This document shows, piece after piece, positions 1 to 64,000 of a stretch of DNA of 64,000 bases (positions are counted from its first letter, which is position 1; each line of letters starts with the position of its first letter). Origin of the DNA: Desulfobaculum xiamenense (lineage in GTDB: Bacteria > Desulfobacterota > Desulfovibrionia > Desulfovibrionales > Desulfovibrionaceae); assembly GCF_011927665.1 (NCBI RefSeq), contig NZ_JAATJA010000001.1:849019-913018 (forward strand), in the 5' to 3' direction. The notes under the pieces were generated by a model that ran no database searches, was not told where the DNA came from, and was given only the letters and a program-made list of their open reading frames with translations. A program made the translations under genes and the position numbers.

Positions 1-46
1 TTGGGAGAGCCGCCCCGCTTTCTTTCGTCCGATTCCCCCACAGGGG

Positions 47-2263
47 CTAGTCCACATCGCCAATGTCGGCGTTCAGCCGATAGGCCCGCACCATCGGTCC
101 GCGATCCACCACGAGGGTGAAATACGGCTCGAAATCCGCCGGGTCGCCAAGCAGCATCCGCGTCATGAGCGCACCGTACGCCGTGCCGTCCATGTAGAGC
201 ATCTCGCCGGTCCGCTCGTCCGCCACCACATGTCCCTGCCTGCCCGTGGGCCACGAGTGGCGGCGCAGCCGCCCCCTTTCGTCCACCATATCCAGCGAGG
301 TCAAATGAACCTCGGAGCCGGAATCCGTGAAGGCTATGCCGCGTTGCAGGTCAAAACGCACGCCCTCGCCCACGCGCCGGCTGCGCCCCGCGCCCGCCGG
401 ACCAGACGCCAGGTTCCACAGCCCGAAACGCGTGATCCACGAGGCGATGCGCAGGTTCTCCCACGACACCACGAAATACTGCTCGGGCAGCTTGTCCGGC
501 CATGGCCTACGACGCACGGCAAGGCTGCGGACGAAATCCTCCGCCCCACGCGGCCCCATCGCGGCCAGTTCCTCGACGGGATTGTAGGGATAGAGTTCCG
601 GCCGAACGCCCGGCAACGCGACGACGCCCGCCGCACGGGCACGCTGCGCCTGCGCGGCGCGCCCGGCGGCCATGAAGCGCATAATCTGCCACGCCTGCAA
701 TGGCGAGGGCGTGGTGTGCACCTTCGCCAGCGGATACAGGAAGTCCCCTTCCTGCCGCGCTCCGTCGCCAAAGGTTTCGCGACCTGCATAATACTGCGCC
801 GCATAGCCGAAGTCCCACCACTGCCACAGTTCGGCGTCGGGCTTTGCCATACGCCCGATGTCCCGCAACGTCTGCGCGTAGGCGGGGCTGAGCACCGGAA
901 TGGGGCGATAGCCGCCAAGATTCCAGGCCAACGGCAGCACGGCGAGGCAGGAAATCCCAGCCTGAAACACCCAGCGCGTCGCCCGGCGGTCACGGTAGGC
1001 ACGTGCGGCGACGTCCGCCAGCCAGCCGAGGCCAAGCCCGAGGGCCACACCGGAATACATGGTGAACCGCGTGCCGAGCCAGTATCCGGACAAGCCCATG
1101 CCAAGAAACGGCAAAAGCATGATCGCGACGGGCCTGCGCAGGACCAACCACAGATACCCAGCCACACCGGCCAGCGCCACGCTCCAGTGCCCGGCCATGT
1201 ACATGAGCAGTCGCGCCGGTTCGGGGCGCGTCGCCTCGCGGACGCTGACGATAACCGAGGGCAGGTTCAGTCCGCCCCATGCCCTGCGCACAGCCTCGTC
1301 CACCGGTCCCATGCCCAGATACTTCGCGGCGATGGTCGCGATCTCCGCCACCTCGGCCCGCCGGGTGACGAGCATCCCCGTCACCGCCAGCAAAAGACCA
1401 ACGAGTGCGGCCATCCGCACCCGTCCATGAATCAGTTCCGGCCGCATCCATACGACGGCGGCACCGCACGCAAACAGAGGCCACGACCATGGCCCAAGAA
1501 GCCACGAACCCACCGCACCGCCAACGGCAAGCACGACATGCCAACGCATTCCGGGCCGGGCCAGAACCAGCCCCGCAAGGCCGCAGAATCCGCACAGCGC
1601 CATGCCCACGGCGAATCCGGAGCCGTAGAACCACGTGTAGAGCCACAGACCGACGCCAACGGCCAGCCCGCCCGCAGGCAGGCGCGACGCATCAGCCGGT
1701 AGGGATTCGGAGGTATCGGCGGGCCTCCACGTCTCCCGCACGAGCGGCGCAAGGAGCGTCAGAAGCCCGGCCGCCACGCACAGCGGCAGGAACAGCGTGA
1801 GGATATCCGTATCGCAAAAGCCCACGCGGGTGCGCATGTAGAATCCGGGCATGGCCGCCGCAGCGATACCCGTGGGCACTCCGGCGGACGGCCCAATAAG
1901 CCGCGCCGCGATGAGACACGCGGGCAATGCGGCAAGGGCGGCGGCAAAGGGCGGAATCCAGAAGGCGACATTACCCATGGCCGCACCGGAAACGGCGGCA
2001 AGGGCTTCCAGCAGACGGCTCATGGGCTGCATGGCGAGGCGTCCCGTGCCCATGGCCCCGGCCATCCACGCGTAGGCATCGTGCGTGGCCATGATGAATT
2101 CGCCATCCACTGTAAGGCCGGAACCGAGCCACGCGGGGACCTCCGCCATGTGCAGCGTGACGGCGACGGCATAGGACGCCGCGAAGGCCGCCAGAACGCC
2201 AAGCGCCTTGGCCCTGCTCCAGCCGGAACCCGTTGCCGCTTCATCCGCCATGTCGCGAGTCAT
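47..2263 (-). CDS. pglB: STT3/PglB-type oligosaccharyltransferase
   Basis: A 738-residue polytopic membrane protein that should transfer a lipid-linked glycan to Asn of exported proteins. Visible signs: many hydrophobic segments over roughly residues 18-465, an early acidic metal/sequon motif HDAYAWM (Asp62) matching the NDGYAF-type motif of bacterial PglB, and the STT3 signature WWDFG at residues 482-486, followed by AAQYYAGRETFGDG, at the start of the soluble C-terminal domain. The length fits single-subunit bacterial STT3 enzymes (about 700-750 residues). No glycan-assembly (pgl) genes lie next to it: the neighbour is a divergent DNA glycosylase, so the lipid-linked donor must be made elsewhere. 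Met5 is an alternative start. The family call is strong; the pglB symbol implies N-linked transfer, which is inferred. Confidence 0.9.
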   Translation of the reverse strand: MTRDMADEAATGSGWSRAKALGVLAAFAASYAVAVTLHMAEVPAWLGSGLTVDGEFIMATHDAYAWMAGAMGTGRLAMQPMSRLLEALAAVSGAAMGNVAFWIPPFAAALAALPACLIAARLIGPSAGVPTGIAAAAMPGFYMRTRVGFCDTDILTLFLPLCVAAGLLTLLAPLVRETWRPADTSESLPADASRLPAGGLAVGVGLWLYTWFYGSGFAVGMALCGFCGLAGLVLARPGMRWHVVLAVGGAVGSWLLGPWSWPLFACGAAVVWMRPELIHGRVRMAALVGLLLAVTGMLVTRRAEVAEIATIAAKYLGMGPVDEAVRRAWGGLNLPSVIVSVREATRPEPARLLMYMAGHWSVALAGVAGYLWLVLRRPVAIMLLPFLGMGLSGYWLGTRFTMYSGVALGLGLGWLADVAARAYRDRRATRWVFQAGISCLAVLPLAWNLGGYRPIPVLSPAYAQTLRDIGRMAKPDAELWQWWDFGYAAQYYAGRETFGDGARQEGDFLYPLAKVHTTPSPLQAWQIMRFMAAGRAAQAQRARAAGVVALPGVRPELYPYNPVEELAAMGPRGAEDFVRSLAVRRRPWPDKLPEQYFVVSWENLRIASWITRFGLWNLASGPAGAGRSRRVGEGVRFDLQRGIAFTDSGSEVHLTSLDMVDERGRLRRHSWPTGRQGHVVADERTGEMLYMDGTAYGALMTRMLLGDPADFEPYFTLVVDRGPMVRAYRLNADIGDVD

Positions 2264-2286
2264 CGTTCCACCGCTTCTGGTGATGG

Positions 2287-2315
2287 TTGCACAAAGAACC
2301 CGGGAACATTAGACT
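2287..2315 (+). promoter_or_regulatory. Possible sigma70 promoter for the glycosylase-envC run
   Basis: TTGCAC, 17-nt spacer, TAGACT, about 64 nt upstream of the 2379 start in the only non-coding gap before this plus-strand gene run. Both boxes are imperfect, so this is a weak call. Confidence 0.3.
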
Positions 2316-2378
2316 CCCCGGATTCGCGCCCACCGGCCACGAGGACCATGGGGCGCAATCCAAGGACACATCCAGCCA

Positions 2379-3029
2379 ATGAAACGTGAAGCCCTGCTCG
2401 GCGCAATGTACGCCTCCATGCTCGAATCCATGGGCCCCAGCCACTGGTGGCCGGGAGATACGCCCTTCGAAATCGCCGTGGGCGCCATCCTGACCCAGAA
2501 CACCAACTGGGCGAACGTGGAAAAGGCCATCGACAACCTGAAGCGGGCCGACGCGCTCAGCGCGCTCGCCATTCGCGACATGCCGCTGCCGGAGCTGGCG
2601 GAACTGATCCGCCCCTCGGGCTATTTCCGCATGAAGGCCCAGCGTCTCAAGGACTTCACGGCATTCCTCGACGCCGAATGCGGGCTGGACATCGAGGCGC
2701 TCATGGACGCGGACCCCGACGCCACGCGCGAAAGCCTTTTGGCCGTACGCGGCATAGGCCCCGAGACTGCGGACAGCATACTGCTCTATGCGCTCGGAAT
2801 GCCTACCTTTGTAGTCGATTCATATACCAGACGCATACTGTCGCGTCACGCACTTATTCCGGAAGATGCACCATACGACGAAATGCGGGACTTCTTCATG
2901 GACGTTCTGGAACCGGACGCATCCATGTTCAACGAATTCCACGCCCTTCTCGTTCGCGTTGCAAAGGACTGGTGCCGCAAGGGTGAACCGCTGTGCGACA
3001 AATGCCCGCTTGCGCCATATCTTCCATAA
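2379..3029 (+). CDS. Endonuclease III-like DNA glycosylase (MagIII-type, monofunctional)
   Basis: A 216-residue HhH-GPD base-excision glycosylase. The helix-hairpin-helix reads VRGIGPETADS (residues 123-133) and the catalytic Asp is Asp147 in VVDSYTRR. The Lys that gives endonuclease III its lyase activity is replaced by Glu129, exactly 18 residues before the Asp as in E. coli Nth (Lys120/Asp138). This predicts a monofunctional glycosylase, as in Helicobacter 3-methyladenine glycosylase III. The C-terminal iron-sulfur motif is incomplete: Cys199, Cys206 and Cys209 are present, but the fourth position is Leu215, at the extreme C-terminus. First gene of a plus-strand run, 22 nt before envC. Substrate (alkylated purine versus other) is not readable. 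Confidence 0.82.
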   Translation: MKREALLGAMYASMLESMGPSHWWPGDTPFEIAVGAILTQNTNWANVEKAIDNLKRADALSALAIRDMPLPELAELIRPSGYFRMKAQRLKDFTAFLDAECGLDIEALMDADPDATRESLLAVRGIGPETADSILLYALGMPTFVVDSYTRRILSRHALIPEDAPYDEMRDFFMDVLEPDASMFNEFHALLVRVAKDWCRKGEPLCDKCPLAPYLP

Positions 3030-3051
3030 CCGCCGAAGGAATCGCCAGACC

Positions 3052-4203
3052 GTGACCGGATCGACCCCATACCGCGCCGTCCTCGCCGCGACAGTGCTGA
3101 CCCTCTGCCTCGTGGCGCAGGCCTCGCCCGCCTCGGCCCGCAAGGCCGCGCGCGACCCCTACGCGCTACGGCAATCCATCAGCATCGAAACCCAGCGCGC
3201 CGAAGAGGGCCGAAGCCGCGTCGAAACACTGACCGACCGCGAGCGCGAGCTTCACGGCGACCTCGCTGGAATCGAGGATTCGCTAGGTTCCCTGCGCGAC
3301 GACATTCGCGACAGGGAAAACCGCCTCGCCCAGTTGGACCGCAAGCTGGAACAGACGCGACAGCGCCGCGAGGCCCTCGAACATCGGCAGGACCGCACCC
3401 GCGACACCCTGCGCGGACTCGTCGCCGCGCTGTGGCCCCTGCGCGTACAGGCCATGCAGGGCCGCACCAACGCGGACCCGGACTGGGCGGCAACGGATCG
3501 GCACTTCGCATGGGGTGCCAGCGTCTACGACGACGTCCGCCGCACGCTGGCCGAACTCGCCGAACGCGACCGGGAACTCCAAGCCGTCCTCGCCGAGCAG
3601 GAGCGCCTGCGTGCCGAGGCGGAAAAGAGCGTGGACGACATCAACGCGGCCAAGGACCGCCTGCTCGCCAAGCGGATCGACTTCGTACGCTCCATCCGCG
3701 AGGTGCGCGCGGAACGCATGAACGAGGAGCAGGCCCTCTCGCAGATTATCGCGGCCATCGACCAGATGAACTACCGCCTGAAGACCATGTCCGGCGGCAC
3801 GTTCAAAACCCGCAAGGGCAGCCTGCCCCAACCCGTGGCGGGCAAGCGCTTCCGCCCCGACGGTAGCGGCGGACGCCTCGCCGCAGCGCCGGGTCGCAAC
3901 GGCGCGAGCTACCACACCGTCAACGGCGCGCCGGTCAATGCCGTCTTCGCGGGGCGCGTGGCCCACAGCGACATCCTGCGCGGCTTCGGGCGCGTGGTCA
4001 TCGTCTCGCATGGCAACCAGTACTACACGCTCTACGCCTTCCTGTCGGAATGCTCCGTTTCGGCCGGGCAGGACGTGGCCGAAGGACAAACCCTCGGCTG
4101 GACCGGACCCTACCCCGCAGCGGGCGGTTCCGGACTCTATTTTGAATTGCGTTTTGGGCAAAAAGCAATTAATCCTGATGAGTGGCTGACAGCCCCAAGA
4201 TGA
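3052..4203 (+). CDS. envC: Murein hydrolase activator EnvC-like (degenerate LytM/M23)
   Basis: About 383 residues from a GTG start at 3052, chosen because GAAGGA lies 11 nt upstream and a clean signal peptide follows (cleavage near ASPASA, residue 28). Next comes a long charged coiled coil (about residues 40-245) and a C-terminal LytM domain. The zinc ligands are gone: the domain reads LYAFLSE (Phe330) and GLYFELR (residues 361-367) where active M23 enzymes have Tyr-x-His and His-Leu-His. E. coli EnvC shows the same SLYFEIR pattern and activates periplasmic amidases without hydrolysing peptidoglycan. Immediately followed by ctp and yibQ, an arrangement common in proteobacteria. Role in septal cell-wall splitting is inferred from family and context. 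Confidence 0.87.
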   Translation: MTGSTPYRAVLAATVLTLCLVAQASPASARKAARDPYALRQSISIETQRAEEGRSRVETLTDRERELHGDLAGIEDSLGSLRDDIRDRENRLAQLDRKLEQTRQRREALEHRQDRTRDTLRGLVAALWPLRVQAMQGRTNADPDWAATDRHFAWGASVYDDVRRTLAELAERDRELQAVLAEQERLRAEAEKSVDDINAAKDRLLAKRIDFVRSIREVRAERMNEEQALSQIIAAIDQMNYRLKTMSGGTFKTRKGSLPQPVAGKRFRPDGSGGRLAAAPGRNGASYHTVNGAPVNAVFAGRVAHSDILRGFGRVVIVSHGNQYYTLYAFLSECSVSAGQDVAEGQTLGWTGPYPAAGGSGLYFELRFGQKAINPDEWLTAPR

Positions 4204-4289
4204 CGGCCGCAACGCGACCGCCCCGTACCGCCCCGTCAGGTTCCGGCCCGAGGCAGGGCCGCTCCATTATACTCAAGCCGGAGGCTTAC

Positions 4290-5567
4290 ATGCGTTTTAC
4301 CGTCTGGATCTTCACTGCAATCCTGCTCCTGGCAATGTCCGTTTCCACGGGCAGCACGCAGCCTGCCGGAGAGGACCTCTATGGTCCCCTCAAGCGGTTC
4401 AGCCAAGCCATGGACATGATCGAACGCCAGTACGTGCGGGATGTCCCGCGCGATGAACTGATCAATGGCGCCATCAGGGGCATGCTGCAGGATCTCGACC
4501 CCCATTCCGCCTTCATGACCCCTGAAGAGTTCAAGGAGATGCGCATCGGCACCTCCGGCGAATTCAGTGGCATCGGCATCGAAATTTCCCTGCGCAACGG
4601 CAGACTCACCGTCATTTCCCCCATCGAGGACACCCCGGCGGACAAGGCCGGGCTCAAGGCTGGTGACGCCATCCTCGAAATCGACGGCGAATCCACGCAG
4701 GACATCACCCTCATGGAAGCCGTCCAGCGCATTCGCGGACCCAAGGGTTCCGAGATCGAACTGACCGTCCTTCACAAGGGCGAAACCGTGCCGGTCACGG
4801 TCACCATGCGCCGCGACACCATCCCGATCATCGGTGCCAAGGGCGAGGAGCTGGAAAAGGGCTACCTGTACCTGCGCCTGACCCGCTTCCACGAGCACAC
4901 CACCAAGGAAATGCGCGCGCTCATCAAGAAGCACTCCGCCGATCACGAGATCAAGGGCATCATCCTCGACCTGCGCAACAACCCCGGCGGCCTGCTCGAT
5001 CAGGCGGTCTCCGTGGCGGACACCTTCCTCACCGAAGGCAACATCGTCTACATTCAGGGCCGCGACCCCAAGAGCCGCAAGGACTTCAACGCACGCAAGT
5101 CCTCCGGTGACCTCGATCAGCCGATGGTGGTGCTCATCAACGCCGGTTCTGCCTCTGCCTCCGAAATCGTGGCCGGCGCGCTGCAGGATCATAACCGCGC
5201 CCTGCTCGTCGGCGAACGCACCTTCGGCAAGGCCACCGTGCAGAGCGTCATTCCGCTGGCGGACGGCTCCGGCATCAAGCTGACCACCGCCCTGTACTAC
5301 ACGCCCAGCGGGCGCTCCATTCAGGCCGAGGGCATCGTGCCGGACATCGTGCATCCCTTCGAGGCCCCGCGCGACAACGCCGGCACCCCGCGCCGCGTGA
5401 TGCGCGAAAAGGATCTCGAAGGCCACATCGAGAACGCCACCGAGGAGCACAACGGCGAAAACAACCCGATGAACGACACCGCCGCCGAAATGCTCGACAG
5501 GGACAACCAGCTCCGACTGGCGCTGCAGCTCGTCAAGAAGCTGCCGCAACTCAAGGAAATCAAGTAG
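4290..5567 (+). CDS. ctp: S41 family C-terminal processing protease (PDZ)
   Basis: A 425-residue exported Ser/Lys protease. The start is the ATG at 4290, preceded by GGAGG and followed by a signal peptide (about residues 1-24); an upstream in-frame extension lacks such signals. A PDZ domain (about residues 85-165) contains SGIGIEI and DKAGLKAGDAI. The catalytic region reads GSASASEI with nucleophile Ser289, and Lys314 in ERTFGKATVQ, the 25-residue Ser-Lys spacing typical of tail-specific proteases. Such enzymes trim periplasmic proteins from exposed C-termini and control cell-wall hydrolases. Between envC and yibQ, so probably part of one envelope operon. Confidence 0.92.
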   Translation: MRFTVWIFTAILLLAMSVSTGSTQPAGEDLYGPLKRFSQAMDMIERQYVRDVPRDELINGAIRGMLQDLDPHSAFMTPEEFKEMRIGTSGEFSGIGIEISLRNGRLTVISPIEDTPADKAGLKAGDAILEIDGESTQDITLMEAVQRIRGPKGSEIELTVLHKGETVPVTVTMRRDTIPIIGAKGEELEKGYLYLRLTRFHEHTTKEMRALIKKHSADHEIKGIILDLRNNPGGLLDQAVSVADTFLTEGNIVYIQGRDPKSRKDFNARKSSGDLDQPMVVLINAGSASASEIVAGALQDHNRALLVGERTFGKATVQSVIPLADGSGIKLTTALYYTPSGRSIQAEGIVPDIVHPFEAPRDNAGTPRRVMREKDLEGHIENATEEHNGENNPMNDTAAEMLDRDNQLRLALQLVKKLPQLKEIK

Positions 5568-5593
5568 CACCTCTGGTGCGAAGGAAAACTCAC

Positions 5594-5618
5594 AGCGCCG
5601 GGCCTCGTGCCCGGCGCT
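5594..5618 (+). other. Intercistronic GC hairpin ctp/yibQ
   Basis: Perfect 10-bp inverted repeat (AGCGCCGGGC with GCCCGGCGCT) and a 5-nt loop between ctp and yibQ. No T run follows, so it is more likely a transcript-end stabiliser or weak attenuator than a full terminator. Confidence 0.55.
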
Positions 5619-5631
5619 GCCATATGAGCGC

Positions 5632-6927
5632 ATGAACGACACCAACGGGCCAAAGAAGCCCCTGCACCTGCGTCCGGCCCACATCGCCGCCATTGCCGCA
5701 GCCCTTCTCGTGGCTGTGATTCTCACCATCATTCTTGCCAAACAGCAGGGGTGCAGATCCGAGGTCCGCCAGAGCGTGGCCCCGGAGAATGCCACAGCCC
5801 AGCAGGCACTCCCCCCGACCCAGACCGAGGCCGCAACCAACGCGACGGACAACGCCACCGACGTCCAACCGAACGGGACGGACGCCGCCGCACAGGACGG
5901 CGACTACCCGCACTTCGAGGAAAACCTCGGCGTACCCATCGAGCGCCTCGTGCGACAGGTGGACTACGCAATCACCGAAAGCCTCGTGCTCACGGGCTAC
6001 GGTCCCGGCCACCTCACCTTCACCGAAATCACCCTGCGTCGCTTCCACGGCGAGGCGTACCATCACCAGAAGATCAGCATCGAACTCGACGGGCAGCCCC
6101 GTCGCTTCGTGAACTCCTTCGAGCACGCACTCGGCAAGTGGGTGCCCGAGGCCACCCTCACGCGCGAATCCGAGCATTCCCTCGTGGTCGGCGTCATGGG
6201 CATCCCCACGCACGAGATCACGCTCACCGAGGATGAGGACCAGCCGTCCGCCGATGCCGGTCAGGGCCGCATGGCCATCGTCATCGACGACATGGGGGAT
6301 GACCAGCGCTTCGCGCGAAAGCTCGCCGCGCTGCCCTATCCCGTCACATTCTCCATCCTCCCGCACACGCGCCATGCGCACGGCGTGGGCACACTGGCGC
6401 GCGACAAGGGACTCGACGCGCTGCTGCACCTGCCCATGGAGCCACGCGGCTATCCGGGCGTACGCCCCGGTCCGGGCGCGCTGTTCACATCCATGAGCAA
6501 CGAGCAGATTCTCGCCACGCTACAAGACGACCTCGAACAGCTTCCCGGGGTGCAAGGCGTCAACAATCACATGGGGTCGAAGTTCACCCAAGACAGCCGC
6601 GGCATGTCCGTGGTAATGGGCGAACTCAAACATAGGGGTCTGTTCTTCCTCGACAGTCTGACCACGCCCGCCAGCGTGGCCGACGCGGAAGGACGCGCCG
6701 CCGGAATCGCGATGTACAAACGCAACATCTTCCTGGACAACGTCCGGGATGTCCGCGCGATCCGGCGACAACTGGAAAAGGCGCAGCGCGTCGCGGCGTC
6801 CACGGGGCAGTCGGTGGCCATCGGCCATCCCTACCCGGAAACGCTCAAGGCGCTGCAGGACTGGGCAGACAGAAGCAACCGCACCGTTCGCATGGTGCGC
6901 CTGTCCGCCCTCGAACCGACTCGCTGA
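5632..6927 (+). CDS. Divergent polysaccharide deacetylase family protein (YibQ-like)
   Basis: 431 residues. One N-terminal membrane anchor (about residues 20-38) is followed by a low-complexity Ala/Asn/Thr linker rich in N-x-T sequons (to about residue 80), a variable middle domain, and a C-terminal deacetylase fold. The fold is marked by AIVIDDMGDD, FSILPHTRHA, LHLPMEP, NNHMGSKFT and AIGHPYPETL. This matches the divergent polysaccharide deacetylase 2 family (E. coli YibQ), encoded next to envC in many genomes. Asp and His residues typical of the metal site are visible, but the activity of this branch is not established. Its start lies 14 nt after the hairpin. Confidence 0.83.
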   Translation: MNDTNGPKKPLHLRPAHIAAIAAALLVAVILTIILAKQQGCRSEVRQSVAPENATAQQALPPTQTEAATNATDNATDVQPNGTDAAAQDGDYPHFEENLGVPIERLVRQVDYAITESLVLTGYGPGHLTFTEITLRRFHGEAYHHQKISIELDGQPRRFVNSFEHALGKWVPEATLTRESEHSLVVGVMGIPTHEITLTEDEDQPSADAGQGRMAIVIDDMGDDQRFARKLAALPYPVTFSILPHTRHAHGVGTLARDKGLDALLHLPMEPRGYPGVRPGPGALFTSMSNEQILATLQDDLEQLPGVQGVNNHMGSKFTQDSRGMSVVMGELKHRGLFFLDSLTTPASVADAEGRAAGIAMYKRNIFLDNVRDVRAIRRQLEKAQRVAASTGQSVAIGHPYPETLKALQDWADRSNRTVRMVRLSALEPTR

Positions 6928-6939
6928 GGAAGGGATACC

Positions 6940-7914
6940 ATGAAGCGATTCACCATTCTCGCACTGGCCGCGCTGCTGCTCGCGGCGCTGCCGCCAACGG
7001 CGGCCATGGCCAAAACGTTCACCGTCTCCGTCAACCAGTTCGTGGAACACCCCGCCCTCGACGCGGCGCTCAAGGGATTCCAGGACTACCTGAAGGAGCG
7101 CGGCGTGGACGTGGAGTACAAGGTCCACAACGCGCAGGCCAACATGGCCACCGCCAACCAGATCGCACAGGCCATCGCTGGCGAGCGCCCGGACCTCGTG
7201 TACGCCATCGCCACGCCAAGCGCGCAGACCTGCGCGCAGATCGTCAAGAAGGCTCCGCACATGGCCGAGGTGCCGCTCATCTTCGCGGCCGTTACCGACC
7301 CCGCCGGTGCGGGCCTCGTGCGCGACATCGCCGCGCCCGGCGCCAACGTGACCGGCGTGTCCGACATGACGCCCGTGGACAAGCACGTCGACATGATCAT
7401 GGAGTTCATCCCGAGCCTCAAGGAGCTGGGCGTGGTCTACAACTCCGGCGAGGCCAACTCCAAGACCCTCGTGGACATGCTGCGCAAGGCCTGCACCGCC
7501 AAGGGCGTGACCCTCGTCGAGGCCACCGCGTCCAAGACCGCTGACGTCTATCAGGCCACCAAGAGCCTCGGCGGCCGCGTTCAGGCCGTCTACGCGCCCA
7601 CGGACAACACCGTGGTGGCCGCCATCGAATCCATGGTGAAGGTCTGCCAGCAGAACTCCATGCCGCTCTTCGCCGCCGACGTGGGTTCCGTGCCCCGTGG
7701 CGCAGTCGCCGCACTGGGCTTCGACTACTACCTGCACGGCAGACAGGCCGGAGCCATGGCCGAACGCATCCTCGTTGGCGGCCAGACTCCCGCCGCGACC
7801 CCTGTGGAATTTCAGGAGGGCATGACCCTGCACCTGAACCTCCCCGCCGCCAAGGCGCAGGGCGTCGAGATTCCGGAAGCGCTCAAGGCCCGGGCCGACA
7901 AGATCATCGAGTAA
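6940..7914 (+). CDS. ABC transporter substrate-binding protein (TrpX-like)
   Basis: 324 residues with a clear signal peptide (MKRFTILALAALLLAALPPT, cleavage near AMA/KTF). The mature protein carries the ABC_sub_bind (DUF534) pattern: DLVYAIATPSAQ, PLIFAAVTDPAGAGLV, NVTGVSDMTPVDKH, GVVYNSGEANS, YAPTDNTVV. The family is used by TrpXYZ-type systems and usually carries aromatic amino acids or related small molecules; substrate is inferred only. Twelve nt after yibQ, and followed by its permease and ATPase. A strong hairpin separates it from the permease. Confidence 0.87.
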   Translation: MKRFTILALAALLLAALPPTAAMAKTFTVSVNQFVEHPALDAALKGFQDYLKERGVDVEYKVHNAQANMATANQIAQAIAGERPDLVYAIATPSAQTCAQIVKKAPHMAEVPLIFAAVTDPAGAGLVRDIAAPGANVTGVSDMTPVDKHVDMIMEFIPSLKELGVVYNSGEANSKTLVDMLRKACTAKGVTLVEATASKTADVYQATKSLGGRVQAVYAPTDNTVVAAIESMVKVCQQNSMPLFAADVGSVPRGAVAALGFDYYLHGRQAGAMAERILVGGQTPAATPVEFQEGMTLHLNLPAAKAQGVEIPEALKARADKIIE

Positions 7915-7939
7915 CCACCAGACACCAGATCAATCCAAC

Positions 7940-7967
7940 GGGGGCGCGGCGGAAATGCCGCGCCCCC
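7940..7967 (+). other. Intercistronic hairpin after binding-protein gene
   Basis: Perfect 11-bp stem (GGGGGCGCGGC with GCCGCGCCCCC) and 6-nt loop, between the binding protein stop and the permease start. The longest permease reading frame would begin inside the loop, which argues for the downstream start at 7991. No T tract, so read as a 3' stabiliser or partial terminator favouring binding-protein mRNA. Confidence 0.7.
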
Positions 7968-7990
7968 GGTACATATTCCCGGAAGACATC

Positions 7991-8878
7991 ATGACTCTCT
8001 TCGCGTTTCTGGGTGCCCTCGAACAGGGCCTCGTCTACGGAATCATGGTTCTCGGCGTGTACCTCACGTTCAGGATCCTCGACTTCCCGGACCTCACCGT
8101 GGATGGCAGCCTCCCGCTCGGCGCGGCCGTCTCCGCCGTCGCCATCACCAATGGCGTGAATCCCTACCTGTCGCTCCTTCTGGCCATGGGCGCTGGTTTC
8201 CTCGCCGGAATGGCCACCGGCATACTCAACACGAAACTCAAAATTTTGCACCTGCTCGCCTCCATCCTGACCATGACCGCCCTGTATTCCATCAACATCA
8301 GGATCATGGGCGGCCCGAACGTCTCGCTTCTGGGCGTGGACACGGTGCTCGATTCCGCCATCGGCCTCGGCATTCCCGGCTACTTCGCCTCGCCCGTCAT
8401 GTTCGGCGCTGTGGCGATCGTGGTGGCCGTGGCGCTGGTGTGGTTCCTGTACACGGAACTTGGCCAGACCATGCTCGCCACCGGCGACAATCTTCAGATG
8501 ATCACCAGCCAGGGCGTGGACACGGACAAGGTCATCATCTACGGCGTGGGCCTCTCCAACGCCATGGTCGCCCTGTCCGGGGCGCTCATCGCCCAGAATC
8601 AGGGCGCGGCGGACGTAAACATGGGCGTGGGCACCATCGTGGCCGGTCTGGCGTCCGTCATCGTCGGCGAGACGCTCCTCGGCTGCAATTCGCTGCCCCG
8701 CGCCATCGCGGCGGCGCTCATCGGCTCCGTGCTCTACCGCGTGACCATCGCCCTCGCCCTTGGCCTGCACATCGGTGACTTCTCCTTCACCCCGAGCGAC
8801 CTGAACCTCATCACGGCCGTGCTCGTCGTCGTGGCGCTCACCATGCCCAAACTCAAGAAGAGGTTCGCGCGATGCTGA
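7991..8878 (+). CDS. ABC transporter permease (TrpY-like, BPD_transp_2 family)
   Basis: About 295 residues from the ATG at 7991 (GGAAG ten nt upstream). Eight or so hydrophobic helices carry branched-chain-amino-acid-permease-type motifs: LVYGIMVLGVYLTF at the N-terminus, DLTVDGSLPLGAA, and GLSNAMVALSGALIAQNQG before the cytoplasmic coupling region, then VGTIVAGLASVIVGE. Its stop overlaps the downstream ATPase start by 7 nt, indicating translational coupling. Inner-membrane channel for the solute bound by the protein encoded at 6940. Confidence 0.87.
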   Translation: MTLFAFLGALEQGLVYGIMVLGVYLTFRILDFPDLTVDGSLPLGAAVSAVAITNGVNPYLSLLLAMGAGFLAGMATGILNTKLKILHLLASILTMTALYSINIRIMGGPNVSLLGVDTVLDSAIGLGIPGYFASPVMFGAVAIVVAVALVWFLYTELGQTMLATGDNLQMITSQGVDTDKVIIYGVGLSNAMVALSGALIAQNQGAADVNMGVGTIVAGLASVIVGETLLGCNSLPRAIAAALIGSVLYRVTIALALGLHIGDFSFTPSDLNLITAVLVVVALTMPKLKKRFARC

Positions 8879-9666
8879 CACTCAAGGACGTCACCCTCCA
8901 TTTCCACAAGGGCAGCGTCAACGAGGTGCGCGCGCTCAACCGCATCTCGCTCGACATCAAGGATGGCGACTTCATCACCGTCATCGGTTCTAACGGCGCG
9001 GGAAAATCCACCCTGCTCAACACGCTGGCGGGCACCTTCAAGCCCGACGGCGGCTCCATCACGCTGAAAGGTGATGACATTACGCGCTGGCCGGAGTACA
9101 AGCGCGCCCGACACATGGGTCGTGTTTTTCAGGACCCACTACTCGGCACCTGCGCATCCCTGACCATCGCACAGAATCTTGCGCTGGCCCGTCGCCGGGG
9201 AAGCACCCGCTCCCTGCGCATGGGCGTCACACAGGACGACAGGAACTTCTTCCGCTCCGAGGTTCACAAGATCGGGCTCGGCCTCGAAAGCAGGCTCGAC
9301 GACCGCATCGGACTGCTCTCCGGCGGACAGAGGCAGGCGCTGACGCTGCTCATGGCGATCATGGTTCGACCGGACATCCTGCTCCTCGACGAGCACACCG
9401 CGGCGCTCGACCCCAAGACGGCGAACTCCGTTTTGCTGCTCACGGAGCATCTGGTATCCGAAATGAATCTGACCACGCTCATGGTCACGCACAACATGAA
9501 TCAGGCAATAAAGCTGGGCAACAGGCTCATCATGCTCCATCAGGGCGAGATCATCATGGACGTCTCCGGCGAAGCTAAAAGCTCGCTGTCCGTGAACGAC
9601 CTGCTGGCCCAGTTCTATGCAGTCAAGGGAGAGGAGTTCTCATCCGACAGGATGCTGCTCACCTAG
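8872..9666 (+). CDS. ABC transporter ATP-binding protein (TrpZ-like)
   Basis: 264 residues with all nucleotide-binding motifs: Walker A GSNGAGKST, signature LSGGQRQAL, Walker B ILLLDEHTAAL (Glu replaced context DEH) and switch His in VTHNMNQA. It overlaps the permease gene by 7 nt and completes the three-gene importer at 6940-9666. An H at the position after the Walker B Glu (DEHTAALDP) is typical of this branch. Confidence 0.9.
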   Translation: MLTLKDVTLHFHKGSVNEVRALNRISLDIKDGDFITVIGSNGAGKSTLLNTLAGTFKPDGGSITLKGDDITRWPEYKRARHMGRVFQDPLLGTCASLTIAQNLALARRRGSTRSLRMGVTQDDRNFFRSEVHKIGLGLESRLDDRIGLLSGGQRQALTLLMAIMVRPDILLLDEHTAALDPKTANSVLLLTEHLVSEMNLTTLMVTHNMNQAIKLGNRLIMLHQGEIIMDVSGEAKSSLSVNDLLAQFYAVKGEEFSSDRMLLT

Positions 9667-9676
9667 ACATTACAGG

Positions 9677-9695
9677 GCGGGGGCACGCCCCCCGC
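9677..9695 (+). other. Short GC hairpin before ndk
   Basis: Inverted repeat GCGGGGG / CCCCCGC with a 5-nt loop, 11 nt after the ATPase stop. No T run. It could be an mRNA end or partial terminator between the transporter genes and ndk. Confidence 0.4.
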
Positions 9696-9741
9696 GTTGG
9701 CACCGCTACATCGCAAACGAGAACGAACACGGAGGAATCCC

Positions 9742-10158
9742 ATGGAACGCACTTTTTCTATCATCAAGCCCGACGCCGTCGAACGCAACCTCATCGGTTC
9801 CATCTTCCAGATGATCGAGGAAGCTGGCCTGCGCATCGTCGCCACCAAGAAGATTCACATGACCAAGGCCCAGGCCGAGGGCTTCTACGCCGTCCACAGC
9901 GAGCGCCCCTTCTTCAACAGCCTCACCGAGTACATGTGCTCCGGCCCCTGCGTCGTGTCCGTGCTTGAGGGCGAGAACGCCATCAAGCGTTACCGCGAGC
10001 TGATGGGTGCCACCAACCCCGAGCAGGCCGCCGAGGGCACCATCCGCAAGCGCTTCGCCCAGAACATCGAAGCCAACGCCGTTCACGGCTCCGACGCTCC
10101 CGAGACCGCTGCCGTCGAGATCTCCTACTTCTTCAATCAGCTCGAGATCGTGGGCTAA
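9742..10158 (+). CDS. ndk: Nucleoside diphosphate kinase
   Basis: 138 residues, the usual size for Ndk. The ATG at 9742 has GGAGG six nt upstream. Start [16 protein letters not shown], the conserved ERPFF segment and the phosphorylated His115 within [12 protein letters not shown] are all present. It transfers the gamma phosphate from ATP to other NDPs through phospho-His. Housekeeping gene, 10 nt before proC. Confidence 0.97.
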
Positions 10159-10168
10159 CGGTACGGCC

Positions 10169-10972
10169 ATGAAGTCCGTCATCGGTGTCATCGGACTCGG
10201 CAACATGGGCGGGGCCATCGTCCGCGGTCTTTCCGGCCGCGACGACGTGACCCTCGTGGGCTACGATCACAACGAATCCCGCATGCGGGAACTCGCCGAA
10301 GGCTGCGGTCTCGAACCCGCGGCCAGCGCCGTGGAAGCTGTCGAACGCGCGGACTACGTACTGGTGGCCGTGAAGCCGCAGCACGTGAAGCCCCTGCTCA
10401 AGGAGACCGCCCCCGCCCTCGCGCAGGGCGGAAAGTGCGTACTCTCCATCGCCGCGGGCATCATGACGGACAAGCTACGCAAATACGCCGGGACCAGCGT
10501 GCCCGTGGTGCGAATCATGCCCAACACGCCGGCCATGGTCGGCGCGGGCGTATTCGCCGTCTGCCTCGAGGACGAGAACCTCACCGACGGGCAGAAGGCC
10601 TTCATCACCGACGCGCTCGGCTCACTCGGGCAGGTGCATGTGCTCGGCGAACGTCAGTTCGACGCCTTCACCGCTCTTGCGGGCTCCGGCCCCGCCTACG
10701 TCTTCTACTTCATGGAAGCCGTCATTGAGGCGGGCGTCACCATGGGCCTGACGCGCACACAGGCCACGGACATGACCAAGGCGCTCTTCTCCGGCTCGTG
10801 CAAGCTGGCCGAGGAAAGCGACAGGCACATCTCCGTGCTCCGCGAAATGGTGTGCTCCCCTGCGGGAACGACCATCGCCGCGACAAACCACATGGACGCC
10901 AGCGCCGTACGCGCGTCCATCGTGGAGGCCGTGCGCAAGGCGTACGAACGCAGCATCGAACTCGGCAAATAA
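10169..10972 (+). CDS. proC: Pyrroline-5-carboxylate reductase
   Basis: 267 residues. The N-terminal NAD(P)-binding motif is GVIGLGNMGGAIVRGL; VAVKPQHVKPLL and the C-terminal signature (ALAGSGPAYVFYFMEA through SPAGTTIAA) identify ProC. It reduces pyrroline-5-carboxylate to proline. Last gene before a strong terminator, so probably the end of the run that begins at 2379. ATG at 10169 is the start giving the proper Rossmann N-terminus. Confidence 0.96.
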   Translation: MKSVIGVIGLGNMGGAIVRGLSGRDDVTLVGYDHNESRMRELAEGCGLEPAASAVEAVERADYVLVAVKPQHVKPLLKETAPALAQGGKCVLSIAAGIMTDKLRKYAGTSVPVVRIMPNTPAMVGAGVFAVCLEDENLTDGQKAFITDALGSLGQVHVLGERQFDAFTALAGSGPAYVFYFMEAVIEAGVTMGLTRTQATDMTKALFSGSCKLAEESDRHISVLREMVCSPAGTTIAATNHMDASAVRASIVEAVRKAYERSIELGK

Positions 10973-10994
10973 ACTGCCGACACGGTCGCACTTC

Positions 10995-11030
10995 AAGGGC
11001 GCGCAACGCTACGGCGTTGCGCGCCCTTTT
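10995..11030 (+). terminator. Rho-independent terminator after proC
   Basis: Perfect 15-bp stem (AAGGGCGCGCAACGC and its complement), TACG loop, then a TTTT run. Strongest terminator in the window and the clear end of the 2.4-11 kb gene run. Confidence 0.93.
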
Positions 11031-11507
11031 CCTTTGCTTGCCCCCTCCGAAATCCGCGCCAACCTCCGCGTCTTCACCGGACCGTCACAGTGGCGAAATG
11101 CCTTCGTCATGTCCGAAGTCTATTCCCCGCTTCAGCCCAACACGCTGACGTGCAACGCCGTCCGGATGCCGACGTTGCGGCGCGGATTCCGAATGTCCGC
11201 CACATTCGTCACGAACATGATCACCATTTGTCAGAACGGGGAAGGCCTTGATCCACCGGCATCCGCAGTTGTTTGACCGACCAAACACAATCAGTACACT
11301 TGCAATGAACGTCCAATTGAAGTAACCGCTGCAAAGCGAACCATTTGATTTGCATTCACAATAGTTCATTTCGCCTCTGCCACCGTCCGCACATCGACGG
11401 CCGGGAACTCCTTCCCACTGCCATCCGCATGGCGACGGCACCCGACGAATCCATGTCCTCAGCCGCAAGGCACAAGGGCCAAACCTCAGACAGCGGCACT
11501 CCCGACA
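11031..11507 (+). promoter_or_regulatory. Long leader of the Ugp-like operon with a sigma70-like promoter
   Basis: A 477-nt stretch without a credible gene. It holds TTGACC (11273-11278), a 16-nt spacer and TACACT (11295-11300), giving a start near 11307 and a leader of about 200 nt before the ATPase gene. The leader is visibly AT-richer than its surroundings (11270-11370). I found no riboswitch class I recognise and no clear inverted operator. Confidence 0.5.
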
Positions 11508-12560
11508 ATGCAGATTACCCTCGAAAACATCTCCAGACACTGGAACTCGATCAAAGCGGTAGACAATGTCAGCTTTTCCGCAGAATCGGGACAACTTCTC
11601 GTCATCCTCGGCCCGTCCGGCTGCGGCAAGTCCACCATGCTCCGCCTCATCGCCGGACTGGAGGACGTGACCGGCGGCACCATCAGGATCGGCGAGACGG
11701 ACGTCACCTCGCTTCCGCCTTCCAAGCGCAGAATTTCCATGGTCTTCCAGTCCTACGCGCTGTTCCCGCACCTGACCGTGGCAGAGAACATCGTCTTCGG
11801 CCTCAAGGTGCGCAACCGCCCCAAGGACGTGCGCGACCAGCGGCTCAAGGAAGCCGCCGAAATCCTCGGGCTGACGCCCTACCTCGACCGCAAGCCTTCG
11901 GAGCTTTCCGGCGGCCAGCAGCAGCGCGTGGCCCTTGGCCGTGCCATCGTCTCCAAGAAGCCCGTGTGCCTCATGGACGAGCCGCTCTCCAACCTCGACG
12001 CCAAGCTGCGCAACGAGATGCGCCGCGAAATCCGCGCGCTGCAACAGCGGCTGGGCATCACCATGGTCTATGTCACCCATGATCAGGTCGAGGCCATGAC
12101 CATGGCCGACAAGGTCGTGCTCATGAAGGACGGCCACAAGGAGCAGCACGCCACGCCGGAGGAACTCTATCGCCGCCCGGCCACCGTTTTCGCCGCGCAG
12201 TTCATCGGCACCCCGCCCATGAACATCCTGCCGCTCACCGGCGGCGTGGGAGCTGTCCGCGTGCGCGGAGTGGACACGCCAATTCCCGGCATCCCCGCGA
12301 CCTGCGCGGGCGAGGGCAATCTGCTCGGCATCCGTCCGGAGAACATCCGCCTCGCCGCCAGTGGCATTCCCGCACAGGTAACGGGCGTGGAATACCTCGG
12401 CGCGGACCACATCCTCTCCTGCCGCGTCGGCGAAAGCGACGCACTGGTGAGGCTTTCCGGCGAGGTCGCCCCCGCGATGGGCGACGCCGTGCATCTGGAC
12501 TTCAGCCCCTCGGACATTCATCTCTTCGACGCCGCCACCGGCATGCGCCGCGAGGGATAG
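11508..12560 (+). CDS. ugpC: Sugar/glycerol-phosphate ABC transporter ATPase (UgpC/MalK type)
   Basis: 350 residues. ABC domain: Walker A GPSGCGKST, Q-loop FQSYALFPHLTV, signature LSGGQQQRV, Walker B VCLMDEPLSNLD and YVTHDQVEAMTMAD. A C-terminal TOBE-type regulatory extension (about residues 235-350) contains LLGIRPENIRL. These are the marks of the CUT1 ATPases (UgpC, MalK, MsmK). First gene of the operon, 95 nt before the binding protein. Shine-Dalgarno is weak. Substrate is deduced from the neighbouring binding protein. Confidence 0.88.
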   Translation: MQITLENISRHWNSIKAVDNVSFSAESGQLLVILGPSGCGKSTMLRLIAGLEDVTGGTIRIGETDVTSLPPSKRRISMVFQSYALFPHLTVAENIVFGLKVRNRPKDVRDQRLKEAAEILGLTPYLDRKPSELSGGQQQRVALGRAIVSKKPVCLMDEPLSNLDAKLRNEMRREIRALQQRLGITMVYVTHDQVEAMTMADKVVLMKDGHKEQHATPEELYRRPATVFAAQFIGTPPMNILPLTGGVGAVRVRGVDTPIPGIPATCAGEGNLLGIRPENIRLAASGIPAQVTGVEYLGADHILSCRVGESDALVRLSGEVAPAMGDAVHLDFSPSDIHLFDAATGMRREG

Positions 12561-12655
12561 AAGGCATTTCGGCTTCGTGACTTCCGGTGCGACGTCGCGC
12601 GGGAAGTGCAAAGCCGCGCATCGATAACCGGACCACAGGAAGGAGGATTCCCGAG

Positions 12656-13936
12656 ATGATGCGAAGCGTGAGGAAACTGGTGCTTGCCCTTGCCACCGTG
12701 GCGCTCATGGCCGGGCCGGCGTTCGCCGTGGATCTGACCATGTACTATCCCGTCTCCGTCGGCGGACCCATCACCAAGGTCATCGACGGCATGATCGCCG
12801 ATTTCGAAAAGGAAAATCCGGACATTCACGTCAAGGCCATCTACGCCGGAAACTACGACGACACCCGCGTCAAGGCGCTGGCCGCGCTTCGCGCGGGCGA
12901 ACCGGTGCAGCTTTCCGTGCTCTTCTCCATCGACCTGTTCGAGCTCATGGATCAGGACGTGGTCGTGCCCTTCGACGATGTCGTCACCTCCGATGCCGAC
13001 CAGCAGTGGCTCCAGAGCTTCTACCCCGCTCTCATGGAGAACAGCTCCGCCAGCGGCAAGGTCTGGGGCGTGCCCTTCCAGCGTTCCACCATCGTCATGT
13101 ACTACAACAAGGACGCCTTCCGCGAAGCCGGTCTCGATCCTAACACCCCGCCCCAGACCTGGGACGAGATGGTCGAGATGGGCAAGAAGCTGACCAAGCG
13201 CGACGCGTCCGGCAAGGTCGTCCGCTGGGGCCTGCACATTCCCTCCACCGGCTATCCCTACTGGATGTTCGGCGCGCTGTGCATGCAGAACGATCAGGTG
13301 CTCATGAACGGCGACGGCAACACCACCTACTTCGACAATCCCGCCGTGGTCGAGGCCATGACCTTCTGGCGCGACCTTGGCGGCAAGTACGGCATCATGC
13401 CCGAGGGCACCATTAACTGGGGCACCCTGCGCCAGAAGTTCCTCGAAGGCTCCACGGCCATGATGTGGCACTCCACCGGCAACCTGACCCCCGTGCGCGA
13501 AAGCGCGCCCTTCGACTTCGGCGTGGCCATGCTGCCCGCCAAGAAGCGCCCCGGCTCGCCCACCGGCGGTGGCAACTTCTACATCTTCAAGAAAACCACC
13601 CCCGAGGAGCGCACCGCCTGCCTGACCTTCGTCAAGTGGATGACCGCTCCCGAGCGCTCCGCGAAGTGGTCCATGGCCACCGGCTACATCGGCACCAGCC
13701 ATGACGCCTACGCCACCGAGGCCCTGACCACCTACTGCAACGACTTCCCCGCTGCGGCCGTTGCGCGCGACCAGCTCGACTACGCCACCGCGGAACTCTC
13801 CACCTACGAGAATGCCCGCGTGAAGAAGCTGCTCGACGACGCCATTCAGGCCGTGCTGTCCGGACAGGACAAGCCCGAAGCCGCTATGGCCGCCGCGCAG
13901 AAGGGTGCCGAGCGCATCCTTAAGCGCTACCGCTAA
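12656..13936 (+). CDS. ugpB: Extracellular solute-binding protein (UgpB-like)
   Basis: 426 residues from the ATG at 12656, set by AGGAGG nine nt upstream (ATG at 12659 is equally possible). Signal peptide ends near GPAFA/VDL. Family 1 binding-protein features: VPFQRSTIVMYYNKDAF, EAGLDPNTPPQTWDEM, TGYPYWMFGAL, and SPTGGGNFYIFKKT. The PFQRST-YYNKDAF region resembles UgpB, so sn-glycerol-3-phosphate or a glycerophosphodiester is a reasonable guess, but related CUT1 proteins bind sugars. A strong hairpin follows the gene. Confidence 0.82.
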   Translation: MMRSVRKLVLALATVALMAGPAFAVDLTMYYPVSVGGPITKVIDGMIADFEKENPDIHVKAIYAGNYDDTRVKALAALRAGEPVQLSVLFSIDLFELMDQDVVVPFDDVVTSDADQQWLQSFYPALMENSSASGKVWGVPFQRSTIVMYYNKDAFREAGLDPNTPPQTWDEMVEMGKKLTKRDASGKVVRWGLHIPSTGYPYWMFGALCMQNDQVLMNGDGNTTYFDNPAVVEAMTFWRDLGGKYGIMPEGTINWGTLRQKFLEGSTAMMWHSTGNLTPVRESAPFDFGVAMLPAKKRPGSPTGGGNFYIFKKTTPEERTACLTFVKWMTAPERSAKWSMATGYIGTSHDAYATEALTTYCNDFPAAAVARDQLDYATAELSTYENARVKKLLDDAIQAVLSGQDKPEAAMAAAQKGAERILKRYR

Positions 13937-13948
13937 CCACGAAACACC

Positions 13949-13982
13949 AGCGCGCCCGGTTCCATGCGGAATCGGGCGCGCT
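13949..13982 (+). other. Intercistronic hairpin after ugpB-like gene
   Basis: A 15-bp stem (AGCGCGCCCGGTTCC with GGAATCGGGCGCGCT, one G-T pair) and ATGC loop between binding protein and first permease. No T tract. A spurious ATG in the loop makes the permease frame look longer upstream. Confidence 0.8.
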
Positions 13983-13990
13983 CATCAGAC

Positions 13991-14875
13991 ATGAAGCTCA
14001 ATACAAAGATTTCCACACAGGTCTACGGGTGCCTGCTGCTTCTGCCCGCGGCCTGCCTGCTCGTCCTCTTCACGCACTACCCGGTGCTGGAGACGCTGAA
14101 GTCCAGCTTCTTCACCACCCCGCGCGGCCTGCGTGAAGCGGCCTTCGTAGGGCTCGAGAACTACTCCATGCTCCTCGAAGACGACGTGTTCTGGCAGGTG
14201 CTCTGCAACAACGCCATCTTCTCCCTCGGCACCATCCCGGTGAGCGTGGCGCTGGCGCTGATCATGGCGCTGTGGGTCAACGGCAAGCTCCCGGCCAAGA
14301 GTTGGGTTCGCGCGGCGTACTTCACGCCCACCATCCTGCCCATGATCGCCGTGGCCAACATCTGGCTGTTCTTCTACACGCCGCAGATCGGACTCGTAGA
14401 CAAAATCGTCACAGCCCTCGGCGGAGCCAGCCACAACTGGCTCGGCGACCCGGCGACGGTGCTCCCCTGCCTCATCATCATGACCATCTGGAAAGAGGCG
14501 GGCTTTTTCATGATCTTCTACCTCGCGGCGCTTCAGGCCATCCCTCCAGAATTGCAGGAAGCCGCGCGCGTCGAGGGCGCGGGACGCTGGTACTTCTTCC
14601 GTCGCGTCACGCTACCGCTGCTGATGCCGACCACGCTGTTCGTGTTCATCAACGCCACGATCAACTCCTTCAAGCTGGTGGACCACCTGTTCATCATGAC
14701 CAAGGGCGGCCCGGACAACGCATCCTCGCTGTTGCTCTACTACATCTACGAGGTCGCATTCAGCTTCTGGGACACAGCCTACGCGTCCACCCTGACCATC
14801 GTGCTGCTCGCGCTGCTGGCGGTACTGGCCATAACCCAGTTCGTGTTCATCGAACGCAAAGTGCACTACCAATAG
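13991..14875 (+). CDS. ugpA: ABC transporter permease (UgpA-like)
   Basis: About 294 residues from the ATG at 13991; the upstream in-frame ATG at 13964 sits in the hairpin loop. Six membrane segments and the coupling motif EAARVEGAGRWYFFRRVTLP mark the MalF/UgpA-type permease. FFYTPQIGLVD and the TKGGPDNAS segment before the last helices are typical. Seven nt before the second permease. Confidence 0.88.
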   Translation: MKLNTKISTQVYGCLLLLPAACLLVLFTHYPVLETLKSSFFTTPRGLREAAFVGLENYSMLLEDDVFWQVLCNNAIFSLGTIPVSVALALIMALWVNGKLPAKSWVRAAYFTPTILPMIAVANIWLFFYTPQIGLVDKIVTALGGASHNWLGDPATVLPCLIIMTIWKEAGFFMIFYLAALQAIPPELQEAARVEGAGRWYFFRRVTLPLLMPTTLFVFINATINSFKLVDHLFIMTKGGPDNASSLLLYYIYEVAFSFWDTAYASTLTIVLLALLAVLAITQFVFIERKVHYQ

Positions 14876-14882
14876 GTCGACA

Positions 14883-15695
14883 ATGCAGAAAGGCTTCTGG
14901 CACTACCTCGAATGGACCGCAGCGTGGCTTCTGGCCGCGCTGTGGGCGGCTCCGCTGCTCTACGCCATATGGGGCGCCATCCATCCGGGCGAGTTCACCA
15001 CCCACTTCGATCTCACGGCCCCGCTGACGCTCGAAAACTTCCGCGAGGCTTGGAATACCGCGCCGTTCGCCCGCTACTTCCTCAACACGTTCATGTACGT
15101 GAGCATGACCCTCGTGGCGCAGTTCATCATCTGTACGCTGGCGGCCTTCGCCTTCGCGCGCTTTGAGTTTCCCGGCAAAAACATCGCCTTCATGCTCGTG
15201 CTCGTGCAGATGATGATCATGCCCGAGCAGCTCATCGTGAAGAACTACGAGATCATGAGCTCGCTCAACCTCGTGGACACGATTCCGGCCATGGGCCTGC
15301 CCTACATCGCCTCCGCCTTCGGCATCTTCCTGCTGCGGCAGACCTTCAAGCAGATTCCGCTGGAGCTGGAAGAGGCCGCACGCGTGGAAGGGGCCAGCTG
15401 GCTCGGCGTACTGCTCAAGGTCTACGTGCCGCTGGCGCGCCCGACCTACCTCGCCTACGGTCTGGTGTCCGTGAGCCACCACTGGAACAACTTCCTGTGG
15501 CCCATCGTCATCACCAACTCCGTGACCACCCGCCCGCTCACCGTGGGACTGGCGATCTTCGGCGCGCCAGAGTCCGGCGTGGACTTCCCGGTCATCGCCG
15601 CAGGCACGCTCATCGCCGTGGCTCCGCTGCTCGTCTCGTTCCTGCTGTTCCAGCGGCAGTTCGTGCAGAGCTTCATGCGCGCGGGCATCAAGTAG
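14883..15695 (+). CDS. ugpE: ABC transporter permease (UgpE-like)
   Basis: 270 residues, six membrane helices. The coupling loop reads EEAARVEGASWLGVLLKVYVP, and the N-terminus (WAAPLLYAIWGAIHPGEF) fits the MalG/UgpE class. Completes the four-gene CUT1 importer. Transcription should end at the hairpin at 15729-15792. Confidence 0.88.
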   Translation: MQKGFWHYLEWTAAWLLAALWAAPLLYAIWGAIHPGEFTTHFDLTAPLTLENFREAWNTAPFARYFLNTFMYVSMTLVAQFIICTLAAFAFARFEFPGKNIAFMLVLVQMMIMPEQLIVKNYEIMSSLNLVDTIPAMGLPYIASAFGIFLLRQTFKQIPLELEEAARVEGASWLGVLLKVYVPLARPTYLAYGLVSVSHHWNNFLWPIVITNSVTTRPLTVGLAIFGAPESGVDFPVIAAGTLIAVAPLLVSFLLFQRQFVQSFMRAGIK

Positions 15696-15728
15696 CGCAC
15701 AACGCCGCGCCACCATCCACTTGCGCCC

Positions 15729-15792
15729 AAGGCCTCGGGCGGCTATGAACTCCGGCTGGACCGGCCCGTTCATCGCCGCCGGAGGCCTTTTT
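15729..15792 (+). terminator. Terminator of the Ugp-like operon
   Basis: A 15-nt arm (AAGGCCTCGGGCGGC) pairs with GCCGCCGGAGGCCTT with one mismatch across a 31-nt loop, followed by TTTTTC. Its position shows that reading-frame starts before about 15800 in the next gene are not real. Confidence 0.7.
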
Positions 15793-15819
15793 CAACCACC
15801 CCGACGGATACGGAATCTC

Positions 15820-16245
15820 GTGCACCGACTTCGCCACCTGCTTTTCGCGCTGACCGCCAGCCTCACGCTCGTTGCGCCATCCACTGCGAACGCCGCATCT
15901 CCTGTCGGCATGACCATCGACGCGAACAACGCCTGCCGCCACCGGGCCGTGTACTGCGGCCTCATTGCGGGCGACGCCTACAAGGTGCGCATAGCCCGTG
16001 GCTACCGCAAGGGACGCCCCCACGCACAGACACAGGCGTGGATCGACGGAGCATGGCACTGGCTCAACGTCACGCCCGAGGGAGACGTGCGCACCGTCGA
16101 CACCGATCCGGACTTCGAAATACGGGAATACACCACGCTTGAACTCTACATCGACAAGGTGCTCGGCTGGAGCCGCGACCAGCGCATCATCGCGCGGTAC
16201 AAGCGCGGCGAACTGCGCGACACCGTCGATGCCCAAACAGACTAG
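15820..16245 (+). CDS. Small exported protein, transglutaminase-like fold suspected
   Basis: 141 residues from the GTG at 15820. That start gives a signal peptide (residues 1-25, cleavage near ANA/AS) and lies just outside the preceding terminator; an ATG at 15745 falls within it. The mature part resembles a minimal transglutaminase-like domain: Cys39 in NNACRHRAVYC at a helix start, then RIARGYRKGRPHAQTQAWIDGAWH (His68), then WLNV where the third residue is usually Asp. I infer a periplasmic papain-like or substrate-binding protein; no named family was recognised. Fourteen nt before the HAD gene, so probably co-transcribed. Confidence 0.6.
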   Translation: MHRLRHLLFALTASLTLVAPSTANAASPVGMTIDANNACRHRAVYCGLIAGDAYKVRIARGYRKGRPHAQTQAWIDGAWHWLNVTPEGDVRTVDTDPDFEIREYTTLELYIDKVLGWSRDQRIIARYKRGELRDTVDAQTD

Positions 16246-16259
16246 ACAAGGACACCACC

Positions 16260-17057
16260 ATGCGCCCACTCAAAGATTTCCCGCGTGAAGCCCGCGCCGC
16301 CGTGCGCTACGTCCTCACCGACATCGACGACACACTTACCAACTCTGGCCGTCTGCCCGCCCCCGCGTACGCCGCACTCGAAGCCCTGCACGAAGCAGGC
16401 ATCCGCGTCATCCCCATCACCGGTCGCCCCGCCGGCTGGTGCGACCACATCGCCCGCATGTGGCCCGTGGACGGCCTCGTCGGCGAGAATGGCGCCTTCT
16501 ACTTCCGCTACGACGAAGCCGAACGCAAAATGATCCGTCGCTACTTCAAGACCGACGAGGAACGCACCGAGGACCGCCACCGCCTCGACCTGCTGGCCAA
16601 GAAAATCCTCTCCGCCGTGCCCGGAGCTGCCATTGCTTCGGACCAGGCCTACCGCGAGGCCGACCTCGCCGTTGACTTCTGCGAGGACGTGCCAGCCCTG
16701 CCCATGGACGACGTGCGCACCATCGCCCGCATATTCACGGAGTCCGGCGCGGAGGCCAAGATCAGTTCCATCCATGTCAACGGCTGGTTCGGCGGCTACG
16801 ACAAGCTGTCCATGACCCGCACCCTGCTGGCTGAGGTCTTCGGCGAGGACATCGACGCCATCCGCGAGCAGATCGTCTTTTCCGGCGATTCGCCGAACGA
16901 CTGCCCCATGTTCGCCTTCTTCCCCAATGCCGTGGGCGTGGCCAACGTCCGCGCGCTGGCGCAGGAGATGGAAGCCCTGCCCGCATGGATCACCGACGGC
17001 GAGGGCGGATACGGCTTCGCCGAACTGGCAGCCGCGCTCATCGACGCACGCTCCTGA
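16260..17057 (+). CDS. HAD superfamily (type IIB) phosphatase
   Basis: 265 residues. Motif I is LTDIDDTLT with nucleophile Asp21 and acid/base Asp23; motif II ITGRP; a C2-type cap over roughly residues 85-190; motif IV GDSPNDCPMF. This is the Cof/trehalose-phosphatase/mannosyl-phosphoglycerate-phosphatase branch. The substrate cannot be read. Fourteen nt after the exported protein gene, and followed by a terminator. AAGG lies about 9 nt before the ATG. Confidence 0.85.
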   Translation: MRPLKDFPREARAAVRYVLTDIDDTLTNSGRLPAPAYAALEALHEAGIRVIPITGRPAGWCDHIARMWPVDGLVGENGAFYFRYDEAERKMIRRYFKTDEERTEDRHRLDLLAKKILSAVPGAAIASDQAYREADLAVDFCEDVPALPMDDVRTIARIFTESGAEAKISSIHVNGWFGGYDKLSMTRTLLAEVFGEDIDAIREQIVFSGDSPNDCPMFAFFPNAVGVANVRALAQEMEALPAWITDGEGGYGFAELAAALIDARS

Positions 17058-17078
17058 TCTTCATCATTTCGACATTCC

Positions 17079-17110
17079 AGCCCTACCGCCGTCAACGGCG
17101 GTAGGGCTTT
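17079..17110 (+). terminator. Terminator after HAD phosphatase gene
   Basis: Perfect 13-bp stem (AGCCCTACCGCCG) with TCAA loop, followed by TT and a C-rich stretch. Good stem, short T run. Confidence 0.75.
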
Positions 17111-17244
17111 CCCCCAAATATATCATCCATTCCCCCAGACACCCCACGCCGCCCCACAGTTTCATCCCCGAAAACACCCACCTCGCGCGCAATTCCCAGT
17201 CCCCCCACGAGCTCGCAACCCCCGTACATTCCTGAAAATTCACC

Positions 17245-17272
17245 TTGACCCATGTCTGATTCCCGATATAGT
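17245..17272 (+). promoter_or_regulatory. Sigma70-like promoter for the DUF6765-type gene
   Basis: TTGACC, 16-nt spacer, TATAGT. Predicted start near 17279, leaving a 30-nt leader that contains TGGGGG ahead of the ATG at 17310. The rest of the 17111-17244 gap holds nothing I recognise. Confidence 0.65.
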
Positions 17273-17309
17273 TGGGGAAATATCACACCTCGCTTTGGGG
17301 GCATGGCGT

Positions 17310-18380
17310 ATGCAAATCGACTTCCACCATGCGGTAACCTATGCCGCCGTCAGGGAAGCTGGCTTCAGCCACGAGGACGCGTCACGCGTCGCGTACGCTG
17401 CGCAGTTCGTTGATGACGCCGCCAACGAGCACCTCGTCCGCTTCGATGGCGGCGAGATGTATGCCCGCATCGCCTCGGCCCACAAAATGGTGGATTATCG
17501 CAACCTGCGCGACCTCGCCAACCACAGGGTCTGGATTCCCTTCCACTTCCTGCCCGGAAACGACACGGGAACGTCCTTTGCCGAGCGGCTTGTCTGTCGG
17601 CCGGACAGTCCCGTCGCCCGCGAGATGGTCCGCTCCTGCATCCGTGACCGCAACGCCGAATACGGCCTCATGCGTCTTGGCGTCACACTCCACGTCTATG
17701 CGGACACATGGGCGCATCAGGGCTTCGCCGGTATCAATCACGAGGTCAACGACATAGGGGACATCACCCACTCCTCGCGGCACACGCAGGACTGGAAGGC
17801 CAAGATGTCCCACTACTTCGGCACGCTCTTCAGCCGTGCGGCGGGTCATTTCGTCGGTGACACGCTACCGCTGGGCCACGGCGCGGCGCTCTGCCTTCCG
17901 GATCTGCCGTACCTCGAATGGACCTACGTCACCCATGATGGCGCCACCGTCCCCCGCAACAACCCAAGCGATTTCCTCCACGCGGCAGACATGCTCTGCC
18001 GCGCGGCGCGTGGATTCCGCCTCGGCGGCGAAAACTTCGAGGAACTGGACGGCCTGCCCGAGCACCGCAAGGTTCAGATTCTCGCAAACTTCCGGAAATT
18101 CGAGGAGGAAGACGGGGATCGGCGTCACAGGCTGTGGCTCACGTCCCTCGTGGACGACTTCGGCTACGAGCGTGCCCCCAGCTATGCGACAAGCGGCCCC
18201 CGTTCATGGAAGAGCCTCGCACTTGGCCGACCTGCCCGAGCCAACGCGGATGGAATCATCTACCACTTCCAGCCCGATTTTCTCGCCAGCGACTGGAAGC
18301 TGTTCCACGATGCGCTACACGCGCACCGCTTCCACGTCCTGCATCATGTCCTTCCAGCCTTCGGAATCTGCGCGGCCTAG
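17310..18380 (+). CDS. DUF6765-type protein with phospholipase C-like His/Asp motifs
   Basis: About 356 residues, no signal peptide. Begins MQIDFHHAVTYAAVREAGF and continues with AQFVDDA, IPFHFLPGN, LGVTLHVYADTWAHQGFAG, LGHG and HRFHVLHH. The spacing of His and Asp (FHH, VDDA, HxYADTWAH) resembles the metal-binding helices of zinc-dependent phospholipase C and S1/P1 nuclease folds. From memory this fits DUF6765, of unknown function. ATG at 17310 preferred over an in-frame TTG at 17295 because of the GGGGG spacing. Monocistronic: own promoter and a terminator on the far side. Confidence 0.7.
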   Translation: MQIDFHHAVTYAAVREAGFSHEDASRVAYAAQFVDDAANEHLVRFDGGEMYARIASAHKMVDYRNLRDLANHRVWIPFHFLPGNDTGTSFAERLVCRPDSPVAREMVRSCIRDRNAEYGLMRLGVTLHVYADTWAHQGFAGINHEVNDIGDITHSSRHTQDWKAKMSHYFGTLFSRAAGHFVGDTLPLGHGAALCLPDLPYLEWTYVTHDGATVPRNNPSDFLHAADMLCRAARGFRLGGENFEELDGLPEHRKVQILANFRKFEEEDGDRRHRLWLTSLVDDFGYERAPSYATSGPRSWKSLALGRPARANADGIIYHFQPDFLASDWKLFHDALHAHRFHVLHHVLPAFGICAA

Positions 18381-18464
18381 CGCACATCGCACAGTCATCA
18401 CATTTCGGCGCGGTCGGTCTGGAGAACCCCTCAATACCCCCTCCCGGCCCGACTGCGCCGAACA

Positions 18465-18499
18465 CAACAAAACGGCCCGGAGCTTGCGCTCCGGGCCGT
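18465..18499 (-). terminator. Terminator for rel (minus strand), possibly bidirectional
   Basis: Perfect 12-bp stem (ACGGCCCGGAGC / GCTCCGGGCCGT) with TTGC loop. On the minus strand it is followed by TTTTGTTGTGTT, a good T-rich tail for rel; on the plus strand the tail is poor. Confidence 0.85.
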
Positions 18500-18529
18500 C
18501 CTCATTGCATTGCACAATCCCTGCGAAGA

Positions 18530-20695
18530 TCAGTCCTCGCCACGGGTGGCCAGTCGCACGGCCTCCACGACATCCTGCACAGCACTCAAATTGTCGAGCG
18601 CGCGATAGAGGTGCGCGGAATCCCGCACCTCCACGGTAAAGATGAGTTCGGAATTGCCGTCCACGTTGGACTTGAAGCGTCCGGAATCTATGTTCACGTC
18701 CTGCTCGGTAAGCTTGGCGGATATGGTCGAGAGCATGCCGCGCTTATTCCGGCACACGATGCGAATCTTCGCCGGATAGGGCTTTTGCTGGTCACTCTCC
18801 CACCAGATGTTGAGCAGGCGTTCAGGCTCCATGCTGCCCATGTTCGGACAGTCCGTGGTATGCACGGTAACGCCCTTGCCACGGCTGATGTAGCCGATGA
18901 TCGGTTCGCCGGGCAGCGGATTGCAACACTTGGCGAAACGGATGAGCACGTCGTCCACACCGTGGATGCGCACCTTGTCCGCGCCTTTATCCTTCTCCGG
19001 TGCGGGTTGCTCGCGGGGGCGCTCCTCGTGGACCACGTCGCGCTCGTCCAGCTTCGGATAGAGCTTGTTGAGCACCTGACGCGGGGTGAGACGCGCATAG
19101 CCGATGGCAGAATACAAATCGTCCACGGATTTGAACGAAAACTCCGCCGCGATGGGGTCGAGCTGTCCGGCCTTGATGACCTTCTGCACGTTGATGCCCA
19201 TCTTGCGGCCTTCCTTCTCAAGCATCTCGCGGGCAAGCGCGATGGAGCGTTCCCGCTCTTCGGTACGGATGAAATGCTTGACCCGCGTGCGCGCCTTGGC
19301 CGTCTTGACGAACTTGAGCCAATCGCGGCTGGGCCTGCGGTTGAGATCGGTGATGATTTCGATGGAGTCGCCGTTGCGCAGCTTGCGCGACAGCGGCACG
19401 AGGCGACCGTTGACCCTCGCTCCCGCGCAATGGTCGCCCACTTGCGAGTGGATGAGATAGGCAAAGTCGACGGGCGTGGCACCCTCGGGCAGTTCCTTCA
19501 CGTCGCCACGCGGGGTGAAGACATACACCTCGTCCTTGAACAGGTCGAAGCGCAAGGACTTCATGAACTCGCGAGGATCGGACTCCTCCTTCTGCCAATC
19601 CATGATCTGGCGCAACCACGAGAAGCGGTCCATGTCCTTGGCGCGCTTCTTTCCCATGCCCTCCTTGTAGCTCCAGTGGGAGGCCACGCCGTACTCGGCG
19701 ATGCGGTGCATCTCTTCAGTTCGTATTTGAATTTCGATGCGCTCGCCCTCAGGCCCAATCACTGTCGTGTGCAGGCTCTGGTACATGTTGGCCTTGGGCA
19801 TGGAGATGTAGTCCTTGAAACGCCCGGGAACGGGCTTCCAATCCGCATGCGCAAGGCCGAGTACCGCGTAGCAGTCCTTGATGCCGGGGACGATGACGCG
19901 GAATGCGATGAGGTCATGGACCTGATCGAGGTCCAGCCCCTGCTGCTCCATCTTGTGGAACGTGCTGAAGATGTGCTTGATGCGGCCGGTGACGCGGCCC
20001 TTGATGTTGTTCTCGCGCAGCTTCTCCTCGATGAGCTCGATGACCTTGTCGATATAGGCCTGACCGCGCGTCGAGCGCTCGTGCAATCCCTTCTGGAGTT
20101 GCCCGTAGATGTCCGGCTTCAGATACTTGAGGCTCAGGTCCTCCAGCTCCACCTTGATGCGGTGCAGACCAAGGCGGTTGGACAGCGGAGCGTAGATGTC
20201 CATCGTCTCCTGCGCGATGGCCCGCTGCTTGTGCGGCTTCATGTATTCGAGGGTGCGCATATTGTGCAGCCGGTCGCACAGCTTGACCAGCAGCACGCGA
20301 ATGTCCTCGCTCATGGCCAACACCATCTTGCGGATGTTCTCGGCCTGCGCTTCCTCCTTGGTGTCGAAGGTCATCTGCATCTGGCTGATCTTCGTCACGC
20401 CATCCACGATGTCCGCGACTTCCTCTCCGAAGAGGCTGTCGATATCCTCAATGGAAGCCTTGGTGTCCTCCACGGTATCGTGCAGCAGACCGGCGACAAT
20501 GGTGTAGCCGTCGATGCGCATGTCAGCCAGCAGGTTGGCCACCTCAAGCGGATGCGACAGGTACGGCTCTCCGGAACGGCGTATCTGCCCCGCATGCGCG
20601 GTGGCGGAATAGACGTACGCCTTCTGGATAAGCTCCCGTTCCTTGTCGGAGAGGTATCCCTTGGTCTTTTCAAGAATCTCGTGAATTCGAATCAT
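18530..20695 (-). CDS. rel: Bifunctional (p)ppGpp synthetase/hydrolase Rel
   Basis: 721 residues. An HD hydrolase domain with His48 and His72-Asp73 (LLHDTVEDT) is intact. The synthetase domain carries RFKD at 292-295, the version associated with bifunctional Rel/SpoT rather than the EXDD of synthetase-only RelA, then KANMYQSLHT and EIQIRTEEMHRIAEYG. Next come a TGS domain (about 385-450, DEVYVFTPRGDVKELPEG) and a C-terminal ACT domain (about 645-721). Both active sites look intact, so it should make and degrade the stringent alarmone at the ribosome. It lies 28 nt downstream of the peptide-binding lipoprotein gene. Confidence 0.95.
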   Translation of the reverse strand: MIRIHEILEKTKGYLSDKERELIQKAYVYSATAHAGQIRRSGEPYLSHPLEVANLLADMRIDGYTIVAGLLHDTVEDTKASIEDIDSLFGEEVADIVDGVTKISQMQMTFDTKEEAQAENIRKMVLAMSEDIRVLLVKLCDRLHNMRTLEYMKPHKQRAIAQETMDIYAPLSNRLGLHRIKVELEDLSLKYLKPDIYGQLQKGLHERSTRGQAYIDKVIELIEEKLRENNIKGRVTGRIKHIFSTFHKMEQQGLDLDQVHDLIAFRVIVPGIKDCYAVLGLAHADWKPVPGRFKDYISMPKANMYQSLHTTVIGPEGERIEIQIRTEEMHRIAEYGVASHWSYKEGMGKKRAKDMDRFSWLRQIMDWQKEESDPREFMKSLRFDLFKDEVYVFTPRGDVKELPEGATPVDFAYLIHSQVGDHCAGARVNGRLVPLSRKLRNGDSIEIITDLNRRPSRDWLKFVKTAKARTRVKHFIRTEERERSIALAREMLEKEGRKMGINVQKVIKAGQLDPIAAEFSFKSVDDLYSAIGYARLTPRQVLNKLYPKLDERDVVHEERPREQPAPEKDKGADKVRIHGVDDVLIRFAKCCNPLPGEPIIGYISRGKGVTVHTTDCPNMGSMEPERLLNIWWESDQQKPYPAKIRIVCRNKRGMLSTISAKLTEQDVNIDSGRFKSNVDGNSELIFTVEVRDSAHLYRALDNLSAVQDVVEAVRLATRGED

Positions 20696-20723
20696 TTCAG
20701 ACTGCTACCGAATATGGCCGCGC

Positions 20724-22382
20724 TCATGGCACGGCGGTGTATCGTTGACGGTTTTCGGGCACCCACCACCATTCCATGTTGTGGGAAACGCCCGCGGGTG
20801 CCGCCTCCACGTCCATGAAACGTGAGGAAACGACAGGCAGGGCCAGCGGCACGGTAAGAAAGAGATAGGGCTGGTCGTCGTGGAGGATTTCCTGCACCCG
20901 ATCATACACGGGCTTGCGCTCCGCGGGGTCGATCAGGCTGCGTCCCTTCACGAGCAGTTCGTCCAGCTCGGGATTCCTGTAGTCTATGAAATTGAGTCCG
21001 CCGGGAACGGCCTTGGACGAATGCCACACGTTGAAGAGGTCGGGGTCCTGCGGAATGGTCCAACCCATGACGACGGCGTCGAAGTTGCCCTTGTCGATGA
21101 ATTCCTTGAGGAACGCGGCCCATTCCACGGTGCGCACCTTCACCTCTATGCCGACGTCCTTCAGGTTCGCCTGCGCGATGGTGGCTATCTTGATGCGCTG
21201 CTCGTTGCCCTGATTGGTCAGCAGCGTGAAGCTGAAGCGCTTGCCGTCCCTATCGAGCCAGCCGTCGCCGTCGCTGTCGCGCCAGCCGACCTCGGCCAGC
21301 ATGTCACGGGTCTTCTGCGGATTAAAGTCGTAGTCCGTGAGCTTGTCGTTGAACATCCACGTACCGGGCTTGTAGGGACCGATGGTCGGCTCGCCAAGGC
21401 CCATGAGCACACCCTTGATGAGGGCCTGCTTATCCACGGCATGGGCCAGCGCCTGCCGGACGCGCTTGTCGGCGAACATGGGCAGCCGCAGGTTCCAGCC
21501 AATGAAATTGTAGCCGAAGGAAAGGTACTCGAAGCGGTTGAAATTCGCCTCCCACTCCGGCCCCTTGGTCTGAAACAGGTACTGCTGGGGCGTCAGCCCC
21601 ATGAAATCGAGGTTTCCGGCCTTGAGTTCGAGGAACATGGTGGACATGTCGGGGATGACGCGAAACACCACGCCATCCAGATGAGGCCGCCCAAGAAAAT
21701 AGTCGTCGTTGGCCTCAAGTACGATGCGCCGCCCCGCTTCCCACGACTTGAGCTTGAAGGGGCCTGCACCCACGGGCTCACGGCTGTAGCGGGTATTCAT
21801 GAGATTCTCGCCCTCGAGAATGTGCTTCGGGAGAATCTCCATGGCCCACGAAACAAGAGCCTTCGCATAGGGCTTATCGTAGGTCACTTCGAACGAATAC
21901 TTGCCGGTTTTCGTAAACTGCTTTACGAGCTTGTAATTCTCCGAATACGCTGTCGGCGTTCCGGGGTCGATCATGACCCTGTAGGTGAACTCGACATCAT
22001 CGGCCGTGAGCTCCACGCCATCCGTCCAACGGATATCCTCGCGCAGCTTGAAACGCAGAAGACGCCCGCCATCGAGCACTTCGTAGCTTTCGGCGGCGTA
22101 CGGCTCCAGCTCGATGTTGCGATTGTAACGCACGAGGGAAACGTAGAGCAGCGCAATCACATCGTGGGATGCGCTGTCCGACGCAAGGGCGGGAATGAGG
22201 TTCGACGGCTCGGCAATGGAGCCAAGCACCAGCAGATCGCCGCGCTGCGGCGTACCGGGCGAGGCGGTGGCGGTGGCTTTCGTCCCGGCCGCAGGCGCTG
22301 CGGAGTCGGACGAATCCTGCCCACAGCCGACAAGGCCGCACAGGGCAATACAGAGAAGAAGCGCTATATTTCTGATCGACAT
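20724..22382 (-). CDS. Peptide-type ABC substrate-binding lipoprotein (SBP family 5)
   Basis: About 552 residues from the ATG at 22382, which gives a lipoprotein signal (MSIRNIALLLCIALCGLVGC, lipid-modified Cys20) and has GGGGG upstream. Family 5 hallmarks: EPYAAESYEVLDGGRLLRF, LREDIRWTDGVELTADDV, and DKRVRQALAHAVDK. Members bind oligopeptides, nickel or other cargo; the cargo here is unreadable. No permease or ATPase gene is adjacent, so it is an orphan binding protein. Its 3' neighbour in the same direction is rel, 28 nt away, so read-through into rel is likely. Confidence 0.88.
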   Translation of the reverse strand: MSIRNIALLLCIALCGLVGCGQDSSDSAAPAAGTKATATASPGTPQRGDLLVLGSIAEPSNLIPALASDSASHDVIALLYVSLVRYNRNIELEPYAAESYEVLDGGRLLRFKLREDIRWTDGVELTADDVEFTYRVMIDPGTPTAYSENYKLVKQFTKTGKYSFEVTYDKPYAKALVSWAMEILPKHILEGENLMNTRYSREPVGAGPFKLKSWEAGRRIVLEANDDYFLGRPHLDGVVFRVIPDMSTMFLELKAGNLDFMGLTPQQYLFQTKGPEWEANFNRFEYLSFGYNFIGWNLRLPMFADKRVRQALAHAVDKQALIKGVLMGLGEPTIGPYKPGTWMFNDKLTDYDFNPQKTRDMLAEVGWRDSDGDGWLDRDGKRFSFTLLTNQGNEQRIKIATIAQANLKDVGIEVKVRTVEWAAFLKEFIDKGNFDAVVMGWTIPQDPDLFNVWHSSKAVPGGLNFIDYRNPELDELLVKGRSLIDPAERKPVYDRVQEILHDDQPYLFLTVPLALPVVSSRFMDVEAAPAGVSHNMEWWWVPENRQRYTAVP

Positions 22383-22491
22383 GAAGCCCCCGTTGCGGTT
22401 TCCGGTTCGAAGCCGATGGCATCTTTCGTGTGACAAATCGACCACCCGGGCGCAGAGTATGAATCAGAGTCCGCCAAATGCCAAGGGACTC

Positions 22492-22519
22492 TTGAAAATC
22501 TGGGGCATATGGATATAAT
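22492..22519 (+). promoter_or_regulatory. Strong sigma70 promoter for the SNF2 helicase
   Basis: TTGAAA, 16-nt spacer, consensus TATAAT. Best promoter in the window. Predicted start near 22526, leader about 90 nt. It lies in the divergent gap with the peptide-binding lipoprotein. Confidence 0.8.
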
Positions 22520-22614
22520 CGCGCAGGCTCAGCGGGTCTTCGCCGAAAACTGTCGTCCCCGGCGGGACATTCCACAGGGCCAATTCCAGCGAGAAGTGAG
22601 AGGCTACCGACATC

Positions 22615-25600
22615 ATGGATAATGCTGAAGAGAAGGTTGTAGAAAGCCTTCTCCAGGAATTCACGAATTTTACCGTCCCCGAATACATCGTGGACGGAGC
22701 GAAGCAGATTCTGGCCAACAACGGCGTCCAGAAGCTCTCCCTGAACAAACGGGAAGGCTACTGGGATGTGGAAGGCCAGATCGAAGGCGAGGACTTTCAG
22801 GCGTACAGTGCCGAGATCGGCCTGAACATCAAGGAAGGCACCATCAACTTCTACTGCAACTGCCCGGACTCCTTTTCGGGAGTCTGCAAGCACGTCGCAG
22901 CAACGGCGCTGAAACTCTTCCAGACCTTCGAGGTGAAAAGCGAGGAGCAGGTCGTCCCGTCGCAGACCGACTGGCGGCAGATTTTTCGCGCCTACTTCGC
23001 CACGGAACCGGAACCCGAAGCCGGTCGGCATTACCTGATCTTCCGCTTCTATCCGGAGCACGGTCGCTTGCAGGTCGCCTTCTTCCGTGCGCGCCAGAAC
23101 AAGTCCGGCCTGTCCACGGTGCAAAACGAAGTCACCCTCGAACAGATCATCGCCAATCCGGACTGGTCCGAACTTTCGCCCCGCCTGCCGCAGGTGGCGG
23201 AACAAATCAGCCGCTATCTGGATTATGCCGGGCACCGCGTGGACGTTCCGGACGGCCTCATGTCGTGGTTCTTCTGGGCCATCAAGGACGAGTACTACCT
23301 CTTCTACCGCGACACGGAACAGCATCTGCGCATCGAGCCGAAGACCATGCGCCTCAAGCTCTCGCCGATCATCTCCGAGGACGGCCTGACCTTCGACGTT
23401 CTGCTAGACCGCGAAGGCAAAGTGCCGTTCTCCATCAAGGGCGAACACGTCTACTTCTACGGCCAGCTTCCGATCTGGGTGTACCACAAGCAGGCGTTCT
23501 ACCCCGTGCAGACCGGCCTGTCCCCGGTGCTCATCCAGGAGATGACCGTGGCCCCGCCCGCCATCTCCAACAACGACATTTCCGAATTCCTCGACAGGGT
23601 GTGGACCAAGCTCCCGGCCTCGGACCTACACGGACAGGAAAAGTTCATCGACAAGATGAGCCCCTTCTTCGTCCCGGCCGAATACGCGCCGAAGCTCTTC
23701 CTCGACGAGGAAGGCAGCCTGCTCACCCTGCGCGTGCACAACGCCTACGAGACGGAACACGGCGAAGCCGCCCTGCCCGGTCCCAACCCGGACCTGCAGA
23801 CCGGCAGCTACACCTATGGCGGAAAATCCTTCCTGCTCCTGCGCCAGCAGGAAAAGGAAGCCGAACTGACCGCCACGCTCATTTCCATGGGCTTCCAGCC
23901 GCGCGACAACGACAACTGGTTCCTCGAACCCGAGGAAGCCATCAACTTCCTGCTGGACGCCTATCCCAAGCTCATCGAGAAGTACCGGGTATTCGGCGAG
24001 AAGAATCTCACCCGCTACAAAGTTCGCCTGACCTCGCCGACCATCGTGGCCGAGGTGAAAAGCGCCGAGGACGAGGAGAACAAGGAGAACACAAGCTGGT
24101 TCACCCTCGACCTCGCCGTGGACTACGATGGCCAGCGCGTGCCCATCGACAAGATCTGGGAGGCGTGGACCAGCGGCAAGCGCTACGTGCAGCTCAAGGA
24201 CGGCACCTACACCAGCCTGCCCGAAAGCTGGCTGGAAAAGCTCGGGCACAAGCTCAAGGCCATGGGTCTCGATCCGGAAAAGCCGCCCAAGTCGGAATTC
24301 CAGCAGTTCGAAGCGCCAGTTCTGGACCGCATCCTCGAAGACCTGCCCGAGGCCGTCACCGACGGCTTCTGGGAGGACCTCAAGCACAAGATCCACAGCT
24401 TCGAGCGCATCACGCCGGTCACCCAGCCGCACACGCTCAACGCGACGCTGCGCCCCTACCAGTTGCAGGGCCTGTCGTTCCTCAACTTCCTCAAGGAATA
24501 CGGGTTCGGCGGCATTCTTGCGGACGAAATGGGTCTCGGCAAGACCATCCAGACGCTGTCGTTCCTGCTGTACCTCATCGAGAAGGGCAACGACAAACCG
24601 AACCTCATCGTGGTTCCCACGTCGGTTCTGCCCAACTGGGAGCGCGAGGCAAGCAAGTTCGTTCCGCAGTTGAAGCGGCTGGTCATCTACGGCGCACGCC
24701 GCGACCACCTCTTCCGCAAGATTTCCGATTCGCAGATTGTGCTCACCACCTACGCTCTGCTGCGTCGTGATCTCGAAGAATTGCAGAAGCACGAATTCAA
24801 CGCGCTGGTGCTCGACGAAGCCCAGAACATCAAAAATCCGAACACGATCACCGCGCGTTCCGTGCGCAAGATCGACTCGGAGCTTCGCGTGTGCCTCTCG
24901 GGTACGCCCATCGAGAACAACCTCTTCGAGCTGTGGTCGCTGTTCGAATTCCTGATGCCGGGCTTCCTCGGTTCGCAGCATTCGTTCCAGCGCGGCATCG
25001 TGAAGCCCATCAAGGACGGAGACGAGGAGACGCTCGAATACCTGCGCAGCCGCGTGAAGCCCTTCATTCTGCGCCGCACCAAGAGTGCCGTGGCCAAGGA
25101 CCTTCCGCCCAAGATCGAGAACGTGCAGTACTGCGCGCTGGCCGACGAGCAGATGGAGCTGTACGCCATGCTCGCGAAGAAGCTCAAGGAGCAGGTGCTG
25201 GCCGACGTGGACGAAAAGGGCATCGCCAAGAGCCAGATGTCCATCCTCGACGCGCTGCTCAAGCTTCGGCAAATCTGCTGCCATCCGCGCCTGCTCAAGC
25301 TCGACATCCCCGGCGTGTCCACCAACCTGCCCTCCGGCAAGTTCGACGCGTTCAAGGATATGGTCACGGACATCATCGAGGAAGGCCACAAGGTGCTCGT
25401 GTTCTCGCAGTTCGTGCAGATGCTGCACATCATCCGCTCGTGGCTGCAGATCAACGACATCCCATTCTGCTACCTCGACGGCTCCAGCAAGGACCGTTTC
25501 GAGCAGGTGGACAAGTTCAACAACACACCCGAGATTCCGATCTTCCTCATCTCGCTCAAGGCTGGCGGAACGGGCCTCAACCTGACCTCGGCGGACTACG

Positions 25601-25839
25601 TCATCCACTACGACCCGTGGTGGAACCCCGCCGTGGAAGCACAGGCGACGGACCGTACCCACCGTATCGGCCAGACCCGACAGGTCTTCTCGTACAAGAT
25701 GATCTGCCAGAACACCGTCGAGGAGAAGATCCTCACCTTGCAGGACCAGAAGCGCGGCATCGCCGACGCCATCATCCCCGGCAAGGATACCTGGAAGTCC
25801 CTCACCCGGGACGACCTCGAAATGCTCTTCGAAGTCTAG
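22615..25839 (+). CDS. SNF2-family DEAD-like helicase with N-terminal SWIM zinc finger
   Basis: 1074 residues. An N-terminal SWIM finger has Cys81-x-Cys83 and Cys91-x-His93 (CNCPDSFSGVCKHVAAT), followed by a long middle region (about 100-600) typical of bacterial SNF2 proteins. The ATPase core holds Walker A ADEMGLGKT (636-644), DEAQ at 734-737, SGTPIENNLFELWSLFEF, and motifs V-VI AGGTGLNLTSADYVIHYDPWW to DRTHRIGQTRQ. It should be a double-stranded DNA translocase that remodels protein-DNA complexes; the bacterial role (RapA-like, repair or other) is unknown. Monocistronic with its own strong promoter and terminator. Confidence 0.92.
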   Translation: MDNAEEKVVESLLQEFTNFTVPEYIVDGAKQILANNGVQKLSLNKREGYWDVEGQIEGEDFQAYSAEIGLNIKEGTINFYCNCPDSFSGVCKHVAATALKLFQTFEVKSEEQVVPSQTDWRQIFRAYFATEPEPEAGRHYLIFRFYPEHGRLQVAFFRARQNKSGLSTVQNEVTLEQIIANPDWSELSPRLPQVAEQISRYLDYAGHRVDVPDGLMSWFFWAIKDEYYLFYRDTEQHLRIEPKTMRLKLSPIISEDGLTFDVLLDREGKVPFSIKGEHVYFYGQLPIWVYHKQAFYPVQTGLSPVLIQEMTVAPPAISNNDISEFLDRVWTKLPASDLHGQEKFIDKMSPFFVPAEYAPKLFLDEEGSLLTLRVHNAYETEHGEAALPGPNPDLQTGSYTYGGKSFLLLRQQEKEAELTATLISMGFQPRDNDNWFLEPEEAINFLLDAYPKLIEKYRVFGEKNLTRYKVRLTSPTIVAEVKSAEDEENKENTSWFTLDLAVDYDGQRVPIDKIWEAWTSGKRYVQLKDGTYTSLPESWLEKLGHKLKAMGLDPEKPPKSEFQQFEAPVLDRILEDLPEAVTDGFWEDLKHKIHSFERITPVTQPHTLNATLRPYQLQGLSFLNFLKEYGFGGILADEMGLGKTIQTLSFLLYLIEKGNDKPNLIVVPTSVLPNWEREASKFVPQLKRLVIYGARRDHLFRKISDSQIVLTTYALLRRDLEELQKHEFNALVLDEAQNIKNPNTITARSVRKIDSELRVCLSGTPIENNLFELWSLFEFLMPGFLGSQHSFQRGIVKPIKDGDEETLEYLRSRVKPFILRRTKSAVAKDLPPKIENVQYCALADEQMELYAMLAKKLKEQVLADVDEKGIAKSQMSILDALLKLRQICCHPRLLKLDIPGVSTNLPSGKFDAFKDMVTDIIEEGHKVLVFSQFVQMLHIIRSWLQINDIPFCYLDGSSKDRFEQVDKFNNTPEIPIFLISLKAGGTGLNLTSADYVIHYDPWWNPAVEAQATDRTHRIGQTRQVFSYKMICQNTVEEKILTLQDQKRGIADAIIPGKDTWKSLTRDDLEMLFEV

Positions 25840-25853
25840 CTTCACTGACAGCA

Positions 25854-25890
25854 ACGGCCCCCGCTCCGCACCGGAACGGGGGCCGTTTTC
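25854..25890 (+). terminator. Terminator after the SNF2 helicase gene
   Basis: Ten-bp stem (ACGGCCCCCG / CGGGGGCCGT) extended by an inner TCCG/CGGA pair, then TTTTCGTT. Confidence 0.85.
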
Positions 25891-26014
25891 GTTGCACTCG
25901 CATCGCAAGGCGTTCTCTTCATGATCGCTCACCGCGCGCCATCGCCAGTTCCCCGTTCACAACCTCTAGACATTCCCCACAGATACCACTAACCGCCAAA
26001 TTCTACCGTTAAGG

Positions 26015-26043
26015 CTTCATTTCCCGACACGGCATGCTATACT
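26015..26043 (+). promoter_or_regulatory. Possible promoter for chemoreceptor 1
   Basis: A good -10 box, TATACT at 26038-26043, with only a poor -35 candidate (CTTCAT or TTCATT). No convincing sigma28 motif. The leader carries AAAAAGGAG at 26063-26071 just before the ATG. Confidence 0.3.
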
Positions 26044-26080
26044 CATGGGCAACACTGTCCGCAAAAAGGAGTAAACCGCC

Positions 26081-28531
26081 ATGGCGTCCCTTCGCGACAT
26101 GAAGCTTCGCACGAAGCTTTTGGCAACACTGCTGGGCTGTAGTCTTGTGCCCCTGATCGTCCTTGGACTTTTGAGCGCCGAAGTCGCCAAGACAGCCCTC
26201 GTCCACAAATCCTTCGACGAACTGGACGCCATCGCCCAGATCAAGCGAAACCAGATCGAGACCTATTTCGCCAGACGCGGCGATGACGTGTCCTCCCTCG
26301 CCATGTCGCGCGACGCGGCTCAACTCTTCTCCATCCTCAACACATACCGAGAGGACACGAATACCCAGCCCGACGGCAACTACGACGTCAAGTCAGGGGA
26401 ATACCAACGCATCTGGCAGGAGAACTCCGGCTTCTTCACGAAGTACATGCAGGTCTATCAGTACTACGACATATTCGTAATCTCCGCAGACCACGGCCAT
26501 GTAATGTTCACCGCCGCGCGCGAGACCGACCTCGGCGAAAATCTTTCCGCCGGCAAGCTCAAAGATTCCGGTCTTGCCTCCGTATGGCGCAAGGTTATCG
26601 AGACGGACAGCACCCGCTATGAGGACTTCGAACCTTATGCCCCTAGCGGCGGAGCGCCCGCAGCCTTCGTCGCCGCCCCCATCCACGTGCAGGGCAAGAC
26701 CGTCGCCGTGCTTGCGGTCCAGCTCTCAATCGATGCCATCAATTTCATCATGCAGGAGCGCACCGGCCTCGGAAAGTCTGGCGAAATCTATCTCGTCGGC
26801 CCGGACAAGCGAATGCGTTCCGACTCCTTCCTCCAGCCGGACACGCACTCCGTGAAGGCATCCTTCGCCGGAAGCGTCGAGAAAAACGGCGTGGACACCG
26901 TGGCCGTCAAGGAAGCCCTCGAAGGCAAGACCGATCACAATATCATTACCGACTACACCGGAAACAGCGTGCTCTCGTCCTACGGGCCCATCAACTTCAG
27001 CCGCGAGCGCTGGGCCATGGTCGCGGAGATCGACGAGCACGAAATCATGGAGCCGGTGCGTTCGCTCCAGATGACCATCACTATCATCGCGATCATCGCC
27101 GCCATTCTCATCGGTGGCATCGCCATCTTCTTTGCGGGGTCCATCACCAGCCCTGTCATTGCCATCCAGGCATTCGCCAACAAGGTCGCCCAGGGCGATC
27201 TGCATTCAAAGCTCACGGGCGAGTTCGGCGGAGAGCTTCGAATGCTGGCCGAGGACATCAAGAAGATGGTGGCAGAACTCAAGAACAAGCTCGGATTCGC
27301 GCAGGGTGTGCTAAACGGCATCACCCTGCCCTGCTCCGTGGTCAGTGCCGATGACAAGCTCATCTTCATCAACCGCCAGAAGCTCGACGTGCTGGGCAAG
27401 AAGGGTAAGCCCAAGGACTTCGAGGGCATATCGTCCGGCAAGTTCTTCTACAACGACGCAGGCCGCGAAACACTGGCCGTGCGCTCGCTCAAGGAAGGCA
27501 AGCAACTTACGGCCGAAGTTCCCATCAAGAGCGAAACCGGCAAGGATTACCTCATCAACTCCACCTGCACGCCGATCAACGATCTGGACGGGAAACTCAT
27601 CGGCTCCCTCGTCATCTGGTTCGATCTCACGGACATCCGTGCGCAGGAGCAACGCATCCGCGAGCAGCACGACCGCATCGCCAAGGCCGCAGACAAGGCA
27701 AACGTCGTTTCCGAACAGGTGACGTCGTCCGCCGAGCAACTCGCGGCGCAGATCGAGCAATCGAGCCGCGGAACAGAAGTCCAGCGCCAACGCACCACCG
27801 AGACGGCAACCGCCATTGAAGAGATGAACGCCACCATCATGGAAGTGGCCAAGAATGCGGGGACCGCATCGGATAGCGCCAAAGGAGCCAAGGAGAGGGC
27901 CATGGCCGGGGGCGAACTGATGCAGAAGGTCATCGCCTCCATCAACATGGTTCAGAAAAAAAGCCTCGAACTGAAGGAGAGCATGGCGGATCTGGGCACG
28001 CATGCCGAGGGCATCAGTCAGGTCATGACGGTCATCACCGACATCGCGGACCAGACCAATCTCCTCGCACTCAACGCCGCCATCGAGGCCGCGCGCGCTG
28101 GGGACGCCGGACGCGGCTTCGCCGTGGTGGCAGACGAGGTGCGCAAGCTGGCGGAAAAGACCATGAACGCAACGCAGGAAGTCGGCAACGCCATCTCCAC
28201 CATCCAGACGGGCACCCGCACCAGCATTCAGGAAATGGACGAAGCCGCCAACCTCGTCGAGAAGAGCACGGAACTGGTCAACGATGCGGGAACGGCCCTT
28301 CAGGCCATCGTCAAGCTGGTGGAAAGCACCGCCGCCGAGGTTCAAAACATCGCCACCGCCGCCGAGGAGCAATCCGCAGCGTCCGAGCAGATCACCCGCG
28401 CAGCGGACGAGATCAACACCATCGCATCGGAGACCGCCGACGCCATGAACCAGTCCGCCGAGGCCGTGTCCAACCTGACCGGGCTAGCGCAGGAACTCAA
28501 GACCATCATCGAGGACATGCAAGAGGATTGA
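26081..28531 (+). CDS. Methyl-accepting chemotaxis protein with dCache sensor and cytoplasmic PAS
   Basis: 816 residues. N-terminal TM1 (about 15-38), a periplasmic double-Cache-like sensor (about 40-325, with [14 protein letters not shown] and [13 protein letters not shown]), TM2 (about 330-355), HAMP, a PAS domain ([18 protein letters not shown] to [12 protein letters not shown], about 410-520), then a signalling domain with the hairpin tip [20 protein letters not shown]. The PAS lies after HAMP, so it may sense a cytoplasmic or redox cue through its conserved Cys residues (PCSVV, NSTCTPI). Ligand unknown. Paralogue of the receptor at 48497-50905. Confidence 0.92.
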
Positions 28532-28562
28532 GCATCCGGTAGACGAAACGCACCACCAAAAC

Positions 28563-28602
28563 AAGAGAGGGGAGACGGCAAACCGTCCCCCCTCTTTCTT
28601 TT
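28563..28602. terminator. Bidirectional terminator, chemoreceptor 1 and DUF748 gene
   Basis: Imperfect 14-15 bp stem (AAGAGAGGGGAGACGG with CCGTCCCCCCTCTT) and CAAA loop. T-rich tail TTTCTTTT on the plus strand and CTTGTTTTGG on the minus strand fit two convergent genes. Confidence 0.8.
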
Positions 28603-28648
28603 ACACCCAGCGTAAAGGCTTACCGCGTGCCCACGCATGGGCCACGCA

Positions 28649-31600
28649 TCAGCGCAGGCCCAGAACCACCAGCCGACGTCCATGATCGCTCGCGGGCGGT
28701 GTCTCGCCAGCGGCCGCCTCGCGCAGGAACACCCGTGCGGGATCGACGCCCTGCGCAATCAGCCAGTCCATAACGGCCTTGGCCCGCCGCGCCGCCAGCG
28801 CACGAAGTGCCTCGGGGTCCTCGGCCACGCTCCGGCGCATCAGGTCTTCCATCACCTCCACGGGCTGCTCCTTTACCATGCCGATGATATTCGTGGGCTT
28901 GTCGAAGGGAGCGGCCTCGTAGGCGCGGGTCAGCAACTGCGGATACTCTGCCGGGTCCACCGTCACGTCCCTCACGGACGCGGGGGCTTCGCCCCGGCGC
29001 TCCAACTCCATCATCTTCCGCATGCGCACCGAGCGCTGTAGAAACCGCTCGCCAAGGGCCGGGCCGTCAGCCTCGGCATCGGCGAATCCGGCAATCTCCA
29101 GCCGCAGCCGAGGGCGCTTGGCCAAGGCCTCGGCCACGGCCTTCAGCTTCGCGAGCGTCTCGTCCGTCGGCGCGGAAACACCGGGGTCGAACACCAGCAG
29201 ATTCACGTCCTCGCCACCGCCGAAGACCGACCCAATGAGCGAAAACGGCGAGGCCACGATCTTCACCAGCAGATTGACGATGGCTTTCATCACCACCTTG
29301 CCTACGCGGAACTTCGGATCGTCGAGGTTGCCACGCACAGGAATGTCGAGCTGAATGTTGCCCTGCGAATCACTCAGCAGGGCAATGGCGAGACCTATGG
29401 GCAGATTCGGAGCGTCTGGATTGTTCACCCGCTGCCCCAGCGCGAGGTTCTTCAGCAGGAAGTTGTTGTCCACGGCCAATTCACGGCCCTGCAGGTGCAG
29501 CTTCACGTCGGCAAGCATCTTGCCCGTTGCCAGCGGATAGGCGATGTGGCGCACGGTGTAAGGCGACAGGGGCGGCAGTTCCGCATTACTCAGTGCCACA
29601 TCGAGATTCGTGTCCAATGTGCGGCCGAAGGGAACGATGTTGCCCTCGACACGAAGCGGAGCATGCCCGCCTATGGTCGCATTCATGGCCACATCCGCCC
29701 GTGCGCCCTCATCAAGGGAGAAGCCGGAGATGCGGCACTGCGCGGCCTCGACCGAAGTCTTGAAAAACGGCGAAGTCGTCTCGTCCAGGAAACGCACATC
29801 GCCCCCGCTCATCACGAACTCGCCGATACGGATATCGGGCCGGGATTGCGCTGTATCCGCTTGCGCAACCTGCGCGGTCTCTGCGGCCTGCGGTTGCTCG
29901 GCCGAAGTCTGTGCCTCGGTCGCCGGAGCCTCGCTCGCGGTGGCGTTCTGCCCATCGGGAGCCGCACGGCGCATCAGCCGCGCAAGATTCAGGCGTCCAT
30001 CCCGCTCGACCACCAGCCGCAGCTTCGGATCAACGACCTCCACGGTCTTCACATTCACGGAAAGCGGCTCGCTGACCACGGCGGCCTTGCGCACGGCAAA
30101 GCGCCCAAGCGTAGCGACACTCGCCCCGCTCTTGGCATCACGAAGCGACACGCCGTCGACAACGAGGGAGCCATTGAACGCCACACCCACGGGATCTCCC
30201 TTGGACACGCGCCACGTTCCGCCAAGATTCACGCGCCCGTCGGCAAGATCGACATCCGTCCCCTCGCGCAGGTAGCCGCGCATGGCCGACAGCGGGAGCG
30301 CATCCAGCCGGACGCTTCCCGACAGAGCCAACGGGTCCAGCGCCCCCTGCGCGTCAAGGGCAATCGCCCCACTGCCCAAGGCCGTTCCGGACAAACGCAG
30401 GCTGATCGGTGCGGCCAGATCACTCGACAGTCCCTCCAGTTCGACATCAAGCCCCGCCAGCCGAAGCGCGGCAGGAACGGCAAGGGCGTTGTCATCCAGC
30501 GCAAAGGACGCATCATCCAGTGTCAGCGCGCCAAGACGTACGGTCCAGCGCGGCTCCTCGGCCTTCGGCTTCACCGCGCCACGCGCGGGGGCCGCCACGT
30601 CGCCCCCCCGATGCTCCGTCGGAGCGGGCGGCGCTGCAAGGCGAAGCAGATCGATGCCCTCGCGCGTCCGCTCCACGTGCACGTCCAGTCCGTGCACATC
30701 AAGCCGCGCAAGATCGACGGACCGCGCACCCACATCGACATGCCCGCCGGAAAGCGCGATGCCATGCACGCCGACGGCCTTCCGCCCGTCCGGACGCTCA
30801 AGCCCCAGTTCGCGCACATCCACGGCCAGTCCATCCACGACGACGCTCTCCGGCGCTTCCCCACCATTCCACGCAAGGGACAGCCCCAGCACGCCGGAAA
30901 CGAGCCGCACCGGCAGCAGTTCGCGATGGTACGCGGCATAATCAGCAGCGTTCACACCCTGCACGTCGAGCTTTCCGCGATGGGTCCGCGCGGCGATATC
31001 CACGCTGCCGGACAGGGCCACGCGCTCGCCGCCTTCCGAGCCGAAGGACAACGCGAATGTCCCTTCGTGCTCGGGCGCGGTGTCGAGCTTTTCGAGCGTG
31101 GCCGAAATATTGCCAACGGTCTTGCGGAAGCCGCCAGCCGCCGCATCGGTGAAGGCCACGCGACCGCCGGTGATGTCCAGCCGTTCGAGCACGGCGCGAA
31201 AGGCCGCGTCGCTCCCGGAATCACCAGCGCCCTTCGCGACGGTGGGCGTATCCGCAGGCGCAGAGGCAGAACTCGCGAACCATCCCGCAGCGTCGATGCG
31301 TCCGTCGGCCTTGCGCACGATGCCCACCCTCGGCCCCACGATTCGGCACGGGCCGATCCGCAGCATGCGGTCACCCAGGTCCAACTTTTCAAGCCGGACA
31401 GCCACCTCGTCCACACCCAGCACCTCGGCCCCGCCGGACGCGACAAGGGAGACCTCGCGCAGTGTCGCGTCGCCACTGACGGCAACGCGCGGCGCATGCC
31501 CGCCCTCCAGCTCGAAATCGAGCGCAATGCTGCAATCCAGGAGTCCACTGGCGAGCGAAAGGTCCGTCTTTACGGGCAAATAGGCCCAATAGAAGGGAAG

Positions 31601-32326
31601 GTCGGCATCGCGCAGGGTAAACACGAAGCGCGAATTGAGCCGCTCCTCGAAGGGGCGGGTTCCGCCGTCGATGATGAAGGGCTTGCCGTTGACCACGGCG
31701 GAAAGATGCGGACGGACGAAATGCTCCCTGTGCTTGGGTAGGCTGGAAAGCAGCGGAACGGACGCCGTCAGCTTCTCAATGGTGTGTGTCTTGCCACGTA
31801 AGGTGTCCTCAATGACGACCCGGCCGCCATCGAGCTCCACCCCTTCCACCACCACAGGCACGGGCAGCCCTGCGGCCAGCGGGTTGGCGATATCCTCCGC
31901 CACGGCCTCGGTCTCCTGCGTGGCTTCGTCCGACGAGGCGAGATCGGCAAAGTTACTTTCGGTCCCAGCCAGCACGAGGCGCAGGTATGGTCCGGATAGC
32001 CGAACCTCCTCCACCACCAGCGACAGGCGCGGGATGCTCGTCCACGCGACATCGACACTCAGGGCATCGAAGGACGCGAAGACCTGCGAGCCGTCCGGCT
32101 CCATCACCGTCACTCCGTCGATCTCGGCCCGAAGCGTCAGCGGATTGAAGCTCACCGATTCGATGGTCACGGGCCGCGACAGCGCCCGCCCGAGTTCCTC
32201 CTCGGCAAGCCCCCGCGCCACGCGGGGCACCACGAAAAAACCACCCAACATATAGGCCACGGCCACAACAGCAAGCGCCCACGCGCCAAGCCGTCCGAAA
32301 ACCGTCTTCCGCCCTTTTCCGTTCAT
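28649..32326 (-). CDS. DUF748 / AsmA-like envelope protein
   Basis: About 1225 residues from the ATG at 32326, preceded by AAGGCGGAAG; an in-frame ATG ten codons earlier has no ribosome site. One N-terminal membrane helix (about residues 13-35) precedes a very long, beta-rich, repetitive periplasmic region with AsmA-type motifs (VTIESVSFNPLTLRAEIDG, SGGDVRFLDETTSP, LNLARLMRR, LPIGLAIALLSDSQGNIQLDIPV). Near the C-terminus comes an OmpA-like half (LRLEIAGFADAEADG), with a second variable tail. AsmA-like proteins form bridge-like lipid conduits between the membranes; that role here is inferred. A poly Ala/Glu/Gln low-complexity segment interrupts the repeat region near two-thirds of the length. 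Confidence 0.85.
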   Translation of the reverse strand: MNGKGRKTVFGRLGAWALAVVAVAYMLGGFFVVPRVARGLAEEELGRALSRPVTIESVSFNPLTLRAEIDGVTVMEPDGSQVFASFDALSVDVAWTSIPRLSLVVEEVRLSGPYLRLVLAGTESNFADLASSDEATQETEAVAEDIANPLAAGLPVPVVVEGVELDGGRVVIEDTLRGKTHTIEKLTASVPLLSSLPKHREHFVRPHLSAVVNGKPFIIDGGTRPFEERLNSRFVFTLRDADLPFYWAYLPVKTDLSLASGLLDCSIALDFELEGGHAPRVAVSGDATLREVSLVASGGAEVLGVDEVAVRLEKLDLGDRMLRIGPCRIVGPRVGIVRKADGRIDAAGWFASSASAPADTPTVAKGAGDSGSDAAFRAVLERLDITGGRVAFTDAAAGGFRKTVGNISATLEKLDTAPEHEGTFALSFGSEGGERVALSGSVDIAARTHRGKLDVQGVNAADYAAYHRELLPVRLVSGVLGLSLAWNGGEAPESVVVDGLAVDVRELGLERPDGRKAVGVHGIALSGGHVDVGARSVDLARLDVHGLDVHVERTREGIDLLRLAAPPAPTEHRGGDVAAPARGAVKPKAEEPRWTVRLGALTLDDASFALDDNALAVPAALRLAGLDVELEGLSSDLAAPISLRLSGTALGSGAIALDAQGALDPLALSGSVRLDALPLSAMRGYLREGTDVDLADGRVNLGGTWRVSKGDPVGVAFNGSLVVDGVSLRDAKSGASVATLGRFAVRKAAVVSEPLSVNVKTVEVVDPKLRLVVERDGRLNLARLMRRAAPDGQNATASEAPATEAQTSAEQPQAAETAQVAQADTAQSRPDIRIGEFVMSGGDVRFLDETTSPFFKTSVEAAQCRISGFSLDEGARADVAMNATIGGHAPLRVEGNIVPFGRTLDTNLDVALSNAELPPLSPYTVRHIAYPLATGKMLADVKLHLQGRELAVDNNFLLKNLALGQRVNNPDAPNLPIGLAIALLSDSQGNIQLDIPVRGNLDDPKFRVGKVVMKAIVNLLVKIVASPFSLIGSVFGGGEDVNLLVFDPGVSAPTDETLAKLKAVAEALAKRPRLRLEIAGFADAEADGPALGERFLQRSVRMRKMMELERRGEAPASVRDVTVDPAEYPQLLTRAYEAAPFDKPTNIIGMVKEQPVEVMEDLMRRSVAEDPEALRALAARRAKAVMDWLIAQGVDPARVFLREAAAGETPPASDHGRRLVVLGLR

Positions 32327-32465
32327 CGCTTCCGCCTTGATATTCCACGTTTCCATGACAAATGGCCCACGCCATCGTCACGCAATCGCACGCAAAAATC
32401 TAGCACGGATGAAAGAGGAAAGGCCAGCGCCGGAGCGCGACTCCGAGGCGGAAATGGCAACATGA

Positions 32466-32876
32466 CTAGAACATCAGAGGCGGTATGTCCTGAAACTGAT
32501 AGAACCGTGGATCGACAGGCACGACCTGCACAGGAAAATTCTGCATGCCGTTGACCTGAAGCACATACGGCCCCGGCTGGAGATTCCAGAAGAAGTAGAA
32601 TCCCTGCCCGTTCGTTCGCGTTCCGCCCATGTGCATCCACTGCCCGGTCATCATGTCATGCCTGTACAGTTCGATCATCACACCGGGCGAAGGAAACATC
32701 TGCCCGGTATACGGGTGTCTGCTCGTAACGAGTCCCCGGATACTGGTTCCGGAATTCTGCGCGGACGCATCGGAAATCATCATGGCGAAAACGATCAGCA
32801 AAGCAGCCAGAAAGATACGCCATGCGGCACCATGACGCTCCGATCGCAAGCCGATGGGGAATGGACTACGCATCAT
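32466..32876 (-). CDS. Small exported protein with carboxypeptidase-regulatory-like beta fold
   Basis: 136 residues. Signal peptide (about 1-40, cleavage near DASA/QNS) then a compact beta domain: SIRGLVTSRHPYTGQMFP, GVMIELYRHD, GGTRTNGQGFYFFWNL, GPYVLQVNG. The G-x-V-T-D/N-x-x-G-x-Y/F-x-F spacing resembles carboxypeptidase-regulatory or Cna-B-like extracellular modules. It starts inside the stop of the upstream gene (ATGA overlap), so the two are translationally coupled. Function unknown; Met-, Pro- and aromatic-rich. Confidence 0.6.
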   Translation of the reverse strand: MMRSPFPIGLRSERHGAAWRIFLAALLIVFAMMISDASAQNSGTSIRGLVTSRHPYTGQMFPSPGVMIELYRHDMMTGQWMHMGGTRTNGQGFYFFWNLQPGPYVLQVNGMQNFPVQVVPVDPRFYQFQDIPPLMF

Positions 32877-33568
32877 TCGGCCTCCCGCGAAGAATTCGCT
32901 CCCGCATTCCCGTCACCCATGTCTGGCGCGGGCACATCCGGCATATGTGGTAAAACACGTCCCTCTTCGGGCACGGGCGGTCCACCGGGAATAGGCACGA
33001 CCGGTTGCGTCATGAGCGGCGAATACTGCTGCTCGACCTTGACCAGCCGCACCTCGCTGATGGAAATCTCGTTACTGTTCTCGTCCTGCGTACATGTCGC
33101 CGATTCCACTCCGGGCCGAATAAGCAGGGACTGACCGGCATAGCCGTCCATTTCGAAATCCACGCGCACAACCTTGAGCGGCGGAATCCAAAACGACACC
33201 TGATCGTCGCTGGCGACCATACCGTCGGGATTCAGGGCCACGCGCAGCCGCTCCCTCACGCTGCACAGTTCGCTATGGTCGGTAATCGGTCTGGCATGAC
33301 GATCAAGCAACCGGATGTTCGCGACGACCTTCCAGCCGCGCTGACGTCCGGAAAACACTTCCTCGTGCTTCGCATATTGCTGCGAAAGAGCCATGAACAC
33401 GATGAGAATGACGACATACGCGGCGAACGCACCCGTAGCGTTCAGCGTAAAATCGGCCAATGGTCCCTTGAGACCAACCTTCGTATTGGGAAACAGATAG
33501 TAGATGACCACCGCAGGGATGAGTGGAAGAATGAGGGCGGCGGCTATAAAGGCAATGAAACTGAACAT
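32873..33568 (-). CDS. Unknown membrane-anchored protein
   Basis: 231 residues. Two N-terminal hydrophobic helices (about 2-25 and 43-62), then a soluble, probably beta-rich domain with two Cys (SELCSVRERL and ATCTQDE) and a Pro/Gly/acidic tail (residues 190-231). No family recognised. AGGGAGG lies before the ATG at 33568, and a promoter is visible upstream. Coupled to the small exported protein by a 4-nt overlap, suggesting a two-protein envelope unit. Confidence 0.6.
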   Translation of the reverse strand: MFSFIAFIAAALILPLIPAVVIYYLFPNTKVGLKGPLADFTLNATGAFAAYVVILIVFMALSQQYAKHEEVFSGRQRGWKVVANIRLLDRHARPITDHSELCSVRERLRVALNPDGMVASDDQVSFWIPPLKVVRVDFEMDGYAGQSLLIRPGVESATCTQDENSNEISISEVRLVKVEQQYSPLMTQPVVPIPGGPPVPEEGRVLPHMPDVPAPDMGDGNAGANSSREAE

Positions 33569-33598
33569 GGCTGCGCATCCTCCCTTCTTGTTGTATAC

Positions 33599-33626
33599 AA
33601 CCTACATAGAAGGCATGCGATGTCAA
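33599..33626 (-). promoter_or_regulatory. Promoter for the two small envelope genes
   Basis: On the minus strand: consensus TTGACA (33626-33621), 16-nt spacer, TAGGTT (33604-33599). It lies 20 nt beyond the pabC stop, so the envelope pair has its own start site. Confidence 0.55.
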
Positions 33627-33645
33627 CCATCAAATACGTACTATT

Positions 33646-34500
33646 CTATTCGCCATCCACCGCATGCACCCGCGACCGCACCATGGCGCAGGGCGTGGGG
33701 TCCGCAGCGAAATGGGCTTCGCCGATCGCCGTCACGGGCAGCATGCCTATAAGTGAATTGAGTGAGTAGATGGCCTCAAAACGCGACAGTTCCTCAACGC
33801 ACACAGGACGGGACTCGATGGGCAACACCTCCCGCGCGGCGGCAAGAGCCGTGGACGGCAGGATTCCCGCCCGCCCCGCACCCTCGCCCGGCGCGGCGGG
33901 GGCGACATAGCGCCCGCCATCGCGCTCATGTTCCCGCAGGATGAGCGCGGCATTCGAGGCCTCAAGGACATGACCGTCCGGCGTGGTCAGGACTGCGCCG
34001 TCAAGGCCCTGCGCGGCAGCCTCGCGTCCGGCCAACCAGTACGGCAGATGGTTCGCCGATTTGTGCGCGCCAAGCCACGAATGCAGGGGGCGGGGACAGA
34101 TGCCGAGCGCCAGCGCCCTGTCCGGCGACGGCACGGCGTATGGCGCGATGAGTACCACCGGGTGCAGAGGTCGCGCGTCAGACGCATCCGAAGACGCATC
34201 CAAGGCCGCATCTGGAGCAACGTCCACATGGTAGATGATATTCACGCGCGCCGTGCGCCCGATAAGGCCGTTTCGCGCCGCGACCTGTGCGATAACCGGG
34301 CCGAGGTCCGAGGTCTCGTGACGCAAGCCGAAGGCGTCGAGGCTCGCATGAATGCGCCGCAGGTGCGCCCCCAGCCGACACGGCGCACTGCCGTTCCACA
34401 ACAGCGTCTCGAAGAAGGAAAAGCCGAAGCGAAACGCCGGGCCAGCCGCATTCAACTCGATGCTGTCCTCTCGGAACCCGTAGCCGTCGTGAAGGATCAC
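33646..34500 (-). CDS. pabC: Aminodeoxychorismate lyase-type class IV aminotransferase
   Basis: 284 residues, PLP fold type IV. Lys147 in GAHKSANHLPY is the expected PLP lysine. Other marks are FGFSFFETLLWNG, LRRIHASLDAFGL and the C-terminal FEAIYSLNSLIGMLPV. With pabB and pabA directly upstream and a 4-nt overlap, it should release p-aminobenzoate and pyruvate from aminodeoxychorismate. A short Asp/Ala/Ser insertion (about residues 95-110) is unusual. D-amino acid or branched-chain aminotransferase activity is the alternative, less likely by context. Confidence 0.85.
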   Translation of the reverse strand: MILHDGYGFREDSIELNAAGPAFRFGFSFFETLLWNGSAPCRLGAHLRRIHASLDAFGLRHETSDLGPVIAQVAARNGLIGRTARVNIIYHVDVAPDAALDASSDASDARPLHPVVLIAPYAVPSPDRALALGICPRPLHSWLGAHKSANHLPYWLAGREAAAQGLDGAVLTTPDGHVLEASNAALILREHERDGGRYVAPAAPGEGAGRAGILPSTALAAAREVLPIESRPVCVEELSRFEAIYSLNSLIGMLPVTAIGEAHFAADPTPCAMVRSRVHAVDGE

Positions 34501-35792
34501 AGCCCTGCCAACCTCGCGAATTTTCCGGCCTTGGCCAGCGTTTCGAGATATTCGGACTCCGGGTCGGAGTCCACCACGATGCCGCTTCCCGCGTGATGAC
34601 GAAACACGCCGTCGCGCGAGTCATGCACCGCCGTGCGAATGGCGATGCTCGACTCCATGTTGCGTGCGTCCTCCACCACGACCATGCTTCCGCAGTACAC
34701 GCCACGGGTGTGCGGTTCAAGCTCCTCGATAATGCCCATGGACGCGAGCTTGGGGCAACCGGTCACCGACCCGCCCGGAAAGGCGTCCAGCAGCAGGTCG
34801 AGGCAAGTTCGGTCCGCACGCAGGCGTCCGCGCACGTTGGTGTACATCTGGATAAGATTGTCCACCACGAAGGTGGACTTGTGCCCGTCCACGCGCACGG
34901 AGCCGTACTCGCAGTTCGCGGAGATATCGTTACGGATAAGGTCCACGATCATCGACAGTTCCGCGCTCTCCTTGGGCGAGGATGTCACGCGCTCGGCCAG
35001 CTCTGGCCGGTACTCGTCGAAGGCCAGCGTGCCCTTGATGGGCTGGGAGAGCACCTCTCCATCGGCAACACGCAGGAAGCGCTCCGGCGATGTGCTGATC
35101 ACCGTCACCGGGCCAAGGCGAAACAGCGCGTAGAACGGCGCGGGGCACTCCCGCCACAACCGCACGAAAAGCCCCGCGGGGTCGAGGTCCGGCGCGTGAA
35201 CCGCGAATTCCGAGGACAGGCACAACTGGTAGGTATAGCCGCCCCGAATGCGTTCCAGCACCTCCTCCACGCCGCGCATGTAGCCCTCGCGCCCAAGGGA
35301 CGCGCGTTGCGTGCCTGTCCCGCCGGTCCCGCTGGGTGCGGACGGCGCGGCGGCCAATGTGGGGCGCAAGGCCTCTGCCACCGCAGCACGGGCATAATCC
35401 GTGTCGCCCTCGGCCCGCAGTTCACCCGTGGCCGGATCAAAGACCACAAGCGCCCGGTAGCGACGAAAGCGCCCCGGCGGGCACCACGGCATCTTGTCGG
35501 ACACCACCCCACGCAGGGACAGGCCGTAGTCGTAGGTCAGGCAACCGAGGGACGTGCCGGGCGTCGCAAACAGGAACTCGGCAATGGCCTCACGCGGCGT
35601 GCCCGGTTCCACGAGAATCTCCGCACACGGCGCAAGGCCGATGCGGCAGGGACCGGCCCCGGCACGCTCCGGGGCGGACAGGAAGAGGTCTGCGTCGGGC
35701 CGGACGGCAAGCCCCTCCACAAGCGCGACAAGGGATTGGGAATCAGCGAAGTCCGCAATGTGCGAGTGCATGATTGATGAAGAATCCGCCAT
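34497..35792 (-). CDS. pabB: Aminodeoxychorismate synthase component I
   Basis: About 431 residues; a start at Met8 (35771) is also possible, since neither has a good ribosome site. Chorismate-binding motifs: RIRGGYTYQLCLSSEF, RFLRVADGEVLSQPIKGT, ELSMIVDLIRNDI, DAFPGGSVTGCPKLASMGII. The Lys in PIKGT distinguishes PabB-type from anthranilate synthases, which have PIAGT. It aminates chorismate with ammonia from PabA. Overlaps pabA by up to 50 nt and pabC by 4 nt. Confidence 0.9.
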   Translation of the reverse strand: MADSSSIMHSHIADFADSQSLVALVEGLAVRPDADLFLSAPERAGAGPCRIGLAPCAEILVEPGTPREAIAEFLFATPGTSLGCLTYDYGLSLRGVVSDKMPWCPPGRFRRYRALVVFDPATGELRAEGDTDYARAAVAEALRPTLAAAPSAPSGTGGTGTQRASLGREGYMRGVEEVLERIRGGYTYQLCLSSEFAVHAPDLDPAGLFVRLWRECPAPFYALFRLGPVTVISTSPERFLRVADGEVLSQPIKGTLAFDEYRPELAERVTSSPKESAELSMIVDLIRNDISANCEYGSVRVDGHKSTFVVDNLIQMYTNVRGRLRADRTCLDLLLDAFPGGSVTGCPKLASMGIIEELEPHTRGVYCGSMVVVEDARNMESSIAIRTAVHDSRDGVFRHHAGSGIVVDSDPESEYLETLAKAGKFARLAGL

Positions 35793-36279
35793 CGGCGGTC
35801 AGAAATGATTCGGGATGAAATTGCAGGCCGATGAGCGGCCGCTCGGGATGAACCACGATCATGGGCACGCCGTCGGCATTGGCGGCGCGCACCGAAAGCC
35901 CCTGCCCCACGCGGGACAGATGCAGCGAGTGATAGCGGGCGACCTCGAACCGACGGCCCGCGAAGTCGATGACGTCGGCCTTGCCATGCACGCAGCCCGG
36001 CAGGCGGGACGTCTCGCCGCCGAAATGCGCATTGAGAATCTGCAACCCGAGGCACACGCCAAGGACCGGCACGCCGGAGTCGATAATCCGCCCGTAGCCG
36101 GGATACTCGCCGGGGTGCCCCGGTCCGGGTGAAATGACGACCATGTCCCACCGCGCGGGGTCCACGCCCGCAAGTTCGGCCACGGGCCGCACAGTCACCC
36201 GCGCCCCAGTGGTCACGACGATCAGATGTTCGAGGTTACGCGTGAAGCTGTCGTTGTTGTCGATGATGACGATATCCAT
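35743..36279 (-). CDS. pabA: Aminodeoxychorismate synthase glutamine amidotransferase
   Basis: 178 residues from the ATG at 36279 (GGAGAG upstream). Class I glutaminase triad: Cys76 in GVCLGLQ, His155 and Glu157 in FHPES. Oxyanion strand SPGPGHPG is present. It feeds ammonia to PabB for folate synthesis; similar subunits can serve anthranilate synthase, but the pabB/pabC neighbours settle the role here. First gene of the minus-strand pabA-pabB-pabC set, divergent from bioA across 138 nt. Confidence 0.92.
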   Translation of the reverse strand: MDIVIIDNNDSFTRNLEHLIVVTTGARVTVRPVAELAGVDPARWDMVVISPGPGHPGEYPGYGRIIDSGVPVLGVCLGLQILNAHFGGETSRLPGCVHGKADVIDFAGRRFEVARYHSLHLSRVGQGLSVRAANADGVPMIVVHPERPLIGLQFHPESFLTADGGFFINHALAHCGLR

Positions 36280-36352
36280 TGAATCTCTCCACGAACGCGC
36301 CATGCGCCGCGTTTCGCGCCACGAACTTCCCGCTGACCAAGCGCCGCGGGGT

Positions 36353-36381
36353 TTGACATCCGCCGCGCCATCGCCCACAAC
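36353..36381 (+). promoter_or_regulatory. Possible promoter for bioA-bioD
   Basis: Consensus TTGACA at 36353-36358, but the best -10 at 17 nt is only CACAAC. It lies in the 138-nt gap between divergent pabA and bioA. I could not find a convincing BirA-type inverted repeat. Confidence 0.25.
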
Positions 36382-36417
36382 CGTTGCGGGCACAGCCCGG
36401 GAGGAATCTCGAAGACC

Positions 36418-37710
36418 ATGCAAACGAAAGATATTCTCGAATTCGACAGGACGCACATCTGGCATCCCTACACGTCCATGATCGACCCGCTTCCGGTGTA
36501 CCCGGTGGAGCGCGCCGAGGGCGTGCGCCTGCATCTGGCCGACGGCCGCGTGCTCGTGGACGGCATGAGTTCGTGGTGGGCCGCCATTCACGGCTATTCG
36601 CACCCCGTACTCGTGGATGCGCTGGCCCGGCAGGCACAGACCATGTCGCACGTCATGTTTGGTGGCATCACCCATCGCCCCGCCGTGGAGTTGGCAAGCC
36701 GCCTCGTGCGCATGACGCCCGCACCGCTCGAACGCGTCTTCTTCAGCGACTCCGGCTCCGTGGCCGTGGAGGTCGCCATCAAGATGGCTTTCCAGTACTG
36801 GCTGTCCAAGGGCGAACGCCGCCGCACGAAGCTCCTCACCGTACGCGGCGGCTACCATGGCGACACCTTCGAGACCATGAGCGTGTGCGACCCGGAAAAC
36901 GGCATGCACGGCATGTTCTCCGGCGTGCTGCCCCAGCATCTCTTCGCGCCGGTTCCCTCGCCCGCCTTCGGTGACGCGTGGAACGACGCACACTTCGAGG
37001 CCTTCGAAACTCTCCTGCGCGCCAACGAGGGCGACATCGCCGCCGTCATCCTCGAACCCGTGGTGCAGGGCGCGGGCGGCATGCGCTTCTACTCGCCGGA
37101 GTACCTGCGCCGCGTACGCGGGCTGTGCGACGAAACGGGCATCCTGCTCATCGCCGACGAAATCGCCACCGGCTTCGGCCGCACCGGCACACTCTTCGCC
37201 TGCGAGCACGCGGGCATCGCCCCGGACATCATGTGTGTGGGCAAGGCGCTGACTGGCGGCATGATGACCCTCGCCGCCACCCTCGCCACGGCAGAGGTGG
37301 CCGAAGGCATCTCGCGCGGGGAACTCTCCGTGCTCATGCACGGGCCGACGTTCATGGCCAATCCGCTGGCCTGCGCCGTGGCCTGCGCCAGCATCGACCT
37401 GCTTGAATCTTCGCCGTGGCGCGAGCGCGTGAGCGCCATCGAAACGCAGCTTCGCGAGGAGCTGGCCCCCTGCGCCGACGCGGATACCGTGGCCGACGTG
37501 CGGGCACTTGGGGCCATCGGTGTGGTCGAAACCGTCCGCCCCGTAAACATGGCCGCCATGCAGCGCTTCTTCGTGGAGCGCGGCGTGTGGGTCCGCCCCT
37601 TTGGACGACTGGTGTACATCATGCCGCCCTTCGTCACCGAACCGGACGATCTGTCCCTTCTCACCCACGCGGTGCGCGACGCCGCACGCGATCCGAGGCT
37701 CTTCTCATGA
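36418..37710 (+). CDS. bioA: Adenosylmethionine-8-amino-7-oxononanoate aminotransferase
   Basis: 430 residues, PLP class III aminotransferase. IWHPYTSM near the N-terminus, HGYSHP, GGYHGDT, LIADEIATGFGRTG (Asp247) and PLP lysine Lys276 in VGKALTGG are all present. It converts KAPA to DAPA with S-adenosylmethionine as amino donor. GGGAGGA lies before the ATG. The stop overlaps bioD by 4 nt. Confidence 0.95.
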   Translation: MQTKDILEFDRTHIWHPYTSMIDPLPVYPVERAEGVRLHLADGRVLVDGMSSWWAAIHGYSHPVLVDALARQAQTMSHVMFGGITHRPAVELASRLVRMTPAPLERVFFSDSGSVAVEVAIKMAFQYWLSKGERRRTKLLTVRGGYHGDTFETMSVCDPENGMHGMFSGVLPQHLFAPVPSPAFGDAWNDAHFEAFETLLRANEGDIAAVILEPVVQGAGGMRFYSPEYLRRVRGLCDETGILLIADEIATGFGRTGTLFACEHAGIAPDIMCVGKALTGGMMTLAATLATAEVAEGISRGELSVLMHGPTFMANPLACAVACASIDLLESSPWRERVSAIETQLREELAPCADADTVADVRALGAIGVVETVRPVNMAAMQRFFVERGVWVRPFGRLVYIMPPFVTEPDDLSLLTHAVRDAARDPRLFS

Positions 37711-38342
37711 CCGGAAATCTTCCCTCTCGCCTCTTCGTCACCGGCACGGACACCGACGCCGGAAAGACCGTCATCAGCGCCCTGCTCACCGCCGGGCTCG
37801 ACGCCCACTACTGGAAGCCCGTGCAGAGCGGCGTTCGCGAGGGCACCGACACCGAAACGGTGCGCCGCCTCACGGGCCTGCCCGCAGAGCGCTTCCTGCC
37901 CGAGGCCTACCGCCTCATGGAACCGCTTTCGCCCCATGCCGCCGCGCTCATCGACGGCGTGCGCATCGACCTCGACGCCATCCGCATGCCCAACCTCCCG
38001 GCCGATGCGCGGCTGGTGGTCGAAGGCGCGGGGGGCATAATGGTCCCGCTAAACGAAAATGCGCTGATGATCGATCTCATGGCTCGGCTGGGTCTGCCGG
38101 TGGTGCTGGTGGCCCGCTCAGGGCTGGGAACCATCAACCACACCCTGCTCTCCCTTGCGGCCCTGCGGCAGGCGGGGATCGAAGTCTGCGGCGTGGTGCT
38201 GAACGGTCCCCGCAATCCCGCGAATCGGGACGCTGTGGAAGAGTACGGAAAGGTGCGCGTGCTGGCCGAGGTGGAACCGCTGCCGCAGCTTTCCCCCGCC
38301 ACCCTGCGCGAGACCTTCGCCCGCGTCTTTGCGCAGGGCTGA
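37707..38342 (+). CDS. bioD: Dethiobiotin synthetase
   Basis: 211 residues from the ATG at 37707, inside the bioA stop (ATGA). Walker A GTDTDAGKT (13-21), WKPVQSG and VEGAGGIMVPL are BioD signatures. It closes the ureido ring using ATP and CO2. Tail-to-tail with bioC, with only a 30-nt gap and no clear terminator. Confidence 0.95.
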   Translation: MTGNLPSRLFVTGTDTDAGKTVISALLTAGLDAHYWKPVQSGVREGTDTETVRRLTGLPAERFLPEAYRLMEPLSPHAAALIDGVRIDLDAIRMPNLPADARLVVEGAGGIMVPLNENALMIDLMARLGLPVVLVARSGLGTINHTLLSLAALRQAGIEVCGVVLNGPRNPANRDAVEEYGKVRVLAEVEPLPQLSPATLRETFARVFAQG

Positions 38343-38372
38343 CACATTCCGGGGTCGCGGGGGGCGACGGAG

Positions 38373-39131
38373 CTAGGCCACCCTGCGGCCCCACAAATAG
38401 AGCACCCGCCACGTAGCGGCGACGCCATCCGCATCGCCGTGCAGCCGTCGGTATGTCGTCTCGAAATTCTCGTAGCATCGCCGGGAAAAGGCCCGTCCGG
38501 CTCCGGCACCGGTCACGCCGCTGCGCTTGAGGGTCCGCAGCAGGTCGCGCACGGTGGCGTAACGCTCCCGAACCTCCCACAGACGGCTCTCACACTCCAC
38601 ACCGGGCACCCCGTCCACAATCCACTCGTATTCCTGCGCACTGCGCAAGTGGACCACATCCCCGAATCCGCTCAAACGGCTGGCCTGCGCCAATTCCGAC
38701 AGCGTCCCCTCAACGAAGATTGAGAACGAAAAAGCGCCGCCGGGCCGCAGCAACCGCAGATTGGCGGGAATGGACCGGGCGGGGTCGCGATACCATTGCA
38801 TGGTCGAGGAACTGACGAGCAGATCGGCACAGCCCTCGGTCAGCGGCGGACATTCGCCGTCGGCCACGACATGGAGTTCGCGCGGGCCGCGTTCGGTCAT
38901 TGCCGCCAGCATTCCCGGCGCGATGTCGAGGCCAACATAGCGCTCGAAGGAGATGGACGCCCGCAGCATGGCCGTGGCCATGCCCTGCCCGGTGCCGATC
39001 TCCACGACCACGCCATGGTGACCGCCGGGCACGGCGCTCACGCAGTCGCGCGCGGCCTCGCGCTGCACGCGCGCCGCCTCGCAATAGCTCGCCCCGGCGC
39101 GGCTAAAGAATGCGGCGACCAGTCGCTTCAT
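38373..39131 (-). CDS. bioC: Malonyl-ACP O-methyltransferase (BioC)
   Basis: 252 residues from the ATG at 39131. Start MKRLVAAFFSRAGASYCEAA fits the BioC N-terminus (F-x-x-A-A-x-x-Y), and motif I is VEIGTGQG (43-50), followed by YVGLDIAPGML and LLVSSSTMQWYRDP. BioC methylates malonyl-ACP so the fatty-acid machinery can build pimeloyl-ACP methyl ester. Its start overlaps the upstream esterase gene by 29 nt. Biotin context makes the assignment firm. Confidence 0.9.
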   Translation of the reverse strand: MKRLVAAFFSRAGASYCEAARVQREAARDCVSAVPGGHHGVVVEIGTGQGMATAMLRASISFERYVGLDIAPGMLAAMTERGPRELHVVADGECPPLTEGCADLLVSSSTMQWYRDPARSIPANLRLLRPGGAFSFSIFVEGTLSELAQASRLSGFGDVVHLRSAQEYEWIVDGVPGVECESRLWEVRERYATVRDLLRTLKRSGVTGAGAGRAFSRRCYENFETTYRRLHGDADGVAATWRVLYLWGRRVA

Positions 39132-39729
39132 GCACCACCCCGGCAATAGTCCGCGCAGGCATGAAATGCCCCTCGGAAACGGAACGATAAAGCGCGCCCT
39201 CCAGCTTGCCAGCAATGCCGACAGCCTCGGACAGCGGGACGATCTTGTCGGACAGTCCGCCGATCACCAACACATTGCCGAAATGCCCCTCGGCCGGGAG
39301 CTGCGCTCTGGACTCCAAAAGGAAACGCAGGCCATCGAGGAGCGGCTCCACCGCGCCCTCGGCCCACGAGGCGTTAGCGTCGCGAATGCCGCAATTGCGA
39401 TAGAAGCCGCGCACCGTACGCTCCGGAAAGCGCTCCATGTTCGCGATCATCTTCTCCACCGTGCCCGTCAGCAGACAGCGGGTGAAAATGTAGAACGGCG
39501 CGACCAGCGTGATCTGCTCGTATAGCGGAGCAAGGCGCGCGATGTCGCGCAGGATAATGTGCGCCCCGGTGGACCAGCCAACGAGGGTGCCGCCACCGCA
39601 AAGCAGACGTTCGGCGATGTCCTGCGGGGCATGGTCCACAAAGGGCACGAGGAACTCGCCGCGTTCGGCGAACTCTGGATACAGGTCCGCGCGTCCGGCC
39701 CAGCCAGAAACGAAGGTGAAATCGCTCAT
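39103..39729 (-). CDS. Alpha/beta hydrolase, probable pimeloyl-ACP methyl ester esterase
   Basis: 208 residues from the ATG at 39729; the 4-nt overlap with bioF sets this start. A catalytic triad can be placed: Ser53 in GWSTGAH, Asp161 in GGLSDKIVP, His188 in SEGHFMP. N-terminal oxyanion region is FVSGWAG. Sandwiched between bioF and bioC, it should remove the BioC-added methyl group from pimeloyl-ACP. It is shorter than E. coli BioH (about 256) and lacks the BioG signature I would expect, so the exact esterase class (BioH, BioG, BioJ, BioK, BioV or other) is open. Confidence 0.78.
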   Translation of the reverse strand: MSDFTFVSGWAGRADLYPEFAERGEFLVPFVDHAPQDIAERLLCGGGTLVGWSTGAHIILRDIARLAPLYEQITLVAPFYIFTRCLLTGTVEKMIANMERFPERTVRGFYRNCGIRDANASWAEGAVEPLLDGLRFLLESRAQLPAEGHFGNVLVIGGLSDKIVPLSEAVGIAGKLEGALYRSVSEGHFMPARTIAGVVHEATGRRIL

Positions 39730-40907
39730 GAATGCATCTCTCCTGCCAGAGCGGCGAAAGCCTCGCGCACTCCGGCCATGTCGGTATCCGTAAGATCGGC
39801 CCGCAGCGACACGCGAAGGCGCGCCGTACCCGCCGGAACCGTCGGCGGACGTATGGCCGGAACACACAGGCCCCGAGCCATGAGAAATTCGCGCGCAGCC
39901 ACGGCCTCGTCGTTGCCGCCGATGATCACGGGCACGATCTGCGTGGTGGAATCGCCGGTGTCGAAGCCGAGGGCGGCAAGATGGGTACGCAGGTCCGCAG
40001 CCATGGTCAGCAGGCGCTCGGCGCGTCCGTCATCCGAACGCACCAGCCCGAGGGCCGCCAGATTGGCCGCCATGACCGACGGCGGCAAGGACGTGGAAAA
40101 GACGAAGGACCGCCCCCGGTTGCGCACGAGGGCCACAAGGTCCGCGCTCGCGGCGACATAGGCCCCGTACGAGCCGAAGGCCTTGCTGAAGGTGCCCATG
40201 TGCACGTCGATCTCATCAGCGAGGCCCATCTCGTGGGCAAGGCCGCGCCCGTTGCCGAGGATGCCCGCGGCATGCGCCTCGTCCACCACGATGAGCACAC
40301 CGTTGTCGCGGCACAGGCGGACGATGGCGGGCAGGTCCGCTCTGTCGCCGTCCATGCTGAACACGGTGTCCGTGACGAGGATTTTGCGCCGCGTGTCGGC
40401 GTGGCGAGCCATCATCACCGCAAGGTGGTCCATATCGCCATGGCGATAGCGCACATGCTCCGCGCGGGACAGGGTGATGCCGTCGATAATGCTTGCGTGA
40501 TTCAGCCGGTCCGAAAAGACCACGGTGTTGCGGTCGGCCAGCGCGGTCATGATGGCCACGTTGGCCGCATAGCCGGAACCGACCGTCAACGCGGCCTGCG
40601 TCCCCTTGAACTCGGCGAGTTCCCGCTCAAGGGCGTCGTACAGGGCAAAGGTGCCCGTGACGATGCGCGACGCCCCGCTACCCGCGCCGAGGTCCCGCGC
40701 GGCGTCGGCGGCGGCCTCGCGCAGGGCGGGATGCCCAGCAAGCCCAAGATAGTTGTTGGAGGCGAGGTTCAGGAGCCGCTGACCGGCATGGTCGATGAAG
40801 CGGTCCACCCCCCGGTCCACGAGAGGCATCTCGCGCAAAAGCGACTGTTCCCGCATCCGCGAAAGCTCCGCCGCTACGTATTCCTTCCAGAAATTATCCT
40901 GTGTCAT
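39726..40907 (-). CDS. bioF: 8-amino-7-oxononanoate synthase
   Basis: 393 residues, alpha-oxoamine synthase. LNLASNNYLGLAGHP at the N-terminus, VVDEAHAAG (Asp209, His212) and PLP lysine Lys242 in GTFSKAFGSYG. It condenses pimeloyl-ACP with L-alanine. First gene of the minus-strand bioF-esterase-bioC set. The 147-nt gap to the next plus-strand gene must hold both promoters; I saw no clear boxes. Confidence 0.95.
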   Translation of the reverse strand: MTQDNFWKEYVAAELSRMREQSLLREMPLVDRGVDRFIDHAGQRLLNLASNNYLGLAGHPALREAAADAARDLGAGSGASRIVTGTFALYDALERELAEFKGTQAALTVGSGYAANVAIMTALADRNTVVFSDRLNHASIIDGITLSRAEHVRYRHGDMDHLAVMMARHADTRRKILVTDTVFSMDGDRADLPAIVRLCRDNGVLIVVDEAHAAGILGNGRGLAHEMGLADEIDVHMGTFSKAFGSYGAYVAASADLVALVRNRGRSFVFSTSLPPSVMAANLAALGLVRSDDGRAERLLTMAADLRTHLAALGFDTGDSTTQIVPVIIGGNDEAVAAREFLMARGLCVPAIRPPTVPAGTARLRVSLRADLTDTDMAGVREAFAALAGEMHS

Positions 40908-41054
40908 GGCAGGGCAGAGCTACTCCAAATCCCGCAGATAGGCAAACATGCGCCCGCATGCGTCCTTGCTCTTTCACCGGAAATATCCGACTCTCAAGAA
41001 TCGGGATCATCCGTCAAACCCACCGGAACATCTGGCGACACGAGGAGGTTCTCC

Positions 41055-42146
41055 ATGCCCTTTGCGCTGCCCGCCTACAACGAACCCGATTTCGCAGCCC
41101 TGTCCGGCGCGCCTCTTGCCCGCTTCGAGGCGGTCATCACCCCCGGTGTCGCCCCGGACGGCTATCACGCCACCACCATCTTCCCGGAATACTTCCAACT
41201 GGCCCCGCAGCGCTGGATTATGCCCGCCCAATCGCGCATGGACTGCGTGGTCGTCCGCCGTGGAGACGAGCTGGACGTGGTGGAATTCCGCAGGCTCGCC
41301 CCCGGCGACATGGTCTGCGTCGGCCGCAGGGAGAACGGGGAGGACGGCATCTACGTGCATACCGATCCCTTCGGAAGCATCGAAAACGCGCGGGAAAAGT
41401 TCGCCTTCCGCACACGCATGACGCGCGAAAGCTCCTTCTCCATCGACTACGACGAACTCTACGACCTGCTGGAATTCGAGCGCGAAAACGGATTTATCGT
41501 CTGGGTGCTCGGCCCGGCGGTGATCTTCGACCACGACTCGCGTGAGGCGCTCACCCGGCTGGTGGAGGCGGGATACGTACACGGGCTGCTAGCCGGAAAC
41601 GCGCTGGCCACGCACGATCTTGAGGCGGCCATGCATTCCACTGCTCTCGGGCAGGAAATCTACACCCGGCGCACAGCCGCCCTTGGCCACTATCACCACC
41701 TCGATGCCCTGAACGAGGTGCGCCGCCTCGGCTCCATGCGCGCGGCCATGGAGCACGGGCTGGTCAAAAACGGCGTGATGCGCGCCATCCACGAGCGAAA
41801 CATCCCCTTCGTGCTGGCCGGGTCCATCCGCGACGACGGTCCCATGCCCGAGGTCGTGGCCGATTGCTACAAGGCGCAGGACGCCATGCGCAACGTGGTC
41901 CGGCAGGCCACCACGGTCATGGCCATGGCCACGCAACTGCACTCCATCGCCACGGGCAACATGACGCCGTCCTACACCGTGACCGGCGGCAGCATCCGCC
42001 CGGTCTACTTCTACTCTGTAGATATGAGCGAATTCGTCGTCGACAAGCTGGCCAACCGAGGCTCCCTCTCGGCGCGCTCCATCCTGACCAACGTGCAGGA
42101 CTTCCTCGTCACCACCGAACGCGGATTGCGCAAGCGGCAGCACTGA
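41055..42146 (+). CDS. LOR/SDH-domain protein, ornithine cyclodeaminase type (TIGR00300-like)
   Basis: 363 residues; start set by GAGGAGG six nt before the ATG. The C-terminal half carries VWVLGPAVIFDHDSREAL, AGNALATHDLE, GHYHHLDALNEVRR, VLAGSIRDDGPMPEV, QLHSIATGNM and KLANRGSLSAR. This is the pattern of the LOR/SDH family found in archaea, plants and as the second half of cyanobacterial arginine dihydrolase fusions, where it acts as an NAD-dependent ornithine cyclodeaminase (ornithine to proline plus ammonia). The arginine dihydrolase half is absent. Convergent with carbamate kinase across 20 nt. The family call is good; the reaction is inferred. Confidence 0.78.
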   Translation: MPFALPAYNEPDFAALSGAPLARFEAVITPGVAPDGYHATTIFPEYFQLAPQRWIMPAQSRMDCVVVRRGDELDVVEFRRLAPGDMVCVGRRENGEDGIYVHTDPFGSIENAREKFAFRTRMTRESSFSIDYDELYDLLEFERENGFIVWVLGPAVIFDHDSREALTRLVEAGYVHGLLAGNALATHDLEAAMHSTALGQEIYTRRTAALGHYHHLDALNEVRRLGSMRAAMEHGLVKNGVMRAIHERNIPFVLAGSIRDDGPMPEVVADCYKAQDAMRNVVRQATTVMAMATQLHSIATGNMTPSYTVTGGSIRPVYFYSVDMSEFVVDKLANRGSLSARSILTNVQDFLVTTERGLRKRQH

Positions 42147-42166
42147 ACGGATGACGAAGCGGCCAT

Positions 42167-43108
42167 TCAGCGCACGATTTCGGTGCCGCCGCGTCCGGCC
42201 ACGGCGTCCTCTATGGCGTCCATGCCGCAGATGACGGCCCGCGAACCGCCACCGCGCAGGAATTCCGCACAGGCCTCGATCTTCGGCCCCATGCTACCGG
42301 GCGGAAACTGCCCGCCACGCAGGTGCTCCATGGCCTCGTCGATGCGAAGGCGCTCCACGAGCCGCTCTGCGGGCGTACCGTAATCGAGATACGCACCAGC
42401 CACGTCCGTGACGATGACGAACACATCCACGCCCACCTCCTGCGCCAGCCGAGCGCTGGCGAGGTCCTTGTCGATGACCGCGTCCACCCCGCAAAATCGC
42501 CGCCCCTCCCGCACCACAGGGATGCCGCCGCCACCGCAGCAGATGACAATGAAGCCATCCGCCACCAGCGTGGCGATTTCGCGCTTCTCCACGATAGTCA
42601 GCGGGCGTGGAGAGGCCACCACCCGCCGCAGGCCCTTGGCAGTCCGGCGCACGGGATAGCCCGCCGAGGCGGCCTGCTCCTCGCTCAACACCGGGCCAAT
42701 GGGCTTGGTGGGGGCGGCAAAGGCCGGATCATCGGCATCGACCACCACGTAGCTGATGAGGCTGACCAAAGGCTTCTGCCCGCCAGCCTCAAGCTGCATG
42801 AGTTCTGCGTCCAGCGTGGATTCCATCATGTAGCCGATCTGTCCCTGCGTCTGCGCCACGAGGATTTCCAGCGGCAGACGCACGGAATGCGGGCAGCACT
42901 CCTGCCGCAGCAGCAACTCCCCCACCTGCGGACCATTGCCATGGGTGAGGATGATGCGCCAGTCACGCGAAAGCCGCGCCACCTGCGACAGCGGGAGCCG
43001 AAGATTCTCGAACTGCTCGGCGATGGTGCCGGTCTGCCCCTTGCGCACCAGCGCGTTGCCGCCAAGAGCCACGAGAAGCGTCCGTGCCGCATCCCGCCCG
43101 GCGCTCAT
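42167..43108 (-). CDS. arcC: Carbamate kinase
   Basis: 313 residues of the amino-acid kinase fold: VALGGNALVRKG at the N-terminus, ILTHGNGPQVGELLL, CCGGGGIPVV, VIDKDLASARLA and GSMGPKIEAC near the end. The enzyme converts carbamoyl phosphate and ADP to ATP, ammonia and CO2. No ornithine carbamoyltransferase or arginine deiminase lies nearby. It starts inside the stop of the GTPase gene (ATGA overlap), so the pair is coupled. Confidence 0.93.
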   Translation of the reverse strand: MSAGRDAARTLLVALGGNALVRKGQTGTIAEQFENLRLPLSQVARLSRDWRIILTHGNGPQVGELLLRQECCPHSVRLPLEILVAQTQGQIGYMMESTLDAELMQLEAGGQKPLVSLISYVVVDADDPAFAAPTKPIGPVLSEEQAASAGYPVRRTAKGLRRVVASPRPLTIVEKREIATLVADGFIVICCGGGGIPVVREGRRFCGVDAVIDKDLASARLAQEVGVDVFVIVTDVAGAYLDYGTPAERLVERLRIDEAMEHLRGGQFPPGSMGPKIEACAEFLRGGGSRAVICGMDAIEDAVAGRGGTEIVR

Positions 43109-44433
43109 CCCGCGCCCCGCTCGTCGAGCAGCCGCAGCAGCGCGTCCTCCAGACGCGCCGGACCGCCGTCCGCATAGTCGTAGCGCACACGCATGGTCGG
43201 ATGCTCGATGCGCAGGAAGCGCCCAAGGCGGGCTGGCGTGCCGAAGAGCACAAGATCGCAGTCCACGGCATTGATAGTCCGCTCAAGGTCCGTCAACTGG
43301 TGCGCATGGTAGCCCATGGCCGGGAGCACCGGTCCGATGTGCGTGTAGCGCTCGAACACGCCCGCGATGGAGCCGCACGCGAAGGGACGCGGGTCCACCA
43401 GCTCCGCCGCGCCGAAGGTCCGGGCCGCGACGGTCCCCGCGCCATAGGCCATGCCCCCGTGGGTCAGCGTCGGGCCATCCTCCACCACCAGCACCCGCCG
43501 CCCCGCGATGGCCGCAGGGTCGTCCACCGTCACCGGAGATTTGGCCAGCACCACTTCGGCCGAGGGATTGGCCGCCGCGATGTTGTCCATGACCTCCCGC
43601 ACGCGGCTTGAGGGCGCGGTATCCACCTTGTTGATGACGGCGATGTCGGCCATAAGCATATTCGTCTCGCCGGGATAGTAGGTGAGTTCGTGCCCGGCGC
43701 GGTGCGGGTCGAAAACCGTGATGTGTACCGTGGAGCGGAAGAATGGCGTATCGTTGTTGCCACCGTCCCAGACGATGACGTCGGCCTCGCGTTCGGCCTC
43801 GCGCAGGATGGCGGCGTAGTCCACACCTGCGTAGACCACCAGCCCGCATTCCACCAGCGGCTCGTACTCCTCGCGCTCCTCGATAGTGCAGCGATGCTGA
43901 TCGAAATCATCAACTGTCTCGTAGCGCTGGACAATCTGCCGCGAAAGGTCGCCATAGGGCATGGGGTGGCGCACCACCACGACCCGCCGGCCACGGGCGC
44001 GCAATATGTCGCACACCTTGCGCGTGGTGGGCGACTTGCCGCATCCGGTGCGCACCGCGCACACCGAGACAACAGGGCACGACGCTTCGAGCATGGTGTA
44101 CGTCGCCCCGATCAGCATGAAATCCGCACCCTCGGCCATGACCTGCGAGGCCGTATGCATCACCTGCATGTGCGGCACGTCGGAATAGGAAAACGCCACG
44201 AGGTCCACGCGATGCTTACGGATGATGTCGCGCAGTTCGCTTTCGGGCCGGATGGGAATGCCCTGCGGATAGCCGCCACCGGCCAACTCGGCGGGATAGG
44301 CCCGTCCCTCTATGCCCTCGATCTGGGCTGCGGTGAAGGCCACCACCTCGTAACGCGGATTGTCACGGAAGTAGACGTTGAAATTGTGGAAATCCCGGCC
44401 AGCGGCCCCCATGATGACAACCTTCTCGACCAT
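43105..44433 (-). CDS. Predicted P-loop GTPase (COG2403 type)
   Basis: 442 residues from the ATG at 44433 (GGAGG upstream). The N-terminal Rossmann-like part (VVIMGAAGRDFHNFNVYF) is followed by a P-loop in VRTGCGKSPTTRKV (Lys133), then VVRHPMPYGDL, WDGGNNDTPFF, ADIAVINKVDTA and VVEDGPTLTHGG. This matches a poorly characterised GTPase family related by sequence to cyclic 2,3-diphosphoglycerate synthetase. In this window it is coupled to carbamate kinase. Function unknown; a role in carbamoyl phosphate or amino-nitrogen metabolism is a context guess. Confidence 0.8.
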   Translation of the reverse strand: MVEKVVIMGAAGRDFHNFNVYFRDNPRYEVVAFTAAQIEGIEGRAYPAELAGGGYPQGIPIRPESELRDIIRKHRVDLVAFSYSDVPHMQVMHTASQVMAEGADFMLIGATYTMLEASCPVVSVCAVRTGCGKSPTTRKVCDILRARGRRVVVVRHPMPYGDLSRQIVQRYETVDDFDQHRCTIEEREEYEPLVECGLVVYAGVDYAAILREAEREADVIVWDGGNNDTPFFRSTVHITVFDPHRAGHELTYYPGETNMLMADIAVINKVDTAPSSRVREVMDNIAAANPSAEVVLAKSPVTVDDPAAIAGRRVLVVEDGPTLTHGGMAYGAGTVAARTFGAAELVDPRPFACGSIAGVFERYTHIGPVLPAMGYHAHQLTDLERTINAVDCDLVLFGTPARLGRFLRIEHPTMRVRYDYADGGPARLEDALLRLLDERGAG

Positions 44434-44504
44434 GCCAACCTCCGGACTGTACAGACGTTGCGACAGGACGGTGCGCAATTGACGAGCCTTGAGCCATCGA
44501 CATG

Positions 44505-44534
44505 TTGCCTCATTTCGGCACAGACGGTTATAGT
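44505..44534 (+). promoter_or_regulatory. Probable promoter for the symporter-kinase genes
   Basis: TTGCCT, 18-nt spacer, TATAGT (44529-44534), with a second TATAGG overlapping. Leader of about 50 nt to the GTG at 44592. It lies in the divergent gap with the GTPase gene. Confidence 0.45.
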
Positions 44535-44591
44535 ATAGGACGGTGGACCGAAGTCTGTCGATCAAAACGGCGCAATCCATGGAGATGCTCT

Positions 44592-44825
44592 GTGAACAAG
44601 CTGCGGCGCATACTGGCTGGAACGGAATTCCACATTCTGGTCTTCGCGCTCGCCTGTCTCGTCTTCAGTTGGCCGCTCGTCACGCTTGCGGACGTTCCCG
44701 GCGGCCCGCATCTCTACATCTATCTCTACGGATTCTGGGCGCTACTCGTCATCCTCCTGTGCGCCATGGGCTGGGCGGGATTCCCCGAGGAAGAACCTCC
44801 GGACGACCCCGGAAAGGGCGACTGA
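44592..44825 (+). CDS. Small two-helix membrane protein, partner of the symporter-kinase
   Basis: 77 residues from a GTG start with GGAG seven nt upstream. Two hydrophobic helices (about residues 12-33 and 43-64) and an acidic, Pro-rich C-terminal tail (PEEEPPDDPGKGD). It ends 2 nt before the ATG of the 1198-residue symporter-kinase. Small 2-TM subunits also precede some bacterial solute:sodium symporters, so an assembly or regulatory partner is likely. No named family recognised. Confidence 0.72.
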   Translation: MNKLRRILAGTEFHILVFALACLVFSWPLVTLADVPGGPHLYIYLYGFWALLVILLCAMGWAGFPEEEPPDDPGKGD

Positions 44826-44827
44826 AC

Positions 44828-47800
44828 ATGCCCAAGCAAACCATCATCTATGCGGTGTTCGGCATCTATCTGGCGGCACTGCTCACAATCGCTCTCGCCG
44901 TCGAGCGCTCGCCCAGCCTGCGCAAGCGCGTCTCCGACAGCCCGCTTGTCTACGCGCTATCGCTCGCCGTGTACCACACCGTGTGGAGCTTCTACGGCAT
45001 CACGGGTCAGGCAGCCACGTCCGGACTCGCGTATCTGACCACCCACATCGGCTCGACACTCGGCATCTGCCTGTGGCCGTCCGTGCTCCGCCGCATCATT
45101 CGCATCAAGCGGCGCCAGCGCATCACCAGTGTGGCTGACTTCCTGTCCATCAGCTACGGCCGATCACAGGGCGTTGCCATGCTCGTCACCATCATCGCCG
45201 TGATCGGCTCACTCCCTTACGTCTCCCTGCAAATCAAAGGGATACTCGCTTCGTTGACCATCATGACGGAAGCCGAAGGCACCGCCCACGCCCTGCACGG
45301 CCCCATCCTCGTCACGATCATGATCCTATTCACCATTCTCGCAGGAGTACGGCGAATCGACCCAACGGAGCGACATCAAGGCATGGTCGCCGCCGTGGCC
45401 GCGGAGTCCATAGTCAAGCTCGTGGCCTTCGTCACCGTCGGCATTGTGGTGACCTATTCCCTGAACGACGGTTTCGGGGACCTCTTCCGGCGAGCCGCAG
45501 CCTCTCCGTGGGCAGAACTGACCGGCCTCTCCATGGAACGAGAATCATCCTATGCCTCGTGGATGACGGGCATGATCCTCGCCATGAACGCCATCCTCTT
45601 CCTGCCCCGGCAATTCCACGTGGCCGTGGTGGAAAACTCGGACGAACGCCATATCCGCCACGCCATATGGATATTGCCGCTCTACATGCTGCTGTTTTCC
45701 TTCTTCGCCTTCCCGCTGGCGCTCAGTGGGCTGCTCGCGGGAATGCCCATCGATCAGGCGGATACCTTCGTCCTAAGCATCCCACACGCCAACAACATGC
45801 CGTGGCTGGCCGGGCTGGCCTTCTTCGGCGGCTTCTCCGCCGGGCTGAGCATGGTCATGATCACGACCATGACCATGGCGAACATGATAACCAACCATCT
45901 CCTGCTGCCCATGGTGGAAATCATTCCACCACTTGGCGGACTTCGGCGCAGGCTTCTCCAGTGTCGATGGGCCGTGGTCGCCATGTTCATCCTTCTCGGC
46001 TACGGCTTCAATGCCATGGTCGGCGAAAGCTATATGCTGGTGCGCATGGGCAGCATTTCCTTCGCTGCCGTGCTGCAATTCGCCCCAGCGGCCATCGGCG
46101 GACTCTACTGGTCACGGGCAAGCCGCGCAGGTGCGCTGTCAGGACTCGGCGCTGGCTTCGCCGTCTGGTGCCACACGCTGCTGTTGCCCGCCTTCATTCG
46201 CAGCGGCTGGCTTTCCGCCAGCATTCTGAGCGAGGGCCCCTTCGGTATCGCCCTACTCGTTCCGGAACGGCTCCTCGGGCTGACAGCCATGGACTCCATC
46301 GCCCATGGCGTGTTCTGGTCCATGCTCGTCAACATTAGCTGCTATATCACCGTCTCCCTCGCCTCCACACCCGTGCGAAGCGATGCGCCCGATCATGAAT
46401 TGTTCATGGACGACAGTACAGCTCGCGAACTCTCCCTGCCGCTGACGGAACACCTCCAACGCAACATCCCACTTGCCGAACGTGCGCAACGCATCGAACG
46501 CCTGTTCCACGACTACTACTCCCCGGAACAGGCGCATGCGCACACGCAGACGAGCATACGCGCCGTGATTGACGATGAAAGGGACGTCATTACCATCGAG
46601 GAACTCATGCGCATCCGCGACCATGTGGAGCGCACACTCACCGGAAGCCTCGGTGCGGCCATGGCCCGGCGCGCCCTGCACCGCGAACCGCTCTTCGACG
46701 AAGGGGAGCAAAGGCAACTCGCGCAGATGTATGCAAACATTCTGACGGAACTGCACGTCCCGCCGAACGAATTGCGCAGGCGCATCAATTTCCATCAGGA
46801 ACGCGAGGCTCTACTCACGGCCCACGCGGACGAACTCGCACAGGCCAACCGGCAACTGCGCGCCGCCGAGGAAAAATACCGCTCCATCTTCGAAAATGGC
46901 GTGGAAGGCATGTTCCAGTCCACCCCGGACGGCAGATTCATGAGCGCCAATCCGTCCATGGCGCGCATACTCGGCTACGACACGCCGGAGGATCTCGTCG
47001 CCTCAATCACCGACATCGGCACGCAGGTCTACGCCTCGCCACTTGATCGGCAGGATCTCATTGCCCAACTCACAAAAAACGGTTTCGTGGCCGGACACGA
47101 GCATCAGATACGCAGAAAGGACGGTAGCCGCCGATGGGTCGAAATCCACGCCCGCCTCGTGCGCGACGAAACCGGCGCACCAGCCCACATCGACGGAACC
47201 CTCAAGGACATCTCCAAACGCAAACAGGCCGAGGCCGAAATCCTGCGCGCCAGCCGCTATGTAAAAAGCATCATCGACTCCATGCCATCAATCATGATCT
47301 CCGTGGACGAGGAGCTACGCGTCACACACTGGAATCTCGCCGCTGAATCCGCAACTGGGCTCGCAAGCGACAGCGCCCTCAACCGCTACATCGGCGACGT
47401 GTATGCCGTCTTCGAACCGCAGACGCCTGCCCTACGCACCGCGCTGGAGACGGGCACGCCACAGCGGCTGGAGAAAATCCCTCGCCTGCGCGATGAATCG
47501 CTGCGCTACATCGAAATAATGATCTATCCCATGTCTGCGGAAGGAAAGAAGGAGGCCGTCATCCGTGAGGACGACGTGACCGAGCGCGTGCGCATGGAAG
47601 AGATGATGATCCAGACGGAGAAGATGATGTCCGTCGGCGGACTTGCGGCAGGAATGGCCCACGAGATCAACAACCCCCTCGGCGGCATACTTCAGGCCAC
47701 GCAGAACATACGCCGCCGCCTCTCAACGGAACTGGAGGCGAACCGACGCGTCGCCGAAGAGGTGGCCTGTCCGCTCGACCACATGCTGGAGTACATGCGC

Positions 47801-48424
47801 AAACGCAAGATTCTCGACATGCTCGACGGAATCCGCGAATCCGGGGAACGCGCCGCAAGGATCGTCGCCAACATGCTGGAATTCAGCCGCCGTAGCGAAT
47901 CGAAGAAGACCTTCCACGACATGGGCGAACTGCTGGACCGCACACTCGATCTCGCCGCCAAGGACTACGATCTGAAGAAGAGCTACGACTTCAGACACGT
48001 CACCATCGTCCGCGACTACTCGCCGGACGTGCCCGCCGTTCCCTGCATCGCCTCGGAACTCGAACAGGTATTCCTGAACATTCTCAAAAACGCGGCGCAG
48101 GCCATGACGTTCCATGGCTCGTCCGGACCGCCGACCATCACCATCCGGACACTGCTGCACAACGGCATGGCCCGCGTGGACATCACGGACAACGGTCCGG
48201 GCATGGACGAGCACACCAGACTGCAGGTCTTCAAACCCTTCTTCACCACCAAGGCCGTCGGCATCGGAACGGGCCTCGGGCTTTCCGTTTCGTACTTCAT
48301 CATCACCACGAACCACGGTGGTCAATTCACCGTCGAGAGCGCACCCGGCAAGGGGGCGACCTTCAGCATCCGGCTTCCCATCCCACAGCGGGACGACGCT
48401 CACCTTCCGCCTGAAATCTCATGA
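44828..48424 (+). CDS. Solute:sodium symporter-like sensor histidine kinase with two PAS domains
   Basis: About 1198 residues. The first 560 or so form about 13 membrane helices of the SSSF type (VYHTVWSFYGITGQAATSG, RITSVADFLSISYGRSQG, PSLSM-like helices), as in CbrA/PutP-like kinases. Two PAS domains follow (from about residues 684 and 811), then HisKA with His945 in MAHEINNPLGG and a HATPase with LNILKNAAQAM, DNGPGMDE and GTGLGLSVS. No receiver domain at the end. It probably reads transport or presence of a small carboxylate or amino acid. No response regulator lies in the window, so it is an orphan kinase. Confidence 0.9.
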   Translation: MPKQTIIYAVFGIYLAALLTIALAVERSPSLRKRVSDSPLVYALSLAVYHTVWSFYGITGQAATSGLAYLTTHIGSTLGICLWPSVLRRIIRIKRRQRITSVADFLSISYGRSQGVAMLVTIIAVIGSLPYVSLQIKGILASLTIMTEAEGTAHALHGPILVTIMILFTILAGVRRIDPTERHQGMVAAVAAESIVKLVAFVTVGIVVTYSLNDGFGDLFRRAAASPWAELTGLSMERESSYASWMTGMILAMNAILFLPRQFHVAVVENSDERHIRHAIWILPLYMLLFSFFAFPLALSGLLAGMPIDQADTFVLSIPHANNMPWLAGLAFFGGFSAGLSMVMITTMTMANMITNHLLLPMVEIIPPLGGLRRRLLQCRWAVVAMFILLGYGFNAMVGESYMLVRMGSISFAAVLQFAPAAIGGLYWSRASRAGALSGLGAGFAVWCHTLLLPAFIRSGWLSASILSEGPFGIALLVPERLLGLTAMDSIAHGVFWSMLVNISCYITVSLASTPVRSDAPDHELFMDDSTARELSLPLTEHLQRNIPLAERAQRIERLFHDYYSPEQAHAHTQTSIRAVIDDERDVITIEELMRIRDHVERTLTGSLGAAMARRALHREPLFDEGEQRQLAQMYANILTELHVPPNELRRRINFHQEREALLTAHADELAQANRQLRAAEEKYRSIFENGVEGMFQSTPDGRFMSANPSMARILGYDTPEDLVASITDIGTQVYASPLDRQDLIAQLTKNGFVAGHEHQIRRKDGSRRWVEIHARLVRDETGAPAHIDGTLKDISKRKQAEAEILRASRYVKSIIDSMPSIMISVDEELRVTHWNLAAESATGLASDSALNRYIGDVYAVFEPQTPALRTALETGTPQRLEKIPRLRDESLRYIEIMIYPMSAEGKKEAVIREDDVTERVRMEEMMIQTEKMMSVGGLAAGMAHEINNPLGGILQATQNIRRRLSTELEANRRVAEEVACPLDHMLEYMRKRKILDMLDGIRESGERAARIVANMLEFSRRSESKKTFHDMGELLDRTLDLAAKDYDLKKSYDFRHVTIVRDYSPDVPAVPCIASELEQVFLNILKNAAQAMTFHGSSGPPTITIRTLLHNGMARVDITDNGPGMDEHTRLQVFKPFFTTKAVGIGTGLGLSVSYFIITTNHGGQFTVESAPGKGATFSIRLPIPQRDDAHLPPEIS

Positions 48425-48459
48425 AAAAGGCGGAGGCACCCCACGGGGCACCTCCGCCT
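48424..48459 (-). terminator. Terminator for chemoreceptor 2 (minus)
   Basis: Nine-bp stem AGGCGGAGG / CCTCCGCCT with an inner CCC/GGG pair. On the minus strand it is followed by TTTTTCAT. It begins at the last base of the convergent kinase gene's stop region. Confidence 0.8.
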
Positions 48460-48496
48460 GAATTGCGCACCCGCTGCGGCCAAGCGCCGCAGGCGG

Positions 48497-50905
48497 TCAG
48501 TCGCGCATCTGCATGGTTATCTCGCGAAGCTCCACGGCCAACGCCGCCAGATCCGACACGGCCTGCGCGGACTGCGCCATGGATTCGGCACATTCCGAGG
48601 CGATCATGTTGATCTCGTCCGTGGAGCGATTGATCTGCTCACTCGCCGCGGACTGCTGCTCCGCAGCGGTGGCAATGGCCCGCACCTGATCGGAGCTGGT
48701 CTCCACCATGCGCACAATCTCGCGCAGCGATTCGCCGGACTTGTCCGCACGGGCGGTGGTCTCGCGCACGGCCTGCGCGGCCTGCTCCGTGCTCTGCATA
48801 CTCTGGCGGGCGCTCGTCTGGATCGTCTCGATATGGGAGGCGACCTCGCGCGTAGCGTTCATGGTCTTCTCGGCCAGCTTGCGCACCTCGTCGGCCACCA
48901 CGGCAAAACCGCGTCCGGCGTCTCCAGCGCGAGCCGCCTCGATGGCCGCATTGAGCGCGAGCAGATTGGTCTGGTCCGCAATGTCCGAAATCACGCCCAT
49001 GATGTCGCCGATACCGTCGGCCTGCCCCACGAGTTCCGCCATGCGCTCGCGCAGTTCGTCGGTCCGCGCGGAAACCGTGTCGATGATGGTCACCATCTCC
49101 TCCACGGCTGCGGCTCCGCCCTGCGCCCGACCTCGGGCACCCTCGGAGAGTTCCGCCGCACCGCCCGCATTGCGGGCCACATCCAGCACAGAGGAATTCA
49201 TCTGCTCCATGGCCGAGGCGGCCTCGGACGTACGCTTGCGCTGCTCGTCCATACCTCGGCTGGCCTCCTCAATCTGGGCCGCGAGTTCCTCGGATGCGGA
49301 CGAAACCTGCTCCGCCACGCGGTCCGCGAGACGTGCGGCCTCGGCGATGCGGTCGCGTTGCTCGCCGATCTGGCGCTCCTTGAGCTTCATGTCCGTAAGG
49401 TCGAACCAGATGACCAGCGCACCGATGGGCTTGCCGTCCAGATCATGAATGGGCGTACAGGTTGAATTGATGAGGAAGTCCTTGCCGGAGACGGTCGTCA
49501 GCGGCACGTCGGCCGACAGTTTCCGTCCCTCCTGCATGGACCGCATAGCCAGCGTGACCTTGGCATCGTCATGGAAATAGAAGGCTCCAGACGTGGCGCC
49601 GTAGTAGTCCTCCGGTGCGCCGGGGCGCTCCATGATCTCCATCTTCTGCCTATTGATGAACACCATCCGGTTATCGGCGCTGACCACGGAACAGGGCAGG
49701 GTAATGCCCTCCAGCACGCCCTGGGCGAAGCCAAGCCGATGCTTCAGTTCGCCGACCATGGCGTTCACGGACTGCACGGTGCGCCCGATGGCGTCCGCAC
49801 CGTCATAGCTACAGCTGGCGTCGAGATCGCCCTCAGCGATGCGCCGCGTCACGGCCGACAGATCATCCAGCGGCCGCAGCAACCGCCGCAGCACGAACAC
49901 GAGCACCAGCGCGGCCAGCAGCATGCCGACAACAACCACCACGGCACTCGCCACGACAAGTTCGCGATCCGCGCCGAGCATCATCTCGTCCCGTCCGATG
50001 CTGACCACGATGAACCAGTCCCACGGCTCGAAGTATTCGACGTAGGCCACGCGTTCGTGCCCCATGTCATCGTACTTGACGAGTCCGGTCTTCCCGGCCC
50101 TCACAGCGTCCCACAGTCCGGGGGCAAGCGAGGTCATGTCCTCGCCGTCATGCTTCGGATGCACGAGGAGCTTCCCCTGCGAATTGCAGACGAAGGCATA
50201 GCCACGCCCGGCGACGTTGACCTCGCCGATCAGCTTTTCGAGATTGGAATTGAGCACTTCCACGCCGACGAAGATGACGGCGACGATATTTCCGTCGAAA
50301 TCCTTGGAAGGGGCATAGGCCGTCAGGAAGTCGCGCCCGAGCACGCGGGCGCGGCCGAAGAAGGTCTCGCCCTTCATGACTGTGGTGTAGACGGGACTGG
50401 AGGCGGGAATGCTGGTTCCGATCGCACGCGAGCCGTCATCCTTGCGGATGCTGGTCGATACGCGCAGAAGCCTGCCGGGAAGGACCTGAAAGACCGTGGC
50501 GTGCAGTCCGGAGGACTCGCGAATGCCGTCCACAAGGCGCGTGCTGCCAAACAGCACCTGATCGCCAAGGTTCAATTCTGGAAACTCCATCTGCTCGGAC
50601 TTTCCGCTTTCCTGATCGATGACGGCTTCCTTGCGCAACGTATTGCGGTTCAGCCAGAAGCCCATCTGCAGGTCCACGTCCTTGCGGAACCGTTCGATTT
50701 CGTTGCCGAGAACCTGCCGCAGATTCGCGTCCTGCATCTGCGCGACGTCCCGGAGCATCTGCCCCGTGTTGCCGAGGAACTCTCCACCGAAGAATCCGAG
50801 TGCCGATTTCGCCTTGTACAGATTCACCCCGGTCAACGTACAGGCGAGCACCACGATGACCGCAAGAACCCCCGCAAGGAGCTTCCTGTTGAAATTGAAA
50901 CGCAT
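48497..50905 (-). CDS. Methyl-accepting chemotaxis protein with Cache sensor and cytoplasmic PAS
   Basis: About 802 residues from the ATG at 50905 (GGGGGG upstream). TM1 (about 10-30), a single-Cache-like periplasmic sensor (about 35-290; [19 protein letters not shown] near its end), TM2, HAMP, a PAS ([18 protein letters not shown] to [12 protein letters not shown]), and the signalling tip [20 protein letters not shown]. The cytoplasmic half is close to that of the receptor at 26081-28531, including the Cys residues of the PAS, but the sensor domain differs. Ligand unknown. Confidence 0.92.
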
Positions 50906-51303
50906 CTGGCCCCCCACATTCCCTGTTTGACGTGACGACGGGACCACGCCCGTTGCGACGGCACCAGAAGGGCCGAGGCCGGTCCCGACGGATATCCCTG
51001 TGCGGTCACGCGAAATGCCTGCCGCTCATAACTTTTTCAGTAGTGCAACCCGGTCCGCAATGTCCAGCGGGATATGGATTTCATCTCGATGAACAGCCGA
51101 TTTTCACCTGAGCATCATGTATGGGCGAGCATAGGAATGCACAATGCGCGTTACGGACGCACGTTTCCAGGTCCGCAACCGCCCCATGGAACACCCCCGG
51201 AACGAAACAGCGGGACACATCCCGGCAAATGACGCATTATCGAACCGTAACCGCCGGGTGGACGAGGGAATCGCGCCCTGCGGGCGGACGCTTGCGCAGG
51301 AGC
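50906..51303. other. Non-coding gap between chemoreceptor 2 and the glycine riboswitch
   Basis: Nearly 400 nt with no credible gene, T-run hairpin or mobile-element end. It must hold the promoter of the minus-strand chemoreceptor, but I found no readable boxes. GC content drops modestly around 51020-51120. Confidence 0.5.
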
Positions 51304-51332
51304 TTGCAATCCGACGACGAAGGCGATATATC
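51304..51332 (+). promoter_or_regulatory. Candidate promoter for the glycine riboswitch/agcS transcript
   Basis: TTGCAA, 17-nt spacer, TATATC. Predicted start near 51339, only about 22 nt before the first aptamer, the short distance expected for a riboswitch leader. Confidence 0.5.
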
Positions 51333-51360
51333 CCTCCTCCGCGTTGGAAATCGGATGACG

Positions 51361-51515
51361 ACAGCAGGAGAGACCTCCCCCGGGAGGCGCCGAAGAAGTA
51401 AATCTTTCAGGCAAAAGGACTGCTGTTCGACGAGCCTCTGGAGAGACTCCCGCAACGGGAGCGCCGAAGGAGAAAGCCGGAAAACCGGTGAAACTCTCAG
51501 GCAAAAGGACAGAGG
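51361..51515 (+). promoter_or_regulatory. Tandem glycine riboswitch (two aptamers)
   Basis: Aptamer I spans 51361-51425, closed by ACAGCAG/CTGCTGT; aptamer II spans 51435-51515, closed by CCTCTG/CAGAGG. Each shows the glycine-aptamer core in order: GGAGAGA, a P2 hairpin, GCGCCGAAG, a P3 hairpin, and CTCAGGCAAAAGGACAG (II) or TTTCAGGCAAAAGGACTG (I). A 9-nt linker separates them. It sits directly upstream of a sodium:alanine/glycine symporter gene, a classic target. A terminator follows, so control is probably transcriptional. Confidence 0.95.
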
Positions 51516-51525
51516 GAAAATTCAA

Positions 51526-51562
51526 CAGTCGCGCCCGCCCGGGCGTGGCTGCGCGTATTTTT
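51526..51562 (+). terminator. Riboswitch expression platform (conditional terminator)
   Basis: Eleven-bp stem (CAGTCGCGCCC with GGGCGTGGCTG, two G-T pairs) and GCCC loop, followed after a short gap by ATTTTT. It begins 11 nt after aptamer II. Whether glycine prevents or promotes this hairpin cannot be read from the sequence. Confidence 0.65.
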
Positions 51563-51644
51563 CCGCACGTTTCCCATTCCTCCACTGGCCGCATCATTCA
51601 TTTCCTGATTGTTCAACCATGAAAAACATGAGGTAACATCAGAA

Positions 51645-53021
51645 ATGGAATTGTTGCAGCTACTTGACCGCATCGACTCGTTCGTCTGGGGCCCCCCGCT
51701 TCTCTTCCTGCTCGTGGGCACCGGAGCCTACCTCACCGTCCGCCTCGGACTGTTGCAGGTATTCAAGCTGCCATTGGCGCTCAAGTACGTCTTCACCCGC
51801 GAGAAGGACACGGCTCACCCCGGCGACGTATCCCCCTTCGCCGCGCTGTGCACGGCTCTGTCCGCGACCATCGGCACGGGCAACATCGTCGGCGTGGCCA
51901 CGGCCCTCAAGGCTGGCGGCCCGGGCGCGCTGTTCTGGATGTGGCTGGCCGCGTTCTTCGGCATGGCCACCAAGTACGCCGAAGCTTTGCTGGCCGTGAA
52001 GTACCGCGTCACCGACGAGAACGGCCAGATGTCCGGCGGCCCCATGTACTATCTGGAGCGAGGACTCGGTAACCGCTTCCTCGCCCGCATGTTCGCGGTG
52101 TTCGGCATCGGCGTGGCCTTCCTCGGCATCGGCACCTTCCCGCAGGTGAACGCCATCACCGACGCCTCGGCCGGAGCCTTCGGCATTCCGAAGCTCGTCA
52201 CCGCCGCAGTGCTGACCACGCTGGTGGCAATGGTCACCCTCGGTGGCATCCGCCGCATCTCCGAGACGGCCAGACGCATCGTGCCGTTCATGGCCATCTT
52301 CTACATTCTGGCCTCGCTCACCATTCTCGTGCTGAACCTCGACAAGCTGCCCGCGACCGTTGCGCTCATCATCGAATCCGCCTTCGCGCCGGAAGCGGCC
52401 TTCGGCGGAGCGGTGGGCGTGACCATGCTCCTCGCCATGCGAAACGGCGTTGCCCGAGGCGTGTTCTCCAACGAATCCGGCCTCGGCAGCGCACCCATCG
52501 CCGCAGCGGCGGCGCGTACCGACTCCTGCGTGCGTCAGGGACTCATCTCCATGACCGGCACCTTCTTCGACACCATCGTCATCTGCACGATGACGGGCGT
52601 GGTGCTCGTGATGACCGGCACGTGGAACGACCCGAATCTCGCCGGAGCGGACATGACCAACGCCGCCTTCAACATCGGCCTCGGCACGCAGCTCGGCCAG
52701 TACGTGGTCACCATCGGCCTCATGTTCTTCGCCTTCACCACCATCCTCGGCTGGAACTACTACGGCGAGCGCTGCACGGAATACCTCGTGGGCGTCAAGG
52801 GCATCCGCCCGTTCAAAATCGTGTACATCCTGCTCGTGGCATCGGGCGCGTTCCTGAAGCTCGAAGCCATCTGGCTGCTCGCCGACATCGTGAACGGCCT
52901 CATGGCCATCCCGAACCTCATCGGCCTGCTCGGCCTGTCGGGTGTTGTGGTCGCGGAAACCCGCGCCTACTTCGCCACCCGCGCCGCCAGCGCCAAGGGC
53001 ACCTGCTGCTGCACGGACTGA
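51645..53021 (+). CDS. agcS: Sodium:alanine/glycine symporter (AgcS family)
   Basis: 458 residues, about 11 membrane helices. Start at 51645 (GAGG upstream); a longer in-frame ATG at 51609 adds a non-homologous tail. Family motifs: ATIGTGNIVGVATAL, GGPGALFWMWLAAFFGMATKYAE, NGQMSGGPMYYLERGLG, GVARGVFSNESGLGSAPIA and ILGWNYYGERC. It imports alanine or glycine with sodium. The glycine riboswitch argues that glycine matters. The C-terminus ends in an odd Cys cluster (TCCCTD-like, with three consecutive Cys). Confidence 0.95.
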   Translation: MELLQLLDRIDSFVWGPPLLFLLVGTGAYLTVRLGLLQVFKLPLALKYVFTREKDTAHPGDVSPFAALCTALSATIGTGNIVGVATALKAGGPGALFWMWLAAFFGMATKYAEALLAVKYRVTDENGQMSGGPMYYLERGLGNRFLARMFAVFGIGVAFLGIGTFPQVNAITDASAGAFGIPKLVTAAVLTTLVAMVTLGGIRRISETARRIVPFMAIFYILASLTILVLNLDKLPATVALIIESAFAPEAAFGGAVGVTMLLAMRNGVARGVFSNESGLGSAPIAAAAARTDSCVRQGLISMTGTFFDTIVICTMTGVVLVMTGTWNDPNLAGADMTNAAFNIGLGTQLGQYVVTIGLMFFAFTTILGWNYYGERCTEYLVGVKGIRPFKIVYILLVASGAFLKLEAIWLLADIVNGLMAIPNLIGLLGLSGVVVAETRAYFATRAASAKGTCCCTD

Positions 53022-53045
53022 TAACAATCTTCCACCAAAAACCGC

Positions 53046-53084
53046 AAACGCGGAGGCACCCGATCGGGTCCTCCGCGTTTTTTT
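53046..53084 (+). terminator. Terminator after agcS
   Basis: Eleven-bp stem AAACGCGGAGG / CCTCCGCGTTT with an inner CACCC/GGGT pair, followed by a seven-T run. Confidence 0.93.
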
Positions 53085-53335
53085 GTTGTGATGCTTGTTG
53101 ACCGTGGGCACGTCGTGCCCGAGACAGAAGTCGTCCGCCATGAAGACAAAGGCTATCGGGTCTCCCCCCGAAAAAAGCGTTTTGCGACACGGCAGGATTG
53201 TTCAAGCCCCAGCGCTTCCATCGAGAATAAAGATCTTCCATCGGAGCCAACGGCCAAAGTTCAGCCCGCCCCAATGTCATACGAGCTTCCCCGTCTCGGC
53301 TCCTCGCGCCCTCGACCGGCTCACGCCACAAAACC
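53085..53335. other. Non-coding gap
   Basis: About 250 nt between two convergent terminators. No coding frame with credible start or composition, and no repeat seen. Confidence 0.5.
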
Positions 53336-53366
53336 AAAAAGCCCTCCGGATTTCTCCAGAGGGCTT
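53336..53366 (-). terminator. Terminator of the RRM protein gene (minus)
   Basis: Eleven-bp stem (AGCCCTCTGGA / TCCGGAGGGCT on the minus strand, one G-T pair), GAAA loop, then TTTTTGG. Confidence 0.88.
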
Positions 53367-53391
53367 GATGATCGTCGTGCTCTATCGCCGA

Positions 53392-53658
53392 CTAGAAGCG
53401 GCGGGGACGGCTCTCGCGGGGCTGGGCTTCGTTGACCTTGAGGTCACGGCCCTGGAACTTGGTTCCGTTCAGCTCCTGGATGGCCTGCAGCGCGCCGTTG
53501 TCTTCCATCTCAACGAAGCCGAAGCCACGGGAGCGGCCGGTCTCGCGATCTTCGATGACACGGGCGGAGGTCACTTCGCCGTACTGGGAGAACAGGGAAC
53601 GAAGGTCCGCATCAGTAGCGCCCCAGGTCAGATTGCCGACATAGATGTTCTTGGACAA
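53392..53658 (-). CDS. RRM-domain RNA-binding protein (cold-inducible type)
   Basis: 88 residues from a TTG start at 53658, chosen because GGAG lies 9 nt upstream and the product then begins MSKNIYVGNL as in bacterial and cyanobacterial Rbp proteins. RNP2 is IYVGNL, RNP1 is RGFGFVEM. A short Arg-rich tail ends ESRPRRF. Single-RRM proteins bind U-rich RNA and are often cold-induced. The long leader (about 120 nt) and strong promoter fit that style of control. Product identity is firm; start codon is inferred. Confidence 0.88.
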   Translation of the reverse strand: MSKNIYVGNLTWGATDADLRSLFSQYGEVTSARVIEDRETGRSRGFGFVEMEDNGALQAIQELNGTKFQGRDLKVNEAQPRESRPRRF

Positions 53659-53785
53659 GTTAATTACTCCAAAAAAAAGAAGTTTGACTTCCCCGCCATC
53701 CCTGAACAACACGTAGGGTTTTGCGGGGCGAATGGCACGATGTTCGCCACGATGGAACGGGCGCCATTCACGTCGGAATTGACCC

Positions 53786-53813
53786 TTTATATACGACCCA
53801 AGAATTCCGTCAA
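53786..53813 (-). promoter_or_regulatory. Promoter of the RRM protein gene
   Basis: Minus strand: TTGACG (53813-53808), 16-nt spacer, TATAAA (53791-53786). Predicted start near 53779, leaving a leader of about 120 nt before the TTG. Confidence 0.75.
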
Positions 53814-54150
53814 CAGGTTTTTTTGCACCAATCGCAATTGGGCATTGCAGCAGGGGCTAAAACGATGCCCCGCAACTGCAATATGGCCGATGTTATCGCA
53901 TTTTTCACAAATGCCACCACACAGAAAAACGCATCTTTGTTTTACCAAACAGCCTTCCACCCTTGATGCAGGCGCGTGCCCAGCCCGATCCTGCTTCCCC
54001 ACTCCGCGCCCATTCAGGGCTCATCCGCAGGCGCCCGCCGACGAATGTCCTCCCGAGCCGCCGCACACCCTTGCCCGCTGGCCCATCTTTCCGCTATTCT
54101 ATCAATGACGTATACCGGATGACACCCCATGCATCGGAAGGTTCATACCC
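53814..54150. other. Non-coding gap upstream of the TRAP genes
   Basis: About 340 nt. It is AT-richer over 53814-53960 and must carry the TRAP operon promoter, for which I saw no clean -35/-10 pair. No gene or repeat identified. Confidence 0.45.
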
Positions 54151-55029
54151 GTGACCGATACATCCCGCCCCCAGCCAAAAGCGGCCTCCGGCTGCGCGCT
54201 TGCGCTTCTGTGCGCGGCACTCGTCATCGTCTGCGGGTGCGTGCCCTACTCCTCGGCCCGCATGGGCAACGCGCTCTCCCTCGCCATCCTCAATCAGGAC
54301 GACCCGGAAACCGTTCGAGATGGCGCTCCTGCCTTCCTGCTGCTGGCGGACAGCTTCATCGAGGCCTCTCCTCGCGATCCGTCCATGCTGGCGGCGGGGG
54401 CCAAGCTCTACGCCGTCTACTCGGCCCTCTTCGCTCCCTCGGCGGACCGGGCCACGCGCCTTGCCGAGCGCGCCCGCCAGTATGGCAACCGGGCACTCTG
54501 CGCCAGCCTGCCCACACTGTGCGACCTTTCGGCGATGCACCACGAGGAATTCGAAAGACAGCTCGCCAAGGCGGAAGTGAACGCCGTACCGGCGCTCAAT
54601 GCTTTCGTCGTAGGAAATCTGGCGTGGATTCAGGCCCGGCGCGGCGACTGGAACGCCCTTGCCGATCTTCCCCGCCTCCAGAGCGCGCTGGAGCGCATCG
54701 TCGCGCTCAACGAGCGCTACGACAACGGCTCGCCCCACGTCTATCTCGGCATCCTGCACACACTGCGCCCCCCGTCGCTCGGCGGGCATCCAGAACTCGG
54801 GCGCAAGCATTTCGAACGCGCCATTGAAATCTCGAAGGGGCGGGACCTCGGCGCAAAGGTCGCCTTTGCGGCAGGTTACGCGCGCCTCATGTACGACAGG
54901 GAACTGCACGACCGGCTCATCGCCGAGGTGCTCGCAGCCGACCCGCGCGAAAAAGGCCTCACGCTCCTGAACACGATGGCCATCCGACGCGCCAGGCAGC
55001 TCGCAGCCACTGCGGACAGCCATTTCTGA
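54151..55029 (+). CDS. TatT-type TPR lipoprotein of a TRAP transporter
   Basis: About 292 residues from a GTG start with GGAAGG nine nt upstream. Lipoprotein signal ends IVCGC with lipid-modified Cys30. The mature part is all helical: VPYSSARMGNALSLAIL, ADSFIEASPRDPSMLAAGA, LPTLCDLSAMHHEEFERQL, ERYDNGSPHVYLGILHT and HPELGRKHFERAIEIS. This is the pattern of the Treponema TatT (Tp0956) family, TPR proteins that trimerise with TRAP binding proteins. The next gene, 28 nt on, encodes exactly such a binding protein. The cytoplasmic part is absent, as expected for a periplasmic lipoprotein. Confidence 0.85.
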   Translation: MTDTSRPQPKAASGCALALLCAALVIVCGCVPYSSARMGNALSLAILNQDDPETVRDGAPAFLLLADSFIEASPRDPSMLAAGAKLYAVYSALFAPSADRATRLAERARQYGNRALCASLPTLCDLSAMHHEEFERQLAKAEVNAVPALNAFVVGNLAWIQARRGDWNALADLPRLQSALERIVALNERYDNGSPHVYLGILHTLRPPSLGGHPELGRKHFERAIEISKGRDLGAKVAFAAGYARLMYDRELHDRLIAEVLAADPREKGLTLLNTMAIRRARQLAATADSHF

Positions 55030-55057
55030 TCCCTCGCCAACCTGACGGAGATGCCCG

Positions 55058-56074
55058 ATGCGAAGCTCACGTCCTGTACTCGCCCTGCTCGCTCTCTTCG
55101 TGATGATCGCCTGCGCCAGCGCGACGCACGCGGCCCAGACGATCAAGATCGCCACGGCCGCGCCCGAAGGCTCCGAATGGATGAACACCATGCGCGCGGC
55201 AGCCGAGGCGATCACCCGCCAGACCGACGGACGCGTCGCCTTCAAGTTCTACGGCGGCGGAGTCATGGGCAACGAGAAAAGCGTGCTGCGCAAAATTCGC
55301 ATCGGCCAATTGCAGGGCGGGATGTTCACCCTCGGCCAACTTGCGGACGTCTGCCCGGACCTGAACCTCTACGGCCTGCCGCTGACCTACCGCTCGGACG
55401 ACGAAATCGACCATGTCCGCGCGAAGTTCGACGCTGTACTGCTCAAGGCCCTTGCCGACGCGGGCTTCGTGAGCTTCGGCTTCGCCAGCGGCGGCGCGGC
55501 CATGCTCATGGGGGACGCGCCCATCACGCACTTCGAGGCCATTAAGGGGCGCAAGGTCTGGATTCCTGAAGGCGACCGCATGGGCTACGCCGTCATGGAA
55601 GCCCTCGGCATCGCGCCCGTCACCCTGCCCATCACGGACGTGCTTACCGGCCTTCAGGCTGGTCTCTTGGACATCGTAGCCGCGCCGCCCTCCGGGGCGA
55701 TCATCCTGCAATGGCACACGCGCGTGCGCGCCATCACCAACACGCCCATCACCTTCACCTTCGGCACCATGGCCATCGATGCCCGCATCTTCTCGAAACT
55801 GAACGAGGCGGACCAGAAAACGCTGGAGGACGTGTTCGGCACGGTCATGCGAAACTTCGACATCTCCAACCGCAAGGACAATCAGGATGCGGCTAATGCG
55901 CTCGTCGCACAGGGGCTGACATTCGTGGAGCCGAACGCCGAAGACCTCGAATGGGCACGCGGTGTCGCGCGTTCCGTCACCGACAGGCTGGCCGACGAAG
56001 GACTGTTCGACAGGACACACTATCTCGAAATCCAGTCCCTGCTCGACGCCCTGCGTGCCCCGGCAACGCCATGA
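55058..56074 (+). CDS. dctP: TRAP transporter solute-binding protein (DctP family)
   Basis: 338 residues with a signal peptide (cleavage near THAA/QTIKIA). DctP features: KIATAAPEGSEWMNTMR, RVAFKFYGGGVMGNEKSVL, LYGLPLTYRSDDE, and the ligand Arg region KVWIPEGDRMGYAVMEALG. Typical members bind carboxylates; here the precise ligand is unknown. Partner of the TatT lipoprotein upstream. Overlaps dctQ by 4 nt. Confidence 0.9.
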   Translation: MRSSRPVLALLALFVMIACASATHAAQTIKIATAAPEGSEWMNTMRAAAEAITRQTDGRVAFKFYGGGVMGNEKSVLRKIRIGQLQGGMFTLGQLADVCPDLNLYGLPLTYRSDDEIDHVRAKFDAVLLKALADAGFVSFGFASGGAAMLMGDAPITHFEAIKGRKVWIPEGDRMGYAVMEALGIAPVTLPITDVLTGLQAGLLDIVAAPPSGAIILQWHTRVRAITNTPITFTFGTMAIDARIFSKLNEADQKTLEDVFGTVMRNFDISNRKDNQDAANALVAQGLTFVEPNAEDLEWARGVARSVTDRLADEGLFDRTHYLEIQSLLDALRAPATP

Positions 56075-56592
56075 CTGCCCGAAGCGTGATGAGCCACCGT
56101 CTGCACCGAATCGGCTGCGCAATTGAAAACGGATGCATCATCGCACTGCTTTCGGTACTTCTCGCGCTCAGCGCTGCGCCGATCGCCCTACGCAACGTCG
56201 GTCTGACGGGTGCCATCTGGCTGGATGAACTGCTGCGAATCCTCGTTCTACTCATGACCATGGCCGGAGCCGTAGCCGCCAGCCGTGACGACAACCACAT
56301 CACCATCGACGCGCTGGCCCGGATTCTGCCGCTTCGCGCCCGATTGGCGGTGCGCGTCATCACGGACCTCTTCACCGTCGTCGTCTGCGCCGTGGCCGCA
56401 TGGCACGGCGCACGCTTCACGCTCATGGAAGCCGAATTCGGCACCCTCGCCCTCGGCGGCGCGCCCGCGTGGATATTCCAGACGGCCATTCCGCTCGGCT
56501 TCGGATGTATCGCGTGGCGCTATGCAACGTTCTTCGCCCAGCACCTGCGCGCGCTCATTTCCGGCCTTGTACGGCATGGAGCGCCCGAATGA
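56071..56592 (+). CDS. dctQ: TRAP transporter small permease (DctQ)
   Basis: 173 residues from the ATG inside the dctP stop. Four membrane helices, with the family motif around WLDELLRILVLLMTMAGAV and a charged DDNHITIDALARIL loop. It forms the small membrane subunit of the sodium-driven TRAP importer. Overlaps dctM by 4 nt. Confidence 0.9.
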   Translation: MTARSVMSHRLHRIGCAIENGCIIALLSVLLALSAAPIALRNVGLTGAIWLDELLRILVLLMTMAGAVAASRDDNHITIDALARILPLRARLAVRVITDLFTVVVCAVAAWHGARFTLMEAEFGTLALGGAPAWIFQTAIPLGFGCIAWRYATFFAQHLRALISGLVRHGAPE

Positions 56593-57866
56593 TCGCCACA
56601 GGTCTCGCCCTCGCCCTTCTGGCGCTTCTCGGCGCGCCGCTCTTCGCCGTCATCGCCGCCGGGGCCATGCTTGGCTACCATCACAGCGACATCGACCTCG
56701 CCGCACTGTCCATCGAGTTCTACCGCATCGCGGAAACTCCGGTGCTTCTCGCCATTCCACTCTTCACCTTCGCGGGCTACGTGCTCAGCGAATCCGGCGC
56801 ACCCGGGCGGCTGGTACGGCTCACACAGGCGTTCATCGGCTGGATGCCGGGGGGACTCGCCGTGGTGGCGCTGGCGGCAAGCGCCCTATTTACGGCCTTT
56901 ACCGGGGCCTCCGGCGTGACGATCATCGCCCTTGGCGCGCTGCTGTACCCGGCGCTGAAACAGGCGGGCTACGCCGAACGCTTCAGCCTCGGCCTCGTCG
57001 CGACGTCCGGCAGTCTGGGGCTTCTCTTCGCGCCGTCGCTCCCGCTCATCCTCTACGGCATCGTGGCCCAGCAGAGCGCATCCGCCGCAGGCATATCCAT
57101 CGACGACATCTTTCTGGCCGGAATTCTGCCGGGGCTTCTGATGCTGGTTGCACTGTCGCTGTGGTGCCTGTGGGCAAACCGCCACAATCGCACGCCACTG
57201 GCGCAGTTCTCGTGGACTGAAATCCGCGCCGCCTGCCGCGAGGCCGCGTGGGAGATTCCGCTGCCCATCATCGTGCTCGGCGGCATCTACGGCGGCATCT
57301 TCGCCATCTCCGAAGCCGCGGCGGTGACAGCCCTGTACGTTGTCGTAGCCGAGGTCCTCGTCCTGCGCGAGATCGACCTGCCAACCCTGCGGGGTCTGAT
57401 GCGCAAGTCCATGCTCCTCGTTGGCGGCATCCTCATCATCGTTGGCATGTCGCTCGCCTCCACCAACACCATGATCGACGCCGACGTGCCCACCCGACTC
57501 TTCGACTTCATCCGCGCCCACATCTCGGACCGGATGACCTTCCTCGTGCTGCTCAACGTCTTCCTACTGGCGCTCGGAGCGGTGCTCGACATCTTCTCCG
57601 CGCTGGTCCTCGTGGTGCCCATCATCCTGCCCGTGGCCGTAGGCTACGGCGTGGACCCTATACATCTGGGCATCATCTTCCTCGCCAACATGCAGATAGG
57701 CTACATGACGCCGCCCGTAGGCATGAACCTGTTCATAGCCAGCTACCGCTTCGATTCACCCATCCTCACCATCTATCGCGCCACGCTGCCGTTCTTTTTC
57801 ATCCTGCTTGCCACGGTACTGGCCATCACCTACCTTCCACAGCTTTCGCTGATGCTGCTGCACTAA
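56589..57866 (+). CDS. dctM: TRAP transporter large permease (DctM)
   Basis: 425 residues, about 12 membrane helices. DctM signatures: PLFTFAGYVLSESGAPGRL, FTAFTGASGVTIIALG, SGSLGLLFAPSLPLILYG, GGIYGGIFAISEAAAVT and MQIGYMTPPVGMNLF. Starts in the dctQ stop, so TatT-DctP-DctQ-DctM are one operon (54151-57866). Confidence 0.93.
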   Translation: MIATGLALALLALLGAPLFAVIAAGAMLGYHHSDIDLAALSIEFYRIAETPVLLAIPLFTFAGYVLSESGAPGRLVRLTQAFIGWMPGGLAVVALAASALFTAFTGASGVTIIALGALLYPALKQAGYAERFSLGLVATSGSLGLLFAPSLPLILYGIVAQQSASAAGISIDDIFLAGILPGLLMLVALSLWCLWANRHNRTPLAQFSWTEIRAACREAAWEIPLPIIVLGGIYGGIFAISEAAAVTALYVVVAEVLVLREIDLPTLRGLMRKSMLLVGGILIIVGMSLASTNTMIDADVPTRLFDFIRAHISDRMTFLVLLNVFLLALGAVLDIFSALVLVVPIILPVAVGYGVDPIHLGIIFLANMQIGYMTPPVGMNLFIASYRFDSPILTIYRATLPFFFILLATVLAITYLPQLSLMLLH

Positions 57867-57924
57867 ACCCACCAAACGTTATTTGCGTGCGCGACTGCAA
57901 CCTCGGCAACCGTATGCAAAACAA

Positions 57925-57952
57925 CTGACATTTCATCCCAAAATCATATAGA
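57925..57952 (+). promoter_or_regulatory. Promoter for the Ntn hydrolase gene
   Basis: CTGACA, 16-nt spacer, TATAGA. The leader includes a 7-bp hairpin (CGCGGAG/CTCCGCG, 57971-57987) just before AAGGAGA and the ATG. It separates this gene from the TRAP operon. Confidence 0.65.
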
Positions 57953-58005
57953 TACACGTCTTTCACCCAACGCGGAGCATCTCCGCGCAACCAAGGAGAC
58001 AATTC

Positions 58006-59025
58006 ATGCGCAACCGCATGCGCCATGCAGGCATCCTCGCGTTCGTTCTGGCGCTCGCCATCGCGGGCACCACCTCGGCCATGGCCTGTTCCGAAATCTT
58101 CGTCGGCGGAGAGCACCCCGTTTCCGCCCGCACCTTCGACTTCATGTTCGGCGAGGGCGAGGCCGTTAAGAGCCCCCGTGGGGTGACGCGCACCACCAAC
58201 TTCGTCAAGCCGGACGAAACAGCCCTCGCGTGGACCAGCACATACGGCAGCGTGGTCTTCAACGTGGCCATGCCGCTGCCCGGCGAACGTCAGACCATGA
58301 CCGGCGTGGACGGCATGAACGAGGCGGGCCTCAAGGTCGGCACCTACTACCTGCCCGAATCCGTGATGCCGAAAGGCTCCGGCGGCACCGTGCTGTGCAT
58401 CACCTCGCTCATCCAGTACGCGCTGGACCGCTTCGCCACCATCGACGAACTGACCGCCGATCTGCGCTCCGGCGCGTACCGGGTCACCGCGCTGCCCACC
58501 ACCAGGCTCGAACTCATGCTCCACCTCTTCGTGCACGACGCCACCGGCGCAAGCGCGATCATCGAATTCCTCGACGGGAACATCGTGGTGACGCCCGCCA
58601 CCGACATCCCGGTGCTGACCAACACGCCCTACGCGCAGAGCGTGCGCGATCTGGCGGCCTTCGAGGACTTCGGCGGCAAGCGGCCCATCCCCGGTGGACA
58701 AGAACCCATGGACCGCTTCGTCCGCGGTGCCTACTACGCCAAGCACCTGCCCAAGGCCGAAACCCGCGCAGAGGCCGTGGACTTCGCCACCGCCGCACTC
58801 CAGACGCTTACAGTGCCCCCGGTCTTCGAGCACGGCTGCACGCTGTGGGATATTGTCACCGACATGAAGGGCAAAACCGTCTACGTCCGCACCCTTCACA
58901 ATCGCAAGCTCAGCTGGATCAGCTTCGACGCTCTCGACTTCTCCGAGGGCGGCTCCGTCAAGACCCTCGACTTCCAGAACGGCGAACTCTCCGGCGACAT
59001 CAGTTCCAAATTCCGCGCCCGCTAG
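58006..59025 (+). CDS. Choloylglycine hydrolase/penicillin acylase-family Ntn hydrolase
   Basis: 339 residues. Signal peptide ending TSAMA, immediately followed by Cys28, which would become the N-terminal nucleophile after cleavage. Arg42 and Asp45 (SARTFDF) sit where this family keeps its Arg and Asp. Others: GMNEAGLKVGTYYLPES, GASAIIEFLDGN and LTNTPYAQSV. Members cleave amide bonds (bile salts, penicillin V, N-acyl homoserine lactones or other amides). The substrate cannot be read. Follows the TRAP operon but has its own promoter. Confidence 0.85.
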   Translation: MRNRMRHAGILAFVLALAIAGTTSAMACSEIFVGGEHPVSARTFDFMFGEGEAVKSPRGVTRTTNFVKPDETALAWTSTYGSVVFNVAMPLPGERQTMTGVDGMNEAGLKVGTYYLPESVMPKGSGGTVLCITSLIQYALDRFATIDELTADLRSGAYRVTALPTTRLELMLHLFVHDATGASAIIEFLDGNIVVTPATDIPVLTNTPYAQSVRDLAAFEDFGGKRPIPGGQEPMDRFVRGAYYAKHLPKAETRAEAVDFATAALQTLTVPPVFEHGCTLWDIVTDMKGKTVYVRTLHNRKLSWISFDALDFSEGGSVKTLDFQNGELSGDISSKFRAR

Positions 59026-59035
59026 CGGGCCACCG

Positions 59036-59075
59036 CACGCGCACCCGGCAGCCACAGACCATCCGGGTGCGCGTG
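59036..59075 (+). terminator. Terminator-like hairpin after the Ntn hydrolase gene
   Basis: Perfect 13-bp stem (CACGCGCACCCGG / CCGGGTGCGCGTG) with 14-nt loop, but only TCTCCC follows, so a weak T tail. Confidence 0.65.
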
Positions 59076-59188
59076 TCTCCCGGCCTTTCCCATCGCCACG
59101 GTTGACCCCGTGCCCCGATTGTCCCAACATGACATGATGGCGGGATGCCCTGCGCCCGCCCCAACGTCGCGACAACCGGAGCATCGGC

Positions 59189-60877
59189 ATGGACAGGAAT
59201 CCCGTCTGGCATCTGGTGGAGTTGGCCGCACCGGGCTGCGTCCTCTTCCTGCTGCTTCCCCTTGGTGTCTACATCACCAACCTGAACGACGTGCTCGCCA
59301 CGCGAGACACGATCATCAGCGTCGGCCTCGCCGCAAGCCTTGTGGCCTTCGTGGTCATGCGCCTCGCCGCAATCCCACTCGGCATGGACCGCATGGCACG
59401 GCTGTGCGCTTCGTTGGCCCTCGGCCTCGCCATCATCACCGTATTCCTACCCGTGCATGCCGAACCGCTGGCCGGGCGCGCCCCGGCCACAAGCCCGGAC
59501 CTGCGCACCGTCACCTCATGCATTCAGTTGGCGGTCATCCTCGCCGCAGCGTACGTCCTGCACCGGCTGCGGCCGGACTTAACGCGCATCCTGAACCTGT
59601 GCATCCTTGCGGTGACCTTCGGGCTGGCGCTGTGGGTGGCGGGCTTCGTCCATTCCGAAAACGAAATCGCCCTCGCGGCCCGGCAGTCGAACACGGAACG
59701 GGGCATGACCCTCGGGCACGAGCGCAACATCATCATCGCCCTGTTCGACAACGTCCCCGGGCGCGCCGTGGAGCGCCTGTTCATGACGCGCCCGGAACTG
59801 CGACGCGGATTCGAAGGCTTCATCCTGTATCCGAATGCCGCATGCGTAGCCGGGAGCACCTACTTCACGCTGCCGGTCATTTTCTCGGGCGACACGGCAC
59901 CGCTGCACGCGGGCGACACCGTCAACGCCATCTTCGACGCGGCCTACGCGGACTCGTTCTTCACCGACGCGCCCAGCCATGGCTACAACCCCGCCGGGGC
60001 CTTCTACGCCTCCATGCCGCGCACCGGCATTCCGTTCACCTCCTGCCTGCACTGGCACGAGCACGATTCGACATCCCTCGCCCCGGTGTACACCTACGCC
60101 CGCCACATGAGCGCCAGCCTCGAACGCATCATCCCGCGCTACTTCCTGACCTCGCTACGCGAAGCACTGCGCGACATGCGGCAAGCCCTGCGCGGCGAAT
60201 CCGGCAGGCCCGAGGCCCGCGCACGCGCCAATCGCCCCCGAGGCGTCACCGCGCACGACATGGACATCATGCTCAAGTCCCGTCGGGCCTTCGTGCGCTG
60301 GCGCGACAGCCTGCGCGTGGGCACCGTGCCGCGCAAGATTCTCTTCTTCCATTCGCTCCTCACACACAGCCCCTACGTCTTCGACGAGGACGGAAGCATC
60401 CTCGCCGAACCGGACGAGGACGCGACGCTCGCCTACGGGCTTGAAATGATGCGCAGCCTCACCCGGCGGCTCGACGAGCTTGGCGTGCTGGACCGCAGCC
60501 TCGTCCTGTACATCGCCGACCATGGGCACGGGGAAACCAACGGCGGCAACTTCAATCCCATGTTCATGGTTCGCGAACCTGACGCACGCGGAGAGCTACG
60601 CATGAGCGAGGCGCTGGTCTGGCAGGGGGATATCCGACCGGGGTTGAACCGCTTCATGCGCAACCCCGCGCAAGGGATGGGAATCGACGAAATGACGGCC
60701 GGGCGCAACGCCGTTGAGACGACGTTCTACCACGTGCCGACCACGGGGCGCTTCGTCCCGCCGTCGGAGCTTGGCGGCATGCGCCTCGGCTTCACGGGCA
60801 ACCACGCCGCCATTCAACGCACCCTCGATGGGCGCGACACGCGGCGGATGAATCAGGAAAGCGGTTCGGCGAAATAG
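59189..60877 (+). CDS. Membrane sulfatase/alkaline-phosphatase superfamily enzyme
   Basis: 562 residues. Four or five N-terminal membrane helices (to about residue 155), then an alkaline-phosphatase-fold domain. Asp187 (IIIALFDNVPG) opens the domain, a Ser/Thr nucleophile candidate lies in CVAGSTYFTLPVIFSG (Ser223 or Thr224), and YIADHGHGETNGG (Asp444, His445) supplies metal ligands. This layout is shared with phosphoethanolamine, phosphoglycerol and related lipid-head-group transferases. The donor is unknown. Convergent with the methyltransferase gene: their 3' ends overlap by 25 bp. GGAG lies about 6 nt before the ATG. Confidence 0.83.
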   Translation: MDRNPVWHLVELAAPGCVLFLLLPLGVYITNLNDVLATRDTIISVGLAASLVAFVVMRLAAIPLGMDRMARLCASLALGLAIITVFLPVHAEPLAGRAPATSPDLRTVTSCIQLAVILAAAYVLHRLRPDLTRILNLCILAVTFGLALWVAGFVHSENEIALAARQSNTERGMTLGHERNIIIALFDNVPGRAVERLFMTRPELRRGFEGFILYPNAACVAGSTYFTLPVIFSGDTAPLHAGDTVNAIFDAAYADSFFTDAPSHGYNPAGAFYASMPRTGIPFTSCLHWHEHDSTSLAPVYTYARHMSASLERIIPRYFLTSLREALRDMRQALRGESGRPEARARANRPRGVTAHDMDIMLKSRRAFVRWRDSLRVGTVPRKILFFHSLLTHSPYVFDEDGSILAEPDEDATLAYGLEMMRSLTRRLDELGVLDRSLVLYIADHGHGETNGGNFNPMFMVREPDARGELRMSEALVWQGDIRPGLNRFMRNPAQGMGIDEMTAGRNAVETTFYHVPTTGRFVPPSELGGMRLGFTGNHAAIQRTLDGRDTRRMNQESGSAK

Positions 60878-62259
60878 AGAATGCGCGGAGAACCAGGTAG
60901 CTCCTGCCTCGCCAGGACTCGAAAGCGGGCCGACAGCTCGCGCTCGAAGACCTCGCGGCAGTAGTCCGCGTGTTCCTTGCGCTTGTTGCGCATGAGGAGC
61001 TGGACCTTCTCGTCCTCGCGCTCCACGAATTCCACGATGACGCCCCCCCCGAGTTCGCGCAGGCAGGCCATGAGTTCGCCCACAGGAATGTTGGCCGTGA
61101 TGCACAGGTGGTGGACCACGGCCAGAAGCATCACCAGCGACGGCCTGGCGCGCTCGACCAGCGGCGACCGCTCGCGACCGCGCCAGCCCAGCCCCGGCGA
61201 AGGATCGTTGAAACGGTAGACGAGCGGCGTGACGTTGCCGACGTCCTCCTTCGCAAGGGCGTCGAAGAGCGCGCCGGAGACGGCGGCGTCGGCATCCAGC
61301 GCCAACACGTGGCGCGCATGACGAGCGGCGATGCGCGAAAACAGCCCGCGATTCGCCCCCACATCCCACACCGTGCCCCATTCGCGCGAGGCGGTCCATT
61401 TCTCCACGAAGGCGGTCTTGGCTTCCAGCCCGCCCTCGCCGTAGCTCTCGCACTCCGCGTATCCGGACCATTCGGAATCCATCCGGGCCGACGAAAGATT
61501 GCGCACGATGGCGTGGAGTCCTCGCACGTTGTTTCGGATGGCCTCCACCGAAAAGCCGCCGCGCTCAAGCTGTCCGCGCACGTCGCCCCCACGTCCACCG
61601 TAGGCCCGCGACAGCGTGGCATGCAGCAGCACATGCGTCATCACGCCACGCCGCAGGATGTCGCCCCACCCAAACAGGCGGGACATGTCCTCCGGAGCGA
61701 GGCCTTCGAGACAACCGCGCAGGAGCGGCTGAAACGCCACCCCCCGATAGGCTTCGAGCATAAGGGGATAGAGATAGAGCTGGCAGAACTGGCGGTAGCC
61801 CTGCCATGGGTCGCCCTGCGCATGCGGGCGGAGGGAACTCACATCCACGAACACGGGCCGCACGCCGCTCCACTGGACGTTGTAGGGCGTGGCGTCCTCG
61901 CAGATGAAGCCCTCGCCAAGCGCGACGTGCAGCAGTTCGAGCTGAAGCATGGCCGCCGCGCGCAGCATGGGAAAGGACCATTCGTAGGGATAGCTGACCA
62001 CGGGAACCGGCTCATGCTCCACCACCGCCGACCACTGCCCAGGCAGCGCGGCAAGCAGAGCGTCGGCATCGGGCGGCACCCACGTCTGGACGACCTTTCC
62101 GGCGGCCAGCGCCTCGGCGAAGAATTTCGTCAAGGCGAGCGATTCCAGATCGCGCGAGCCACGCGAATCGAGGGCGCGGCATATCCGCCCGCCGCCCGCG
62201 AATACCCGGCTCCCCTCCTCCCGGTACGAGCCATCGACAGGGCGCAGGCCCTCAGTCAT
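60853..62259 (-). CDS. Kinase-like domain fused to a SAM methyltransferase
   Basis: About 468 residues from the ATG at 62259. Residues 1-230 look like an aminoglycoside/choline-kinase-fold domain: VSYPYEWSFPMLRAAA, then GFICEDATPYNVQW (Asp122, Asn127) and VFVDVSSL (Asp139), in the order of a catalytic loop and DFG motif. The strict HxD is missing (EDATPYN), so a pseudokinase or divergent kinase. A class I methyltransferase follows: motif I VWDVGANRGLFS (297-308), VLALDADAAV, then ARPSLVMLLAVVHHLC and GGGVIVEFVERED. It starts 8 nt inside the upstream microprotein gene. No named family recognised; substrate unknown. Confidence 0.72.
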   Translation of the reverse strand: MTEGLRPVDGSYREEGSRVFAGGGRICRALDSRGSRDLESLALTKFFAEALAAGKVVQTWVPPDADALLAALPGQWSAVVEHEPVPVVSYPYEWSFPMLRAAAMLQLELLHVALGEGFICEDATPYNVQWSGVRPVFVDVSSLRPHAQGDPWQGYRQFCQLYLYPLMLEAYRGVAFQPLLRGCLEGLAPEDMSRLFGWGDILRRGVMTHVLLHATLSRAYGGRGGDVRGQLERGGFSVEAIRNNVRGLHAIVRNLSSARMDSEWSGYAECESYGEGGLEAKTAFVEKWTASREWGTVWDVGANRGLFSRIAARHARHVLALDADAAVSGALFDALAKEDVGNVTPLVYRFNDPSPGLGWRGRERSPLVERARPSLVMLLAVVHHLCITANIPVGELMACLRELGGGVIVEFVEREDEKVQLLMRNKRKEHADYCREVFERELSARFRVLARQELPGSPRILYFAEPLS

Positions 62260-62458
62260 CACGCTCACCGGGGCGGAACAGCCGCCGGATGCGATGCCAG
62301 AACAGCTTGAGCACCACGGCCAGGCCGGCCACTCCGCCAAGCAGCAATTGCAGCAGCATGCTTCCGGTTCCGGGGTCCAGATAGGCCCATGCGCAAGTGG
62401 GCAAGGCAAGCTCTGCGACCATCGTCACGGCCACGAGGAACGACGCGAGTTTCAGCAT
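62252..62458 (-). CDS. Small exported/membrane protein with YLDPGTGS motif
   Basis: 68 residues. Signal-like N-terminus (about 1-25, ending CAWA), then the motif YLDPGTGSMLLQ, one membrane helix (about residues 32-52) and a basic tail (HRIRRLFRPGERDD). Overlaps the methyltransferase gene by 8 nt, so the two are coupled. From memory, short proteins with an A-Y-[IL]-D-P-G-x-G-S motif occur in many bacteria near alkaline-phosphatase-superfamily genes; I could not check this. Function unknown. Confidence 0.72.
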   Translation of the reverse strand: MLKLASFLVAVTMVAELALPTCAWAYLDPGTGSMLLQLLLGGVAGLAVVLKLFWHRIRRLFRPGERDD

Positions 62459-62556
62459 ATCGCCATCCCGGTGTTTGCGGTTCGCGATTCTCCACCCTCG
62501 GTTATACGCGCCACGCCGCCGGATGGACAGATTTTTCCGCCCCGCGCGACGGACGC

Positions 62557-62590
62557 AAAAAGGGCCGGGAGAGCTATGCTCTCCCGGCCC
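62557..62590 (-). terminator. Terminator after the small coiled-coil gene (minus)
   Basis: Perfect 13-bp stem (GGGCCGGGAGAGC / GCTCTCCCGGCCC) with a 3-nt loop, followed on the minus strand by TTTTTGC. Confidence 0.9.
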
Positions 62591-62619
62591 GTACAGTCAG
62601 CGGATATTCCGGCGGCGCG

Positions 62620-62853
62620 TCAGTCGTCGTCACCACCATTGCGCACTGCGAGATCCCGGATGGCGTCCAGCGCCTCGCCGCGCGCTGTGGCCAGACGCTG
62701 CCACTTCTTCTTTTCCTTCTTCAGCGCCTCCACGGTCTGGAGCAGATCGCGGATGGTGTGCGCGGGGTAGCCGTGCTTGGCGTACTGCCCCTTGCGCAGC
62801 TCCTCGTCGTTGCGCTGGCGCAGCGCCGTGAGCTGTTGGGAATTGAGAATCAT
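62620..62853 (-). CDS. Small helical protein of unknown function, next to nrdD
   Basis: 77 residues from the ATG at 62853, set by GGGGAGG seven nt upstream. Almost entirely helical and charged: SQQLTALRQRNDEELRKGQY, a loop, then LLQTVEALKKEKKKWQRLA, predicted coiled coil, ending in an acidic NGGDDD tail. It lies 40 nt downstream of nrdD in the same direction. No family recognised; co-transcription with nrdD is likely. Confidence 0.65.
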   Translation of the reverse strand: MILNSQQLTALRQRNDEELRKGQYAKHGYPAHTIRDLLQTVEALKKEKKKWQRLATARGEALDAIRDLAVRNGGDDD

Positions 62854-62893
62854 GGCATTGCCTCCCCGCAGGTCCACACCGTGCGGATGCGGG

Positions 62894-64000
62894 CTACGCG
62901 CGCACGCAGAAGGAGTTCATGGAGTATTCCTTACGGTCCCGGTACTCCTCCTGCTTGCCCTTGTTCCAACGGTTCACGGGGCGGTAGTAGCCGACCACGC
63001 GGGTGTAGACCTCGGTCTCCTCTCCGCAGGTGGGGCAGGAGAAGTGCTCGCCGTAGATGTAGCCGTGGTCCTTGCACACCGAGAAGGTGGGCGTCACCGA
63101 GATATAGGGAATCTTGGTGTTGCCCATGGCGCGGATGAGGAAGCTCTTCACGCTCTCCTCGCTGGGCGCGGCCTCGCCGAGGAAGGTGTGGAACACGGTG
63201 CCGCCATTGTAGATGGTCTGGAGCTGGTCCTGATGCTCCAGAGCCTCGATGACGTCATCGGTGATGCCCACGGGCAAAAGCGTGGAGTTGGTGTAGTACG
63301 GCACGTCGTGGCCGGAGGTCTGGATGTCCTCGTACAGGCTCTTGTCGATCTTGGCGAGGCGGTAGCAGGTCCCTTCGCCGGGGGTCGCTTCGAGGTTGTA
63401 GAGGTTGCCGGTTTCCTCCTGGAAATCGACGATAAGCTTGCGCAGGTGCTCCAGCGTGCGACGCATGAGCCGCAGGCCGGACTCGGTCTCGATGCCCTTG
63501 CCGAGCAGGTTCAGGCACGCCTCGTGACCGCCGATGACGCCGATGGTGGAGAAGTGGCCCTTGTAGCCATTCTTCAGGTAGCGGCGCGAGAACGGGAACA
63601 TGCCCGCCTCAAGATTAGCGGTGACCAGCTTGCGCTTGAATTCGAGGGAATCCTTGGCAAGGGTGGCGTACTCGGTGACGAGGTCGAGGAAATCCTCCTC
63701 GTTGTTGGCGAGGTAGGCCAGCTTGGGCAGGTTGAGCGTGACCACGCCGATGGAGCCGGTCAGGTCGCCCGCGCCGAAGAGACCGCCGGTCTTCTTGCGG
63801 ATTTCGCGCAGGTCCATCTGCAGGCGGCAGCACATGGAACGCACGTCCTCGGGATTCAGGTCCGAGTTGATGAAATTCTGGAAGTACGGCGCGCCATAGC
63901 GGGCGGTCATCTTGAGCAGCAGCTTGCCAGCCTCGCTCTCCCACGGGAAGTCGTCGGTGACGTTGTAGGTCGGCACCGGGAAGGAGAAGATGCGGCCGTC
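62894..64000 (-). CDS. nrdD: Anaerobic ribonucleoside-triphosphate reductase, C-terminal part
   Basis: Runs off the right edge; the last 369 or so residues are present. Class III reductase features: GRIFSFPVPTYN, a C-loop CCRLQMDLREIRKKTGGLFG, IGVVTLNLPKLAYLANN, NSTLLPVGITDDV, then a C-terminal zinc ribbon VCKDHGYIYGEHFSCPTCG and the glycyl-radical region TRVVGYYRPVNRWNKGKQEEY. It makes dNTPs without oxygen and needs the NrdG activase, not in this window. Marks an anaerobic lifestyle. The small coiled-coil gene follows. Confidence 0.93.
   Translation of the reverse strand, partial: DGRIFSFPVPTYNVTDDFPWESEAGKLLLKMTARYGAPYFQNFINSDLNPEDVRSMCCRLQMDLREIRKKTGGLFGAGDLTGSIGVVTLNLPKLAYLANNEEDFLDLVTEYATLAKDSLEFKRKLVTANLEAGMFPFSRRYLKNGYKGHFSTIGVIGGHEACLNLLGKGIETESGLRLMRRTLEHLRKLIVDFQEETGNLYNLEATPGEGTCYRLAKIDKSLYEDIQTSGHDVPYYTNSTLLPVGITDDVIEALEHQDQLQTIYNGGTVFHTFLGEAAPSEESVKSFLIRAMGNTKIPYISVTPTFSVCKDHGYIYGEHFSCPTCGEETEVYTRVVGYYRPVNRWNKGKQEEYRDRKEYSMNSFCVRA

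What the first reader, a model, noticed from the sequence alone, without database searches (positions are those of the whole stretch)
41055..44433. Possible undescribed nitrogen module: ornithine cyclodeaminase-type enzyme, carbamate kinase, COG2403 GTPase
A LOR/SDH-domain gene faces a carbamate kinase gene that is ATGA-coupled to a P-loop GTPase of unknown function. There is no arginine deiminase, dihydrolase or ornithine carbamoyltransferase, so this is not the ordinary arcABC pathway. A route that takes ornithine to proline and gains ATP from carbamoyl phosphate, with a GTPase partner, is plausible.
Basis: partly seen in the sequence, partly recalled or inferred. Interest (0 to 1): 0.72.

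Follow-up and report, generated by a model that had tools for sequence, protein, structure and literature searches.

The report
Ornithine-carbamoyl phosphate module with unknown GTPase
Three neighbouring genes, predicted to make proline from ornithine, to make ATP from carbamoyl phosphate, and to encode a GTP-binding protein of unknown job, recur together in related bacteria, and the unknown protein tends to travel with carbamate kinase, which gives a first lead on what it does.

Summary
An ornithine-cyclodeaminase-type gene (NF052526, 567 bits, cut-off 440) faces a carbamate kinase (CK) gene that overlaps (ATGA) a gene for a two-domain GTP-binding protein without Pfam or NCBIfam family. Of 87 cyclodeaminase loci, 26 carry the GTPase, 25 of them convergent. 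In four GTPase-CK loci an ornithine aminotransferase replaces the cyclodeaminase; others have ornithine carbamoyltransferase, ornithine racemase or D-ornithine aminomutase. GTPase and CK co-occur: CK in 32 of 39 genomes with GTPase against 8 of 159 without (within mixed families 18 of 20 against 3 of 35); second phylum 64 of 101 against 72 of 247. Arginine deiminase: 0 of 198 genomes of the window's phylum sample. The GTPase has the fold of cyclic-2,3-diphosphoglycerate synthetase but lacks two of its substrate residues and has a guanine-type NKVD motif. Best reading: the module drains both products of citrulline phosphorolysis, ornithine and carbamoyl phosphate, with the GTPase a catalytic partner of unknown reaction, possibly in the place of arginine deiminase.

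The parts
41055..42146 (+). ornithine-cyclodeaminase-type (LOR/SDH, ArgZ C-terminal type) gene, 363 aa
   Evidence: NF052526 567 bits; AlphaFold model pLDDT 87.8 matches M. maripaludis 3c2q Z 34.5 over 318 aa and AgrE 6lrg, titled complex with ornithine and NAD+
42167..43108 (-). carbamate kinase gene, 313 aa
   Evidence: NF009007 over cut-off, TIGR00746 just under; carbamate kinase 1e19 E 4e-74
43105..44433 (-). two-domain GTP-binding protein (Rossmann domain + SIMIBI-class P-loop domain), 442 aa, without Pfam or NCBIfam family
   Evidence: model pLDDT 90.3; best fold matches cDPG synthetase Z 23.2, LpxK 19.7, HypB 17.9, UreG 15.8
43105..43108 (-). ATGA overlap of GTPase stop and carbamate kinase start
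   Evidence: sequence
44032..44052 (-). P-loop RTGCGKS (residues 128-134) of the GTPase
   Evidence: column counts
43621..43632 (-). NKVD (residues 268-271), guanine-type G4 motif
   Evidence: NKxD in 21 of 34 aligned homologues

Best explanation
The three genes form a catabolic module at the ornithine / carbamoyl phosphate node. The cyclodeaminase turns ornithine into proline and ammonia; carbamate kinase turns carbamoyl phosphate into ATP, ammonia and CO2. Ornithine and carbamoyl phosphate are the two products of citrulline phosphorolysis by ornithine carbamoyltransferase, so removing both pulls that unfavourable reaction forward with the cell's own ArgF-type enzyme. The third protein is an enzyme rather than a mere regulator: it binds GTP in a SIMIBI-class P-loop domain with a Rossmann domain in front, and works on the same stretch as carbamate kinase. 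My best guess for its step, an inference, is upstream of or at citrulline, in the place that arginine deiminase has in arcABC (about 0.25). Shown: gene identity, recurrence, partner exchange, co-occurrence, fold. Inferred: enzyme activities, direction, GTP binding and the GTPase reaction.
For: Convergent order in 25 of 26 loci that have cyclodeaminase and GTPase. Partner exchange: L132, L133, L134 and L136 carry an ornithine aminotransferase with GTPase and CK; L132, L134, L136 score 515-524 bits against a cut-off of 378, all four 540-551 bits. L139 has a TIGR00300-type cyclodeaminase beside the GTPase, 418 bits, cut-off 411. OTC with GTPase and CK: L136 (OTC over cut-off), L151 and L133 (tblastn only), L243 (OTC and CK over cut-off), L244, L255, L268 (tblastn). 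L258 has OraE, 1335 bits, cut-off 800. GTPase/CK: 32 of 39 vs 8 of 159, p 1e-22; within 12 mixed families 18 of 20 vs 3 of 35, exact p 1.5e-6; second phylum 64 of 101 vs 72 of 247, p 3.6e-9. Haloarchaeal plasmid with arcC divergent to the GTPase. ADI 0 of 198; among CK-positive second-phylum genomes 3 of 40 with GTPase vs 12 of 40 without (p 0.0099), over cut-off 0 vs 9 (p 0.0012). Arginase next to the cyclodeaminase in 12 of 87 loci, none with GTPase in the locus, and 0 of 9 such genomes searched whole has it. Enzyme-like conservation: WDGGNND and GA[AG]GRDFHNF in 34 of 34.
Against: 61 of 87 cyclodeaminase loci lack the GTPase, so the cyclodeaminase does not need it. 7 of 39 and 37 of 101 GTPase genomes have no full CK match. 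In L237, L241 and L270 the GTPase lies by OTC and argB, i.e. in arginine biosynthesis clusters (OTC and argB of L241 over cut-off), which fits a catabolic deiminase place poorly. L135 and L137 carry an Orr-like plus arginase fusion beside GTPase and CK, against a clean arginase/GTPase exchange. 3 of 40 GTPase genomes have an ADI-like gene, under cut-off. In 35 of 81 GTPase loci none of the probed partners lies within 3 kb. Kinases not next to the GTPase can belong to other carbamoyl phosphate pathways. Arginine deimination as known (recalled) needs no NTP.
Confidence: 0.55

Rival explanations
1. GTPase and carbamate kinase together make carbamoyl phosphate: the GTPase forms carbamate (or carboxyphosphate) from bicarbonate and ammonia with GTP, the kinase phosphorylates it, a split analogue of carbamoyl-phosphate synthetase feeding ornithine carbamoyltransferase.
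For: Coupling of GTPase and CK; GTPase by OTC and argB in L237, L241, L270; fold relatives include dethiobiotin synthase, an ATP-dependent carboxylase, Foldseek E 3.7e-3; CK can act anabolically in Pyrococcus (PMC6022934, passages).
Against: Neighbours that consume ornithine (cyclodeaminase, OAT, Orr, OraE) and a butyrate kinase in L243 point to fermentation, where spending GTP on carbamate makes little sense. 37 of 101 second-phylum GTPase genomes lack a CK match. Presence of classical carAB was not tested.
Confidence: 0.15
2. The GTPase is a maturation or chaperone GTPase of the HypB/UreG/MeaB kind that serves one of the neighbouring enzymes, for example by delivering a metal or cofactor to the cyclodeaminase.
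For: HypB Z 17.9, UreG 15.8, MeaB 14.4 in the P-loop domain; NCBIfam calls the cyclodeaminase family nickel-pincer-nucleotide dependent; LarC is in the genome; second-phylum loci have the aminomutase OraE nearby.
Against: The same GTPase goes with OAT, OTC and CK, for which I know of no shared cofactor. Of 46 cyclodeaminase genomes searched 34 have no GTPase (I had given mostly loci without the GTPase, so this share is not representative). A Rossmann domain and many invariant residues outside the G motifs suggest a substrate. LarC is in 50 of 59 relatives anyway.
Confidence: 0.15
3. The GTPase is a true cyclic-2,3-diphosphoglycerate synthetase, as public annotation says, and its neighbours are incidental.
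For: Best full-length fold match, Z 23.2 over 370 residues; profile match E 1.3e-8 to 9sxb; annotated so on a haloarchaeal plasmid.
Against: K145 and R146, which close on 2,3-DPG in the M. fervidus enzyme (PMC10690619, abstract and Results read), are T129 and G130 here, both invariant in 34 homologues. NKVD stands where the ATP enzyme has other residues. The abstract says the compound is found exclusively in hyperthermophilic methanogens. Identity over the fold alignment 15%.
Confidence: 0.04
4. No metabolic unit: the cyclodeaminase serves proline synthesis or ornithine removal alone, and the CK-GTPase operon is an independent neighbour kept together by descent.
For: The cyclodeaminase is common without the others (61 of 87 loci); the genes converge and need not be co-transcribed; 4 of 7 cyclodeaminase genomes of the window's family and order show no GTPase near it.
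Against: Convergent order kept across differently named Deltaproteobacteria/Desulfo- records with gaps of -1 to 2591 bases (L035 apart); exchange for OAT and OTC, which share ornithine; GTPase in 14 of 23 cyclodeaminase genomes vs 25 of 175 others, p 3.5e-6, not corrected for kinship.
Confidence: 0.15

Closest known systems
Arginine deiminase pathway (arcABC)
   Same: carbamate kinase; ornithine and carbamoyl phosphate as the products handled; GTPase can lie next to OTC and CK
   Different: no arginine deiminase in any of 198 genomes of the phylum sample; in this genome an OTC in an argF-G-H type operon only; ornithine is consumed by a neighbour; an extra GTP-binding protein
Cyanobacterial AgrE/ArgZ and archaeal MMP1218 ornithine cyclodeaminases
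   Same: cyclodeaminase fold and conserved motifs; MMP_1218 was reported to make proline from ornithine (PMC10809761, passages)
   Different: no arginine dihydrolase domain; separate NCBIfam family NF052526; TIGR00300 cut-off not reached
Cyclic 2,3-diphosphoglycerate synthetase of Methanothermus fervidus
   Same: two-domain architecture and overall fold of the GTPase (Z 23.2)
   Different: substrate residues K145/R146 replaced, NKxD motif present, carbamate kinase as frequent partner
Ornithine fermentation cluster (Orr, OraE, Or-4)
   Same: in the second phylum the same GTPase lies in such clusters with CK and OTC
   Different: none of these genes was seen beside the window's trio; ornithine is predicted to be cyclised instead

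Membership tests
NCBIfam NF052526 (ODC_var) | score over curated cut-off, whole length | tested here: met
   567 bits vs 440, residues 1-360
NCBIfam NF052526 (ODC_var) | converts ornithine to proline | not testable with these tools
   no assay; fold match to 3c2q and AgrE only
NCBIfam NF052526 (ODC_var) | nickel-pincer nucleotide cofactor | tested here: inconclusive
   the name is NCBI's; LarC present; relative 6lrg is titled a complex with ornithine and NAD+; larB and larE not searched
TIGR00300 archaeal ornithine cyclodeaminase | score over cut-off | tested here: not met
   237 vs 411 bits
Carbamate kinase | curated family models | tested here: met
   NF009007 284 vs 266 met; TIGR00746 340 vs 358 missed narrowly
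Arginine deiminase pathway arcABC | arginine deiminase | tested here: not met
   TIGR01078 at E 1e-30: 0 of 198 including own genome; control Lactococcus found
Arginine deiminase pathway arcABC | dedicated catabolic OTC | tested here: inconclusive
   two PF00185 genes in the genome; one stands before what reads as argG and argH; the second scores low (80 bits) and was taken for an aspartate carbamoyltransferase without a test
Cyclic 2,3-diphosphoglycerate synthetase | two-domain fold | tested here: met
   8oru Z 23.2, 370 residues aligned, rmsd 11.7
Cyclic 2,3-diphosphoglycerate synthetase | K145 and R146 holding the substrate | tested here: not met
   T129 and G130 at the aligned places
HypB/UreG-type SIMIBI GTPases | P-loop and NKxD motif | tested here: met
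   RTGCGKS and NKVD in the window; NKxD 21 of 34, [NT]KxN in 10 of the other 13; that NKxD means guanine specificity is recalled
HypB/UreG-type SIMIBI GTPases | metal delivery to a nickel enzyme | not testable with these tools
   partners vary
Carbamoyl-phosphate synthetase (split) | replacement of carAB | not tested

The most novel reading that the evidence does not exclude
The GTPase is a GTP-linked enzyme that interconverts arginine and citrulline: in catabolic clusters it deiminates arginine while conserving energy as GTP, in arginine biosynthesis clusters it runs the other way. With ArgF-type OTC and carbamate kinase it would complete an arginine-degrading route without arginine deiminase, and cyclodeaminase, OAT or Orr take the ornithine. 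What allows it: position with OTC and CK, absence or rarity of ADI, presence in both degradative and biosynthetic arginine clusters, fold of a small-molecule phosphotransferase.
Probability: 0.08. Interest if true: 0.85.

Novelty: new variant of a known kind. Interest (0 to 1): 0.6.

Why it matters
It gives a testable role to a large protein family that a public record calls a cyclic-diphosphoglycerate synthase, found here in 39 of 198 genomes of one phylum sample, 101 of 348 of another and 3 plasmid records of haloarchaea. It also points to a form of arginine or citrulline breakdown that works without arginine deiminase and ends in proline, of interest for nitrogen and energy budgets of anaerobes.

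Tried and rejected
Considered and rejected: plain arcABC (no ADI). True cDPG synthetase (residues). GTPase as a helper of the cyclodeaminase alone (it occurs with OAT and OTC). Neighbouring ABC transporter, an aminotransferase that reads like the lysine-pathway kind, and biotin genes as module parts (in a minority of the trio loci). dGTPase-like and ferritin-like neighbours of some GTPases (names from reading) were not followed.

Led nowhere: searches of the held open-access library for the combination. Searches found 0 papers; one search found 1 (passages read), one search found 3 and one search found 1 (listings seen); one search found 228, of which 12 listings were seen. Nothing seen there describes this gene set; that is all that can be said on absence in print. 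LarC proved uninformative, in 50 of 59 relatives. LarA is not among the 50 fold-match rows shown for the cyclodeaminase, which excludes nothing.

Limits: cyclodeaminase alignment A4 leaves out L046 and L086 (stop codon in the stated stretch) and most of the 80 loci. GTPase alignment A3 has 34 of 62 extracted sequences (which dropped hits covering under 395 residues); A2 has 23. One search was given 47 of 80 loci, mostly those without GTPase in the locus; 46 were searched, L041 not held. Neighbourhoods of 40 of 101 second-phylum GTPase genomes were fetched, picked by score and contig length, not at random. One search fetched 14 loci of kinases not beside the GTPase in 13 GTPase genomes and 6 of the 9 kinase-positive genomes without GTPase. 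One search used the first 40 of 64 and first 40 of 72 genomes by handle number. Families and counts were typed by hand, counting CK matches of 206 bits or more; the p-values are not corrected for kinship. Model names checked: in L243 Orr (432 vs 480) and phosphate butyryltransferase (298 vs 410) are under their cut-offs, Or-4, CK, OTC and butyrate kinase over; in L135 the Orr model scores 400 vs 480.
Full report
Observation. All three open reading frames are at the stated coordinates. The first is an ornithine-cyclodeaminase-type protein of the ArgZ C-terminal kind, the second a carbamate kinase, the third a P-loop protein without a Pfam or NCBIfam family. The kinase and GTPase genes overlap by ATGA and converge on the cyclodeaminase gene, with 20 bases between the stop codons.

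Recurrence of the trio. From 80 public loci that encode a close relative of the cyclodeaminase, six stretches of unnamed relatives and the window, 26 of 87 also hold the GTPase; 25 of these have it convergent to the cyclodeaminase and 22 of the 25 have a carbamate kinase in the locus, next to the GTPase except in L035. L010 and L033 are the same contig. In the same-genus relative (L009) no kinase match lies in the stretch, and the GTPase directly faces the cyclodeaminase. Four of the seven cyclodeaminase genomes in the window's family and order show no GTPase in the stretch fetched. Twelve of 87 loci have an arginase within 1 kb of the cyclodeaminase, none of them with the GTPase; two of these arginases were checked and are over the TIGR01229 cut-off. 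L066 and L081 have OTC next to the cyclodeaminase, and L088 has cyclodeaminase, GTPase and OTC on one strand (OTC of L066 and L088 over cut-off).

The GTPase in its own right. In 198 genomes of the window's phylum the GTPase is in 39, NF052526 matches in 23, 15 of them over cut-off, carbamate kinase of 330 bits or more in 40, ornithine aminotransferase of 525 bits or more in 9. GTPase and kinase share 32 genomes (p 1e-22), GTPase and aminotransferase 8 of the 9 (p 9e-6), GTPase and any cyclodeaminase match 14 (p 3.5e-6); GTPase and kinase lie within 3 kb in 20 genomes, one of them (G173) with a kinase cut by the contig end. In 12 families that have genomes with and without the GTPase, kinase is present in 18 of 20 against 3 of 35 (exact p 1.5e-6), so the link is not only common descent at family level. 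In a second phylum (that of the Bacillota MAG behind L088) the GTPase is in 101 of 348 genomes and kinase in 136, together in 64; 16 of 17 pairs on one contig that I compared lie within 3 kb.

Partner exchange. Where the cyclodeaminase is absent, four loci of the first phylum carry an ornithine aminotransferase with GTPase and kinase (L132, L133, L134, L136). L136 also has an OTC over cut-off (567 bits, cut-off 515) and L133 carbamoyltransferase-like matches. L139 has a cyclodeaminase of the TIGR00300 type (418 bits, cut-off 411). L135, L137, L138 and L141 share an amino-acid-transporter-like gene (the L138 copy scanned: weak match to the aromatic amino acid family, 44 bits, cut-off 350) with GTPase and a more distant carbamate kinase (the L138 copy over the NF009007 cut-off). 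L135 and L137 add a fusion of a racemase domain with an arginase domain. In the second phylum an operon in L243 reads Or-4/GlmL, Orr, Memo-like, radical SAM, carbamate kinase, OTC, GTPase, phosphate butyryltransferase, butyrate kinase (Memo and radical SAM by my reading; Orr and phosphate butyryltransferase under their cut-offs). L258 has OraE, and L237, L241 and L270 have OTC and argB. Probes within 3 kb in 81 GTPase loci: carbamate kinase 27, OTC 13, cyclodeaminase 10, other class III aminotransferases 8, Orr 5, argB 4, OAT 4, OraE 3, GlmL-like 3; beyond 4 kb kinase, OTC, cyclodeaminase and OAT are all zero, while OraE (8), GlmL-like (6) and Orr (5) occur there too. 35 of 81 loci have none of the probed genes within 3 kb. 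On a haloarchaeal plasmid arcC lies divergent to the GTPase, which is annotated cyclic 2,3-diphosphoglycerate synthase.

When GTPase and kinase are in one genome but apart (14 loci, 13 genomes), the kinase stands without the probed genes in most, in three beside what reads like thioredoxin reductase, and in five (L179, L180, L182, L184, L186) with carbamoyltransferase genes, four of them with a dihydropyrimidinase-like protein (names from reading, not models). So part of the co-occurrence may reflect other carbamoyl phosphate pathways.

Arginine deiminase. None in 198 genomes at E 1e-30. In 80 kinase-positive genomes of the second phylum it is in 3 of 40 with the GTPase and 12 of 40 without (p 0.0099), over cut-off 0 against 9 (p 0.0012). 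Kinship is not corrected, so this is a hint.

What the GTPase is. The model is good (pLDDT 90.3). Whole-length match: cDPG synthetase, Z 23.2 over 370 residues with rmsd 11.7; P-loop part: LpxK 19.7, HypB 17.9, UreG 15.8; front part: UDP-quinovosamine 4-dehydrogenase Z 14.2 and Rex-type Rossmann domains, Z 12.4 to 13.6 over 95-98 residues. In the M. fervidus enzyme K145 and R146 close on the substrate (PMC10690619, abstract and Results read); here these places are T129 and G130, invariant in 34 homologues. Residues 268-271 read NKVD (NKxD in 21 of 34), recalled as the guanine motif; GTP binding itself is not shown. GA[AG]GRDFHNF, RHPM, WDGGNND and THG are invariant in 34 of 34, which speaks for a small-molecule active site.

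The cyclodeaminase. Its model matches 3c2q (Z 34.5, 318 residues) and AgrE, whose entry 6lrg is titled a ternary complex with ornithine and NAD+. A paper states that MMP_1218 makes proline from ornithine (PMC10809761, passages). NCBIfam names the family nickel-pincer-nucleotide dependent; I found no paper for that in the held library (one of the two papers searched inside) and could not decide the cofactor.

The genome. Two PF00185 genes; one stands before what read as argG and argH, so a biosynthetic OTC exists. No ornithine aminotransferase match at E 1e-90. Arginase, proC and carAB were not searched.

How it most likely works. OTC run backwards on citrulline gives ornithine and carbamoyl phosphate; the two enzymes of the window remove one product each, yielding proline, ammonia and ATP. 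That is inference from gene content and from the loci where OTC is explicit. The GTPase belongs to the same stretch; a place before or at citrulline is my best guess, and the split-synthetase and chaperone readings remain open.

Noticed in passing
L229 and L230 (haloarchaeal plasmids NZ_CP147842.1, NZ_CP100462.1): In L229 arcC and the GTPase are whole and divergent; in L230 both appear as fragments, with an IS1595 transposase gene between them, as if both decayed together.
   Followed up: partly
window 36418-40907: Genes that read like bioA, bioD, bioC, a BioG/H-like protein and bioF lie just before the module.
   Followed up: no
window 44543-48424: Long frame that reads like a sodium/solute symporter fused to PAS and histidine kinase domains, next to the GTPase.
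   Followed up: no
L014 7205-8283 (also L007, L008; same order as the window): Cyclodeaminase gene split into two neighbouring open frames.
   Followed up: no
L135 11754-13859 and L137 4438-6447: Fusion of an ornithine-racemase-like domain with an arginase domain (PF01168 + PF00491) near GTPase and carbamate kinase.
   Followed up: partly
L153, L154, L160: GTPase near an aldehyde dehydrogenase, a ferritin-like protein and a class III aminotransferase of uncertain substrate.
   Followed up: no
L181, L185, L192: Carbamate kinase next to a gene that reads like thioredoxin reductase in GTPase-positive genomes.
   Followed up: no
L231, L238, L243, L264: Memo-like and radical SAM genes recur near the GTPase in the second phylum, in L238, L243 and L264 together with ornithine racemase.
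   Followed up: no
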